Below are positions 1 through 64,000 of a DNA stretch of 64,000 nt, one piece after another. Position 1 is the stretch's first letter. Each line of letters opens with the position of its first letter. The stretch comes from Prostheceraeus crozeri (Eukaryota; Platyhelminthes; Polycladida; Euryleptidae): NCBI GenBank assembly GCA_907163375.1, contig CAJQUW010003055.1, forward strand, positions 248,001 to 312,000, written 5' to 3'. The position numbers and the translations under genes were made by a program. The notes under the pieces were generated by a model. The model ran no database searches. It was not told the origin of the DNA and saw only the letters and a program-made list of their open reading frames with translations.

Positions 1-191
1 GCAAATATAATTATACTATTTGAAATAAATGCAAGAAACTTAAGTGATTTGTTAAGAGATTTATGTGTAAGAAATAAAGATGAATTTAAACAATCGTGTA
101 ACAATGCTTGGTCAAAGATTATGGCTTCATTACAATTAATATTGATAAAAAAATTCATGATAGAGTTATAGAAGATTTGTTCTCTGACTAA
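1..191 (+). pseudogene. 3' end of a gene truncated by the window edge, frameshifted
   Basis: Frame 1 is open from base 1 to a TAG at 169-171 (56 codons). A second frame from about 141 reads on for 16 codons to TAA at 189-191 (ending IEDLFSD), so the real C-terminus was probably reached through a small indel near 135-150. The 5' part is outside the window. The pattern 'ILFEINARNL...FKQSCNNAW' loosely recalls the iF-x-x-n-l...FK-x-x-C-x-x-W region of A32/FtsK-HerA-type packaging ATPases of Polintons. No Walker motif is visible, so this is a weak hint. It lies on the same strand as the polymerase, 120 bp before the next ORF. Confidence 0.35.
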
Positions 192-230
192 GCTTCGCCC
201 CGATTGAAAGTCGATAGAAAATATTTTCGC

Positions 231-269
231 GGAGTGATCGAACGGAGTGATCGAACGGAGTGATCGAAT
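231..269. repeat. 13-bp tandem repeat, three copies
   Basis: The unit cggagtgatcgaa occurs three times head to tail in the gap between the first two genes. It is GC-richer than its surroundings, like the other small repeats of this element. It lacks the two-hairpin structure of the larger family. Confidence 0.7.
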
Positions 270-310
270 ATTATTTCTTATAAATTTTTTGTTAATAAAA
301 ATAAAAAAAT

Positions 311-625
311 ATGTTGAATGCTTACAAGATAGAACATGTACCAGTTTTAAAAGATTATCGACATCCTACAAATCCTGTAAATTCGAAGAAAGAAGTTAGA
401 TTTTATTATCATCATAAATACGTAGCGCTCGTTACAGATTATAAAACAAAACATGGTATTAAACCGTGTGTTAAAACAAAAGACTTTCCACTTTGTTTAA
501 GAAGTTTCCGAGTATTTTTGGCATACAATAATTTATGGTGGTTGCTTAAGAAAGAATATTTAACAACACATGAATTAGAAACATTACATCAATTACATAT
601 TCCTGTGTATATCCAACGAAGTTGA
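311..625 (+). CDS. hypothetical protein (104 aa) upstream of PolB
   Basis: An ATG-started 104-codon ORF in the same direction as PolB, ending 46 bp before the polymerase reading frame begins. The product is basic and rich in aromatic residues (HHK, FYYHHK, NNLWWLL), with no signal peptide or membrane segment. I recognise no family. The position between the left-edge gene and PolB, and the AT-rich codon use shared with PolB, favour a real element gene. A small GAACC-GA-GGTTC hairpin (628-639) lies just after its stop. Confidence 0.5.
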   Translation: MLNAYKIEHVPVLKDYRHPTNPVNSKKEVRFYYHHKYVALVTDYKTKHGIKPCVKTKDFPLCLRSFRVFLAYNNLWWLLKKEYLTTHELETLHQLHIPVYIQRS

Positions 626-627
626 CG

Positions 628-639
628 GAACCGAGGTTC
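628..639. repeat. single hairpin, GAACC-GA-GGTTC
   Basis: A 5-bp perfect stem with a 2-nt loop between the 104-aa gene and PolB. It matches the first hairpin of the 30-bp two-hairpin repeats found elsewhere in the element. The bases after it (TATG) look like a truncated second half. It could conceivably act as a transcript 3' signal, but its family resemblance favours a repeat. Confidence 0.5.
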
Positions 640-2010
640 TATGTAAAAATACATTTTTTCTTTTAAAAAATATGAATCGTGAAATGTCTCTCGGACAAAC
701 GTCTAGGATTGATGAATTAAGCAAGAAACAAACTGCTGAGTTTGATGCACAAATTAAACATAGTAAACGTAGTAAACGTATTAAAAAACAGAAACGTACT
801 AGGCGTAGTATTAGACGTAATACTAAAAAACAGAAAAGTGGAACAAAAGAAATATTAGAAACCCCTATTACTGATATCTTTTTTGATGATAGAATTAAGG
901 ATGAACTTGGTGATGATTTATGTAATTTATTTAATCCAAATGACATTAAAAAAAATATGAAAATGTATCTTTTATTAATGTAGTAAATGATATGCGGAAA
1001 CTTTTAGCAAATGGTAAAATTATTAATTTACTTGGAAAAGTTGTTGAAGATCAGGAAAATATAATTCAAAATTTTTACGTAACCTTCTATAATAAAAATT
1101 CATTTGAAACATGGTTTTCGAATCTGGATGAGAAATCCGATGCTAACGAATGGATTTTTACAGGTAATATTAAATATGAAGATTTTGGAATGAAGTTAGT
1201 ACAAAAATCACATAAAGGTGCAGGTATTAATATGAAATATAGAATCAAAGAATATTTCGGTGAATATTGTTATATTCCTTCTGAAGATTTTTGTTTTATT
1301 AAATGTTATAATGTTTTACGAAGTTTTAATGAAGAACAAGGAGAAATGATGAAAGAAATGTTTAATAATTTTTTATATAAAGAGAAAGCCACATCTAGAA
1401 CAGGAGTAATGTCAAACTGCAAATTTTCTCAATTCAATAAATATTTTGGAGAATGTGTTCAATATTATAGTCCTGCCAATCGTCATTTAAATCCTAGAGG
1501 AATTGAAACGTTTCATAATTATGTTTATTACAATTATTTTCACGAAGCTTCAACAATTGGACACTATTGTTTAATTAATAAATCTCATAAATTAAAAGCT
1601 ATTAGAGAAATTGAAAATAATTTCAAACCCATATATAAAACAGTTACTGATGAAAATCTAACAACGCGTCCATATAAAATCATAACAAAGAAAAAAATTG
1701 ACTATAGTTCAACATATATTTGGGATCTCGAAACTTTTCCTGATCCTTACTGTTCAACAGCTCATCCTATTCCTTATGCTGTAGGAGGTATTAATTTTAA
1801 TAAATTTATATGTTGCTTACCGAAACAAAGATTGAAAGAATTAGAAACACGTTTGTTAAGTGATATGATTAAAATTAAACGATCAAAAGATGAAGATGAA
1901 ATTAAAAAAACTTAAAAAACAAATTAATGAGTATAATAATTTAACTGAATTAGAATTTAATAAACTTCGAAATTGTGTGAAAATATTTACGAGAACTGAT
2001 GATGATGAAT

Positions 2011-2108
2011 GTCCAATCGGGGGAAACCCAGAGGACGCATGTCCGATCGGGGGAAACCCAGAGGACGCATGTCCGATCGGGGGAAACCCAGAGGACGCAT
2101 GTCCGATC
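2011..2108 (+). repeat. 30-bp two-hairpin repeat, 3.3 copies, in frame inside PolB
   Basis: Three exact or near-exact 30-bp units starting at 2011, 2041 and 2071, plus a partial. Each adds ten residues (CPIGGNPEDA) between Exo I and Exo II. The unit is far GC-richer than the gene around it. It contains GGG/CCC around AAA and a perfect GGAC-GCAT-GTCC hairpin (for example 2033-2044). The GATCGG head and length match the intergenic units at 8671 and 9237. Confidence 0.9.
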
Positions 2109-2818
2109 CATCAATTTTTTAAAACTCTTGGAAAATTTAATTATTCGAAAGTAACTTTAATAGCTCACAATTCATCAGGTTTTGATTCCTATTTTCCGAT
2201 TAAAGCTAATTTTAAATTATCTAAACCGCCTCTTAAAACTTCAAGAGGAATATTAACTGCTTCATTACAAAATCCTTATACAACTGAATGTGTTAGTAGA
2301 TATATTCAAAAATCTTTTAGATTTAAAAACAATATGAAAAAAGATTCACCTTCAGGTAAATTAGCACTTCAAACTATTATAATGAAATGTAGTTATCAAC
2401 ATGTAAAAACAAGTCTTTCTAAATGGTGTGAGAATTTTAAAATTCCTACGAATGTGTGTAAATTAAATTATGAAATTGGAGACATAACACATGAAAATTA
2501 TAAAGAAAAAGAAAATGATTGGAGACCATATTTAGTTAACGATATTCTTTCTTTAGCTTTTGTATCTACAAATATAATAATGTTATGCGAGATTTAGTTG
2601 GTGAAGATATAACTACTAATTTAACATCCTCTGCTTTAACATTTAACAGTTGGATGAAAAGCGTACAAAATGACAATATAAATATTCATTCTCATATAGA
2701 TTTATGGGCTAGAAATTATATTAGAAAATCTGTTAAAGGTGGAAGAGTTTCAGCAAATATAAGAAAATACATATCGCCATTTTGTAGCATCTTGTTACCA
2801 ATATTAAAACAGTATTTA

Positions 2819-2880
2819 CCTGGTCGCTACGCTGGTGGGGCTTTGTCCCCTGGTCGCTACGCTGGGGGGACTTTGTCCCT
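2819..2880 (+). repeat. 30-bp hairpin repeat, two copies, in frame inside PolB
   Basis: Units at 2819-2848 and 2849-2878 encode PGRYAGGALS and PGRYAGGTLS just before the palm domain. Each ends in a hairpin: GGGGC-TTT-GTCCC with one G-T pair in copy 1, and GGGAC-TTT-GTCCC, fully paired, in copy 2. A weak GC-TAC-GC pair precedes it. On the opposite strand the order matches the other two-hairpin units. Confidence 0.85.
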
Positions 2881-3778
2881 TGGAAGTAATTTAATAGATT
2901 TAATGAAACAGTATCGAGATTTAGGAGATAAAACTGAAATTTGTAAGAAAATTTCAAATCAACTACTTGAACAAAAAAATGAATTTCTAATGGCTTTTGA
3001 TGCAACATCTTTATATCCATCAGCTATGTATGATGAAAATTCAGAATACCCTGAAGCTGAATCCGCTAGAAAATTTAGACAAAAAGAAGAACGAGAAATA
3101 GTATATAAATTTAATACTGAAACATTTAGACCTAAAACTAGAATATTTACAGTTGTGTTTCAATATCCCAATGATATGTTTTTTCAACCAGTTCCTATAA
3201 AAGATAAAGTTAAAAATCAAAATTATAATTCTCATGTAAAAGTAATCAGGTTTAGAAATAGTATACGTTATGATGTATTAACTTCTGTAGACATACAAGA
3301 AATTGTTAGATGTGGGGGAAAAATCTTACATATTACTGATGGTATAATTTATGAAAAAAATTATCAAGTTTCACCATTTCGAAATTATATTGAAAAACTT
3401 TTTAATTTGAGAAAAAGATATAAAACAGAAGGAAATATTGTAGGCGATGAGTTAATTAAATTATTGATGAATTCACTATATGGAAAAACCGTACAAAAAG
3501 ATATAACCACTAAATATCATTTATGGAATGAGAATACATTGAGAAAAAATTTCACTCAAGAAGTAAAAGATTATGAAAAATTAAATGATGAACAATATTT
3601 AGCGAAAGTAGAAATGGAAGATGATGAATTTCTTAAAACTAATATTGTAAAAGATGGGAAGACGTCATTCATGCCATCACACTTAGGTTCTTTTATTCTT
3701 TCTCACTCTAGAAGAATCATGAATAACTTTATTTTAGAAATTAATGGTTTCAACGAAAAATACATTCATTATACAGAT

Positions 3779-4827
3779 TCAGTAACAGCTGACACGCCTG
3801 TAATATTGAGAAAGAATAATTTATTATTTATTTCTAGAATAGATAGTATTGTAAACAACTATAAAATTAATCCGTTTGAAATTAATGGCGATATGAAAGA
3901 AATTTCATTTGTTGATAATTTAGAAATTTATACTCATAATGGATGGAGTAAAGTAAAACAAATTATTAGACATCTTACAAATAAAAGTATTTATCGAATA
4001 AGAACAAAAATGGCAATAGTAGATGTTACTGAAGATCATTCATTGTTAGATGAAATAGGTAATGAAATAAAGCCACAAGAATTGAATATAGGAACAAATT
4101 TACTACATAATAAATTATTTTACGCGACAATACAATCACATTGAAACAAATTGTAAGTGATATTTATGTTAATGATCCACCTAATTTAAGATGTAAGCAA
4201 GCATTTATAGAAGGGTTCTTTTTAGGAGGTGGCTCTGCTGGAATCTATAATTATGAATCAGGAGTCAGATATTGTTGTACTTTATATAACCAAGATCTTA
4301 ACCTCTTAATTAAATTAAAAACATATATTAATGAAGTTTATAACAATGATTGTAAAATATATGATACGATGAGATCATCTAGGGTATACAAACTTAATTT
4401 TCAAAATCCAAAACAATATGCCACATACTTTAGTGAAAATTATTATAATCAGTTTAAAGAAAAACGTGTTCCTTGGTATGTTCTAAATGCTGAATATAAT
4501 ATTAGATATTGGTTCTTTGTTGGATTTTTTGCAGCAGATGGGAGCAAGAAATCTTCTTTTACAAGTAAATATGCAATTATTCGTTTTACACAGAAAAATA
4601 AAGAAACCTTTAGAGGTTTATACAATTTGGCATCATCTCTAGGTATAAATTTGGTAGTAAACGAAAGACAAGATAAATCATTATGCTTTAGTGCGTGTCA
4701 AGTTAAAAATAATATTACCAAAGATGTCACCACTGTAAGATACTTAAATAATAAAAAACAATATGTTTATGACATTGAAACAGAAAATGGGGCATTTAAT
4801 TGTGGTTTTCCATTAATTGTAAAAAAC
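3779..4827 (+). other. intein with LAGLIDADG homing endonuclease domain in PolB motif C
   Basis: About 350 codons that would be removed by protein splicing. The N-terminal block begins with Ser in SVTADTPVILR. A block-B-like TEDHSLL follows near 4030. The C-terminal block is VYDIETENGAF...IVKN, ending in Asn at 4825-4827, with Thr as the first residue after it. Between them lie two LAGLIDADG helices, FIEGFFLGGGS (about 4204) and FVGFFAADGS (about 4516). In the first the usual acidic residue is Gly; in the second the Asp is present. The usual penultimate His is Lys. One frameshift occurs near 4140. The insertion site in the YxDTDS motif is the classical PolB intein site known from archaea and giant viruses. 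Confidence 0.9.
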
Positions 4828-5330
4828 ACTGATTCAATATACATTTCTAATGAACTCTTCAATAAATTAGATGCTGCTGGATATGTTGGGGGAGAATTGT
4901 GTCAAGGCAAAAATGATTATGGAAATGGTGGAATTATTTTTGCAAAGTTTATTGCTCCTAAAATAAAATATTGTATTACTGTAGATGAACAAGGGAGACT
5001 TAGTGAAAAGAAAACATTCAAAGAATATTCACAAGATAAAGTAAAAGTAGAAGATTTTCTAAAATTATATTCGGGTAAAACATTATCGACTACAGTTAAT
5101 AAACCATGGAAAATATCTTTAGAAACTGGAATTAGTATTCCTGATAAAAATAATAATACTGAAGAAGAAAAATTTTCTGGTCAAATAAATATTCTTAAAC
5201 GTCAAGCACCTGATGAAAATGGAATTATGTTACCTTATAACGGAGAAGATATTCAAGCTGAAATATTTCAAACAATCGTCAGTGAGAGTAATTTAAGTGA
5301 TGATGATGACACGTGGGAATAATATTTTTT

Positions 5331-5475
5331 TATTACATCTAAAAACTTATTACATCTAAAAACGTATTACATCTTAAATCTTATTACATCTAAAAACTTA
5401 TTACATCTAAAAAATTATTACATCTAAAAACTTATTACATCTAAAATTTATGTCTAGAAAATTTATATCTAAAAA
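5331..5475. repeat. AT-rich direct repeats after PolB
   Basis: Seven or more copies of ttacatctaaaaa at roughly 17-21 bp spacing fill the gap between the PolB stop and the convergent minus-strand gene. The spacers are only a few bases, unlike a CRISPR. It could be part of a shared transcript 3' region. Confidence 0.75.
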
Positions 5476-5509
5476 TATAATTAATTAATTATGGCACTCA
5501 CAGCGTTTA

Positions 5510-6061
5510 TTATTGGTTTTTATGTTCAATTGTTCGTTTGGCGTCAGCTAATGTAGATTTGGCATCAAATATTATTGGTGTTGTTTTTTTCAAGGCATTT
5601 CTTTCATCATTAATTCCAGATTTTAAACATTTTAATGTATCATTATTTGTTAATCTGTTAGGTATTGCTATACCAAATGTTGTAATTGTTGAATATTTGA
5701 CATAAATTGAATATTTGACATAGATTGAATTTCTTGAACAGGTTGCATATTTTGAATAGGTTGCATATTTTGAATAGGTTGCATATTTTGAATAGGTTGC
5801 ATATTTTGAATAGGTCGCATATTTTGTACAGGTTGCATATTTTGTTGAGATTGTTCTATAAGTTGGCGGCCCTGTAGTATCGACGTTGTTCGATGATGTT
5901 GTTGATTGTTCAATAGTTTGATCGTCCCGTTTTTGTGATAAGGTTCTATTTAAAGAAAATATTACTTTCTGCCGTTGTTCAATTAAGTTTAATATTTTCT
6001 TATCAATTGTATAATTTATGTGCGAGTCTCCGATCCATTCAAAAATTCTTCCTATATCCAA
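5510..6061 (-). CDS. hypothetical protein with hexapeptide repeat region (183 aa)
   Basis: An ORF convergent with PolB. The N-terminal 55 residues (MDIGRIFEWIGDSHINYT..., then a polar Ser/Thr/Asn stretch) and the C-terminal 60 residues look like ordinary protein. The middle is an 18-bp tandem repeat (about 5738-5840). Because the unit is a multiple of three, a second frame is also open there (5668-5913, reading NMQPIQ repeats). That frame looks more natural (Q/N-rich linker) than the Tyr/Thr/Lys repeats of the long frame, so the true product may use it with compensating shifts. I do not recognise the family. Confidence 0.5.
   Translation of the reverse strand: MDIGRIFEWIGDSHINYTIDKKILNLIEQRQKVIFSLNRTLSQKRDDQTIEQSTTSSNNVDTTGPPTYRTISTKYATCTKYATYSKYATYSKYATYSKYATYSKYATCSRNSIYVKYSIYVKYSTITTFGIAIPNRLTNNDTLKCLKSGINDERNALKKTTPIIFDAKSTLADAKRTIEHKNQ
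5738..5840. repeat. 18-bp tandem repeat (about five to six units)
   Basis: The unit gttgcatattttgaatag repeats with few changes inside the gene at 5510-6061. Two overlapping reading frames stay open through it. Confidence 0.9.
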
Positions 6062-6727
6062 GTGTATGAATATTTTACTTCGTGCTTGCAGATGTAAGAT
6101 TTCCCTTGTTAACTTCTAAAGTCTTCTCCACTTTGTCTCCAATCGAACAGATCTTTCAGTAGATCCAACCATTCTGGCGATAAAATTTAAAATAAGATTG
6201 TAATGCGTCACGTTTTATTAATTGTGTGTGTGTTTAAATAGTGAGTGAAAATTATTAATGGTGATCTAAGCAAAGCGGCATTGTAGGTGAATGAAGTTTG
6301 CTTGACAACATACGGGTATGACATGACGGCTATGATTAAATGTACTTGGATGACAATGGGGAAATTGCAGTATCACAACTCTAACCGGATCCAAATCCAT
6401 TTACGAAACCAGAACAAGAAAAGTTTTGGTTTTGGTTCGACAGTCGGTCTCGACTGTCGACACTGCGATATTGTATTGAATGATTGCTATAACAACAGAA
6501 TATTCCCTCAAAGCAGAGAATGAATTAATAGATTGCTTTTATGTAATTAACGCTATGTTATGAATGTACAACCCGTATGATCGCCTCAAATAATCATGCG
6601 GTTTGAGAAATGTAGTAACAGATGTCGCTATTGTCTTAATACAGATAAAGCAAACAATATCCTCTTAATGGGAGTTCATAAAAATAAAATGGATCATTGT
6701 TAAACAAGACATTTTATTCAATTTAAA
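6062..6727. other. gap without a recognisable gene
   Basis: Composition is more balanced than in the flanking viral genes. A 78-codon plus-strand ORF (6287-6523) has no recognisable features. I see no hairpin unit and no coding signal that I trust. It may be a later insertion or a decayed gene between the repeat gene and the protease. Confidence 0.4.
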
Positions 6728-7224
6728 ATGAGCAACATAAATGATTTCTTAAAACAATACGGCAAACAAACCACGACAAATTTCGATTTAAATAAGATCG
6801 CAAATCAATTAGGAATAAAGAATTTTCACATCCTAATGAGAGACGAATTACAATTCCTAAAAGATGTGCGAAGCACTAGCTCTGCTAATAAACCGATTCC
6901 TTTGATTTCAGAACAAATCTTCATACGTCAGATCAAAAAGGACTACATCGGTCAGGGGGACAAAGAAATATAAACGGTTCTGTTTATTATTTTGACCGCC
7001 CAGAGGCTGAGAACTATTGGCGCGACTCTTATGGATTGCCTCCATCAAATGAAGTCAAAGAATTACTTAGAAATGGAACTTATAATACATTTCAAATTCA
7101 AAAACCAGGAACTACTTATTGTGGTCAATTATGTCTTTATGTTTTATTGAAATTACAGGAACGAGTACCATTTCTAGATATTATGTTAGAATTGAACAAG
7201 GGAATCTCATTCCCGAAACGTTAG
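6728..7224 (+). pseudogene. adenain-like cysteine protease of the Polinton, frameshifted
   Basis: Polinton proteases resemble adenovirus protease and mature capsid proteins. The first frame (6728 to about 6900) holds LGIKNFHILMRDEL, the usual start of the fold. The frame then shifts by one near 6880-6910 and continues as NLHTSDQKGLHR...GSVYYFD...DSYG, then PGTTYCGQLCLYVL with the catalytic Cys. GLHR stands where GTHW is expected: the His is kept, Thr and Trp are replaced. The conserved FDS-aromatic-G stretch is interrupted by exactly ten extra codons (6997-7026). The nearest 3' neighbour is the convergent integrase gene, 62 bp away. Almost certainly inactive as read. Confidence 0.72.
6997..7026 (+). 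repeat. 30-bp in-frame insertion in the protease
   Basis: Ten codons (RPEAENYWRD) lie between FD and SYG of a stretch that is normally contiguous in this protease family. It is GC-richer than its surroundings, begins CGCC and carries GGCG near its end, and leaves gac at both junctions. It has the length of the two-hairpin repeats but only weak similarity to them (CCCAGAGG shared with the PolB unit). Confidence 0.5.
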
Positions 7225-7286
7225 TTCCAATAATAATGATAATTAAAAATCAAGCAAAGCTAGCTAGCTAAAGCGCCACCTAAAGG

Positions 7287-8519
7287 TTAAAACTCGCTTC
7301 GTTGTAATTCATTTTGATAAAATCGGCCTCTGATAGCTTCATCATCTAAATCTTTGATTTCGTAAGTAATCGGATAAGTTTGATTTATTTTACAAACTTC
7401 AAATATTTCTTTAGTCCAATAGCCAACAAAGCCTTTTTCAAATTTATTTTTATACTTAAATATTCTAACTCTATCTCCAATCTTAAATTTCGGCTTAAGT
7501 TTCTGCAAATTCGGATTACTCTCATTCGAATAATTATTTTCGAATATTTTCTTTCGTATTAAATCATGTTTGTCAGAAGCATTCTTTGGAGTTTCTTCAA
7601 TACCTGAATGAATCTTATTGTTATACTCTTCTACAACTCCTGGTAATATCTTCAACCATTTCTGATTTCCTTGCTCAGTAAATTTCTTAAAAATTTTATT
7701 TTTTAATAATCTATTGAATCGCTCAATTACTACAGCCTTTCCTGCATTCTCAGTTGAATAAACTGAGCCTTGGCTATGACTTTCGTCTGTTTCAAATAGT
7801 GAATGAACATTTCCGTTATAAAATTCCGACCCTTTATCAACAAACAATTTCCTTGGCTTTCTATTACTTTCTTCAAAGATTTCTTCAAACGCATATTTAA
7901 CTGACAGACCACTTTTGTTTTTTAAAGGCTTTACCCAAGCGTATCGTGTATATAAATCTATAACGGTCAATGCGTATTTGTAGTCCCTTTCATTCGGCAT
8001 ATGAATAAGATCAGCACTACAAATATCATCTTTTTTAAATACTTTTACTTTCAATAAATATTTAGGCCTTCTATATTCCTTGTGAATTTCGGAGGCATAG
8101 CGTCCTAGGTCATTCGATATTTCAGACGAGTAGCTTTCAGAGTTATGAGTTTTGTCTATCCCCTGGCCAAAAAGCATTTTTGCTTGTAAAGCTTTCTTAA
8201 CAAACATTCTTTCAATTATTTCTCTAAATTTAGGATTTTGAATACTATCTAATTCTTGAATCATCTTCTTATCAGCTACATGTCGAAAACTTAGGTCATG
8301 ATTTCGATAATCTAAATCATGTCTGTAAGCTGCTTCATCTACTCTGTTTATTGGTTCTTCACCTGGTTTCGGAGTATTATTCTCATCTAGTCTTATATCT
8401 AATCGAGTTCCTGGACCGGTATATGAATGACCAGGAAGATGTTTTTCTTTCGAATATTTACTCCAAATAAATCGAGGAAAGTTTTCTAATGTTTTTTGTA
8501 TGTCACCTCCGGAATGCAA
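7287..8519 (-). CDS. PLA2-domain/retroviral-type integrase fusion (about 410 aa or more)
   Basis: Integrates element DNA; the fused PLA2 domain is of the type parvovirus capsids use to breach membranes. Residues about 30-72 show the Ca2+ loop YTGPGT and catalytic HDLDYR (His67-Asp68) with VDEAA before it. Residues about 145-400 are an rve integrase: EIHKEYRRPKY entry, catalytic Asp170 (SADLIHM), Asp228 (VDKGSEF), Glu266 (VIERFNR), then a C-terminal SH3/chromo-like part (KIGDRVRIFKYK). All catalytic residues are present and the frame is uninterrupted. The codon at 8517-8519 is TTG, and the first in-frame ATG lies after the PLA2 core (residue 86). The true start is therefore probably upstream, in another frame beginning MNSTNSENL at 8641, with a small indel near 8525-8560. 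Confidence 0.88.
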   Translation of the reverse strand: MHSGGDIQKTLENFPRFIWSKYSKEKHLPGHSYTGPGTRLDIRLDENNTPKPGEEPINRVDEAAYRHDLDYRNHDLSFRHVADKKMIQELDSIQNPKFREIIERMFVKKALQAKMLFGQGIDKTHNSESYSSEISNDLGRYASEIHKEYRRPKYLLKVKVFKKDDICSADLIHMPNERDYKYALTVIDLYTRYAWVKPLKNKSGLSVKYAFEEIFEESNRKPRKLFVDKGSEFYNGNVHSLFETDESHSQGSVYSTENAGKAVVIERFNRLLKNKIFKKFTEQGNQKWLKILPGVVEEYNNKIHSGIEETPKNASDKHDLIRKKIFENNYSNESNPNLQKLKPKFKIGDRVRIFKYKNKFEKGFVGYWTKEIFEVCKINQTYPITYEIKDLDDEAIRGRFYQNELQRSEF

Positions 8520-8524
8520 CGAAG

Positions 8525-8641
8525 TTAAATCACCTCCGCTATGCTGACAATTTGAGGTTTAATGTACTTTAAGACATAATCCATTAGATCTAGATTTGAA
8601 ATTTTTAATTTAATTAAATTTTCGGAATTTGTAGAATTCAT
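8525..8641 (-). pseudogene. probable N-terminal segment of the PLA2-integrase gene, out of frame
   Basis: A frame starting MNSTNSENLIKLKISNL at 8641 and ending at a stop at 8525-8527. It overlaps the open but ATG-less upstream extension of the PLA2 frame, in which HSGGD occurs twice. Its polar, short-helix character and exact abutment suggest the displaced start of the downstream gene. The call rests on position, not on a recognised domain. Confidence 0.4.
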
Positions 8642-8670
8642 TTTAAAAGATAAAATAAATGTTTTACCTA

Positions 8671-8730
8671 ATCGGACCAAAGGTCCTGAGGCTTTAGCCG
8701 ATCGGACCAAAGGTCCTGAGGTTATTACCG
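8671..8730. repeat. two-hairpin 30-bp repeat, two copies
   Basis: Units start at 8671 and 8701. Each has GGACC-AAA-GGTCC (8674-8686 in copy 1). A TGA spacer follows. The second hairpin GGCT-TT-AGCC (8690-8699) is complete in copy 1 and degenerate in copy 2. They sit between the PLA2-integrase gene and the small hydrophobic gene. Confidence 0.9.
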
Positions 8731-8760
8731 AACATATATTCCAGAACCATCTTTAGTTTC

Positions 8761-9192
8761 TTAAATTTCAACTAAATCATCAACATTGTGAAGAATATTT
8801 TTAAGAACTCGTTTTCCTTCATCAACTAAATTTAATTTACTAATAAAATTATCTACTATTCCTTCTCCCCTGGCAACTTTCTCTAACTCTCTATTATGAC
8901 GTTTTTGTTCTTCTAATGCTGCCTTCTCTGATTTATTTTTATTTACTGCTTGGACAATACCAGCTGTCCCACCTGCAACACTTCCTGCTGCTGCTATGCC
9001 TCCTATTATTAGTGGAATTAATGGGAGAATCCCGCCATTCTTTTCTTCTTGTCATTGAATATTCTCTATCATTGGTTTACTTATGTAATATTTCTTTTTG
9101 TCAATCGTAATAGTTTTAGGTGTATTTTTGTCAACAATATTACCTAATTTTAATTCAACAGTTTTATTATTATTACTTTTCGCTTCCGACAT
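8761..9192 (-). pseudogene. small hydrophobic virion-type protein with one in-frame TGA
   Basis: Reads from ATG (9190-9192) to TAA (8761-8763), 143 codons, broken only by a TGA at 9052-9054. The N-terminal half is polar and lysine-rich. After the TGA comes NGGILPLIPLIIGG and then an Ala/Gly-rich stretch, followed by a charged helix. A Gly-Gly hydrophobic segment before a charged helix is typical of the small pVI/pX-like core proteins of adenovirus-related elements. The assignment is by character only. The location between capsid and PLA2-integrase genes fits a virion role. Confidence 0.5.
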
Positions 9193-9236
9193 TTTTAATA
9201 AAAAATTTTAAGTTAGGAAAAATTTTAATTAACCAA

Positions 9237-9325
9237 TCGGACCAAAGGTCCTCAGGTTACTAACCTATCGGAGCGAAGCTCCTCTGGCTTTAGCCGATCT
9301 GACCAAAGGTCCTCAGGTTAATAAC
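9237..9325. repeat. two-hairpin repeat, three diverged copies
   Basis: Copies at about 31-bp spacing. Copy 1 has GGACC-AAA-GGTCC (9239-9251). Copy 2 has GGAGC-GAA-GCTCC (9270-9282) followed by GGCT-TT-AGCC (9286-9295). Copy 3 has GACC-AAA-GGTC (9301-9311). Copy 2 swaps both strands of one stem pair (C-G to G-C), so pairing is preserved while sequence changes. They overlap the end of the capsid gene. Confidence 0.9.
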
Positions 9326-10652
9326 CTATCCTAGCCATCTTTCCATTTAGAATTTCAATAGAATATTTTACATCTTCTAGCAATAAACCATAAGCCATCA
9401 ATGAAGTTATGGAATCTTTTTTCAATATTAATTGTTACATCACAACCAGTCTTGATAATATCTTCAGATTGTGCACTTAAATCGAAGCAGAAAATTGGAT
9501 ATAAATGTCTCCAATCTCCAGGAGTTAATTGTGGTTCAACTCCAAATTCTATTCAAAGATTTCTATAAGTATCATATCCTTCCATAAATTGATTATTGGT
9601 ATAATCGAATCTTAATGGATCAATTGGATATCGGGTTTGATTTAAAGCAACTTGTAAACTTCGAATTGTATCAATATGAAAAAGATTGTTGTTCTTATCA
9701 AAACTTGGAGAATTATTTCTTTGAAATGTTAGTAATAAATATCTTGGAGTATTCGAAGTTCTAGTAAAATGCCAGTTAAATCATTGTTCGGAAAAAGTTA
9801 CTGAAGTAGCAGTACGCTTTAGAAAATTTACTGGAATTGGTTTGTTAGTATTTATCTTTTTGCAATAGCTAATTCGACCTCTAAACTAGGAGTAATATTC
9901 TTAATCCAAAATTCAAGTCTATCAATTTTTAAATATGCTTTTTTTCCAGTCTTACCATAAAAGATTAATTCATTATTTGCTGTGCGATGAATTATTAATT
10001 TAAATTTTAATTGACATGATATTTTGTCATAATCTAAATATCCGAATAATGGAGACAATGACCAATTTACTGTCTGTTTACTTTTCTTGTTAAATTCACG
10101 TCTTTCTTTATATGCACTATTGTTTGTTTTATTTAAATGATTTGCAATATTTTCTACATCTTTCGCAATTCCTGCGGCATCTGTTCCAGCGTGAGTTAAA
10201 TCATTAACAATTATACCATCATTAGTATCAGGAAACCAACCTTCGATTTCATGCTTTTTATTATTTTCACCAATTGTTATAAATCTAAGCATTGTATCAA
10301 TTACACCTGGAGAATCACTTATTGTTTCTATATTTTGAGTTGCAACATCCAAACGCATTTGTGTAAATAATCTTGGAAAAAAATTATTCTCTAATGCAAT
10401 ATTATCACTATCTGGTAATGGTGTTGTAAAATTGGCATCACTATATAAAGAATATTCACAGTGTAAAAAGGAACCAGGTAGATATATATAACTCTGCTGA
10501 TTATCAACTTCAAAAATTAAATCAACTCCAGTATTTACTCTACTAGAAGATCCGGTATTCATAGCAATTCTTATATAGTCATTCTTTTTTTGATTGTAAC
10601 TGACGAACGGAGGATCGTCTAATCTAAATTTATTTTCGATAAGAGAAGACAT
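9318..10652 (-). pseudogene. probable major capsid protein (double jelly-roll type), frameshifted, two in-frame TGA
   Basis: The largest structural gene of the block. An uninterrupted frame from ATG 10650-10652 (MSSLIENKFRL; a further 14 codons upstream are open but look untranslated) runs to 9852. Homologous-looking sequence continues in the next frame after an A5 run near 9857. It contains TGA at 9781-9783 and 9553-9555 and shifts again near 9385 to end in TAA at 9318-9320. Beta-rich segments such as SYIYLPGSFLHC and the C-terminal YGLLLEDVKYSIEI resemble Polinton capsid proteins of the F54H12.2 group as I remember them. Total about 440 codons, reasonable for the family. No homology search was run. 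Confidence 0.65.
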
Positions 10653-10734
10653 TTTTAAAAAAATAATTAGACTTTTTTGTATTTTCTCACACATAGAAAA
10701 AATTTTACTAGAAAAATTTTACTTAAATATAATT

Positions 10735-11133
10735 TTAGAATTTTGCTAGACCATTGCCTCTTATTTCTTCAATTGAACGAACCGTAGGTTCTATGGCTAC
10801 GCCTGATTTCTTCTCCTGTTTACTATCAGACCCCACAGCTATGTTAGCAATTTTGTTTTTTGTTTCCTCTGAAAGTTTTTTTAATTTTTTTAGTTCTTCA
10901 GAATCATTCTTAAGTTTACGAATAGCTTCTAGTTGTTTTAATTCGTTTTGTGACTTAACAGCATTTGATATTGCACTAGCTGTACTACCTATAGCAGCTG
11001 CTCCTTTTGCAGCAGATGTAATCAAATCTTTATTATTTTTAATTAAGTTAACGATACTTCCTATGCCAGGAAAGATGCCAGCTCCTTCTTTTTGAATTGT
11101 TTCTACACTGTAATAATGGTAAACAGATTTCAT
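10735..11133 (-). CDS. small Gly/Ala-rich virion-type protein (132 aa)
   Basis: Intact ATG-started ORF. After about 15 residues it shows EGAGIFPGIGSIVNLI, then an Ala-rich segment (AAKGAAAIGSTASAI) and a long charged coiled coil (EELKKLKKLSEETKNK). A GAGIFP-type motif ahead of an amphipathic Ala/Gly helix is a common layout of pVI/pX-like minor virion proteins in adenovirus-like and Polinton elements, with likely membrane or core roles. The C-terminal codons (about 10,779-10,803) are made of a two-hairpin repeat unit, so the end of the protein is repeat-derived. It lies 82 bp upstream of the capsid start in transcription order. Confidence 0.6.
   Translation of the reverse strand: MKSVYHYYSVETIQKEGAGIFPGIGSIVNLIKNNKDLITSAAKGAAAIGSTASAISNAVKSQNELKQLEAIRKLKNDSEELKKLKKLSEETKNKIANIAVGSDSKQEKKSGVAIEPTVRSIEEIRGNGLAKF
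10779..10803. repeat. two-hairpin repeat inside the 132-aa gene
   Basis: GAACC-GTA-GGTTC (10779-10791), spacer TAT, then GGC-TAC-GCC (10795-10803). Both hairpins are perfect but share almost no stem bases with the 8671 units. It lies in the coding frame near the C-terminus. Confidence 0.85.
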
Positions 11134-11267
11134 AGATGGTTCATGTGCTATTTTTTTATTTGAAGCAAAATGTTTAAGATTGTGTTTTTAAATTATAGGC
11201 ATTTTTTAGGATTAAATTTGTCTTTTGGAAAAAATATTTACGTTAAGATTTACGTGCGTCATCAAGA

Positions 11268-11303
11268 TTTGGTCCGATCGGCTAAAGCCTCTGAACAATG
11301 TTC
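11268..11303. repeat. two-hairpin repeat in reverse orientation
   Basis: GGCT-AA-AGCC (11280-11289), spacer TCT, then GAAC-AAT-GTTC (11293-11303), preceded by GGTCCGATC. Read on the minus strand this has the same order as the other units. It lies between the 132-aa and 94-aa genes. Confidence 0.85.
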
Positions 11304-11305
11304 TA

Positions 11306-11590
11306 TCAAGATTTACGTTTGTGAATGGACAACAACTTCGTGATAACATTATTAATTTTCCGTTGTACGTTATCTATTGCGTCAAGTAGCGTGTGATGTA
11401 CTTTAATTTCTTTTCTATTAACTTGCATTTTCTGCTGATTAATCTTCAACGCCGTTTTAAGAGCATTCAATTTAACTTTAAGAACATCGAACTGATTTTT
11501 AACGGCATCTAACTGTTCTTTATTTCCTTTAGAGTTTTCTTGAAAATGTTTCTTTACTTCGTTTTCTAAATTGATTTTAAGAGTTTTCAT
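11306..11590 (-). CDS. coiled-coil protein (94 aa)
   Basis: Almost entirely heptad-like charged helix (VKKHFQENSKGNKEQLDAV...), ending IHKRKS. Its ATG (11588-11590) follows directly after the TAA of the preceding gene and is in the same frame. The two may therefore be one long fibre-type protein split by a stop, or two proteins from one transcript. Function is inferred only as structural or coiled-coil. Confidence 0.5.
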   Translation of the reverse strand: MKTLKINLENEVKKHFQENSKGNKEQLDAVKNQFDVLKVKLNALKTALKINQQKMQVNRKEIKVHHTLLDAIDNVQRKINNVITKLLSIHKRKS

Positions 11591-12193
11591 TTATTTATTT
11601 TTTTGATTAAGTGAGTTTACTTCATTTATTATTCTATTCATCTTTTTCATTTGTTGGGTAATTTTAGAACTTAATTCATCAACACTTTTTTGGAATGTAG
11701 TTTGCAACTTATTTAAATTCTTAAAAATTATTTTAGGAAGTTTTTCTATTTCATCTTCTAATTGTTCTTTCAATAATTTTATCTGATGTTTATTTTTAAT
11801 GACTGCAGATTTTAAATTTATAGAAAGTAATATTAAAATTTTTGATTGTTCTGAAATCTTTTTAAAAAGTTTTGCTATATCTGCTTCTAGCTCTCTATCC
11901 TTTTTATCAAGTTCTAATAATTTTTCGTTTAATGATTTGTCATTAAGTTTAAGCAACTTTAATTCATTCATCAGTGGAACCAAAACATCGTTTATATATT
12001 TTTCCTTTAAGTCATTGATTTGTGTATCAACATACTGTTTATTTGTCAACTCTGTATTTTGTTGCGGAAGAATAGAAAGATGCAATGGACCAGATAAAAC
12101 GTCTCCAGTTTTCATGATATAATTTTCTATTTCTATTTCTGATTCACGATTATTCGGGATATATGCACCTCCACCAACATTTGGTAACATCAT
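11591..12193 (-). CDS. fibre-like coiled-coil protein (about 201 aa)
   Basis: The likely start is the ATG pair at 12188-12193 (MMLPNVGGGAY); the frame is open 31 codons further. Residues about 25-60 read MKTGDVLSGPLHLSIL and then LTNKQYVDTQI. This is the 'T/SGxLxL...xATKQYVD' signature seen in tail fibres and other trimeric attachment stalks. The remaining 140 residues are coiled coil. A role as a virion spike or fibre is an inference from this motif. It is followed without a gap by the in-frame 94-aa coiled coil. Confidence 0.6.
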   Translation of the reverse strand: MMLPNVGGGAYIPNNRESEIEIENYIMKTGDVLSGPLHLSILPQQNTELTNKQYVDTQINDLKEKYINDVLVPLMNELKLLKLNDKSLNEKLLELDKKDRELEADIAKLFKKISEQSKILILLSINLKSAVIKNKHQIKLLKEQLEDEIEKLPKIIFKNLNKLQTTFQKSVDELSSKITQQMKKMNRIINEVNSLNQKNK

Positions 12194-12354
12194 TTTTTTA
12201 ACAATAAAAGATATATATGTCATGAAAATAAAAATTGTTTTCTCATGAAAATAAAAAATAAATTTTTCACGGATCAACAAAGACAATGAATAGACATCAG
12301 ATCACTCAGTCAATTAGCCACATCAAGAGAACAATTGTCAAGTGCGAGTGTCAG

Positions 12355-12738
12355 TTATGTTGATGAGTAAGAGGAAAAAGAGATCTCATCACGAACAATT
12401 CCAATTCCTTGTGTTACATTCTTAACTTTGGTCCATCTCTTTCTTAATTTTTTATAATGCTCTAATCTTAATAATAATTGAGATTCCTTATCTTTCATAT
12501 AACGTACTCTATCTTTATGTTTTTCTTTATTCATTTTTTCAATGTCCATTAAAGTAGAACTACGTTCATATGATAACGAAGGATATATTCTTGCGGTTTC
12601 TTCCACTTTTATTCCTTCCATTTTCGTCGTCGCCGTTGCCGTCGTCGCCGTCCCCGTCGAAGTTCCTTCCATTTCTGAGGTTTCTTCCATTTTCGTCGTC
12701 GCCGTTGCCGTCGTCGCCGTCCCCGTTGAGGTTTCCAT
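12355..12738 (-). CDS. basic coiled-coil protein with Thr/Ala repeat N-terminus (127 aa)
   Basis: The N-terminus contains two copies of a repeat (TGTATTATATTKMEE/G) from a GC-rich direct duplication at about 12,620-12,740. The rest is charged helix with LLLRLEHYKKLRKRW near residue 95-110. This resembles the helix preceding a hydrophobic tail in some Polinton structural proteins, but the tail here is short. It is the last gene before the right end, and I do not know its function. Open frames on the other strand across the repeat are by-products of the repetitive sequence. Confidence 0.5.
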   Translation of the reverse strand: METSTGTATTATATTKMEETSEMEGTSTGTATTATATTKMEGIKVEETARIYPSLSYERSSTLMDIEKMNKEKHKDRVRYMKDKESQLLLRLEHYKKLRKRWTKVKNVTQGIGIVRDEISFSSYSST

Positions 12739-12794
12739 TTTTAAAGAAATATTTTGAATACAATCTTCTGGTATATTAAGTCTACGTGATATTT

Positions 12795-13085
12795 TTTGGG
12801 CTACCTAAATTTTCATCTGCCTAAATTTTCGACTTTCGGCTACGTGATATTTTTTAGATTAAATGATATTTTGAGACCGCCTAAATTTTCGATTACGTGA
12901 TATTTTGTGACAACTTAAATTTTCGATTACGTGATATTTTGAGACCGCCTAAATTTTTGAAATTTTGATTTTTTTGAAAATTTGTCACTACCTAAATTTT
13001 CGCCCTTCGGCCTTCGCCCACGTGAAATTTGAAGTCTACCTAAATTTTTGAAACTTTGATTTTTTGAAAATTTTGAAAAAAAACC
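12795..13085. repeat. subterminal repeat zone
   Basis: Six or seven irregular copies of cctaaattttcg, most followed by tacgtgatatttt, at about 30-50-bp spacing. No gene. It lies immediately inside the right end of the element and may be part of the terminal inverted repeat, whose partner is outside the window. Confidence 0.7.
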
Positions 13086-13090
13086 GCAAA

Positions 13091-13156
13091 AGTGTGACAT
13101 CCGGCGCAAGCGAAGCGAAGCAAAGCGAAGCGAAGCGTCGCGCCGGATGTCACACT
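13091..13156. repeat. terminal palindrome, probable right end of the Polinton
   Basis: A perfect 17-bp inverted repeat: AGTGTGACATCCGGCGC at 13091-13107 and its complement at 13140-13156, with a loop of gaagc/caaagc repeats. The outer end is CT-3' (AG on the other strand), as known for Polintons. Sequence beyond 13,157 belongs to a different, interspersed host repeat. The 6-bp target duplication cannot be tested because the left end is missing; the candidate on this side is atatac. Confidence 0.65.
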
Positions 13157-13165
13157 ATATACTAC

Positions 13166-13810
13166 TTTCTCCTTCTAGCGGTCAAGAAACCTAGCGCATT
13201 TCTGGAATAAACACATCGAAAGCTTCCTTAGCTATATACCGTCATTTATCAGATAAATGAAATGTCGTTGGAACTTTTCAATTAATCACTAAATGACATG
13301 TATGATATAGATTGTGATGATATTTTGGAAGCTCATATTCGAAAGCATGCAAAGGTTTTGAAAATTGTTCAAATATATTTAACAGGGGAATCCTTCAAAG
13401 TAAAATGAATACTATAAGATTTCTTGGGCTCTTATTTCAAGCTGGAGCAATGCATGCTCTGTAAATCGACATTACAAGTTGCATATGTGTCTGATTATAC
13501 TCTTGATTGATTATAGGAGCCATATTTCAAAATGATGAACGTACAGTACGTTTTACAGGATTTCCTTCTTTATCATCCTGTCGTTGCACTATTTTGTAAA
13601 TTCACTATTGCTTTTGTCTACATGATCTTTGGACAAGGGGCAACAATCCAGATCACAAATTGACTTGATAATTTAGAATGTCAACCAGAAAACAAAGGCA
13701 GTTCGCAAAATCTGCTTTTTGCCCCAAACTAAGTTCCCCGGAGTGTGCCATAATTTTCATGCAATTTCCATTCTAGGACTTTCTATGATATTGTTAATTT
13801 CTATGGGCAT
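13166..13810. repeat. interspersed repeat, inverted copy at 58.4-59.0 kb
   Basis: From ctccttctag onward this sequence matches the complement of about 58,395-59,012 with moderate divergence over more than 600 bp. Shared landmarks are tttgcccc-aactaagttcccc, atgacatgt and cattctagg. It starts ten bases beyond the Polinton end and contains no ORF I can support. Confidence 0.75.
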
Positions 13811-14080
13811 AGGTATATGGATATGGAAAAGTCAACAGAAATAGAATTCACTTATTCAAAAATAGAATGCAAAAAGGCATATTTGACCAATTTCCGCACT
13901 GATAAGTATAGGATATCAAACGATATTTGAAAGCATTATCAACATAACAAAAGGCGGAGTTTGTTATAGGATAATGCTTGAAAATATCGTATGATATCTA
14001 TCATAACGCATAGTTTTACTTGTAATTCGGAGTGTGATATCTGATGGTTTTTGTTTGTTATGTACATAATACACGGAATA

Positions 14081-16692
14081 TATCCCTCAAGGGTTCAACG
14101 GCTTGAACTTAGCGTAAAGGTTCAACGTGGAACATTTTGTTCCTATGACTATAATGCAAATTATGTGTTTATCAAATGCTTTCAAATTACACTAGATGTT
14201 AAGATATGCCTATCTGTACTATAGCAGCAAGAAGTTTATGTCCCTAAGTATCTATTTCTACCTTTATACTCGATCATCTGTGTCATAAAGGTATATATTG
14301 CATCACTGAATTTGAAGCTTTTTTATGAATTAATTGTTTTTTAATTACATATATGCTATGGGATTTGTACTAATAAGAAGTGAAAACTCCATGTATAACA
14401 TCAAATGTAATTCTCTCAGTATGTATATATTACAAAACATTGTACAAAACATGTGAAATTTCATGTATCACTCGATTTCGTAAGTACATAATGCATAGTC
14501 ATCAATATGAGCCTCAATGCTCAAGACTACAGATCACATGAGCTAGAAGCAGTTTTCTTAACAACTCTTCGATGTTTGATGGACACACCGGTTTGCAACA
14601 TGAGTCACAGAATGACCTTGTCTTCCGCTTGCACGAGCAGCATCTTCCACTGTTCGGTCGTCGCGAGCTGATCGGTCTAGGAGCCGGTTCTTGCACATGA
14701 TATCCGACTTGAGACGCCGCCTGTCGAATATGTACTTGGAGTGAATTTCGCAAACAATGCAAACGCTTTTTGGCAAAAGGTCTTGCGAGTTCGAATCCCA
14801 AATCCTTCAAATAAGCTTTCTTGTCATAGGAAGGAAATGCACTTCGCATGAGGATGAATGAGTTGTAGCATCCTACATCGATACAGTTAAAAAACAGGAG
14901 CAGAGGCCATCTGTTTGTTTTTCTTCTTACTGTATACTCTTCGACTTGCTGATCAAGAAGATCTACAACACCCTTTGTTTTATTGTATGATTTAGTTATC
15001 ATAGTGGGTCGATGTCTTTCAGTGTCATCTGTCCTAGAATCATGATTTCCGGAAGACATGAGTATCACATTCGTTCTTTTCTTGGGACAGTAGGAGAGGA
15101 TCTTGATCTTGTTTTCATGATTGTATACCGATCGTACATCATATCTGTCACGGTTCTCAGTAGAACGAATGTAATCTGTTATCTCCCGTCTATGAGATCG
15201 AACAGTTCCTAGAATTGTCAGACTTTTCGACAATATTGTCGATATTTAGGAAGACAGCTAAGTCATGCGAAGGGAAAAAATTATCACAAACGATGTTACG
15301 TCCTGAGCAGTAGAAAGGACTTGTCAACTCCTTTACTATGTCAAATGCCAAATTTTGGTGGACGCCCTCTCCGTCTCGCTCGTTATATATGTATCCTCCC
15401 TTCAAGGCATAACCGGAATCCGCTTCACATATCCAGAATATCTTGACGCCGTACTTATGCGGCTTGGCATGTAAGTCTTTCCTCGATACCCTAACAGTTG
15501 TTCGTCAACTGTTAGGTTCTCACTCGGGACATAGAACTTGAGGAACTGTGAACTCAAAAGATTCCATTGGTCAGAGAAAGCTGCCAGCACGTCACAGTCG
15601 GCTTACGTGCCTCTCGTGTGTGATAGTCATCAAAACGTATAGCTGTCAGAAAAAATTTGAACCTTGCTTTGGATATTGTAGCACGATAAAAGGGCTTACT
15701 GTCTTGCACATTCCGCAAGTCGTCGATGTAAGTGAAGCTGTCGCGATCCGCTCCAGCCCGCAGAAGTAAAGATATACAAGCCTTCAATTCATCCATTGAA
15801 AAAACACCTTTGTTACGAGGATAAGGAGATGAAACATTGACCTCACTTTGATGTTGGTACACCTCAATGTATGATACAAAATTTCTTCCGTGAAAATAAG
15901 TGAAAACGATTCAATTATCGACGAAGGATGTACGCTGCTTCTTGATCGCTGTCTAAGAATGTCACGGTCACGCAATCGCTGCGGATAAGGCAACTTCGAG
16001 TATATGATTCCCTTTGAATTGCACAGATCAGAAGATGAATTATCATCGGCGATATCGTCATCTGAGTCACTGGAATCGTCATTTGTCGGTAGTGGGACCA
16101 GGATTGCGCTCTGATTTTCGATTTCCATAGTCGAAAGGTCTTCCGTATTATCCTCGGGATCATCCTCATCGGCCGGGGAAATCTGAACTATCTAGTTGAG
16201 ACTTCATCAACAATATTCAAAGCATTACGCGCCTACAAAAATGTCATTCGACGCGGTCTACCGGCGGCCATTTCGTCGCAGATTGTGAAAGTCTCTTGAA
16301 TTTCGCGCCAGACGAAAATTTGAAAAATGTTGCACCTGCCATTATTTTGCAGCTGAGGAAGATACTACTGGAATCTCATGAGCTCTAGTATCATGCTTGA
16401 TAACAGTGTAATCACTTGAAGATATGTATTCAGTTACTCAGACCCTGTCAAAGTATGACGAATCTGCATTTAAGTCATTGGAACAAAATGTTCCACGTTG
16501 AACCTTGACGTGAAGTTTTGATCTAGAACCGAAACTAATTTAGGTACGAACTCTATATTAGAGCATGCTTAGGGTATTGTACTCTAGTTTGAAGTTCTGG
16601 AGTATGAAAAACCAGGATTATATAGTTTTATCAGGATAAACATTTCATTAGCCGGTGGAACAAAATGTTCCACGTTGAACCTTTGAGGGATA
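14081..16692 (-). mobile_element. PiggyBac-type transposon remnant
   Basis: Encloses a broken PiggyBac transposase. Candidate inverted ends are tatccctcaa (14081-14090) and ttgagggata (16683-16692). Inside them is a 27-bp inverted pair, 14117-14143 and 16657-16683, with an extra copy at 16480-16506. I do not see TTAA duplications at these points, so the exact limits are provisional. Confidence 0.65.
14514..16169 (-). pseudogene. PiggyBac transposase, broken into at least four frames
   Basis: Cut-and-paste transposase of the DDD type. In order from 16,169 downward: an acidic N-terminus (SDSDDDIADD), the Tnp core start (GVFSMDELKACISLLL), LTVDEQLLGYRG with the first Asp, IVCDNFFPSHDL with the second, KGVVDLLDQQVEEY with the third, and a C-terminal Cys-rich domain (CCSCKRKTRSFCDSC). 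All three catalytic Asp are visible, but frame changes near 15,850, 15,560, 15,400 and 15,200 make it inactive. Confidence 0.85.
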
Positions 16693-18593
16693 TCAGGCAA
16701 TGACCATAGATTTCTAGATGCTATGGAAATCCATGCAGAAGTCCATGGAAATATCCAAATCCATTCATTTCCATTCGAGTCAGTTACCGCATGAAGACGG
16801 CGTGAATTTCTATCAATTCTGTTTATAGCCTACCGATACATGTACATCAATGGTGCCAAATTTGTTGTTTTTCTAACTTATTACTCAGATCCCAATGACG
16901 GGCATGGAAAGCAAGAAACTTTTGAATCTCGACATTCTTGAAATATAGCATGACTCAAGCTTGATAAAATGCATATTATGGTTCACTGGTCAGTCTAACT
17001 CTGATGGCATTGAAAGTTTGTCAGCTAAAAAATGCGCATTTTATGACTTCCTCTAGGAATGAGTGAACTTATAGCAGCATCAAGAATCAAAGATGTCCTT
17101 CGGGGTTGCTCAATGATTGAAGAAAATTCTGCACCACTTAATCAATACACAAGACTGAAGTCGAGAAATCTTGCTGTTGCAGGTTATGGAGCATAACACA
17201 CCACCAGGCGGGGTATCAATATCAATGGACATTGGCAGATTACAGTATGCGCTCAATTACGATGGAATTCGTCGATGGATCCTATTATTACATGTGCCAT
17301 GCGCTACATTACATGGCAATATTTTTCGCGAGTTTTCCTTGACATCATGTCTGCCATGTTTTTATGAAAGCGCAGGCATTCAGGACCCATACCAACGGTC
17401 GTTGAAAATATGAGACAGGAAATATAGAGAAGGAAATTATTTGATGAATCCCGAGGGATATATCAAATAATTTCGCAAGCTATGTCAGAGAATCGTATAG
17501 CTATCCTCTATCCGTTATAAAGTATGCCAGATTATTAGGATCATAGACATCCGAGATATAATCTCTCTCTACCAAGATTTTCCCTGCGAACAAATTTTAT
17601 CAGATATAGAAGGGATTCTGAAATGCGATTCTACAACTATGTAATAATCTGGTATACTCACAGAATTAAATATTTTGAGGAACCTATTAAGTGGGCAAAA
17701 AGGAATTCCTTATACCTTACAGAGATAGGAAAAAAGTCGTGCTTCGCTTACGGATTAATGTGAGTTCCAGCAAAGTGCTTCGATTGCCACAATTCCTTCA
17801 GATTCGAAGAATTCAGATCATTGTGCACAAGTTTTCTCCATAATGTTGGCCCTTCCGATCATTATTAAAGAAAGTAGCAGGCGTACGAAAATTAGTTCAC
17901 TTGATGATTTCACATCCTCTCCTCGGCATTTCTCACTGTATAGTGCATACACTGAATCGAAGCCAGGCATCGGTGTGTGTTTCGGTGTGTGCGAAGTGAT
18001 ATCGCAGCACGCACGCATCTCTCACTGGCTCCGATGTCCACTGCTGACAGCTTATTGTTCGCCATTTCCAATAGCAAGCGATACACGAATAATCCATTAG
18101 AGAAGGAGCAAGTTGTCTAATTCTGTGATGTGCCATTCCGATATTAAGGCTAGATATGATTCTTCTTTTCGAGGAAACCGAAGCGCGCACAGATGAATCT
18201 AATTCTGTGGGTATACCTTATTGAGATTATACATGTAGAGATTTACTCATAGAGATAATTGCACTGTGAAGTATTACGTTTGATCTATATTGCTAGCTTA
18301 GGGATTCTTACATACAGCATGTCAGCTGTGATTAAAACTAATGTTGAAATTACAATTGCAGTTTATAGCTTTCTGTGTGTACCATCGGCATACAAGAAAA
18401 AAATGAAAAATATTTATTGCTTATCAATATGAATTATTACTGTAGGGCGGTTTTTTATTGACCTAAAAAATTGCGAATTTTGACTTTATTTTCAAGTAAA
18501 TTTTAACCTAAAATTTGACTTAAATGTAAACTTTTTACCCAATCTTTTTACCTAATTCAGTTTTGTTTAACCAAAGAGAGCATCATTTCAGAC
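16693..18593. other. no feature recognised
   Basis: Short ORFs only (the longest 80-85 codons), overlapping on both strands and without domain character. No repeat family that I could link to another part of the window. Confidence 0.5.
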
Positions 18594-19043
18594 TCACAAG
18601 AAGAGTTTTGGCATATGTTGCCGACATGATGACTCAGATGGGCAATGATGACCCATAAAATCAAATAAATCTCGTATCGCTTGATGCTCCAATTTATGTA
18701 AAGGAATGTCAGCGGCTAAAAACGCTGTTGTTACATGCTTAGCCAGATCAGGTTTGAAGTTCAAGAAGGTCTGACTTTCATGTTTTGATGAGGTGGGTAC
18801 TGATGATGAAGAGGTAATTCTTTGTAACTTCGTCGCATGTTTGGCACTTTTACGATGACTGTCAATCATAAACTGTTTCGCGTATCTCACCGGGCATTCA
18901 CAAAGCAAACAGAAAAGTTCATTCCTTGGTGTTACTTTAAATTCTTTAGGATATTGGCAAGTGATTATTTTGCACTTGGATGCATCACTTTCAGCTGTCT
19001 TGGGCATTTCGAACAATCGAAGATAGTCAGTGTCAGTTAACAA
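18594..19043 (-). pseudogene. hAT/CGGBP-like transposase N-terminal fragment
   Basis: A 149-codon ORF with a BED-like zinc finger (CLLCECPV...DSHRKSAKH) followed by AFLAADIPLHKLEH and a proline-rich end (LPS-type in the family; here CPSESSC). This order is the start of hAT-derived proteins of the CGGBP1/ZBED-like type. The catalytic part is absent. Flanking AT-rich blocks (18,450-18,560 and 19,180-19,280) share tttaacct/gacttta runs in inverted sense and may be decayed ends. Confidence 0.55.
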
Positions 19044-20650
19044 AAGATGTATTTATGTGCGTTGAAATCCTTGTGAGAATAGTTGGCGTCCCAATAGCTT
19101 AGCTTTTTGTTTTGAATGAAAAGAGTTCGGGAAACCCAGATCTAAAAATAGCGCCTGGAAGACCAGGTTCCTGAAAAATTTGCTGTCTTATTTAAACTTT
19201 TTGACCTTATTTTTACTCTATTAACTTCATTTGTTTATTTTGACCGTATTTTTACTTTATTGACTTTTTGACTTTATTAGCTATTATATAACTTATTAGC
19301 TATCAATAATATGTGATGTTATGATGCTGGAGGACGCGATCGGCTGTAAAGTGAATATTCGAATGCTTCATTTGATGATCTCTATTTTTTTGCTTACTTT
19401 TTGATTTCCATAAGAAAAAATCCCATATGTCCATTCTTTAAAGCCAGTAAGAATCAGAGTATCAGCGAAATGAGTTTTTCTCAGCAAAGAAGTCACTATA
19501 TCTGAAAAAGACATGTCGACATGTTGATGAGCAGACTCAACAAATTCACATTCATCTCAAAAACTTGTCAAAATATCATTTCGGATTGGTTATTAACTTA
19601 TTTGAAATCTACATAATGCATGCTGTTCAAAGTTGTAAACTTATTGATTATTTATAGAAATCTTTTAGACTTCCGTGTAATGTAATTGAATTCAATATTG
19701 TAAGTTTGACTCTTAAAGTCAGTAACTTACTACTTACAACGCAGTAATGAGTACCATGCAACATAAGAGTGATGCATATTGACAAATGCTTCAAATCACC
19801 ACATTTGAAATTGCAAAATTCACCGTTGGAATTGTCATTCAATTTTTATGAACATTGTACCATGAGAAACCTGATATTTCATAGACTAAATTGGCATATA
19901 TGTCACTTTCCTAAGTGGTGGTAGTTTTGGCCAGTAGTCTTCACGAAAACAATTAAACGTGATCTTTGATGGAGAGTTTCAAGATAGATGTGATTGGAGT
20001 TTTTGATGAAAGTAGGCTGACAATGTGTACTTTCCGACATTTTTTCACAATGCAAAGATATTATGATTCTTTAAATGGACAAAATTATGCAGTCTTCTTC
20101 ATTTATTGCTAGCCTCTGAAAATTTAGTTATTTATCAATAGCATTTTAATGTCAGTTGATTTCCATTACAGAAAAGTTACTATTTCAGTTTGCTGTCCTA
20201 GTTCTATCACTGTCGTCCATGGTCGGCTCTTTGTCTGTCAAATGTTAGGTTATGGTCACGAAATGGTCACTTGATGGTCAGTTAATATATTCATCCCGTT
20301 ATTCCGCTTTGAGACTACTTCAATGCGGACATGCAATGCTTACACGAGAAAATGGGGTCATATTTCCTTTGGCTATGACTAAAAGCGCTTCAGTGCGACA
20401 AAATAATTCTATCTTGGTGGCAAATTTTTGCAACAGATCTCTCACGAGCACTGTTTGTAATTCAATACATGCATTGATTAACTTGTTCTTAATAGACACT
20501 GTTCAACACTGGTTCCGTTCCTTCGAATATCAAGTGACCTGCTGTTCACACTCTGTGTCTGACATTGTGCGCGTTGGAAAATGACTTGCTATATTGACTG
20601 TTATCAGCTCAAGAGAGGAAGTAATGTTAAGGCACTATCACCCGTAATTA
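19044..20650. other. no feature recognised
   Basis: Low-coding, AT-rich DNA. The 110-codon ORF at 20,252-20,584 has no domain character. Nothing else I can support. Confidence 0.45.
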
Positions 20651-20859
20651 AATGAATAAAGTAAAAACCACACTAGTACGGAAGAATGTTATTCGAGCTT
20701 TCGACCGTCCTTCAGACGGTCATAATCATGAAATGAATGAAAACATTTACACCTACACGTACACCAAAAGATAAAAATGAAGAAGTTAACAGGTAAGAAA
20801 AGAACAGAGCGTGCCGACACAGGAGGGACGGAATGACATGTGCAAGGAGGCTCAGACAT

Positions 20860-21387
20860 CTAAGATAAAACATTTCCAACACCACGAACAACGAGATTAG
20901 CAACATGAGTATTTACATTAATGAGGCCGGAATTGAGATTTACAACATTATCGGGATGCGATCTTATTATAGATGATTCTAAAACTTTTCTGGTATGGAG
21001 GTCATTGCAGGGATAAATCAAGCGGGCGCTATCAAAATTAAAGGAGTGGTCATTATTTACAAAATGCACATATAAAGCATTGTTTATGTTATGATTGCGA
21101 ATATCATACTTGTGCTCTTTAATCCGAACGTTCAAAGAACGACCGGATTCACCTATGTAAAATTTATTGCAGTCATTGCAATCAATGCGATCAACGCCAG
21201 AAGAAGGAACGACCTTTGGGGCATTGGAAACCACAACAGACTTAATCTTATTAGGATAGGAAAAGCTAACATTACAATTCAGGTGCGAGCGAAGCAAAGA
21301 TTGAGTGCGAGTATTCAATGACGGAACATATGGGACACTAAAACACGAATGGAAGGAATCTTGCACGGAAGCAAAGGAGTCTTGCAC
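20860..21387 (-). pseudogene. PLE C-terminus with GIY-YIG endonuclease
   Basis: A 175-codon frame. It holds a Cys pair (DCNDCNKFYIGESGRS) with the YIG part of GIY-YIG, then LNVRIKEHK and a histidine/asparagine-rich stretch, and ends with the conserved tail. It is the nuclease half only, with no RT in this orientation. Confidence 0.75.
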
Positions 21388-22656
21388 CGTCTATGCAGTG
21401 ATAGTCCTTGGTCGAGGTTCAGTCCCCGCAACAGCATCGTTAACCTTTCTTCGTACTCACTAACTCCTTGTGAACGTGAAATTCTGAGTTTTGGTCTTAA
21501 TTTTGCTCTTCCTGCCAACCGTGAACATTTTCCATTGTATGTTCGTAATTTTAATTTTCTAAGTAATAATTCTGTTGGTAATGGGTATCTTTCATCAGTC
21601 ATTGGCTCTATTTTCAATGATTTGAACTCTATGTCCGATTTCCCTAAGCGCTATTATGACGCTCTCCTTTCGCTTAAAAGAAATTCCTCTATTAAGATTT
21701 CCCAAGCTGACAAAGGTGGCAAAATTGTTATCCTTGATTCAGACGCCTATTCTGAAGAGCTCTCTTCCATTTTTCTTGATCGCACTAAATACAAACCTCT
21801 TGATGCTAATCCCTTAGCTTCTATGCAGTCTAACTTTAATCGTGGCTTGAAATCGTTGTCTGACAAATATCCGCAGTATAGATCGTTTATTCTTTCTTTC
21901 AAATCTGTTTTACCTTCTTTACCATATGCTTATGGTCTTCCCAAGATTCATAAACTGAATTGTCCTTTGCGTCCTATCATTTCCTATGTAAATTCTCCCA
22001 CCTATCATCTTTCCAAAAGGCTTGCATCTCTTTTATCCCCTTTCCTCGGGTCTTTTTCGTCCTCTCACTTAAAGCACAATGAAGATCTGTTGTCCAGGCT
22101 CCGTAACCTTACTTTATCTCCTTCTGATCGCTTTATTTCCTTTGACGCCGAGTCTCTGTTCACTAATGTTCCCCTTTCACCTACACTTGATTTTATCGAC
22201 AGGCGTCTCCCAGACATTAATCCTACTTTGCCTATCTCTATTCCATGTATGTTAGATTTGATTAAGCTTGCAGCCTCGCATAGTTCTTTTTCTGTAAATT
22301 GAAAATTCTTTGAACAGACCTTTGGATTTTCAATGGGCAATCCTTTGTCTCCCGTGTTAGCCAACTTGTTCTTAGAACATGTGGAATCTGAACTCATTTC
22401 CTCTTTTGTGGGATCAAAATCTTTTGTGGGTCGTTCTTTGAACGTTCGGATTAAAGAGCACAAGTATGATATTCGCAATCATAACATGAACAATGCTTTA
22501 TATGTGCATTCTGTAAATAATGACCACTCCTTTAATTTTGATAGCGCCCGCTTGATTTATCCCTGCAATGACCTCCATACCAGAAAAGTTTTAGAATCAT
22601 CTGTAATAAGATCGCATCTCCGACAATATTGTAAATCTCAATTCCGGCCTCATTAA
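21349..22656 (+). pseudogene. PLE reverse transcriptase, internally deleted
   Basis: The frame from 21,349 contains the PLE-specific ADKGGKIVIL block, YGLPKIHK, and RT motif A as FDAESLFTNVP. A TGA stands at 22,300-22,302, and the frame continues as FGFSMGNPLSPVLANLF (motif B). It then jumps directly to GRSLNVRIKEHK, so RT motif C and the start of GIY-YIG are deleted. Non-functional. Confidence 0.8.
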
Positions 22657-23035
22657 TGTAAATACTCATGTTGCTAATCTCGTTGTTCGCGGTGTTGGAA
22701 ATGTTTTATCTTAGATGTCTGAGCCTCCTTGCACATGTCATTCCGCCCCTCCTGTGTCGGCACGCTCTGTTCTTTTCTTACCTGTTAACTTCTTCATTTT
22801 TATCTTTTGGTGTACGTGTAGGTGTAAATGTTTTCATTCATTTCATGATTATGACCGTCTGAAAGACGGTCGAAAGCTCGAATAACATTCTTCCGTACTA
22901 GTGTGGTTTTTACTTTATTCAAGAGAGGAAATCTGTTCGTTAAATGGACAGACAAATGACAGACGCTTTTGTGTCACGATGGGGCTAACTGACAAGCAAA
23001 CAAACTCAAAATTCAATTTTTAGCTCTAGGAGCCT

Positions 23036-23765
23036 ATGTCTCAAGTCAACATCAGGATCGCGAAGGAGACGCAGGTCACCAGGAGATCTGTGGACTGCGC
23101 ATTGCGAGATGATGTGCTCCACTGTTTGAGCTGGATGACCGCAAGCACAGGTTGCGGAATTTCGGAACATCGCTGGATGGTGGCGGCAAAGCGTGCGGTG
23201 TTGGAGCGGAGTCAGTTCAGTCGGACCCGTTGCTTTCGAGGGAGGTCGGCTGCGGATGCTAACAATTGGTTTGGAGCTGGGCAGGCACAGTTTAGAAAAG
23301 GGGAATCGTCGTTGACTTGCTTGTTTCTCATATTCAAAACATCAAAACCGTCACGAAGGAGGCGAGACGCGTGACGTGAGAAAGGCCGTCGCAAGCCGCT
23401 GAGTTGGTGCAGCGGTGATACGATGATGGAGGAGGTGATGTTGGTTTACATACAACTCGATTGCAACCTAAAGGAAGATCGCTTCGGTCGGGCGCAGGCA
23501 GCCTGTGATGATACTCATTATTTCGTTGAGCGTTGAGTCGATGATCCTCGTATGAGCACTGCGACACCATACTGGAGATGCGTACTCGGCCGTGCTGTGC
23601 ACAAGTGCAAGAGCGCCTGTTCGCAGCGTCGAAGGACATGCTCCCCAGCTGCTGTTTACCAACGATCGTTGTAGCCCATTTCTCGCACTTATCTTCATTA
23701 GCGTCTTCTGGAGGTGCAGTTTGTAGGTCAGTGTGCGATCAAGGGTCGCATAGTGCCAGCTGATA
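23036..23765 (-). pseudogene. LINE reverse transcriptase C-terminal relic
   Basis: The minus strand reads LRTGALALVHSTAEYASPVWCRSAHTR and then LNEIMSIITGCLRPT. This is the familiar region after the RT domain of non-LTR elements (TAEYcaPVW). Several frames are needed, and more distal pieces reach about 23,212. The surrounding sequence is GC-richer than the window average. Confidence 0.65.
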
Positions 23766-23799
23766 TAATTGCATCGACTATATGCCTAACTCCTTACTA

Positions 23800-24480
23800 G
23801 AATAGGCTGCCATCGGTGGAGGCCGCTATGGTTTAGGTGCTGTTATCATGACTATGCATCTTCACGACGCATTTCAGCGTGCATGTAATACTACAGATTG
23901 TCGGATTTCAATGGTGTTTCATTTTGGTAAGTCTTTAATCAATTTATAACGTTTTCAATCACCGGCATTGTACTTACTGTGACTCAGTGCTGGGTCTACC
24001 ACAGTATATAAGAAGAGATGCAACGCTGCGCAGAAGTCGATGTATACATATGACTGAAAAATAAAAGATTGTTTAAATTGCACTGACATACCAGAAAATA
24101 CAAAAATATCAAAATCTCTGAAATTTAAACTTTCCAGCATTTCTTAAGTAGCGAAATGCATAGCTTGTTTTAAAGCCTTTTTAAGTATTTTTTGTTCTTT
24201 TCATTTTTTTTGGGACTGACATGGGATATACGTAATAATACGTAATAATATCCTTGATGGCATGTTTCCAGCCTTGATAAGTGCACTTTGCGGGTCCTTA
24301 GACGGACTAATAGTTGTTCAACAATTTATCTTTTTGCAATAATATTCGTCGACTAATAGAGTGCACATTACTGTATATCATGTTATTATGCTGATGTGTT
24401 GTAATGTTGATCAAATATTTAAGTTTCAAGAAATAAATGCTAATTAATGTATTTTCCTAAAAGAAGCATTGAGAACGTTA
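23800..24480. other. no feature recognised
   Basis: AT-rich DNA without domain-like ORFs. A short direct duplication of acgtaataat occurs at about 24,231-24,250. Confidence 0.45.
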
Positions 24481-24504
24481 CGAACTCAGTTCTGAAGTCG
24501 AAGT

Positions 24505-24720
24505 CCTGGAACCATGGTCCGGCAGTTCTCCAGATTTGAAACCCATCGAGAACTGCTGTGTTGTGGTGAAGAAGCGAGTTGCTCAACGGAAACCCACTTC
24601 TCTCAGTGATCTCAAGAAGACGGTAACGGAAGCATGGACCACCAAACTTAGCGAAGAGTATTGCAAAAAGCTGATTGAATCCATGCCGCAACGCATAAAA
24701 GTTGTTTTACACGTGTAAAA
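24505..24720 (+). pseudogene. Tc1/mariner transposase C-terminal fragment
   Basis: Reads SSPDLKPIENCC (the D-x-x-PIE block with the final catalytic Glu), then KKRVAQRKPTSLSDLKK and YCKKLIESMPQRI. This is the well-conserved end of Tc1-type DD34E transposases. The rest of the gene is missing. It runs directly into an end-like repeat at 24,709. Confidence 0.8.
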
Positions 24721-24785
24721 GTGTAAATTTTTATATTTTCATTTACACCAAAAATACATGTATTACACGTGCAGGTTGACTGGGA
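24709..24785. repeat. Tc1-type terminal repeat
   Basis: Follows the transposase fragment. Near-identical to 61,545-61,618, from acacgtgtaaaagtg through catttacaccaaaaatac to ggttgactggga. It contains an internal inverted acacgtgtaa/ttacacgtg pair. Confidence 0.75.
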
Positions 24786-25089
24786 ACTTTTTACTAAGCG
24801 CAATTAGTAAAAATCACACTATTACCCTGAGCACATATTTCAGGAGTTGGAATAGAAGTTTTTGCATCAACATTCCATTTTCTAACTCAAATTGAAAATT
24901 ATCCTAATCAAATGTCCGGCATGGTAGGGGGCGGATTGCATATTAAGGTTTTAATAAATTAAGAATACAAATATTGCATTTATACAGTATTACATGCACG
25001 TACATATGTGCTGTTTTAGAATGCTACCTGCACAAGGCCTTCTTCTCATTTACGGTGCACGGACACCATCAAATGCGCCTGCAACTTTG

Positions 25090-25195
25090 AAGCCGGGATG
25101 CGGTGTCAGAGTCCTATCATTTTTGATGGAGTCGGCGTCCTATCAAATGATAGGACTCCGGACTCCACCCTATAACTAGACCCGAAATATACAGT
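25090..25195. repeat. palindromic interspersed repeat (gtcctatca family), copy 1
   Basis: Contains the perfect inverted repeat gtcctatca-aa-tgataggac (25137-25156) flanked by ggagtc/gactcc runs and cctataactagacccgaa. The same core occurs at 27,815, 41,051 and 41,341. Confidence 0.75.
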
Positions 25196-25947
25196 GGCGT
25201 CGGAAAGTTTGAAAACGATGATTCCTCTAATATGTAAAAACAAATTCATCCAATAAAATGCATCTATTCTCAATAAAATCACAGATGTATGATAGTTATC
25301 ATCATCATTTGTGCAAGTCATGCAAATAAGTGTGCGTAGTTAGTATTTTATCATTCAACCATTATTACGGATGACGTCAGCAAGCCGTTTTGACATACAG
25401 TCAGACATTCTTTTTGCAATAACTTGGCATCACTAAGCACCACTTTCGCGAATGATGGTCTGAAACTCCGGAAAATATGAAGGTATTTGCTTTGCGACCG
25501 AAATGTAATACAAAAAGATTATTAACTTTAGAACTACTGAAAATCGTTATACCAAGAACGACGGAATGGGTCAATGGGCCCATGAACATTTTTTCCAATT
25601 CAAGAACACATTTTTGATTGGATATCAACATGAACATTCAGACAAATCCAATGTTATTTGCGCATATGCTTAACACGAGGTTTTACAAGTATGGCGGTGA
25701 TCATCGTGATTTCCATGAAATATCATGATAATATGATGGTCTACGCATCTCCATTGCACACTACTCCTGTTTTCTATTGTTTACGACCATCATCCAGTGC
25801 CGATGTAGCTTCCTCACTACGTCTTGCTATGCCACCATCTGGTGGTCTACATCTTGAATCAGTGCTGGTTGAAAACTTTGATGGACAGGTCCAGCTATAT
25901 TCTTTCATTTTGAAATGGAATTGGGAAATTTGCTGCAGATTAGTTCA

Positions 25948-26773
25948 TAGAGTAAGTATATTAGGCAGAGTGGTAACTCCGCATTGATAATATCCCCAAT
26001 GTGTATACACTTTCGATTTTATTAAATGAACTCAAGGGGGATACAGTCGGCATTGTTTCCAAATGTGAGATGTGCAAATAATTGCATTTTTGAAGAAATT
26101 ACAACGGAATTGAGTGATCATGACAGTAATGCAAAAGAAATGATGGTATTCCACAGATTCTCATGACAGCTTTGCAGACTTAATGTTTGCTAAATTAGCA
26201 ATTCGATGGGTTCCTATTACTTTCATGCTCAAACTCAAGAGTGTTTTCTTAAGCGTGATCATATCACGTAGGCAACCTGCCACTGGCACAGAATAATCAC
26301 ATAATCAAAGACAATGACTTCATTTCACTTTGAAAGATGTAAATGGTTCCCCATCACTATTCAGATTCTAGAAATGAAGCATAAAATCATGCCGGTGAAA
26401 ACTGAATTAATAACTTAAAATTTCAGCCAAGAACGCACGAATAAGATCGAGACTTTTCCATGAAGACTTTCATTATAATACAATCCATGAAATCCTTTTG
26501 ATAATCAGCTTAATTTCCGCTTAGTTAGGATGCCTATTATCAAAATTCATTCTTTTTGATATCCAACTTGTTTCATGCTACTTTTATAGGAGAGTCATCT
26601 CGGTAGTATATAAATTGGCGAGATTTTGACTTTTTTCAAAGTGCTCAAATAATTTTTTGGACCACGAGAACGTAATCTCCACAAAAAACTGAATTTTTTG
26701 ATATAAAAATTGTCACTGTATACAGATACTTTTTTGAGTCGACACTCTGCCTACAGCCTATATCCTTACTCTA
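25948..26773. mobile_element. MITE-like element, copy 1 (826 bp)
   Basis: Begins tagagtaagtatattaggc and ends with an imperfect inverted match (ctgtaggcagagtg on the other strand, closing in actcta). It aligns over its whole length with 35,478-36,297 and most of 51,671-52,482. No ORF. The ends lie in TA, compatible with TA target duplications. Confidence 0.75.
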
Positions 26774-27794
26774 TGGGTTAGTTCTTGGAAACCGCTTCAT
26801 ATATTGTAAAAAATGAAACTCGTCAAGAGAATGGATTACCAGAGCCTTGACATAAACTCCAATTTAGCCTTATTACATATTTGATTTCGAAGGCCATTCT
26901 TCTTTTTTGCATTCAAGGCCAAGAAAAGAAAACTGCTTCTTTATTTTTATGCATGCTTGTTCAAATTAGATCTGTCTTGATGATCAGGACTGAGTCTCGC
27001 ACACAAGTCAAAGAAAAGAAGTGGAGACGGCAGATCTAATGCTGATGTGATTTACTGCTAAAAGAAGAATTCGAAGGTGGACTGTAGCTGTGCTCTACGT
27101 AGCGCATAGAGTATGTATTGCTTGGCCAGTTATCTCAAATGCCACAACATTCAACTCAGCTGGCATGGAAGGATAATTGAAATTTTCTAATTACAATTGG
27201 AGGAAGTATTTGTAAACAAGTAGGCCTACGCCAATGTAGTGCAAGAAAAAATGTTTCTATTTGAAGCTCCATCCGTACTGAGAGACGCATTTCTGCCTCA
27301 TATTTAGAACTATTTGGCATTACAACATTACGAGAATTCCTTCAAAAAGCTGCCAAAAAGCTCGATTTGGATGGCTCTTGCTCTAAGCACATTTGTGATT
27401 TATTTCTTTCCTTGCATCAACTTATTGTGTTGGTAGTAGCCGCAAAGTACTACATTCACGTAAATTTGCAGCTTCACTGAGATTGTCATTCAACAAAATA
27501 TAGCTTCTTCAAAAATTGTGAACGAATAGGAGACTGACATGAATAAATTGGTGAAAATATGTCAATTGACCCATGCAGTAGTTCTAGGTATAACATACAG
27601 TGAAACCGAAACTATTGGTCAGGAAAAACTTGCCACATGAAGTTTTAGAGTAAATGACAAAAATAATAAAAATCAATGAACGTTGCCATCTCAGATGAAA
27701 ATTCAAAGGAAACAAATTGTAATCAAATGCCGACAATGGGTCGATTGACCCATATCGTCTATCGAGGGTTAAACAAAGCTAGGCTATATATGCT
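26774..27794. other. no feature recognised
   Basis: No domain-like ORF or shared repeat. Confidence 0.45.
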
Positions 27795-27850
27795 GGCCAC
27801 CTGGAGCGGGAGTCGGAGTCCTATCAAAATGATAGGACTCCGCATCCCTG
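27795..27850. repeat. gtcctatca palindromic repeat, copy 2
   Basis: Core ggagtcctatcaaaatgataggactcc at 27,815-27,841 with a 4-nt centre, preceded by ggctatatatgctggcc as in the 41.3-kb copy. Confidence 0.7.
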
Positions 27851-28680
27851 CTTTGAAGTATTACAAATGGCAAGCATTGTCATGAATAATGCTTAATAGC
27901 ATGAATGAATATAACTTTTGAGATTCAAGATAATTCGATTACTGAATGAAGATACAATTTCCAAAAAAACGAAAGCTGAAACCATTGAGGTTTTATAAAG
28001 TCAGTAAGATTCTCTAGACCACATCATTATTAATACAGTGAAGCGTTTTTTAATAACAGAGCAATGTTGATTTAACTTACGTCCATATTAATCCCTTCGA
28101 ATACATAAAAACACGTCCCGTAAAAATAATCGATGTTGATCAAAGTTATCTTGTACCTCCAAGCCCAAGATCTCCAAAGATTGGAACTATTGAAAATGAG
28201 CATGCAGTCTGAAAATGAAACACACAAAACAAGGAAGATGTACTATGCGTATATACGTATGTTTTCATATACAGAAATTCGTCATGAAATATAAGCCAAA
28301 GATGAATATTATGTTGTCAGCATAGTTTTCTTCTCATTTGTTCATGGTCCTATCTATGACTCATGCATGTTATTTGATATCGATAATTTTTGAACTGTTT
28401 GACAGAAATTGTATATCTACACTTAATAACATCGAACTCATAAAAGAGACACTCGAATATACAATCCAGAAATAAGACCTTATTTTTTTGACCGTGATTT
28501 CAAAACCTTTATACACTAATTGCAAAAATGTTTTGAACACACTCAATTCAACAGTTTATCATTATACTGTTAGTATCTGACCCTCGCTATTTATTGAAAA
28601 AGAGTTTTCAAAGTATGAAATTGAAAACTAATCACTCAATAGCATACATTTACAATGTATTAATTGTATCATCATAGACT

Positions 28681-29708
28681 TCAAGAAAGATGAAGGCAGT
28701 ATCGGTTAGCTCCACCTTTTTGTGTTATCACTCCTCTCACACATCTAGGCACACTGTCTATAAGATTGTCAGTAGTTGACTGAGGCAGGTTATTCCATTC
28801 TCCGATTATCTTTTCCTCAAGCTGCTTGATGTCTTCAGAGACATCTCTGACAGATACTTGTCTTCCAATTAAGTCCCAAACATGCTCAATGGGATTCAAA
28901 TCCGGTGAATCATAGCCAATCCAAATGATTTGTTCCACATGTTCTGTGGAATTCGATAGCTTTTTTGAATCTATGAGGTGGTGCCTTGTCGTCATGAAAT
29001 AAGCAACTCTCAGTTAAGTTTTCAAATTCAAAATATCTTTGCAATATGGAGAAGTAGAAGTCTCCTGTGACGTTCTTTTTCAAGACGACAAGGGGACTGC
29101 GTCCACCTTTCGAAGTAGCGCCCCAAACATGGACAGATCCACCATATTTCCACCAGGTTTCATATGATGTTGCAGGAATCTTTGCGACTTCTTTCTCCAT
29201 ACCATTATTCTTCGGTCATTTGATAGTCTTGTAAACCTGGATTCGTCTGTTAAAATAGTTCTATCACTAGTCTTTCTCCAGAGCCATTTTTTCATACACC
29301 AAGATTCTCTTGACTTCTTGTGTGCCTTGGTGGACCTGTTGCGACGTAAGGGCGACGCTTTCTGAAGACGGCTCTTCTCAGTCGGTTGTAAACAGTTCCA
29401 ACGGAAACCCTGACTCACCACATGTGTAGCAATTGTTTGGTAGATGTAAAATTGTGCTTTACAGCCAATCGCAATAGCATTCTGTCGTTCCTGGTGGTCG
29501 TCTTTAATCTTCTTCCACTTGATCTTCCTAACAGAAATTTCTTATTGCTATGATTAGTTATCCAGTTGTGGACTGATCCCTGAGAAACCTTCAACATTCT
29601 TGCAATGTCAATCTTACTTTTCTTGTCCATCGACAACGCAATAGCTAAACCTCGCAGATGACTTCGAAACTCAATAGTTTTTATTTCGAACACAGAATGA
29701 CTTGTCAA
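28681..29708 (-). pseudogene. Tc1/mariner transposase, broken into four frames
   Basis: From 29,708 downward: HTH DNA-binding domain (KKSKIDIARMLKVSQGSVHNWI), a second basic domain (QKASPLRRNRSTKAHKKSR), then the catalytic core ILTDESRF (first Asp), CLFHDDKAPPH (second Asp) and DSPDLNPIEHVWD (third acidic residue, Glu), and a C-terminal CVRGVITQKGGANRY. The element is almost complete but has shifts near 29,415, 29,150 and 28,950. Terminal repeats were not identified. Confidence 0.85.
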
Positions 29709-30048
29709 ATCAGTTATGACAACAATCCTTTATTATATAACACTCTTAGATATCTGGACCTTCAGTTATTGATTCAACAGGTAATTGGCTGATTGTAGTT
29801 GACCAGGTGACGGGAGATCATCTTTCTGAGAAAGTTGTGCAAGGTAATTAAAACTCCCCTTTTTAGTTTAGGCCAATATAATAAAGTTAAAAGTATGGCA
29901 GACAGGCCTTCGGCGTCCAGCGCCTTCAACGGTCGATGTTTGGATGGCCTCAAACATGTTTGGAGAATTGGCTTATTCTCCGTACGGTAACATTGGCAAC
30001 ATCGAACGATCTATGATGTGAAAGTGTTCAAAACATTCTTGTAATTAG

Positions 30049-30066
30049 TATATATATATATTTATG

Positions 30067-30156
<90 letters not shown>
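30049..30156. repeat. (TA)n microsatellite
   Basis: About 50 TA dinucleotides with a few interruptions at the left. Long Ile/Tyr reading frames here are artefacts. Confidence 0.95.
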
Positions 30157-30158
<2 letters not shown>

Positions 30159-30215
30159 GTAAAAAGAGATACAAAAATGGCAAATAATATATCAAAAAAA
30201 TAGCCCAAAGAAGAC

Positions 30216-30322
30216 AATCAAAACTCAAGATTTTATCCCGACCGGTTTACGTCCTATCTTAGGACTCTTCAAGGGATTAATGCATATATTTTTTGAAATT
30301 ATAGCACAAGTTCATATACATA
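30216..30322 (-). repeat. hammerhead-bearing PLE-tail repeat, minus copy
   Basis: About 105 bp that reappears inverted at 30,556-30,661. It runs from aaaactcaagattttatccc to acaagttcata. It lies beside the first AT microsatellite and contains the hammerhead-like fold at 30,235-30,277. Confidence 0.8.
30235..30277 (-). ncRNA. degenerate type I hammerhead ribozyme, copy A
   Basis: On the minus strand: stem I ATCCC/GGGAT; core TTGAAGA (consensus CTGANGA, first base changed); stem II GTCCTA-AGA-TAGGAC; GTAAA where GAAA is expected; a two-pair stem III (AC-CG-GT); then C before stem I closes. The architecture is exactly that of the minimal hammerheads known in Penelope-like elements. Two core changes make cleavage unlikely. 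Confidence 0.6.
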
Positions 30323-30555
30323 GATGTCAAAGTTACATTAAAATAATCGTCTATAGGATATCTTCCGGTCATAGAATGCAGGTTTGTTAGTAAAATTAAG
30401 GTAATTGTAGTTGTTATAATAATTATGTCCATTAGAAGGATCATTATTCCTATTTGAAGTTCTCCAATTATTTTCATTATGATTCATAAGTTCATTTTCC
30501 TCATTATATTGTTGAACCCTCCAATTATAGTTAACTTGTGCACTTATGATGAGTT

Positions 30556-30657
30556 AACTTATGAACTTGTGCTATAATTTCAAAAAATATATGCATTAAT
30601 CCCTTGAAGAGTCCTATGATAGGACGTAAACCGGTCGGGATAAAATCTTGAGTTTTG

Positions 30658-30661
<4 letters not shown>
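30556..30661 (+). repeat. hammerhead-bearing PLE-tail repeat, plus copy
   Basis: Inverted partner of 30,216-30,322, ending directly at the second AT microsatellite (from 30,661). About 230 bp of unrelated DNA lies between the arms. Confidence 0.8.
30599..30641 (+). ncRNA. degenerate type I hammerhead ribozyme, copy B
   Basis: ATCCC (30599-30603), TTGAAGA (30604-30610), GTCCTA-TGA-TAGGAC (30611-30625), GTAAA (30626-30630), AC-CG-GT stem III, C at 30,636, GGGAT (30637-30641). The same two core deviations as copy A mark them as one subfamily. The stem II loops differ by one base. Confidence 0.6.

Positions 30662-30722
<61 letters not shown>
30661..30722. repeat. (TA)n microsatellite
   Basis: About 30 uninterrupted TA units adjoining the plus hammerhead repeat. 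Confidence 0.95.
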
Positions 30723-30724
<2 letters not shown>

Positions 30725-31058
30725 AAATAATTGAAGTGAAAACACATGGAATGCACAAGCGCTTTCTATATTCTTCAGGTGCAAAGTGAAGCAAAAAGCA
30801 AGATCATCATAATTTCAAATATACATTCATCATAGATATCGATGTTGCAAGGTAATTTACATAGGAGGACATGCACATGCATAGTAAATAGAAAAATAAC
30901 TTTGTTATAGTTTATTATGCTAAAATACATCAACGATATCTAATTTATGTATTAGATTGAAACATAGATTTAAGTATAGAAGAACATATATGCGAACTAA
31001 TATAAAATGCATCTCATATTAAAAGTGAATGAATTCATAAGAAACGTATAAAAGTGAT

Positions 31059-32888
31059 TCATGAATTTAATTTTGGATGAAAGCGATCGATAAAATATTT
31101 TTCTTTACATTTACGTTCAATTTTGTTTTCAGAAAAAAGCTTGTAAAAAGGTAAGATTGACATGTTGCCCCTACCACACGTTTCCAGATGTTCACTTAAT
31201 TTAATTTGTCTATAATTGGCATTCAAAATTTGTTGTTTGTGAACCCTTACTCTGGTTCTTAAGGATGTCCCAGTTTCTCCGATATAATAATTTTGACAAC
31301 CGGGGCAGGTGATGACATATACAACATTACTGGTATCACAACTCATATTACAATTTACATGGAAAATGTGTCCATCAAGTGTATAAGAAGATCCTTCTTG
31401 TAGGATGTTACAAGTACCACATCTCAAGTCATTGCATTTATTTACTTTATGTACTTTATCACTTTCAAATGTGGATTTACAAAGAATTCTTTTCAAATTT
31501 CGTGGTTGTCGTTTACTATTAATAAAAGTACAGTCTCCAAAAATTTCTTTAGTTTTATCGTCATTTTTCAATATTGAATTCACATGAGAAATAGCTGGTA
31601 AAATGTTCATGTTTCTAGGGTTGTATGTGTGTACAAAAGGTATGACAGAATCAATATTACTTTTCTTGTCACTTGTAAGAAAAAGTGATGAACGGTCAAT
31701 CTTTAAAGATTTTGAGATGCTATTATCAATTAATGAGTGAGGATAGCCCTGTTGTAATAAGAATTGCCTTAATTCGTCCAGGCGGTTCCTTCGATTGACA
31801 TCATCACTACAGATCATGCATATGCGTCTCGTAAGATTGTAGGGGATCGCTCTTTTAACATGGCGGGGATGGCAGGAGGAGAAGTTTAGATATTGATGAG
31901 TGCCAGTTGTCTTATAGTAAATGTCAGTGTGTATTGTTTCTTCTTCTTTAATCACGAGAATATCAAGAAATGGGATCGCCTTGTCACTTATTTCCATGGT
32001 GAATGAAATGTTGATATCAAGATCATTAAGAATATCATGAAATCGGTTTAACTTTTCAACGTCAAATTTCCAAATAATAAAACAGTCATCCAAGTATCTT
32101 TTCCAGTTACTCATTACATCATTTGTAGTATCACTACCCCACACTTCAATAAGGCGATTTTTCAATTGAATTTCAAGATAGCCAAGTGTTAGGTTTGCGT
32201 AAATTGGGGCCACTTTTGTGCCCGTTGCGGTGCCTTTGATTTGTTTGTAGCAGTTATTACCAAATTCAAAAGTATTGTTTACCAAAACAGATTTTAAGCA
32301 TTCTAAAATAAATGAATGATTGAAGCGACTGTCAATTGCGTTTGGGAATTGCTGAAGCCAAAATTTTACCGCAAATAAACCTAGGTCATGGGGAATGTTT
32401 GTATATAAACTAACAACATCAAAAGTCACCAACTTAGCGTCAAGTGGTATGTGCTTAGGCAAAGTTGTTAAAAAATCAAGATCATCTCTTACATAACTTT
32501 GTATATGCTTGCATTGAGGTTTTAGAATGATATCCAAAAAATTGCTAAGGCGTTGGGTAGGAGCATTTGGGCAACCAACAATAGGTCTAAACGGTAAATC
32601 TGAAGGATTTTGAATAGCAACGTATTCTGACTTATGTTCAGAAATGGCCTTCTTGATCATGTTTGATTTATGAATTTTAGGCAATCCGTAAAAATTACTG
32701 CTTTTGAATTCAAAATTAATCAAATAGTCTTTTTCTTTGCTGGTTAGATTATTTGCAAACAGTTGAATGGTTTTTTTAATGTCTTTCATAATTTGTTTGT
32801 CTTCATTAGTTGGTAATTTTTTGTAAAAGCTTTTATCTTCTAGCATATCTAAAATCTTCTTTTCATAATAGGATATATCCATAATCAC
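31059..32888 (-). CDS. Penelope-like RT with GIY-YIG endonuclease (609 aa), 5' truncated
   Basis: Retrotransposon polyprotein on one open frame. FYGLPKIHKS near residue 70, RT motif A TFDVVSLYTNIP, motif B GTATGTKVAPIYANL, motif C YLDDCFIIW, thumb region, then a Cys-rich linker (CNDLRCGTCNIL). The GIY-YIG nuclease follows: VVYVITCPGCQNYYIGETGTSLRTR, HKQQ, with EKYFIDRFHPKLN at the end. The N-terminal block with the DKGG motif is missing, so the copy is 5' truncated. The remainder is uninterrupted, so it is relatively young. It follows another PLE ORF by 54 bp. Confidence 0.92.
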   Translation of the reverse strand: MIMDISYYEKKILDMLEDKSFYKKLPTNEDKQIMKDIKKTIQLFANNLTSKEKDYLINFEFKSSNFYGLPKIHKSNMIKKAISEHKSEYVAIQNPSDLPFRPIVGCPNAPTQRLSNFLDIILKPQCKHIQSYVRDDLDFLTTLPKHIPLDAKLVTFDVVSLYTNIPHDLGLFAVKFWLQQFPNAIDSRFNHSFILECLKSVLVNNTFEFGNNCYKQIKGTATGTKVAPIYANLTLGYLEIQLKNRLIEVWGSDTTNDVMSNWKRYLDDCFIIWKFDVEKLNRFHDILNDLDINISFTMEISDKAIPFLDILVIKEEETIHTDIYYKTTGTHQYLNFSSCHPRHVKRAIPYNLTRRICMICSDDVNRRNRLDELRQFLLQQGYPHSLIDNSISKSLKIDRSSLFLTSDKKSNIDSVIPFVHTYNPRNMNILPAISHVNSILKNDDKTKEIFGDCTFINSKRQPRNLKRILCKSTFESDKVHKVNKCNDLRCGTCNILQEGSSYTLDGHIFHVNCNMSCDTSNVVYVITCPGCQNYYIGETGTSLRTRVRVHKQQILNANYRQIKLSEHLETCGRGNMSILPFYKLFSENKIERKCKEKYFIDRFHPKLNS

Positions 32889-32942
32889 AATAGGATTAGA
32901 GGCGCTATGTTAGAAGATAGTGTGTACAATTCGTAAAATAAG

Positions 32943-34427
32943 TTACAAATTTAAAGAAAGAGTGTATGATCCGTTCCTTTCATTAGCGAGATTTTCATTA
33001 CTTTTTATGAATATCGACTCCAGGATAAATGGTTGCTTGCATTTACCAATAATGGAAAAATTTTCTTTTTTAGGACGATGAGGGTGAGTAGAGATTTCAG
33101 TAGGTGAAGGATAACCCTTCATGTGTTCCTTCATCCGAGTGTCGAGGTGGCGTTTCGTGGCGCCGACGTACCGCATTTCGCAACGGTCACAAGCGTATTG
33201 ATATACGATAGATGATTTTAGATCACTCGGAATTTTATCTTTATTCGGAAATTGATTTAACAGTTTACAGACTTTGTAAACTGGCCTAACTTCTAAATTC
33301 GGAGGAAGCAACTCATTCAGAGAGAGAATTTTGTTTTTCAAATCATTTTGAGCTTGGCTAATGAAAGGAACAGACCACACTACTCTTCTCACTTGCGCCC
33401 GCTCATTCTCAGCTTGAGAATCATTTACAGTTGAAGCCCCGCACTCAATATTCCTTTCAACCTTTTCTTTGATACGGCTGATGGTTTTACTGTCAAAACC
33501 ATTTTTAATAAAGATATTAGAGATCTCAACCGCCGAAGCTTCGTATAACCTGCGATTAGTGCAGATTTTATAAGCTCTATAAAATATAGAACGCATGGCA
33601 GACAACCTATACGACATGGGAGCATAGGCATAGTAAGGCATATAGATGCCAGTGTTGGTAGGTTTGATGTGAAAATCAATATCGATAACAGAATTGCAGC
33701 AAATTTTTGTATCCAAGAAGACGATCCGATCGTCTTTACTTGTTTCCATGGTAAACTTGATGCTATCATCAAGCGAGTTCAAAAAATTCAAAAAACAGCT
33801 TGCTTGGTGATCATTATCAAAGATGGCCAAACAATCGTCCACATATCTCCCATAAAATTTGGGAGGCTGCCCCTGGCAGTTATCAAACTTCGCTTCGATC
33901 ATGTCCATAGTAAACGCGGCCATGGTGGGACCCAAACTAGATCCCATCGCCATGCCATCCACCTGATTGTAAAGTTTTTTATCAAAGGTAAAAAGAATAT
34001 TGGTGCAGGCCAGTTCAAGTAAAGCTTTAAGGGCTTCACTTTTGATAGGAAAATTGCCGAAATCTATCATGGACAAGACATGATCAATGGTTCTTCTTAC
34101 CGGAATGTTGGTAAAGAGACTCGAAACATCGTAGCTACAAACACGATAGCTAGCATTCGGATTTTCGTTTGTGAATTCTTTTAATTTCTCAACAAGATGA
34201 AAAGTATCTTTCAGCACAAAACGCTGAGGAATATATTTTTTCAAAACCGAATCAAGCCATTGGGCTAATTTAGACGTATACGAATTTCTCATGTTAAGAA
34301 TCGGGCGATATGGTGGGTCACTCATGCTCTTGTGGACCTTCGGCAGCCTCGGCATCTTCCTAAAGAGGTTATTAAATGCAACAACTGCAATATCGGCAAG
34401 ATCGCCAATCAACCCAAGCGTTTCCAT
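32943..34427 (-). CDS. second Penelope-like RT with GIY-YIG (494 aa), different family, 5' truncated
   Basis: MPRLPKVHKSMSDPPYRPIL starts the RT. Motif A is CSYDVSSLFTNIP, motif B GMAMGSSLGPTMAAF, motif C YGRYVDDCLAIF. The nuclease part reads IVYQYACDRCEMRYVGATKRHLDTRMKEH. YVDD rather than YLDD and the different linker show this is not the same family as the 609-aa copy downstream. The frame is intact from its start to the stop, but about 200 N-terminal residues of a full PLE are lacking. Confidence 0.92.
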   Translation of the reverse strand: METLGLIGDLADIAVVAFNNLFRKMPRLPKVHKSMSDPPYRPILNMRNSYTSKLAQWLDSVLKKYIPQRFVLKDTFHLVEKLKEFTNENPNASYRVCSYDVSSLFTNIPVRRTIDHVLSMIDFGNFPIKSEALKALLELACTNILFTFDKKLYNQVDGMAMGSSLGPTMAAFTMDMIEAKFDNCQGQPPKFYGRYVDDCLAIFDNDHQASCFLNFLNSLDDSIKFTMETSKDDRIVFLDTKICCNSVIDIDFHIKPTNTGIYMPYYAYAPMSYRLSAMRSIFYRAYKICTNRRLYEASAVEISNIFIKNGFDSKTISRIKEKVERNIECGASTVNDSQAENERAQVRRVVWSVPFISQAQNDLKNKILSLNELLPPNLEVRPVYKVCKLLNQFPNKDKIPSDLKSSIVYQYACDRCEMRYVGATKRHLDTRMKEHMKGYPSPTEISTHPHRPKKENFSIIGKCKQPFILESIFIKSNENLANERNGSYTLSLNL

Positions 34428-35477
34428 AAAGATGAAGTGATTTCTAAAATTTACTGTGACGTATGCGGCAAATTTCCATTATAGTAACGGGGCGTTCTAT
34501 AGGAGCTCGGATGAGAGAGAGTATCTCTTTAAGGTGCTCCGCAGTACAAGTGCATTTTGAAGAGGAGCATGATGCTACGAGACCAGCTCACAATATTCAT
34601 TGGGAAGTTTTGCACACAGCGATATGTAACTATAGCAAAAGAAGGACACTGGAATTGATCTACATCCAATTTGATGGATGGGTGCATTGGTCGCAATGTG
34701 ACGTACAATAATTAAGGTCTATGTTCATCTGCTCTCTTTTGTTGTCATGCGGTTTTATTTTAGACACTGCGTACCTTGTACAGTCATTGAATATTTATTT
34801 TTATAGTAAATATTCTGAACTTGTGAACTTGAGCGGCGAAACGTCGTATATTTGAATAGCATTTTGTATCCGAAGAAACTTGCTTCCGCTTTGTTCATAT
34901 CTACGTACATATATACAGAACCGGTAACTTGAAGTCACTTCTGTGTATTTTCATCACAAATATACCTAATAATTAAATACAACCGTAATTGTAAGTACAT
35001 AATTATATTATAAATCTTATTAAGGAGATTTTCAGTTGTTGCGAGATTTACGACATCCTGTGTATAGTGTAAATTCATTTCAGTACTAAAAATACATTTT
35101 CAATAACCGCAGAAAGGATATACACAAGCCTTACCTTCCGATGGAACACCTTTATATTCAACCTCCTGTCCATCACATCCACTTAAAGAGCAGCAACTCC
35201 TTCTTCGAAAAAATTCTTTGCCATCAATATCGATATTCCAATGTGTCCAGGAAGTCCAATCACTCGTATCTTCAATATCGAATTGAATAGACAGATTAAA
35301 GTTCTTCAGCTTTCTTTCCACTATCACTAAACTTCGAAAACAATGCTGAAAATGAAATTAATGCTCTCGTAAAACCTTTCTTTGCTTGTGTCATTTCATT
35401 AAAGTGTCTTCATGTTGGAAAGACAACGATGTACATGCATCAATCGTGAGAACACTTCAGTAAGAGCACTGAGGGCA
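34428..35477. other. non-coding stretch with one possible host exon
   Basis: Apart from the ORF at 35,100-35,327 I see only a short PLE-like tail motif (ggcgaaacgtcg at about 34,836). It lacks a CTGANGA box and a closing stem. Confidence 0.4.
35100..35327 (-). CDS. possible host exon, thrombospondin type-1-like
   Basis: 75 codons with DWTSWTHWNID...FFRRRSCC...CDGQ...GKACVYPFCGY and a stop. Spaced Trp residues, an R-x-R-x-C strand and paired Cys are the pattern of TSP type 1 repeats. This is one of the few ORFs in the host part with secreted-protein character. A gtttag sequence just upstream could be an acceptor. No matching exon was found, so this is tentative. Confidence 0.35.
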   Translation of the reverse strand: MIVERKLKNFNLSIQFDIEDTSDWTSWTHWNIDIDGKEFFRRRSCCSLSGCDGQEVEYKGVPSEGKACVYPFCGY

Positions 35478-36297
35478 TAGAGTAGGTATATTAGGCAGAG
35501 TGGTAACTCCGCACGTATTAACACCCCAATGTGTATACACTTTCGATTTTATTAAATGAACTGGAGGGGGATACACAGTTTGTATTGTTACCAAATGTGA
35601 GATATGCAAATTTTTGCAGTTTTCAAGAAATTACAACGGAATTGAGTGATCATGATTGTAATACAAAAGGAATGTTAGTAGTTTACAGATTCTCATGACA
35701 GCTTTGCAGATTTAATGTTTGCAAAAATGTTGCACAGGCCACCTGCCACTGCCAGATCGAAATCACATAATCAAAGACTTCATTTAAGACTTCATAGACT
35801 TCATAGTCTATGAACATGAATGAAATGAAACATGAATTTAGTAAATCTTAGAATCATGCCGATGAAAATTGAATTAAAAACTTGAAATCTCAGCCAAGAA
35901 AGCACGAATAAGATCGAGACTTTTTCATGAAGACTTTCATTATCATACGGATAATGAAATTCCCATGATGATCAGCTTAATTTCCGCTTAGTAAGGATGC
36001 CTATTAGCAAATATTCATTCCTTTTGATATCCAACTTGTTTCATACTACTAATAGAGGGGCGTCATCTCGGTAGTATATAAATTTGCAAAATTTTGACTT
36101 TTTTCAAAACTGCTTATAGAGGGGCAGTCACCTCGGTAGTATATAAATTTGCAAAATTTTGACTTTTTTCAAAACTGCTCAAATAATTTTGTGGACCATG
36201 GGAACATAATCTCCGCAAAAAACTGAATCTTTTGAAATAAAAACTTTCATTGTATACAGATACCTTTTGAGTCGACACTACCTATATCCCTACTCTA
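35478..36297. mobile_element. MITE-like element, copy 2 (820 bp)
   Basis: Same ends as copy 1 (tagagtaggtatattaggc ... cctatatccctactcta). Near 36,055-36,180 a roughly 63-bp piece is tandemly duplicated (aggggc-gtca...tcaaaactgct). No ORF. Confidence 0.8.
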
Positions 36298-37121
36298 TGG
36301 CTGAAGGGTTTATCGCCGCGTGCACTGTGAACTGTACATAGCCAAATGACAGCCACAATCACAGCCACATTGGTTTGTTTTTGAACAGAGATTGAACCTA
36401 TTCATAGGAGATCTGACGAGATGAATTGTAGGAAATTGTAGGGATACAATTGAAGTAAGAAGTCAAATTGAAGAAGAAATAAGAATTGTCTATCTCAATT
36501 CATAATCCGCTAAATTCACGTCTTCATTAACTACAGCAATAAACATCGTTGTCATGCCGCTTAAATTAAAAATTACTGACAAAATCAACCGACGATTGTC
36601 TCCTCCAATATCCTGCGATATCCGACGAATTTGTAGGTTCTCCACCGGCATCGAAACAGATGCTTTGTATAGCAAATTAACTAAACCAAAACTGTTGAAT
36701 ATTGATTGATTTTTTCGATTAGTGATTGTTTGACTTTTGGGCAATCTTTATTATTGTGTGGCAAACCATGATTTATTTTGACATAATTTAATTAATTACC
36801 TACATTTTTGATAAAATTCAAGCTATAATTCATTGCCATTCATTTTGTCGCTTTTTGTCAGATATTGTAGGTGTTCAGTGTCAATCATCCTACAAGAACT
36901 AACAATGACCGACAAAATAGATTTTGTAGGATTAATGCCTGTCAATTGTAAGTCAACGGTTTACAGTGTAGGGGATACGAAGAATATCATATTTCTGCCT
37001 ACTCCAGAAGATGTCTGCCATAAAAATGACAAATCTCATCTTGAGTGGTCATTACGCTCTTAACTGTATCAAAGCGGGAAGTACACTGCAAACTGCGGAG
37101 TACGAAAGCCGGCTGATTTTG
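36298..37121. other. no feature recognised
   Basis: Two ORFs of 75-84 codons without domain character. Confidence 0.45.
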
Positions 37122-37328
37122 AATACGAAACCGATGTACAAAACGAGAATAACAATATGTACAAAAGCACTATTGTTCGTGTTCATACACTACGAAAGCA
37201 ATTGGCTTTCCTATTGGATGATAAAGATTATCCAATAGGAGAGCCAATCAACTTCGCAGTGTTTGAGTACGAACAATAGCGCTTTCGTACATTTTGTTTC
37301 TCTCGCCTTGTACATCGGTTTCGTAAGT
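37122..37328. repeat. foldback element, about 95-bp arms
   Basis: An imperfect palindrome: tacgaaaccgatgtacaa at the left pairs with ttgtacatcggtttcgta at the right. The centre is cctattggat/atccaatagg near 37,222. A MITE-sized hairpin element without coding capacity. Confidence 0.8.
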
Positions 37329-39130
37329 AGTTGTGGCATTGTACAGTTTACAGTGTACATGGATCTACATAAACAAATGGAATTTTTCGATGCCTGACGT
37401 TACTTGCAAGACATCTGTAGCTATAATTCAAGAATTGTCGTTTTACTGAGGTTGGGTGACAATTTACAAATTAAAAATAACAAGAAGCTCGTGCGTGAAT
37501 TTAACTTTGACTTTGACTTGGAAGGATTTTGACCAAATGTCGTTGTTTAAGGTCTTATGTTTGTCTATCTTAACATTCTTGCTAGACAGACATAAATGTG
37601 TTTGAATATGAATCAGTTGAAGGACTTTACGGAAGGCGTGGGAATTGTTTTCTATAACTATCAGTACATGGAAATATCTTTTTAAACTCTTGAAAATCCA
37701 TGGGCAGTGAATTATGTATTCGACTTTCCAAACGATCTTTTAGCTTGGACGCCGTTGCATTTGATGAATAAACAACCAGGAAGATGATGTCGTGATGCAC
37801 GCCAGAATTATGACTGTCATGACACGATGGTTGAGAGCGTGCTTCGTTTGTCTTGGTGAGCTTTGTGCCGCGTTAGCATTTCTAAGACTGGGACCCACTC
37901 CCAGCAGGTAAGCCATTTTTCATGGTGATGCTAGGAACAGGGCGCATTGAAATATCTTCTCAACCTCGGGAAGAGCCACAAAAATGAATCGCATGCAGCT
38001 GGCCATAAAACTTGGCTGCGTATTTTCTAACTCATTTCTTTTTTGAAAATAGAGACGCTTCCTGTCCGAGTACAGTCACGATATCTTGACTGTAATACTT
38101 TGGAGTTGTCATTTCTTGTTTCACTTCTAAAGCAAAATGGTTCTCGGAATTGCTGGATCCAAATTTGTGAAAACTTATGTATTTTCTACGGGTTGTATAG
38201 AAAAGAAAATAGTTGGAAAATGAGCGACCATATTCTATGTCCAAGTGTATACAGTGATATCCCGATTTACGTAACGGATGCTCTCCTGGAAATCATTGCG
38301 TAAAACAAAACTGCGTAAATCGGGCAAAGAGTCAATGGGAAATTAGAAAATGAGCTGTGCAGATCAATACACGTAAGAGATTTGTCAAAGCGCAGTCTTT
38401 TTTTCGTTTCCAAAACTCGCAATAAAACAAATGTTTAGGGTAGAAAAATTGCATGATGCAAGTAGTTTTGTATAGCTTTCGCATGCATACCGATAACATG
38501 TACAGTGTACACTCATGAACGACTGCATGAAAGCACATATTGCATCAAGAAATATTGCATGCAACTATCGATAAGATATTAGGGGAATTTTACTACATAT
38601 AAACGAGTCTCTCACGGTAAAGTTCATTTGAAAAGGCTTTAAGAAGAGCCAAAATGAGGCGGTGGCTTAAAGAAGTTGACAATCTTCGTTTGACGATCCG
38701 ATTGATGATGAACCCTACCTAATATGAATTTCAGAATAGCACAAAAGGATATACGAGTAAATGCTTAAAATTATAGTGCATTGTTTCAGATTTTTTCTTG
38801 GCGCTGAATTAAGTATAAGCGGGGCAGTGTTTTCGTAAAACAAGGTATAGTCGAGAAATATGTATTGCGCATATGCGGGGTTGCGCATGTGCTTGGCCGA
38901 CGATGAAGTCCGTTAGGGAAGGGAAGACGAACCTGCAGTGGAAGACCTAGGATTATGGAGAGATTTCCTGCTGTCACTCATTCACCGTTACTTGCACTGA
39001 AGACGCAATTTTTTTTTTGTTTACATCGAAGGCCTCTGAAAAGTTGCCAAGGAAAGAGATGGAGCTCTAGAAAGCAGCAAATACGAAAAGATAGAATGCG
39101 TGAAAAAATAAACACTTGTATCCGAAAGCG
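37329..39130. other. mostly featureless stretch with a small inverted repeat
   Basis: Contains cccgatttacg (38,271-38,281) and its complement cgtaaatcggg (38,314-38,324), a small foldback. Otherwise only short ORFs. Confidence 0.5.
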
Positions 39131-39309
39131 TGCGTAAAGCCTATTTCCTGTGGGTCCCGTATGACGTGGGGTTTACCTTCAGAGAACAGGTCGACATGGT
39201 GGTGAAGAGAGAGAGAGCGGATGGAAGAGCGCGGATGGAACGTGGAACTGTTGAGGATGACCTGTCTGATCCTGGAGTGGTAATGAGTGCACCGCGAGGA
39301 ATGCGTTGA

Positions 39310-39770
39310 AGCGCATGTGGCCTCAGACAGTCAGTCGGCACTGACAGCTCTTCATGGAACTGAAATTAGTTGGATAGACGAGGGGCCTGACAGAATCAGC
39401 GTGGTGGGGAAGAAGTTGCGGTGGTGTGGAAAGCACCTGTGGCTCGTGTGAGCTCCGGATCACTGTAGTCTGGTGCGGAATGAGTGGGCGGACGCAGCGG
39501 CTAAGGCGGCAGAGGGTGAGAGGCGCCGAGGAGGGAGTGGAACAAGGAATATGTACACGACCCGGCGCCGATCTGTGTACGAGGGTGGGATCAGTCGGGT
39601 TTTGGAGACCCAGTGGGCCAGGGAGGACCGGGTCAGTATGGCTCTGCTAAAAATGGGACACTCTCTGGAGCTGGGAAGAGGATGGACTGGAAGGGTCGGG
39701 ATGTGTAGGATGTGTGCGGAAGTGGAGAAGGGGTGGAAAGCATTATGGAATGTGCAGAGGGTATGAGAGT
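39310..39770 (+). pseudogene. LINE RNase H domain relic
   Basis: The plus strand reads SDSQSALTALHG, the second active-site block of RNase H. After a frame change comes RNEWADAAAKAAEG, the last block, then GHSLELGRGWTGRVGMCRMC, the Cys-rich end of many non-LTR polyproteins. GC-rich for the window. The opposite-strand ORF (39,460-39,810) is a shadow. Confidence 0.6.
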
Positions 39771-40649
39771 CAGTTTGATGCTGTTTTCGGGTGTGCATGT
39801 TCATACTCATGACATGGGTTGTTCAGGTGATCATGACTCGTCTCTGTTCTAGACCTCGGGAAGCGTTACTAGAGGTGGTGAAGGCGAGTGAAGCTCTGGT
39901 CGCAAGCCTTCGACAACAACAGTAAAACTGCGGCAGGACATAAAATGTTGCAATTTACCCGTTTGGAATCTCCATGTTCTACTGTGAAGTCTGGATAAAT
40001 CCAATCATGAGGAAGTTGATATTGAATGAACGTGCCGTTGTTTAAGGTGCCTTTTATCCAAAGTGGATGAGCTGAAATACAAATGCAATGTCAAACCTTG
40101 AGACAGTATTCCAATATAAACGGAAAAAGTAGTGCAACTGAGATAATTGTGACATGAAATGAAATTCCTTTATTGACTTCTTGATGAAGAAAGCTTTCAA
40201 ACGAATATATTTGACTTTGCGAAGAACTGATTGTGATTCAACTTTATCATATTGTGTGCATTTATCTGCTCTGTTGTCACATGTGCATGTCCGGTCTACT
40301 GCTACCTCCCTCCATACCTGAAAAATGAGATTTTACGACCTGAGTTTGAATTTAAATCTCCTTTTTTATATTTGCGATCAAATGTGTAATGAGATATTTG
40401 AACAGACACTGTCATGCCATGATCATCCCCTAAAGAATCTTTTTGACGAGCACGTCTCTCGGACACGTAGCAGCTGCCCCTGAAAAGAAAGCGAATTCTT
40501 ACGCAGCGTCTTGCCAATAGTTTTATTAGATTCTGTCGTTAGCTTGACTCGAGGAGTGAGATGCCTACTACAGAAGACGTTGGAGAAGCATGACACAGGC
40601 CCCCGACCCGGCTGACTAGCTGGAACAGGAGGAAGAAAAAGAAGAAGAT

Positions 40650-40877
40650 TCATGAAATCCCAAACTGATGTCCACTTACCACCGCGTGCTTGGCCAATTC
40701 GGATTCTTCCACATGCAATTCCCGTATCAATCGAGAATGTTCCTTTTTCCTCTTCTTCAAAGGTCTGGAAGTCCCACCAACAAAAGAGAAACCGATTTTA
40801 TGTTGTACACATTTGATGTGATAGACCAAACCAAGGCATGTTGAAGGAGATGGCCGTTTTCGAACGAGTAAGATCAT
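40650..40877 (-). pseudogene. PLE GIY-YIG fragment
   Basis: 75 codons: LVYHIKCVQHKIGFSFVGGTSRPLKKRKKEHS, then LAKHAVVSGHQFG. It has the same layout as the cassette at 49.6 kb (TSRP...EH...KHAVSSGHP), so probably the same PLE family, but YIG is VGG and the rest is missing. Confidence 0.6.
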
Positions 40878-40990
40878 TATTGAGGTTCTGCGACAGCTTC
40901 AAAGCGATGCAGATGGTATATTGTTTTTGCATCCAGCTTCAAAAGCTGTGCTAGAATCGCGATCGAATCTTGTGAATTCACCTTTAACCC

Positions 40991-41102
40991 AGGGATGTGG
41001 AGTCGGAGTCGGAATTGGAGTCCCGGAGTCCCATCATTTTTGCTGGAGTCGGAGTCCTATCAAATGATAGGACTCCAGACTCCGGCCTATAACTAGACCC
41101 GA
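40991..41102. repeat. gtcctatca palindromic repeat, copy 3
   Basis: ggagtcggagtc runs, core palindrome at 41,051-41,076, ending cctataactagacccgaaa exactly as copy 1. Confidence 0.75.
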
Positions 41103-41308
41103 AACAAAAAAATATTAATCCACGTCGAGTTGAGTGGCGAATTATTTATCCTCGTGGAGCCGAGTCGCATCCATCCAACTTGAAGCGACATTTGATAAAC
41201 TGTCATTGAGAATGATTGATAATTGATACATCAGTGATCACTAAAAATAGGTTCAGGAAAGCCTCTAATGATCTATGATGTAGGTTACCATTTCGTTTTG
41301 AAAAAACT

Positions 41309-41390
41309 AGGCTATATATACTTGCCGTCCGGAGTCGGAATCCTATCAACACCCGGAGTTGGAGGAAATGATAGGACTCCGCATCCCTGC
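41309..41390. repeat. gtcctatca palindromic repeat, copy 4 (interrupted)
   Basis: Begins ggctatatatacttgcc as copy 2. The palindrome centre has been replaced by an extra acccggagttggagg stretch. Confidence 0.65.
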
Positions 41391-41399
41391 TTTAACCGT

Positions 41400-42686
41400 C
41401 AGAGACCTGAGCTTTTTCACACTGGACCCCTTTTACAAATTCTTAGTTCACCTTCTCAAATCGATATCAAATCATTAGAAAAGTTGATTTTGAATAAAGC
41501 AATGATGTTTGCGTGTAGCAAGTTGATATAACTAATCCTTTGAGTGTCTTTCAGCCGTCTCAGTAAACAGATGCGAAAATGTAGTGTTTTTGCAATTCAA
41601 CGACATTCAACACAGTATCAGTTGTACTGCAAATCGGTTATACGATGTTTCCTGTCGCCATGTAACCTCAGATACATGTAATTGATTTTAATGAAATTGA
41701 TTTATTCCATGCAGCACAACCTTTACATTTGGCCATTGTTTCAAATTTATCCATACCAATCGGAAATATGCCTAACCTGAGCCATAATTGCTGCATTTTA
41801 AGACTTTCAAAACACCTGCGGAGATCTGAAACTCATCAGCTACTGTTGTAACCGCTTTGCCAGCAGTCTGTCTTTAGTGTTGAACTATGAATATAATGAT
41901 GGCTTTTATTTTGAACATTGATTTGTGCTGATTTGTTCATGTAGGCCAAACAGTCATGCACTCACATGTGCGATAATATCACATTTTGCGATATTAACAT
42001 AAAGCACATGCACAAGCATTATGTAAACATTGAATACATGAATTTCACTCATTGTGCACCATCGTGGACCTGCACAAATTCATTTTTTATCTAATAGTAA
42101 ACATTTTATGTGAATTTCTACACCCTCTCACACCTGAAGGGGGTCCAATAAACCCCCAGGCGTATCTAACGTACTTCCACCAGTTCAATTGAAATGAAGT
42201 GACACATGAAGATGCACTGTCAAAAATGATGATTGTGCATGGGCATGAGCGGTTGATAATTCCTCAGCACAAAAAGCAAAATAGAAAAATATGCTCCCGG
42301 GGTCCACAGGACCCTACTAAGGTCTCTGAGTGTTAAAGTAACTTTTCGGCATCATTCAACCAGCAAGGCATCGCAAACAGCAATCAGTGAGGTGACTTTC
42401 AAAGTAGGTCTACATCATGTCTCAGCATCTCCATTTGACCTTACTACTCTTATGTAGTCATTTATGTCATAAACAACTTAAAGCAAAAGGCACTTAAGAT
42501 AGGTCTACAATCCATGATATCAGAGCATCCTGCAAACTTGTATTTCGAGTAAGAAAGCTAGCTTCCTTATTATTAAAGATCATATCCCTTTCTTATAGGT
42601 ACAAGTTCTCAATTGCCTCGGCCCAGAAAAGATTTGTTAAAATAGTCAAAATACTGTCGATACATGAATCCTAATACCAAAATGAT
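41400..42686. other. no feature recognised
   Basis: Only short ORFs. Blocks such as gggggtcc-aataaaccccc (42,135) are small GC-rich inverted repeats without clear affiliation. Confidence 0.45.
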
Positions 42687-42838
42687 AAGCCTAATGCAGA
42701 TGCTTCTCTACAACAAATATTTCCACCAACCAAAACAAGTTGAAAAGCGCATGTCTTTTGCTTGTATCTATTACTATTCGCCCTATAGCGGCGCCTACAT
42801 GTAGTCAATCTGAGTGAAAATAAGTCTTTACAGTAGGT
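42687..42838. repeat. about 150-bp direct repeat, left copy
   Basis: From taatgcagatgcttctctac to gtctttacagtagg. Near-identical to 43,438-43,588 in the same orientation. The two copies bracket the tRNA-like/hammerhead unit. Confidence 0.85.
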
Positions 42839-42985
42839 TAGAGGGTATGCTTGCACGTCTTCTAGCTCCAACGTCGCTGGTTCAAACCTACCCACGACTG
42901 ATGAGGCCCAACAGGCCGAAACATGTCTCGTGGTGGTTACATCTGTTGAGATTTGATAAATGTATCACTTGCAAGGTTACTTGTC
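42836..42985 (+). mobile_element. tRNA-derived SINE-like unit carrying a hammerhead ribozyme
   Basis: ggttagagggtatgcttgc resembles a tRNA A-box region (TGGTTAG in the second copy at 43,397). ggttcaaacct at about 42,879 resembles a B box (GGTTCRANTC). The hammerhead follows directly. The unit has no ORF. Partial head only at about 43,379-43,420. Confidence 0.55.
42892..42933 (+). ncRNA. type I hammerhead ribozyme (canonical core)
   Basis: Self-cleaving RNA motif with every invariant position present: stem I CCACGA (42892-42897) with TCGTGG (42928-42933); CTGATGA (42898-42904); stem II GGCC-caaca-GGCC (42905-42917); GAAA (42918-42921); a two-pair stem III (A-T, C-G, loop AT); and C17 at 42,927, after which cleavage is expected. 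The very short stem III is the form described for retroelement hammerheads, which usually act as dimers. Confidence 0.85.
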
Positions 42986-43437
42986 TAAACATCTAATGAG
43001 TAGCGCCTGCGTGAAGCATAGAAATAAACTTTATCTGAAGTTCGCTAGAATGGAAATTGACTCAAGGTCACGGCACATCCAAGGGAACTAAGTTGGGGCA
43101 TGAAGAACCAATGAAAGGTTTCGATTTACTCATGTGACTGATTGTAAACCAATGATACAGACGTTGGCAGGTGCATCTAAGTGAAAATGCGTGCGATTTA
43201 TGTGCCGTTATTGTGCATGGCATGAAGCTTAATTTCCATTCTAGAGGTTTTATTGTTGTCAATTTCTGTGGCGTGAAGCGCCTCAATCTCGGGTGCGGTA
43301 TTAAGTGATTGCAGAATACAGTCCGCCTTCCACGTGCCTGCGTTGCAGTGCCTTCCAGGCTAATTCACGCTCTCAACAGATGGTCCGATGGCCTTGTGGT
43401 TAGAGGGTATGCTTGCACGTGCTTTCTCTTGCTTCTT

Positions 43438-43588
43438 GCCTAATGCAGATGCTTCTCTACAAAAAATATTTCCAGCAACCAAAACAAGTTGAAAAGCGCA
43501 TGTCTTATGCTTGTATCTATTACTATTCGCCCTATAGCGGCACCTACATGCAGTCAATCTGAGTGAAAATAAGTCTTTACAGTAGGCC
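43438..43588. repeat. about 150-bp direct repeat, right copy
   Basis: Partner of 42,687-42,838. It is preceded by the SINE-like head, giving the order repeat-unit body / unit head-repeat. Confidence 0.85.
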
Positions 43589-43599
43589 TACATACATCA

Positions 43600-45190
43600 T
43601 TCGTATTTGAAAATGTACTAAAACATGTCCGTGCGCAATGGCAAATGAAGAAATTTCAATCTGTCAGGTTTCCATTTTGTCTCACATATATTAAAAGCAC
43701 TCACCACGCAGTATTACTTCTAATGATCATGTTGAGAGATTTGCTATCGTGCATTTAATTTTTAGCTATTTATTTTACATCTATTATCTATCTCGAAGAA
43801 TGTAACAAGTATTGGTTGATGAGGAGACGACCAGTGCAGCGGGATGTCTAATGACTTGCAAATATTCTTCCACGTACAATGACTATATCCGATCAACAAG
43901 TTTAGTTGACCTTCGTCCAAACTACGAGACAAATCAAAACTTCGTCAATCGAGGCTCATAAAGTTGTGTAATACTTCATGCAAAATTTGAATTTTGTGAC
44001 ATGCATCATAGACATAGCATCACTAGATACATTAAATAGAACATAGCACGTAGCAGTTATAACACACACCATAGAATCTTGAAAGTCTTTACCATAGCAT
44101 AGACTTCTATGACCATTGATGGACCACATCATCAAGACACAGACTTCTAAATTTCTCTGGACAAATAGGTTGAAATTGGCTTCCTACATGATCAGGCCAG
44201 AAATCCTAAATTAGACTACCTTACAAATAGACTGTCATTTAAGCATTATCAAATTTTTCCCAGCACAACTCATGAGCCATACATGCTTATGCGTTAAACT
44301 CACGTGCTACACCTCGGCGTTATTTGGTTATTTTACAATTTTTCTTCTCACAACTTTCTCAGAACCAAGACATTTTAGATTTATGAGCAAATTTCTTCCA
44401 CATGCTGCTGAAAAAATTCACTGAAATTTCGGAAACTCATCGTCCATATGTACAACGAGATTTCACGAAGAAGGAATTGGAAAAATCATTAAGAATCATT
44501 AGGTATTTATCGATATTCTGAGCACTGCCTTTTCAATTTTTTAAAGCAAAAACCTATATTCCATTACTATTGAGCTTGATCTCATAGATACCCTCCAATA
44601 AAGAATATATAGTTGAAGAGATTCCTTTGGTAGAGAAAAAGAGAAAACACGATGAGCAATTTCATTTAAAACTTTTGCAGTTTCAAAGAAATCGTCAATG
44701 TCGAACATTGTATGGTGACGCATGGAGACAAAACAATTTTCTCCACTCCTTTGAACCATCCAGCCAAACATTTCTCAAGATGATCCGTCTGTTGTTTTTC
44801 CGAGTAGCCTCAGAAGATTCCCCAACGCAGGTCGGATTGTTCAACATTTGTTCAGACGTCCTCAGATGTGGCTGCTCAGGTTGGGAATGCTTATTGTGTC
44901 TATCATCATTGTTTTCATGAAAGTAAATGCAAAGAAGGATTCCCCGTGCAGTTCACTTCTCTGTCCTGATCTCGTTTCTGTTCCCTTTGCTTTCAAGACA
45001 TTCATAATGTTGAGGATTCGGCTGCTTCTCTTTTCCTCTAGAAACTGTCCCTTACCATGGTCAATGCTATGGGCGGATAATGCGTAAATTTTCCATCTGT
45101 TGACTTCGGTTTCACCAGCAACTTTGTCAGCATTTCCAAAGTATAAAATAGTTGAATCTGATCTCGAATTTCTATTACTGGCTGGTCATC
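43600..45190. other. no firmly supported feature
   Basis: Non-coding as far as I can see. The minus strand at 44,541-45,100 may hold decayed downstream parts of the Harbinger-like relic, but no motif is clear. Confidence 0.4.
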
Positions 45191-45196
45191 CAGAGA

Positions 45197-45745
45197 TCAC
45201 ACAAAAGTCATCAGATTGATAACTTTGGAAACCTTAGATGATATGTGCTTGTTGGAATGGATTTCTCTCTGTGATAGATGCGAACATTGGCAGATTTTTC
45301 GACAGTCAATGATGCGACGACACTGAAGAAAAGATTTCAAGTCATGATCGCCATATTTACTCCATGGTCGTTTTGAGATAATCACAAACCCAGATAGAAT
45401 GATTTCTTTGTAGATTTTAGACAAAATCGTCGTAAGAAGATGTTTGATCTATTCCAATAAATTCTTCCGAATGTGTTTCCATTGCCAGGACATGCACTTG
45501 AAAAAATAGCCATACCGGATAGCGGCTTTGGAGTAGTTTGGAGCAGCATCTAGACAGATTAAGGAAATTTGTTTACACTGTGCTGTAGATTGTATGTTTT
45601 CTTTTCTTCCACTTCGTTTGCCATAATGATTGACGTCCCTCATAGTAGTATTGAAGGCAGATTCATGGAAGTGAAGGTGACACAAGACGGAATGTTTAGT
45701 TGGGCTATAATGCTTTCTACTAAGTCGATGCAAATGTAAATTCAA
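45197..45745 (-). pseudogene. THAP + DDE_Tnp_4 (Harbinger/ISL2EU-like) transposase relic
   Basis: From 45,745: SPTKHSVLCHLHFHESAFNTT has the C-x-x-HF core of a THAP zinc finger. The next frame reads CRRIIDCRKICQCSHLSQREIHSNKH, matching the first catalytic block of DDE_Tnp_4 (iiDCtEI...SQRxxxSxYK) with frame and residue damage. The THAP-then-DDE_Tnp_4 order is typical of this transposase group in animals. Fragmentary and surely inactive. Confidence 0.5.
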
Positions 45746-46099
45746 ATTTCTGTATTATGCAGAGGAATGTATTGAATTATCATTTCATTTCGGTTGACAG
45801 CCAGAAGCTGTACGTACAATGTACCTGTATGTTTGGTGTTCTGCATTGAAATGAATCGCACAGGAGACTCATTTCAAATAGTCATTTATCTCTTCGATTG
45901 GCTACAAAATTCGTTCTTTTGTAACACAAACGTTGTTTGGCCTGAACATGTAGAAAATGATTTCAAATTTTCCTCACCTATCTGTCCAGAGAAATTTAGA
46001 AGTCTATGATCAAGATATCATAAGATGTAAAATCTATGGTCAACCTCACATGGAAATGTGACAATATTAACTAATGCCGTAACGAGGACCATGATAACA

Positions 46100-46206
46100 A
46101 TATAACATTAACATGGATTTTTTCGGGCAACAATGTAGGACATTTGAGGGCGCGTAAACGTCTGAAAATGTCCTACATTGTTCCCCGAAAATATCTATGT
46201 TAATAC
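46100..46206. repeat. foldback repeat
   Basis: Arms with caatgtaggacatt and aatgtcctacattg, further paired through ttttcggg/ccccgaaaa and taacat/atgtta. The spacer is about 15 bp. Confidence 0.75.
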
Positions 46207-46517
46207 TATTGTGCGTAATTGAAATGAACTGGGCAGCAATGCTATGCATGCACATGTAGATATACGCTGATTGAGATTTCTTAAATGTCTTTCACATGCA
46301 TAGATAGAGAAATCATCATTACGGGATACATTGTTGCCTTCATTTTTCCACATTGTACCATAGCTCAATTACGCACAATACAAGACAAGCATGAATATAT
46401 AAAAAATGCACGTTTTTGCAAAACTTTCAATGTCCACAGGTTAATAAGTTCCACGAAACAGGTCATTATTTTCCTGGTTTGAAATTATTTGGTTTTTATT
46501 AGTATTTGGATTTCTTC

Positions 46518-46580
46518 GGTCATTATTTGTCATAATAACCTCGAGCGTTCGGCTCTCGGTAATTTAGGCAAATAATGACC
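46518..46580. repeat. short inverted repeat
   Basis: ggtcattatttg (46,518-46,529) and caaataatgacc (46,569-46,580). Perfect 12-bp arms. Confidence 0.7.
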
Positions 46581-46599
46581 TCAGATCTATGCATTATCC

Positions 46600-49360
46600 A
46601 TCACGTAAAGATATGCATGCAAAAATAAGAAACTGCATAGACGCTACACGAAGTGAAGTCCATATTTTTGCAAAGTCATAAACATATTGAAAGATGACTT
46701 TCGACGCGAAGTACAGCAGTGAGGAAGGATGAAACGACCGGAACGCATGCTTCTTGGTGGTGGAAATGAATGAAGTGGGCGATCGTGCACTGAAGTGCAT
46801 TTTTCTTATCCTGAAAGGGCACTTTTCATTTTTCTATCACTCAATGATTCCAGACAATTTGATAAGCAGTCAATTCTGCAATTCATTGTGTGCGCGTCGC
46901 TGTTGTTTATCGAGATTTTCGGCGATCACTGATTGTACACAAATAAACAGTGTAGAACAGTATAAAATTGGTCGCAAAGTTCCTTTATAGACAGTAATTA
47001 GCTCATTTTTACTGAAGATCTTGAAACTCTTACGCAAGGAAGTCTTTGAGAAAACAAACGTGTAGCATAGTCAGAATAGCTCTTCTATGATAAATCATTT
47101 GACCAAATAACACCAAGAATTTTATGCTCACTGACAAACTGAATATCAGGAATACAAAAAGGTTCAGAATCTTCTGAGTTGTTAGTGATAGATAAGGTAA
47201 TTCCAATGGATGAATCTTACTGTGAGCGCTTTGTTAGCTTAACACTGTTTCCGTGCGGTCGACCCTGGTGATTAAAACTTTACGCTCGAGCGACTACACG
47301 AGCGCGAAGCGCGAGTTCAAACGAGAGTGATGTTCTGCCAAACTGACATTGCATCCTCGATGCATGAGTCATAGATATCGGACCACGTGACCAATGATTT
47401 CTGAAAGCGTTTCCAAACTATCAACAGGCAGAATTTCGTTATCTAATTGGTTTGTCAGTTTGTCATAGACTCATAACCACAGAATTAGACAGGTCGTCTC
47501 TTCTTCTGCTTGACTAGAAGGGAAGCATTGGAACATGTAACGTTAATGAAATGGCACAATCTGCTGACATAATACCATAGCAATCGAACAATCAGCAGCC
47601 AGTTCAACATTAAACACACCAAACTGTGCAAAGTTCCAGTGACTGTTATCAACCGGGTCACACAGCAAAGAGACACAGTCGATGTCAAGTTCTACAGAGA
47701 AGCTTGTGAACGTTTTTTCATACGCCTGCTAACTTTTTTTGAAATGGTCGGAGGACCCAACATTATCGAGAAAACTTTTGCGCAATGATCTGGATTCTTC
47801 AAATCTGAGGGAATGGTGGCAATCGGAGCATTTTGAAGGAATTCAAAGCAATCCGCAAGCGACGCACGACTATTTTTTCCATCTCTGTAAGGTATTAAAA
47901 ATTTCTTTTTGCCCACTTATTAAGTTCCTGCATGTGCCATCTGTTTGAATCAGTTTGCACTTCTAGCAAAGTGATGCGGTTAAACAATATAATTCTGTGC
48001 TCATAACGCTTAATCTCTACCGAGGATTGCTGCATTTAGACAGAAATCCATGACTTCGGTAGGAAGCATTTTTTGTCAACTTACACGAATGTTCTCTATC
48101 TTTCTATTGTGTTTTCTATCCTTGTTGTAGCTAACTTCATGATTAACTTCAGTTGCTATTTCTACGATGGAGAGAATGCACTTCTATGACATAAAATGAT
48201 CAACTAGAGCATGCTTCTAAATGTTTTCTCTTTAGACATCGCAATCCAAGAACTTTTTTGCTTGGATATCAGCAGTTCAGACGAATCTTCTAATCTTTGA
48301 AATGTTCATCTTACTGCTATTTATCATGGAAATAAGTCAAAGACCTCTATGCTTGAAACTCATTCATTTTTGGATCTATTTGCTGAATTGTTAAGTAATA
48401 GTTTCTGCAACTACACAGAAATCGTCTCAATGTGGTGCATCACACTTGCAAAGAAGTCGCACTTGTCATACATGTCAGCCTCACAACTGTTGGGGAAAAG
48501 TGAATTAGAACACGCTGGGCTGTGTGTTTCTTAAACCGCTACCGTGCAACAATTAATGATTGATGTTTATTAGTTGTATTCATCACCAGTGATTGATGCA
48601 TGATGACTGATAATCAATGCTTATTCACTAGCTTTGTGATGATGACTCATAATGAACCACTTCCAGGGCTCGATTCAAACTGACACGCCAATTTTCGTGA
48701 TTATATAAGAAACAAGGCGTGTTAAGCAATTGGTAAGAATTGTTGGGGTATGAAGGTTTGAGTTTCTTGCATTGTGGGATGAGACGGATGAATAAGAAAC
48801 AACAGTCGATATTTCAAGCCATTCCCTTCACGGTTACGAAAGGAAGGTAGTTTCAATTGGAGAGTGAAAAAAGCTTCCACATATTGACAGGTGAAACAGA
48901 TTCTATAGAGATAGCGATACAATAGAAGCAATCCTTCCAATGAAAGAAATGAAGATTTTGTAAATGATGATGATATGCGACAGTGCTGACATGAATCGAA
49001 CCGTTTTTCATATTATGAAGTATATTCAATTACTATTGTATGATTTAGATAAAGATAGTCTTTGTCTAGAGACTGTAAATTTACGCCACACCCGAATAGG
49101 AATTCAACAAAGTATAAGAAGAGATAACTGAGTTTGACAGAACGATCCGCCCAAATGTATTATTCAAGAAATATTGATGTATACGATGGAAGCTTGAGTA
49201 TAATTATGATAAAGCAAATACTTTCCCTTCCTTATCCCTGAGTAAAATACAAAATTGCAGTTCTTTTACATAATTTTACAAGGGAACCATAATAATTCAT
49301 TTAAGCAAGCAACTCTCCGTAGCAGCTCTTGCTATTTCTACCCATGCCCAAACATTTTTT
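46600..49360. other. no feature recognised
   Basis: Short ORFs only (up to 78 codons), without domain character. Confidence 0.45.
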
Positions 49361-49362
49361 TT

Positions 49363-50268
49363 AACACCAGAGGAACCCGCAGAAAAACGATGTTGTTCTC
49401 ATAAAAAATCTCTTTATCGAGGCCTTTCAGCTGCCGCCGGCAGTCATCGTCAGGCGAATGAATCATGCAGCTAACACTTATGAGAATAGTTCACAATCAT
49501 GCAAGACAGAAACATAAGAACAACATAGAACTATCAATTAAATACATAGTACAGAAAATACTTAAAAACATCCTACTATAAAACAAATAGAAGTAGAAGC
49601 TAAGAAAGTCAACGATTTTAGAAATGTTACGAAAAAAACAGAGAGTCTCAAGACCGGAGCCGGCAAAGATATTGGGCTCGGTTTACAAACTTCCCTGTAG
49701 CGAGGAAGGATGCTCATGGGTGTATGTTGGAGAGACGTCTCGTCCGGTGGAGGAAAGACTAAATGAGCATGCGAAGTCGATCAAGTCAATGGATGTACAG
49801 CGATCTGAGGTAGCAAAGCATGCGGTGTCATCAGGTCATCCGATCAGAGTAAAGAACGCCACTGTGATTGATCGGGAAAGCAGCTGGAGCAAACGAATTG
49901 TTAAGGAGTCGCTATGGACTCATCATAAACTGCACTCTGAGAACAAAGTCAAACATACGTTGAGTGATGTGTAGAAGTCTTGAGACTCTCTGTTTTCTTC
50001 GTAACATTTCTAAAATCGTTGACTTTCTTAGCTTCTACTTATATTTGTTTTATAGTAGGATGTTTTTAAGTATTTTCTGTACTATGTATTTAATTGATAG
50101 TTCTATGTTGTTCTTATGTTTCTGTCTTGCATGATTGTGAACTATTCTCATAAGTGTTAACTGCATGATTCATTCGCCTGACGATGACTGCCGGCGGCAG
50201 CTGAAAGGCCTCGATAAAGAGATTTTTTACGAGAACAACATCGTTTTTCTGCGGGTTCCTCTGGTGTT
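49363..50268. mobile_element. PLE GIY-YIG cassette between 290-bp inverted arms
   Basis: Arms 49,363-49,655 and 49,978-50,268 are near-identical complements, with gcgggttcctctggtgtt at the outer edge and agtctcaaga at the inner edge. They enclose only about 320 bp, nearly all GIY-YIG ORF. Each arm carries a ctgacga ... ctgccgg/ggcggcag ... gaaa motif recalling a hammerhead core. There is no RT. Confidence 0.8.
49624..49974 (+). CDS. GIY-YIG endonuclease domain ORF of a PLE (116 aa)
   Basis: SVYKLPCSEEGCSWVYVGETSRPVEERLNEHAKS is a clear GIY-YIG core: VYK, a Cys pair, YVGET, and an R-x-x-EH helix. KHAVSSGHP and a conserved basic/Glu stretch (RIVKESLWTHHK) follow, and a stop closes the frame at the inner edge of the right arm. 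The frame is intact. It starts inside the left arm, and no RT domain precedes it. Confidence 0.78.
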   Translation: MLRKKQRVSRPEPAKILGSVYKLPCSEEGCSWVYVGETSRPVEERLNEHAKSIKSMDVQRSEVAKHAVSSGHPIRVKNATVIDRESSWSKRIVKESLWTHHKLHSENKVKHTLSDV

Positions 50269-51400
50269 GAAAAAATTATGTCAAGCCCGTTATTTCATTC
50301 TATGCCCCAACATATTTGTTATATACATTGAATTTCTGCTGTTCTATATATATGATAGAATAGTTATATACATTCAATGCTTAATAGTGATGCACTTTTC
50401 AAAATTGCCGGCAAAAGCTATCCATTAAAAATGTCAACCATTTAACCAAATTTATTCAATGTCTATTGGACATGGATGTATCTTTTGAATGCTTACTTTT
50501 TTAAAAATTCAATCAAATGTAAATGGTTGTCCTGTTTATGGCACCTTAGTAACTAATGTGTTGACACAATTATGAATAAATAATAAATAACTCAATAGAT
50601 ATAATGCAGTAGAATAAAATTGTGCTAAAATCTGGAATAATTTTGATAGTTTCTGGTACCCTAGTTGACGATATATGATTGGCCCAAATGGTGCCCTAGT
50701 GTATATACAAAAGAACGCCCGGATTTCAGGTGCCTTTCAGATGACCATTTAGCCTGTTTAGGTGTACATGAATATGGTAGCTATTTCTTTCCATATAGTA
50801 TGTATATGGCGAAACTTTGTAACAGCAGCAGAAGTCATCGTCAGCTTGGTGTATGCGCTTAATTTTACTTTGCAATGATTCAATGATTTTACATTTTGAA
50901 GAGTAGTATATTTGCTGACTAAATTGTATTGTACAATAAATGCATCCAAGGATCTGTGTATAGGCCTATTATGATTCACATTTCAATAATAGTTACACTA
51001 TCTTATTAGCTATATCTAATAGCCACTGTGATTAATTTAATTTCGTAGAATAATTAAAAGACATCAAAGATTTCTACTTACTTTCTTTTTCTCTACTAAA
51101 TAACGGGAGGACATATCTTTTCCTTATCTTCAATGGTGTCATAGAATGATTTGAATCGGAGTAGAGAATCCAACTTCTTGAATAGAGCCCAGTGGAATCA
51201 ACAGTAGTATTACCTTCCTTGATAATCACTTTCATGACTGAACCTGCAAAATGTTTTTGAAATCGTCCATTCGTCATTGTAAATGAGAATCAGATATCGT
51301 AAGTTGGGGACGATATTGTTAATTTCTTGTAATAAGGAGAATAAATGAGTATCAATAAAGCCTCTACAGCGTGTTTCATAAAAACGGATCAACTTCCTAT
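50269..51400. other. no feature recognised
   Basis: AT-rich, with short ORFs lacking domain character. Confidence 0.45.
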
Positions 51401-51406
51401 CTGTTG

Positions 51407-51526
51407 CACTAGGTGACATGCCACGCGTAATTCACTCGTCTGTCTATTCTATTCTGTCACGCATAGCCACGGATTGTTAGGGACATATGTAATTACGCCT
51501 GATTGAGCGTGGCATGTCACCTAGTG
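51407..51526. mobile_element. 120-bp foldback MITE with perfect 20-bp ends
   Basis: CACTAGGTGACATGCCACGC at the left and its exact complement at 51,507-51,526. It sits inside a sequence (gatcaacttcctatctgt ... tggtatcataat) that recurs without it at about 52,486-52,548, so an insertion or replacement can be seen. Confidence 0.8.
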
Positions 51527-51670
51527 TGGTATCATAATCAGACAGTCCTACAGTATTAGACCAAAATTCAATATGTTCATGACAATATATATATGCTTGT
51601 AACAAGGGTTGTCTCTCATGTACACCGAAATGTGTAGTCCATTAATGAAATTTCCTGATGATAATCAAGA

Positions 51671-52482
51671 CCAACTCCGCATTCATTAGATCCCCAATGT
51701 GTATAGCCTACACTTTCGATTTTACTGAATGAACTCATGGGAGGGTGGCATTGTCACCAAATGTGAGATGTGTAAATTTTTGCAGTTTTGAATAAATTAC
51801 AAAGGAATTGAATGATTATGATTGTAATGCAGAAGGAATGATGGTATTTCACAGATTCTCATGACAGCCTTGGAGATTTAATGTTTGCTAAATTAGCAAT
51901 TCGATAGGTTGCTATTACTTTCATGCTGACCCTCAAGAATGTATTTTCTTAAGCGTGATAATATCATACCTAGGAACTGGCAGAGCAAAATCACATAATT
52001 AAAGACAATGATTTCAATAAAATTTAAAAGATGTAAAGATAGGTCCACATCACTATTCAGATTCAAGAAATGAAAAATGAATTTAGTGAATCATTAAATC
52101 ATGCCGGTGGAAATTGAATCAAAAGCTTGAAATTTGAGCCAAGAAAGCACTAATAATATTGCGACTTTTTCACGAAGACTTTCATTATAATACGGAACAT
52201 GAATTCCCTTGATAATCAGCTCGATTTCTGCTTAGTTATGATGCTTATTATCAAATATTCATTCCTTTTGATATCCAACTTGTTTCATACTACTTAACTG
52301 GGAGAGTCCTCTCGGTAGTATATAAACTGGCAAAATTTTGACTTTTTTCAAAACTGCTAAAATAATTTTTTCGACCACGGGTGCGCAATCTCCGCAAAAA
52401 AACTGAATCTTTTGAAATAAAAATTTTCACTGCATACAGATACTTTTTTGAGTCGACACTCTACCTATATATCCCTACTCTA
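51671..52482. mobile_element. MITE-like element, copy 3 (5' truncated)
   Basis: Aligns with copies 1 and 2 from caactccgcattcattaga to the ctacctatatatccctactcta end. The first roughly 30 bp, including the left terminal repeat, are missing. Confidence 0.75.
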
Positions 52483-52964
52483 TGGGATCAACTTCCTATC
52501 TGTCTTAAGATAATGTGTCGATAAGTGAATGAAAGTGGTATCATAATTGATGGCCCAGATGTAGCTTACTAGTTTTCAAAGCGTGCAGCTTCAAGTAGAA
52601 GAAGCACTTGAAAATTCCCATTTGTTCTCAAAAATGCATCTTGACTTATCTTCAGTTGTTCATTTCGCTGTATTATATAAAACAATTTTTGCCATTTTCT
52701 ATGAGAAACAAGTACACTGTAAATCGCTGGATACAAAAATCACATACAATTTGAAACTAGCATCTAATACGAGATTCTCGTATGTTTACAGAGATCTGGT
52801 ATGATTTTCATGCGACATCTCACTTACTTTCGTAAGTGATTGGTATGTAGCGATACGAACTATTCTGTCTGTGATTGGCTGTTTTACACTGAAATACGAG
52901 TTGTTGGCATGCTTTATATACGAGACCCGATGCAAATTCATCTTCATTCGTATGCTATATATAT

Positions 52965-52989
52965 AAAAAGGTTATTTGACAGTAGTATG

Positions 52990-53056
<67 letters not shown>

Positions 53057-53176
53057 AATATATGAATATATATGAATATATATGAATATATGAATATATA
53101 TTATAATATATGAATATATATGAATATATATGAATATATATATATATATTACAAACTACTGTCAAATAACTTTTTT
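52965..53176. repeat. inverted repeat around an AT microsatellite
   Basis: gttatttgacagtagt at 52,971-52,986 and its complement at 53,157-53,172 enclose (TA)n (52,993-53,052) and a gaatatatat array. Same layout as at 30.2-30.7 kb, but a different arm sequence. Confidence 0.8.
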
Positions 53177-53397
53177 CAGTGATACCAGTCGTGAATATTT
53201 CTTTTTGATAGTGGGATATTTAACTAGATTAGATTAATTGTGAATTTTATGCTCCACGAGCATGTTGTCGTTTACTACTTGTCTCGCAACATAAACAGGA
53301 CGCTTGCTGACTTATATATCTCAAACATAACTATTTTTGCGTTCAAAAAGATTTAATTATCGGTTTAGCTCAAAAGTCATATACTCTAAGAAACGCA

Positions 53398-53622
53398 TTG
53401 AAGAACCATACCAAATATGAAACAAAATGTCAACTTACCTCATGTCCAATTCAAAACAATGAACTTTGCTTCAAGAAAAATGTAATTTACAAAATAACAT
53501 GTCTCAAGTGCAAAAATGCCGATATCGGTAGTACAATTAGAACTTTGCACATCCGAGTGAAAGAGCACACAACACAAGTAACATCATCAGTTTTCAAACA
53601 TTTACAACAATGCCATCCATAA
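53398..53622 (+). pseudogene. PLE GIY-YIG fragment
   Basis: NVIYKITCLKCKNADIGSTIRTLHIRVKEH shows the Cys pair and IGST core, but YIG is DIG. About 300 bp downstream a tail with cccctgaagcggcctgagtaggc resembles PLE 3' ends. RT is absent. Confidence 0.6.
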
Positions 53623-53799
53623 CAAGAATGTGCAAGTCGACACATTAACTCATGAAAGCGACAATACCAATTCGTCTTCGTGAAGCACTGTTGATAAAGA
53701 AATTCCAACCCACCATCAATTCACGTGAGGAAAATGAACAATATCACCAATTCTTTTTCACAAAGTAATGGAAATATCTTTCAATAATTCTATGTATGA

Positions 53800-55330
53800 A
53801 TCCTTACCCAAAATAACCTTCTATATCTATATACTGTATATACCATTTCAACATAACATCTTATAGATTTCAAATTTAAAGTGTTTGTAGAATATCCTCC
53901 TCTTCACCCCTGAAGCGGCCTGAGTAGGCAAAAATTTGGGCAATAAATGCCATATAAACAACAGCAAGGCTTTTTCAATTATATTATAAACAACATGCTG
54001 TTCAAGCGGAACTATAAAAAATTTTATGCATATATTTACCTATTGTTAAAGCTACAAGAAGATATCATGACTGCATGGGAAACAAAGACGTGTATGACTA
54101 ATGATTGGGCTGCTGTAAATTTCGTTCCTGGTCAAAATGACTTCTTTGCAGGAATTGTTTTGAAACTCAATTTTGATGAAATGAAACTGGCCCATAGAAA
54201 GTCGAAACATAAAAATTGAGTAGCATTTTCTAGAGCCTATCATTAACTGCGTTTAATTGACAAACTTCAAGGGCTTATAACTGAGAGCTTTGTCAAATCA
54301 CCATTTTTCTTACCTTTGCACAGCAACAGGATAATTATCAAACAAGAAAATAATTCAGGCATTCTATAACTTGGGAGACTGAATGTCAACACAAAAATTT
54401 AGCGATTCTCTGTGTAATGCATAAATTTTGTGAATACAACCAATGCAATCCATAAAAATGGAAAGTGTCAGCTGATTGGCTGAAGTTGTGAGCAATTTAA
54501 CAAAGGAAAGCCAGACGAGAATATTTTATCATTTCACTGTAAAAATTCTTGGTTGCAAGATTATTAGATTTCAAAGTCATTGATACCTACTTTGTGTCAA
54601 ATTACAAACTTTTCAGGAGAAGAAAAAACCTTCTGTAGATTGTAATTCCTATCGACTAGGTGCTTTCAAACATAAATTGTATCCAAATACCCAGCCAACC
54701 TGTACACGAGTATTACATGTATACAAATGTACCAAAAATACCCGAATAATACACTCCTGTTAACGACTTGAAATTTAGCTCTAACATGTACAGTACATGG
54801 CCCATAGGAATTCAATTTTGTGTCATATTACCTGCTAACTATTCCGAACAGTCATGCGTTTCTTGACTATTTTCTCTAAGCATGCGCGACATGCATAAAT
54901 CGTTTTATATGGTTGGTCAAATGTGAAATCTATAGCCCATAAAAGGAAAGTCTATAAAACGCAGAATAAGTAGAAACACTATTTTTCAGAAGAAAAGACT
55001 TCCACATTACAAGCTATAAACCACAGAAATTCACCAATATTCCATATCTAGCCAAAACCATCTCATCCACTTTAATGAAGTGTAGCAATTTGACAAGTAG
55101 CTTCATTCCCCCATTCCTAAGGGTTCGCTTGACTTGCCAATATTGCTTTATAATAATAATTGCTTTCTGGCTGAGCCTCTGTGTAGATTGTTTCAGCTAT
55201 CAATTGATTTATGTACTTTTCCGAATGCATGGTAAGTTGCTGCTATCTGTTCGGTCCCAAAGACTAAATCTCCCAAGTTGTGTGATATCCGTCCTATCAG
55301 CATTTTGAGATTTCCAGCAAAGTTATTGGA
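53800..55330. other. no feature recognised
   Basis: One 90-codon ORF at 53,947-54,219 without recognisable character. Otherwise AT-rich non-coding DNA. Confidence 0.4.
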
Positions 55331-55339
55331 ACTGTCATT

Positions 55340-56480
55340 GTGAGTTTCTTAAAGGCCATCATCTTACAAAATTATGATGACAATCAGTACGGTTTCCGTC
55401 CAATGTCTTCGACTCAATGTGCACTAGCGTCTCTTAACGAACATATCTTACAGTATTTGGATGACTCGCAAACTTGTGGTGTACTTGTCATATCGTATGA
55501 CTACTCGAAGGCTTTTGATAAATTGCGTGCTAGTCACATTTTCATCCAACTAATGAAGTGTAATTTTCCGATCGCCGTTGTTAAGTGGATAAAAAGCTAC
55601 TTAAGCGATAGAATGCAGTACGTTGCAATTGGAGAGACCAAGAGCAGCTGTGTGAACGTGACATCGGGGATCCCTCAAGGATCAGTTTTGGGTCCTTATT
55701 TGTATGCCTTGGCCACATCATCGTTCCGCACTATCGGTAATGAATGTCATGTTATACGATATGCTGGCGACACAACTATGTGCTTCCTATTTATCCTCAA
55801 CAAAACAACATCCACATTCAAACCGAACATAATAACCTTTTGAGGTGGTCTAATGAAATGGACTTAGCTTTGAACAATGATAAATGCAAGGCCCTGCTGA
55901 TACCGAAAAGAAACTTTGACGATTCTTTCCATTCTCCTCGATCAAACTAGTTAAGTCGATGAACATTCTGGGGGTCACATTTAATTTGAGAGGAACTTGG
56001 ACAACTCATGTGGAATCAATTTCAAAGACAGCCTCTCGAAGAATGTATGCAATGCGAGTAATTAAACCTTGTCTATCTGTTGGTCAATTGAAGACATTAT
56101 ATTATGCAACAGTACGCTCGATTCTTGAGTATTGTGCACCTGTATTTATAGATTTGTCGGCTGCCGATTCAATACGACTTGAGCGAATCCAGAGACGCTT
56201 TCATAAAGTGATGTGTGGAAATGACTGTAGTGATCATTGCTTACCCTCTCTCGAAGATCGACGTGATGAACTAACCGACAGATTCTTTCAGAAAATAATG
56301 TGCCCAAATCATATTTTGCATAAACTCCTTCCTGAAAGATCCCAAACTGGTCGTTTCCTATTGCCGAAGGTCCGAACATCTCGACGAAGACATTCATACA
56401 TTTTTCAAGCCGCCATGCGCTTCAATGATTCCTACGAACGTCTGATGCATCACTTACACAAAGAAACTGCAGAAATGTAG
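55340..56480 (+). pseudogene. non-LTR retrotransposon (Jockey/CR1-like) RT fragment
   Basis: NQYGFRPMSSTQCAL, then motif A SYDYSKAFDKL, motif B SGIPQGSVLGPYLY, and motif C region IRYAGDTTMC where YADD is expected (second Asp-equivalent damaged). After frame changes at about 55,840 and 55,950 it continues with NILGVTFN, LKTLYYATVRSILEYCAPVF and LERIQRRF. No endonuclease domain and an early 5' end: a truncated copy. Confidence 0.85.
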
Positions 56481-56499
56481 AATGACAAAAAAGGAAATC

Positions 56500-57790
56500 A
56501 AACACACCAAAAATTTGTAATGAAGAATAAGAATGAAAAAGTTAATCATTTGGTTGATATAATGCATTATCAGTGTTAGTTAATTATATAGATCCTAACT
56601 TCAATTGCTCTTAGCGTTTAATTTGCGGGATTTACCATGTTTAACTCACCGTGTAAATTATTTCTACATTAATTTAGACTCTAGTGTAATTTCTGTATTA
56701 TTTATTAACTGTTTTGCAATCCATCGTTATAGATCAATTTATATTTTAGAAATCTCATAATTAGATAAATTTTCTACGTCTCTTCTGAATCATCTCCCAT
56801 CTAAATCAGAGACTGATACAATAGGACAGCTACATGTGAATGAATTATCTTCAGCGAAAGTCAGGAATTAATTAATGACAACAAATAAGGACTATTAAGG
56901 AATGTTTTGATTTTATGGACAGATTGGTTCATAGTCAAAGGTCTTTCTATAAATGGTCCTGAAACTCGTTTTTATTGATCTGTCTCAGGAAAATCCTCAC
57001 AATGAAATTTAGATAACATACCGTTCTCAGCAGCAGCATTCGAAACCGATGTTTATGTTAAAATTCTAGCCGGTAAATCAATGATATCTTCTGTCAATTC
57101 GTGGAGATAGGTCTACCTTCTAGCTATCAGCTGAGGCTACTGAGTTTCCGACTAATATGAACATGCAAAAAAACATATGATCTCTTAGGCAGAAGGAGGG
57201 CAACTAAAAGTCTCCGGTTTATCGTATTAACAGTTGAATATATGTCGGTTGAACTATGGGGTTGGGTTCTGCATTGAACTCAAAAGGAGTCTCAAACGAT
57301 TTTGAAAGCAAAGCAGTTCAACATGAACTTAATGTCTTTGAAAAAACAAAAGATTAAACAAATAGTTATAAAACAGAAATGATAAGTAGCCATTTACTGG
57401 GTGAAAATATTTCTTCACTTTATGCGTCATCGGTTAAGATTTTGGTACATTTTGTAAAATGTGGTTTAAACCGGCGTTATTGATGTAAAATCATTAACTT
57501 AATTCATTAAACTCATTCAAATCAGTTGTACTATCAATATATTATATATATATCAATATACTATCATTCTCGCGTACACTACAAAAAGCGTTTAATCCTA
57601 AAAGATCACATTCATTTGTGAGGTCTGACCTTGCCATGTTTATCGTCAGACGTGTGACATGTGATGCGATTAACAACTTTCCAGAAAGATATGCATGTAA
57701 GTAAGACACGATTGTTACTGCAGAAAATATGAAAATAATTAGTATTCTAATATGCATATTTCTGAAGAAAAAATGACGTAGATCAACTAC
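56500..57790. other. no feature recognised
   Basis: Short ORFs only; AT-rich. Confidence 0.45.
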
Positions 57791-57798
57791 ATTTGCAT

Positions 57799-60610
57799 CA
57801 GGGTTGGCCGGTAAAAACCATCCTGGTATTTACCACCTGGTTAAAACCACCAGCTTTTGTCACCATTTTCGGCTAAAACTGGCTAAAACTATTAAGTAAA
57901 AGTAATGTAAAGTAATGTAATGTAATTAAAAGTATTTAATTACTACTTAAGTTTTTTTGGGTAGTTACAATATTAAGGATCATCGTCACTCCTTATTTTA
58001 TTGATGAACGTTAAATGCAATAAGTTCACTTTACTTTTTCATCATTCGATGAACATTTAGGTCTGTATTTTCACAATTCAAACCTATCAATATCGCATTT
58101 CAATCAAGAATATGTTCCAAGTATAGGTGTAAGAATATACTACGAAGTATTATAAAAAATATTGTTATAAAGCTGTTGTGCATTATTCTTCTAAGTCTGC
58201 ACGCATTTTGTTGCTTTACGAATTTCATTCAATGTAAGTTGCAACAGACGTCCATGCTGGAAGGAAATCACTTGGCTCTATGTAAAAGATCGAAAACGGT
58301 CATTCCATGTTAGAAGCTAGAAGCGCAAGAAAATGCAAAAATCTGGCCTCGGATTTCTACGATTCACCTCCCTGCTGATCTCGTAGAATCATAGAAATTA
58401 ATAATACCATAGAAAAACCTAGAATGGAAATTGCATGAAAATTGTGGCAGATTCCGGGGGAACTTAGTTGGGGCAAAAAGCAAATTTTGCGAACTGGTTT
58501 TCTTGTTTTCGGGTTGGCATTTTTAATTATCAAAACAATTTGTGATCTGGATTGTTGCCCCTACTCCAAAGATCAGGTGCACAAACGCAATAGTGAATTT
58601 AAAAAATAATGCAACGACAGGATGACAAAGAAGGAAATCCTGTAAAACGTTCTGTACGTTCATCATTTTGAAATATCGCTCCTATAATCAATCAAGAGTA
58701 TAATCAGACACATGCGCAACTTGTAGTGTCGATTTACAGAGCATGCATTGCTCCAGCTTGAAATCAGAGGCCAAGAAATCTCAGAGTATTCATTTTACTT
58801 AAAATGGTTCACCTGTTCAATATATTTGAACAGTTTTCAAAACCTTTGCATGCTTTCGAATGAGCCTCAAAAATATCATCACATTATATTACATATGTCA
58901 TTTAGTGATTAATTGAATGTTCCAGCGACATTTCATGTATCTGATAAATGACTGTCGGTAAAGAAGCTACCGATGTGTTTATTCCAGAAAACTGCTAAGT
59001 TTCTTAACCACTAGAAGGAGAAATTATCCAATAATTGGCATTTTTATCTTTGAATTCTTGAGATATTCTTACAGCCAGTACATCAACCATTTTCAATTAT
59101 GACTCTGAACCAATTTTTGATTCGCATTCCTATATTGAAAAATTGGATGATAGTTGTCAATGACTGGTACAAATAGACACAGTATATTAATCCATTGAAT
59201 AGTAGGCTAATTCACATGAAACAATGACATCATCTCACTTAAAGTTCTCTTGATGAAAATCCTGCAATTTGCTGTCAACAACTTCCACAACCAACTTGGC
59301 AAACAGTTTCACTATGATACAATGTTTTAGATCGAATCTGATCTACAAACCATAGATTTTTCCATGTGCCATCATTGCACATAGGCAAGATATCAAACTT
59401 CCATTCTAGTGCACTATTATCCACTTCTATGCATAGAATAGCTTATCTTCTAAATCTGTGGCAAATGTCCCATACCCATTGTGATTACACGAATATTACT
59501 ATGAAATTTATCCTGCACTTCCAGAAGGACTAGATTAAAAATTTTGCCCTTCAACATTTTTCATGTCATGGTAATTTACCCTCACATATTTAGAGGATAA
59601 GGTTATGTTAAATGAATTTAAAACCGAAAGTAAAGTTTTGATTTGAGCTCAAAATATGGAAATTTCAAGAACTTTAAACAAAACTTGTATATCACAATAA
59701 TGTCAAACTTGTTTGTCGCTCTCAGATTCTATTAGCAAGATCAATTTTACAGTTTACTGGACATGTTCTTTTGTTGATATTATAACTGAGGCTGCTCAGA
59801 TATACATTATGCCTCACTTTATCAATATTGCTGGTGCGAACTATATTATTTAATTATTATTTGTTCTTACAAATCATGATTTCCTGCTACGGTGACAAGC
59901 ATTAGTACATTTAGTATATTTCTAATAAAGTAGAAATGCATTCTAAGTGACTGTTTCACATTGCTTGATTTGGGAGGTGAGATTTTCCGGTAAAGAGACT
60001 TTTTGATAGTGTTTTCTCTGCGTTCATGAGAACTTGGTTCGAATCTAGATCTGACGAAACCTAAGCTACTATTAAAATACACTATGCATTCTTGCTGAAC
60101 ACTCAATACAGAATGACAGTGGGATTATTGAAGCTCGTCCACATGAAGAAAGTGGTTTGCTTAATTTAGTTCTATGTATAAACCACTTTTATTCATATAT
60201 CTATTTTCATTTTTTCATTCATTTGATGATAATTCTGCGAGTATCTAACAACTTCTGTTACATGAACCAAAGAACCAAAATGGTTCTGAAGTCTACATTT
60301 GTTCTTAAATCACAAGAAAAGGGCAGAGCAATCGTAAAGAAAGACAACATCGTTTGTCGTTCGTTATAAAAACCTGTGTGGTTCCATGACAGAATGAATG
60401 TCATGTTTTGGAAGATAAGAGTTGCAAACTGCAAACCCACATGCACCGTAATACTTAAACCCCAACTTGCTGTCGATCATTTCTTGAAGAAATAGACTGA
60501 TTTTTCGGAATTTTATTTTTAGCCGGTTTTTACCAGTTTTTGCCGGTTTTTACCTGGTTTTTATCACTTAGTGGCAAAAACCAGTTTTAGCCGTCAAAAA
60601 GCCAACCCTG
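57799..60610. mobile_element. 2.8-kb hAT-type element, non-autonomous
   Basis: Ends CAGGGTTGGC (57,799-57,808) and GCCAACCCTG (60,601-60,610) with further inverted ggtaaaaacc/ggtttttacc blocks inside. It is flanked by a perfect 8-bp duplication atttgcat (57,791-57,798 and 60,611-60,618). No transposase ORF. The interior includes the 58.4-59.0 kb repeat. Confidence 0.88.
58395..59020. repeat. interspersed repeat, partner of 13,166-13,810
   Basis: Inverted relative to the copy beside the Polinton end. It ends at ctagaaggag. Related fragments also occur near 43,040-43,290. Confidence 0.75.
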
Positions 60611-61544
60611 ATTTGCATGCATATTCAAAGAGACAAAATGCAAAGCTCACCGCACTTCATCACAGGTAGACCAATATGTTGGCAATTTGTCACAAAATGT
60701 GAGCAAGTCCCATTTTTCAAATGTTCCAATTCATCATCAAATTGACTTGATTTTGATTTCAATTATTCCATTAGATCAATTTTCATTGCGCCAGGCACAT
60801 CGCATTGAAGCGGAGCGGTTCAAATTTGAATTCAGAACATTATGCCGTGTTCCTACCTGTGCAGCTAAGTTTCCAAACTAACTTAGATCATGGACTTCCA
60901 TGCATGATCAAAGAAATCGTCAGCAGCTAATAAAGGTGACAAAGAAATCGAACAGCACCATAATTAGGTATGCAAATTCAATCACAGTCATGTTAACCAT
61001 AGAAGTCAATGCATGCTTTTGAAACAGATGATTTGTAAACCTGAGTGAATATAAAGTAACATACTTTCAAATAAAGGACATGAAAATTTGACATTCCTGT
61101 ATGCATTTTCCATTTAAAGAAGATTTTTACAGCCTAAATCTTCACAGCGACAAATGCCGACAGGATATGAATTAAAGGGACTCCAGCATGTGAACAAAAT
61201 TCAAATATATTTTGAATTTTTGGATGATCTCATGGACTATCAAATATTTTGCTTACTTTTAAAGAAGGTTAATTAACACATCAGCGAAGCTTTGTTCGGA
61301 TAAGTTGATGAAAAAATTAAATGAATTTTAATTGCTTCAGAGAAGGAATTTCTACAAAAATGAAGATCATGTAGTCAGTTTATTTATGTGGCAACAATAG
61401 TTATTAAGGAGTGTCTTGTTGTTGCCACTTTGTGTATAGCTGCAGTAGAATGTAACTGACTTGACTTGAGTTCCACAGACCTTCTTAGCATTAGTCTAAA
61501 CTTGAAATTCTAAAATTGACCTTCGCGCCACGTCCTCAGCAATA

Positions 61545-61618
61545 ACACGTGTAAAAGTGATGTATTTTCATTTACACCAAAAATACACATGTATTACACG
61601 TGTACTGGTTGACTGGGA
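61545..61618. repeat. solo Tc1-type terminal repeat
   Basis: Near-identical to 24,709-24,785 through ggttgactggga, with no transposase next to it. Confidence 0.75.
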
Positions 61619-61639
61619 TATGATAGCAAAAATGAAGAA

Positions 61640-64000
61640 AGAAAAGCAATTTACAATTTACAACATTGGAGAGGTAAGATAGTTTGTCAAATTAGCAATT
61701 CGATGGGCTACCATTACGTTGAACCTCAGCCTCATTATTGTACACTGTAAATCGCTCAATACCAATCACATACGAAGGATGCAAACCAAAATTTTTTTTG
61801 TTATATTTCTGTATTCTCTTGGTATATATTTGTATGCTTTTCGCATGTTATTTCAAATGTGGTATGCTTTGCATACTAAAGCCATACCAGCACAATGTTA
61901 AAGGAAAGCATCAATGATTTCTAATAGATGTTGATTTAAGGCCTTTTGTCAATAAAGATTACACTAATGTTACTACTGTTTAGTAGCGAGAAAATGACAT
62001 TTAATAGTCAAACTAACAATACTGAATTCGATTTTAATGCATGTAAGTCTAAGGCATTTCATGAATAGTCAATAAGTATTTGACCATTAACAATTATGCA
62101 TTAGGTAATTTTGGAACTAAGGACATTATCAATCCGAAATAAAAATACGCTATAATTCATGATGATATATACATATAGTTTCTGGGTATTTCCCAACTTT
62201 TCGCAGAAAATCATTGCATTTAGTTCATGGGAAAGTTAAATTTATGGCCCGTTCTGAAAAGTGCATCTTTTTAAAGTCTGAATTTTGCCTGATTTTGCAA
62301 ACATCTGGTGTGCTTAGTTTTGACAAAGCAAGCTAAGTATCAATTTTTTGTATCACATCACAACTAGGTGTCCATAAATTGCACCATCAAGATACTATAG
62401 ACATCGATAAGAATCATCCAAACTTGAATGTCATGTAAATACTACTTATTTGCTTTTAAGTAGAAATGAGTCAACTAAGTTACAACTAAGTAGTAATTTC
62501 AAATTCTAGCCGATTGTTCATGATGTTTAAATGGTATAAAATGACTATAACATTTGGGAGGGTCATCTAAAAGTCAGAGTCCAAAAATTTAATCAAGATC
62601 TAGGCAATACTACACGCTACGGTACAAAAGCAATATCACATATTCAAATTTTGAATTTAAATTCATGATGTGTAGACAAACAAGTTTAGAGCATCAAATA
62701 GCATCATTCTCCTGATCATTAATTGTATGTGTCACTAACGTCATTGAACTAAAAGCACTGAATCTATGTTTGCAGTCGATGAGAAGAAAACATAAAAAAA
62801 TCCGCTTAATTTTGAAGTTTAAATTTTCAATCCCATTTAAAGCATCAAGATGGACGAATTAGAAAAAACAGATACCACCGTTAGAAAGATCACACACAGA
62901 ATATTCTACCCTGAAATTTCATGTACAACGGAGCAGTATTTAGGAAGTTAAGGATGGGGGGTCGAATTGGCCGCCCCCCCCCGGGATGGCGATGCGCTTC
63001 AGAGCCCGGTATTCATAGGGTTAACGAGAGTATCAAGATATCGGCTATGGATACCAGCTAAACAAAATTTGAAAATGATGTAGCAAGAGAACATAGACAT
63101 AGAAAAATACGATATAGCATCAGATCATCTATCATAGAATACAAGGTTAATCAAAGCAATCTAATCAAAGGGAAATGTATAGAGTTAGTCAAAGATATCT
63201 ACCATAAAATAAGAAATTAGATAACAAGAAAAGCGAATGGTGCTGAAGTATACAAATGGCAACCACTGACTAAATTAAAAGTGCTTCGAATGCTAAGGGC
63301 CTCAAGTGATCTTCATTTTATATTATTATTTTCAGATCACTTGATGCCAAAGTGTTTAAATAGGTGTTTAAAATAGTCAATTTAAATAGTTATTTAATAG
63401 GTGTTTCATGTTTCAATCATCTCACAATCGATTTGTCGCACCATTCTCTATGAGTTGGTACATTTATGAGTATAATTTAGTAAATTTAACGTTAGAATGT
63501 TTATATTATACATTATTGCATTATAAATATGTTTATCTGTTTAATTTCATGTTTTGTGCTTTTTATATTCATGCCATGCTCTTGTCATGCTATATCATAG
63601 AATAATCTTGATTGGACTGAAATTGCTGATTCACTTGCTATGTTATCATTACGTTTTCTTGAAATTATACCGTCCAGTTCTGTTCATCACAAATGTTTCT
63701 TTAATGTGAAGCAAAACTCGGCGACAATGAGCCGGTTGGCACCCGGTGATACCCCACCGATGAGTGGATAATACTGAATGATATTCAGGGGGACCCAGTA
63801 CCATGCCTTTAATTTTCTCAATTTCATACGTTTCTGTATACGCTATTTATCATTTCAGATAAAGACAATCATCAATCGCAGTCATGAAGCACGATCGAAT
63901 GCGCCTGGTATCTCAAAAAAGGTAATTCAAAGTTATTTGCAGAAAAAAACAAGTAATCCTAATGTATGACACTTTGTCATAATACAGAAGGGATATAAAA
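61640..64000. other. no gene recognised
   Basis: Contains a roughly 55-bp fragment related to the MITE family (61,683-61,735; aaattagcaattcgatggg), a C9 run at 62,974-62,982, and short ORFs only. Confidence 0.45.

Follow-up and report, generated by a model that had tools for sequence, protein, structure and literature searches.

The window analysed here, a 64,000-nt stretch of the Prostheceraeus crozeri genome, includes Polinton genes for PolB and an integrase, and it carries units of ~28 bases, most with two small hairpins, that are spread through the Polintons of this genome. A preliminary description had listed six full sites and one partial copy; recurring units are present at these positions, and the family is larger than it noted. 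The PolB ORF piece holds three tandem units at the 2011 site (2018–2045, 2048–2075 and 2078–2105; plus strand, as are all units below unless stated), with AT between neighbours; the first, in frame, has the 28-nt form C(GGGGGAAACCC)AGA(GGACGCATGTCC)G. At the 2819 site, also in PolB, a 28-nt unit (2822–2849) is followed by a second (2852–2879). The two-hairpin architecture described for the six full sites holds at five, but 2819 has one good hairpin (GGGAC/GTCCC) and a second that is not clearly paired. The 8671 array consists of the 28-nt unit CGGACCAAAGGTCCTGAGGCTTTAGCCG (8673–8700) and a 29-nt unit whose second hairpin is GGTTATTACC (8703–8731). In the 9237 array, two 29-nt units (9238–9266 and 9299–9327) enclose CGGAGCGAAGCTCCTCTGGCTTTAGCCG (9269–9296), a 28-mer found identically in three unrelated contexts. 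Inside a 132-amino-acid ORF on the minus strand lies the 28-nt unit AACGAACCGTAGGTTCTATGGCTACGCC (10776–10803); we considered its GGCTACGCC arm, at 10779, as ordinary gene sequence and rejected that reading, as the arm belongs to the insert, and several copies carry a shortened form.

Other parts of the initial site list required revision. At 11268, described as a further two-hairpin site, there is one 26-nt minus-strand unit (11279–11304), which has AT on both sides and adjoins the stop of ORF 11306–11590, but the remainder (11268–11278, minus strand, a GGACC arm) is the remnant of a truncated neighbouring unit, with full arrays in other copies. The supposed partial copy at 628 is a hairpin on its own, GAACC-GA-GGTTC (628–639), just 3′ of the stop of ORF 311–625, which we retain as a candidate member only. 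The GATCGG sequence noted beside many units does recur, but it resolves into the AT duplication plus the first bases of the unit, CGG. The list was also incomplete: sites near 7199 and 7982 are empty in the window yet filled in other copies. The first (7189–7202) is filled in 12 of the 19 alignment rows listed, with L022 among these changed; the second (7977–7991), in the integrase ORF, is empty in 18 of the 20 rows listed overall, the filled ones being L016 and L018. A further site (8495–8510, ~8505), where the integrase ORF has its 5′ end, is occupied in the window by a different 27-nt stretch and in other copies by nothing or by inserts of 33 or 39 nt.

Pattern counts across the 2.05-Gb source genome give more than 13,000 copies for two stem variants alone. 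GGACCAAAGGTCCT matches 6,850 times against 5 for the reversed pattern, TCGGAGCNNNGCTCCT 6,615 times against 35 for its control, and a PolB anchor, allowing at most two mismatches, 2,278 times against 3 for its control. The proposed Polinton setting was borne out by sampled loci, taken non-randomly as the first among 100 matches listed: all 40 loci of one stem variant lie in Polintons, and the 20 of the other comprise 3 in Polintons and 17 in sequence flanking mapped Polinton parts (pooled, 43 of 60 within mapped parts and 17 of 60 flanking them). Units occur in both orientations and also in sequence beyond the mapped Polinton genes. Adjacent pairs of GC-rich hairpins were scanned for, with several rows describing one unit: positions 1–12300 of the window gave 14 rows, whereas 100 Markov shuffles averaged 0.2 and never exceeded 2; the rest of the window gave 7 rows against 5.8 in 20 shuffles, which is background. 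Six of the 14 rows represent the three units at 2011. Rows at 6438 and 6866 are also among the 14 and were not counted as units. No Rfam family matched in the window at the gathering score, and IMG/VR yielded no match to the double-hairpin patterns or to the PolB pattern. With 18 PolB sequences as a profile, 256 pattern matches were obtained, none of them a relative, and we found no such family in Polintons described in the open-licence literature.

Copies of the same site differ in unit content. At PolB 2011, 19 of 20 aligned copies carry one unit, L034 carries two and none is empty, and the predicted empty sequence occurs three times in the genome (control, 0). At PolB 2819, zero, one, two and three units were found in 2, 5, 9 and 4 of 20 copies, respectively. 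The 8671 array ranges elsewhere from 0 to about 5 units per copy; for its 8703–8731 unit, L022 provides an empty allele, and the duplication against L014 is AT. The 10776–10803 unit is absent from L016 and present in L024 (net +30). Several of these copies were chosen for their content: L009–L028 were selected for carrying GGACCAAAGGTCCT, which inflates the share of filled alleles among them at 8671, 9237 and 11268; the PolB copies L029–L048 are exact matches to the anchor; L049–L051 were selected for a variant base and L089–L108 partly for spacing. The best alignment between L089 and L090 is a 34-nt stretch only, 100% identical, and L089 and L107 have 32 nt in common. The mobility that the preliminary description entertained is thus supported both by presence and absence among copies, including the empty sites that it had sought in relatives, and by identical units in unrelated contexts.

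Junctions were compared for 15 pairs of filled and empty alleles, which cover 11 sites. Bases are directly repeated over 2 nt or more at the junction in 14 of 15 pairs and at all 11 sites (best pair per site), against 0.16 for random inserts, and the net length is +30 in 10 of the 15 pairs. The typical insert is 28 nt and is accompanied by a short target duplication that can be read as 2 bp, being AT at six sites. Exactly AT[CGGAGCGAAGCTCCTCTGGCTTTAGCCG]AT, with natural empty alleles AAATTT/AAATTC and TAATTT, stands at two sites that are unrelated and lie beyond the mapped Polinton genes. Given these two clean AT sites, we dropped a 3-bp duplication (GTC, ATC, GCT) in favour of 2 bp; at 7 of 11 sites, one pair or more has a repeat of 3–6 nt, which can be read as 2 bp but also in other ways. 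At six sites (7982 in one haplotype, 8505, 10750, 7205, 10779 and 2819) the repeat contains no AT. One unit lies at a single nucleotide of the integrase ORF in all 22 copies examined, and its flanking repeat matches the target haplotype (GTC in 14, ATC in 6 and ATT/ATC in 2). That the duplication follows three target haplotypes suggests recurrent insertion at this site. Three filled copies show 0 differences from two empty ones in the flanks compared.

The preliminary description took paired changes in the stems to imply selection on the fold. Paired stems do far exceed mispaired ones (genome counts of 5,550 and 6,615 against 67 for one mispaired combination, in a test that covers three of four cells, the fourth being the mispaired form TCGGACCNNNGCTCCT), but the loop tracks the stem, AAA going with GGACC and GAA with GGAGC. 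With loop and stem linked in this way, the pairing could also derive from two founder lineages or from palindrome correction while units are copied, and compensatory change beyond shared descent is suggested rather than proven. Among 19 GC-rich strings (the commonest allele per cluster, GC of at least 0.4, drawn from 33 indel clusters), 12 have two adjacent hairpins against 2.24 expected from base shuffles, and 7 fail this test. Single units fold modestly better than dinucleotide shuffles (z of −1.0 to −2.0 for five units). Fixed-register pairing in 95 extracted 28-mers, a set contaminated with unrelated sequence, is weak, at 0.339 against 0.263 for the A stem (shuffle maximum, 0.345) and 0.281 against 0.232 for the B stem (shuffle maximum, 0.323).

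Since a 28-nt unit with its 2-nt duplication adds 30 nt, the reading frame is kept. The in-frame insertion originally proposed was upheld in the pairs compared, where net lengths are divisible by three at all ten sites inside listed ORFs. GC-rich indels without hairpins in the same genes (18, 24, 30 and 33 nt) are likewise multiples of three, and keeping the frame does not set the units apart. Off-frame changes lie near sites in single copies (L025, L027, L028, L038 and L048). That the PolB segments are ordinary conserved protein, which would have told against the preliminary description, is not borne out: PolB homologues that align across the sites lack these peptides as conserved parts. Of 562 integrase homologues the 120 best were aligned, and none has an insertion of at least seven residues carrying the 7982 peptide. 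Integrase homologues P0230 and P0185 have other insertions near the 7982 position.

In the excerpted literature considered here, double-hairpin mini-elements belong to organelle DNA, and their mode of movement there is unsettled. Features of mobile palindromic mini-elements found here include presence or absence at orthologous sites and two GC-rich hairpins per unit in those 12 of 19 clusters, with 2819 as an exception. By features, not by sequence homology, we liken the units to yeast mitochondrial GC clusters such as GC42: both have a short flanking duplication, although here it is mostly AT, not AG, and GC42 is a 42-nt mitochondrial element, whereas these are 28 nt in a nuclear virus-like element. 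Rickettsia palindromic elements also insert in frame into protein genes but are longer and bacterial. The mitochondrial double-hairpin elements of Allomyces, in the excerpted account (PMC2800124), likewise have two hairpins per unit, are proposed to be mobile and occur also inside genes; they are reported there without flanking duplications, in contrast to the repeats, 2 nt or longer, at each of the 11 sites here. Palindromic repeats of Volvox organelles, as excerpted (PMC2670323), are short and selfish, with hairpin loops of 3–5 nt, and like the present palindromes occur in both orientations, but they average 50 nt and lie in organelle intergenic and intron DNA; their nuclear copies were judged inert by the authors. 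ISL2EU elements of the PHIS superfamily duplicate AT at A-AT-T, according to the excerpt of PMC4482050, as at the two clean sites here, whereas our other sites are N-AT-C or lack AT. The same excerpt describes kilobase elements with a DDE transposase and a YqaJ protein and terminal repeats of 6–259 bp, usually starting GG; here we see 28 bp, no transposase and typically 3-bp ends (CGG/CCG). These short ends speak against an ISL2EU-derived MITE, for which terminal inverted repeats of at least 6 bp are expected.

On balance we favour the reading that the units are non-autonomous mobile mini-elements of this genome's Polintons that work like yeast mitochondrial GC clusters. A typical 28-nt unit comprises C, hairpin A (3–6-bp stem, mostly 3-nt loop), 2–3 nt, hairpin B and G. 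It would enter at a dinucleotide, mostly AT, that then stands on both sides, AT[28 nt]AT, with arrays as runs of AT[28 nt]AT[28 nt]AT and a presumed 2-bp duplication throughout. Polinton replication, known from the family to be protein-primed, would expose single strands; because of this, and because hairpins are common to distant units, we infer that the unit may be handled as a folded single strand. A putative endonuclease acting in trans would make a 2-nt staggered break, after which the unit would be joined in and the gaps filled. This enzyme is probably other than the Polinton integrase, which makes 6-bp duplications in the excerpted account (PMC10045372); a repeat of only 2 nt at four sites (8671, 10779 and both clean AT sites) speaks against the units as integrase substrates. 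The persistence of copies may be owed to the ten-codon length of 30 nt and to the position of several sites at gene ends. Sitting less well with this reading are the variable junction repeats and their lack of AT at six sites, the modest fold scores and weak register test, the 2819 unit, the seven clusters that fail the hairpin test, the in-frame indels that have no hairpins and the off-frame changes in single copies.

The main rival, which we regard as unlikely but weighty, is template switching during Polinton replication. A paused nascent 3′ end would anneal to the edge of a unit elsewhere over a few bases, often AT, copy the unit and return; junction repeats would be microhomology rather than target duplication, and arm-from-arm copying would keep stems perfect. 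The junction repeat does vary from 1 to 6 nt (at 8505 it is 1 nt in one of two pairs), and stem intermediates one step apart (GGACC/GGTTC and GAACC/GGTCC) occur at 8671. The sites 7205 and 10779 have 18 distinct 16-mers in common, including AAC, which lies within the 10779 unit and beside the 7205 unit, a pattern that copying of a donor flank would produce. Local haplotype patches also look mosaic: in the flanks, for example, filled L051 and empty L024 differ by 0.4%, yet the bases beside the insert are not the same. Against template switching, identical 28-nt ends occur at unrelated sites with AT alone in common, the repeat at the integrase site matches three target haplotypes, and at the six sites without AT the repeat is still duplicated.

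We consider it improbable that the hairpins are functional Polinton RNA or DNA signals under selection, such as transcript ends. Their stems vary but stay paired, and 628 and 11268 lie at or just after the stops of listed ORFs, as do 8671 and 9237 by eye; however, they are missing from some copies at every site shown with an empty allele, and units occur within the ORFs of PolB and the integrase, in either orientation, and beyond the mapped genes. Least probable of all is an absence of mobility, with old tandem repeats growing and shrinking by slippage and inherited with Polintons: the 30-bp arrays do vary in unit number, and a hairpin flanked by direct repeats is easily lost with precision, but identical units, and the identical 34-nt stretch, stand in non-homologous contexts, and natural empty alleles hold one copy of the duplicated bases.

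Within the GC-cluster-like reading, a fuller account is possible, and we offer it tentatively: during the replication cycle of an animal DNA virus-like element, 28-bp micro-transposons may move in folded single-stranded form and duplicate a 2-bp AT on insertion; they may be able to recur at a preferred target base and, at ten codons with the duplication, to live in essential genes. Because thousands of copies in a nuclear, virus-derived element family present the same sites both filled and empty in one genome, the length of the duplication, the preference for targets, recurrence and the flanks of donors become directly measurable. The units also illustrate how virus-like DNA can acquire new peptide segments in frame.

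Over its first 12.3 kb, the window consists of Polinton sequence, with a PolB gene (PF03175) that carries a LAGLIDADG-type insertion and an integrase that has a phospholipase-A2-like domain; the best matches of this PolB are Lottia gigantea proteins together with ENA and JGI proteins, which points to a probable animal host. The preliminary description had reported a recurrent double-hairpin architecture here, and a scan for adjacent GC-rich hairpin pairs bears this out, returning 14 rows in the Polinton part versus 0.2 in shuffles and background levels elsewhere. These rows do not equal 14 units, as six of them represent the three units at 2011. Two further rows lie at 6438 and 6866. In the 2.05-Gb source genome, GGACCAAAGGTCCT occurs 6850 times versus 5 times for the reversed pattern. 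Apart from the units, PolB in the window copy is divided among four overlapping ORFs (992–5322). Its LAGLIDADG-type insertion (3779–4827) is absent from L022, a genomic locus in which the flanks abut at 683–684; this intein-like insert is present in some Polinton copies and missing from others. What lies next to PolB also differs between copies, being the integrase end in the window and in L026 but the 12.2-kb end in three others (L020, L022, L024), which reflects either two gene orders or rearrangement.

The unit is defined by two unrelated clean sites with natural empty alleles, where AAATTT becomes AAAT[28 nt]ATTT and TAATTT becomes TAAT[28 nt]ATTT around an identical 28-mer, CGGAGCGAAGCTCCTCTGGCTTTAGCCG. 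Arrays are then read as AT[28]AT[28]AT, and the recurrent GATCGG as AT plus CGG. Direct repeats of at least 2 nt occur at the junctions in 14 of 15 pairs of filled and empty alleles (with and without the unit at the same site) and at 11 of 11 sites, compared with 0.16 for random inserts. The only shorter repeat (1 nt, with a substitution between the flanks) belongs to one pair at 8505, where a second pair has 6 nt. Filled and empty alleles differ by a net 30 nt in ten of the 15 pairs and by 29, 31, 33, 33 and 39 nt in the remaining five. AT is possible as the junction repeat at 6 of 11 sites; it is missing from the repeat at 8505, 10750, 7205, 10779 and 2819 and, for one haplotype, at 7982. 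AT-flanked GC-rich two-hairpin 28-mers mostly have C as their first base and G as their last, although in a few the first is T or the last is T or A. Longer GC-rich inserts also occur: one of 36 nt (L013, near window 11098) passes the two-hairpin test and one of 42 nt (L019, near 8866) fails it. The window also holds tandem repeats of 17 bp (5330–5446), 18 bp (5688–5844) and 13 bp (230–268), the last with a unit, CGGAGTGATCGAA, that likewise includes CGG and GATCG.

Empty PolB copies, which the preliminary description had proposed as a sign of mobility, do exist. Among 20 copies, site 2819 holds zero, one, two and three units in 2, 5, 9 and 4 copies, respectively (L048 with a 1-nt deletion). 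Site 2011 holds one unit in 19 of these copies, two in one and three in the window; the 20 copies include no empty allele at 2011, and its predicted sequence occurs three times in the genome (control 0), a count that tests the net 30 nt and not the duplication length. Elsewhere, 18 of 20 rows are empty at 7982 in the integrase ORF, and 12 of 19 are filled near 7199. Three filled copies (L061, L064 and L065) and two empty ones (L010 and L019) show zero differences in the flanks compared, which makes some of the changes recent, whether through gain or through precise loss. Nor do the PolB segments behave as ordinary conserved protein in the homologues aligned: of six homologues aligned across 2011, four Lottia proteins cleanly lack the segment and two align poorly there, and those among the best 120 of 311 homologues that span 2819 have a variable linker without the unit peptide.

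The claim that 30-bp units preserve frame stands as a description. Net differences are divisible by three in the pairs compared at all ten sites in listed ORFs (2011, 2819, 6885, 7982, 8144, 8505, 10750, 10779, 10829 and 11098), and nets of 29 and 31 occur too, at gene-end and other sites. Because hairpin-less GC-rich indels in the same genes are also multiples of three, and off-frame changes turn up close to the sites in some single copies, frame keeping shows a constraint on the genes rather than a trait of the units alone.

Among loci taken from the head of the listed places, all 20 with GGACCAAAGGTCCT are Polinton copies (72–97% identity to the window in pieces of at least 150 nt), and 20 of 20 further short loci match Polinton copies on each side of the unit. 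Of 20 loci with the GGAGC stem variant, three align with 20 of the 21 reference Polinton loci, at site 9237; eleven align with 13 of the 21, one with 12 and five with 4, these 17 in parts adjoining the window-mapped stretch. We infer that the 17 are ends and other parts of the Polinton, partly because the listed places form inverted pairs ~18 kb apart. The adjoining regions contain ~109-bp repeats with inner palindromes (L028 1222–1658 and like regions elsewhere), and one unit family lies inside flanking sequence of this type.

Paired stems predominate genome-wide, with 5550 occurrences of TCGGACCNNNGGTCCT (control 57) and 6615 of TCGGAGCNNNGCTCCT (control 35) versus 67 of TCGGAGCNNNGGTCCT (control 7), one of two mispaired forms; 47 of 49 are paired (21 sequences), and many further stem types occur. 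Paired changes were earlier taken to imply selection on the fold or a copying mechanism that needs it, but loop and stem vary together, so the excess may represent two lineages. The Polinton sequence contains 184 triloop hairpins with stems of at least 5 (shuffle mean 44.7); in 113 of them the stem is closed by a C-G pair and the loop is AAA/TTT, GAA/TTC, GTA, TCC or TGC. Outside the Polinton part, the window contains 50 such triloop hairpins (shuffle mean 34.3, maximum 47), whose loops are scattered. Read on a single strand, the favoured loops reduce to AAA and GNA; in single-stranded DNA, hairpins of the form C(GNA)G have unusual stability. Because the copies are related, the counts are non-independent. 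Rfam returned zero matches.

Units recur in unrelated surroundings and at one fixed position. The best alignment of loci L089 and L090 is just 34 identical nt, AAT[28]ATT, and L089 and L107 have 32 nt in common. Dozens of 16-mers are common to sites 8671, 9237 and 11268, the last in opposite orientation, and 18 to sites 7205 and 10779. There are 301 copies of the unit AGACTTTGTCNTAGAACCTTCGGTT (control 0). The 22 examined all occupy a single nucleotide position, and their flanking repeats agree with three target haplotypes (in 14, 6 and 2 copies). This pattern suggests recurrent insertion into one spot; patch conversion and parallel transitions in the direction of A/T are alternative sources of it. 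Separately, ~8800 and ~11200 have 33 distinct 16-mers in common in the same orientation. A minus-strand ORF at 14514–15233 is one we take, by eye, to resemble a piggyBac-type transposase.

Yeast GC clusters are nearest to these units in behaviour (PMC4478555) and Allomyces double-hairpin elements nearest in shape, the latter reportedly without duplications, unlike the Polinton units (PMC2800124); Volvox palindromes are longer and lie in noncoding organelle DNA (PMC2670323). Giant-virus hairpin repeats are the topic of PMC5799277. Titles and abstract openings in the open-licence literature, among the matches listed, contain no such family in a Polinton, Maverick or adintovirus.

Template switching is a possible route of spread, mainly given that repeat length is variable and that 10779 apparently carries donor flank. 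In ISL2EU transposons the duplication is likewise AT, at A|AT|T (PMC4482050), a resemblance we treat as a lead only. The Polinton integrase is an unlikely agent, because Polinton integration duplicates 6 bp (PMC10045372). What the junctions show is that a defined unit was inserted with repeated flanking bases; its insertion would involve a 2-nt staggered break at the target, and the unit may be handled as a folded single strand.
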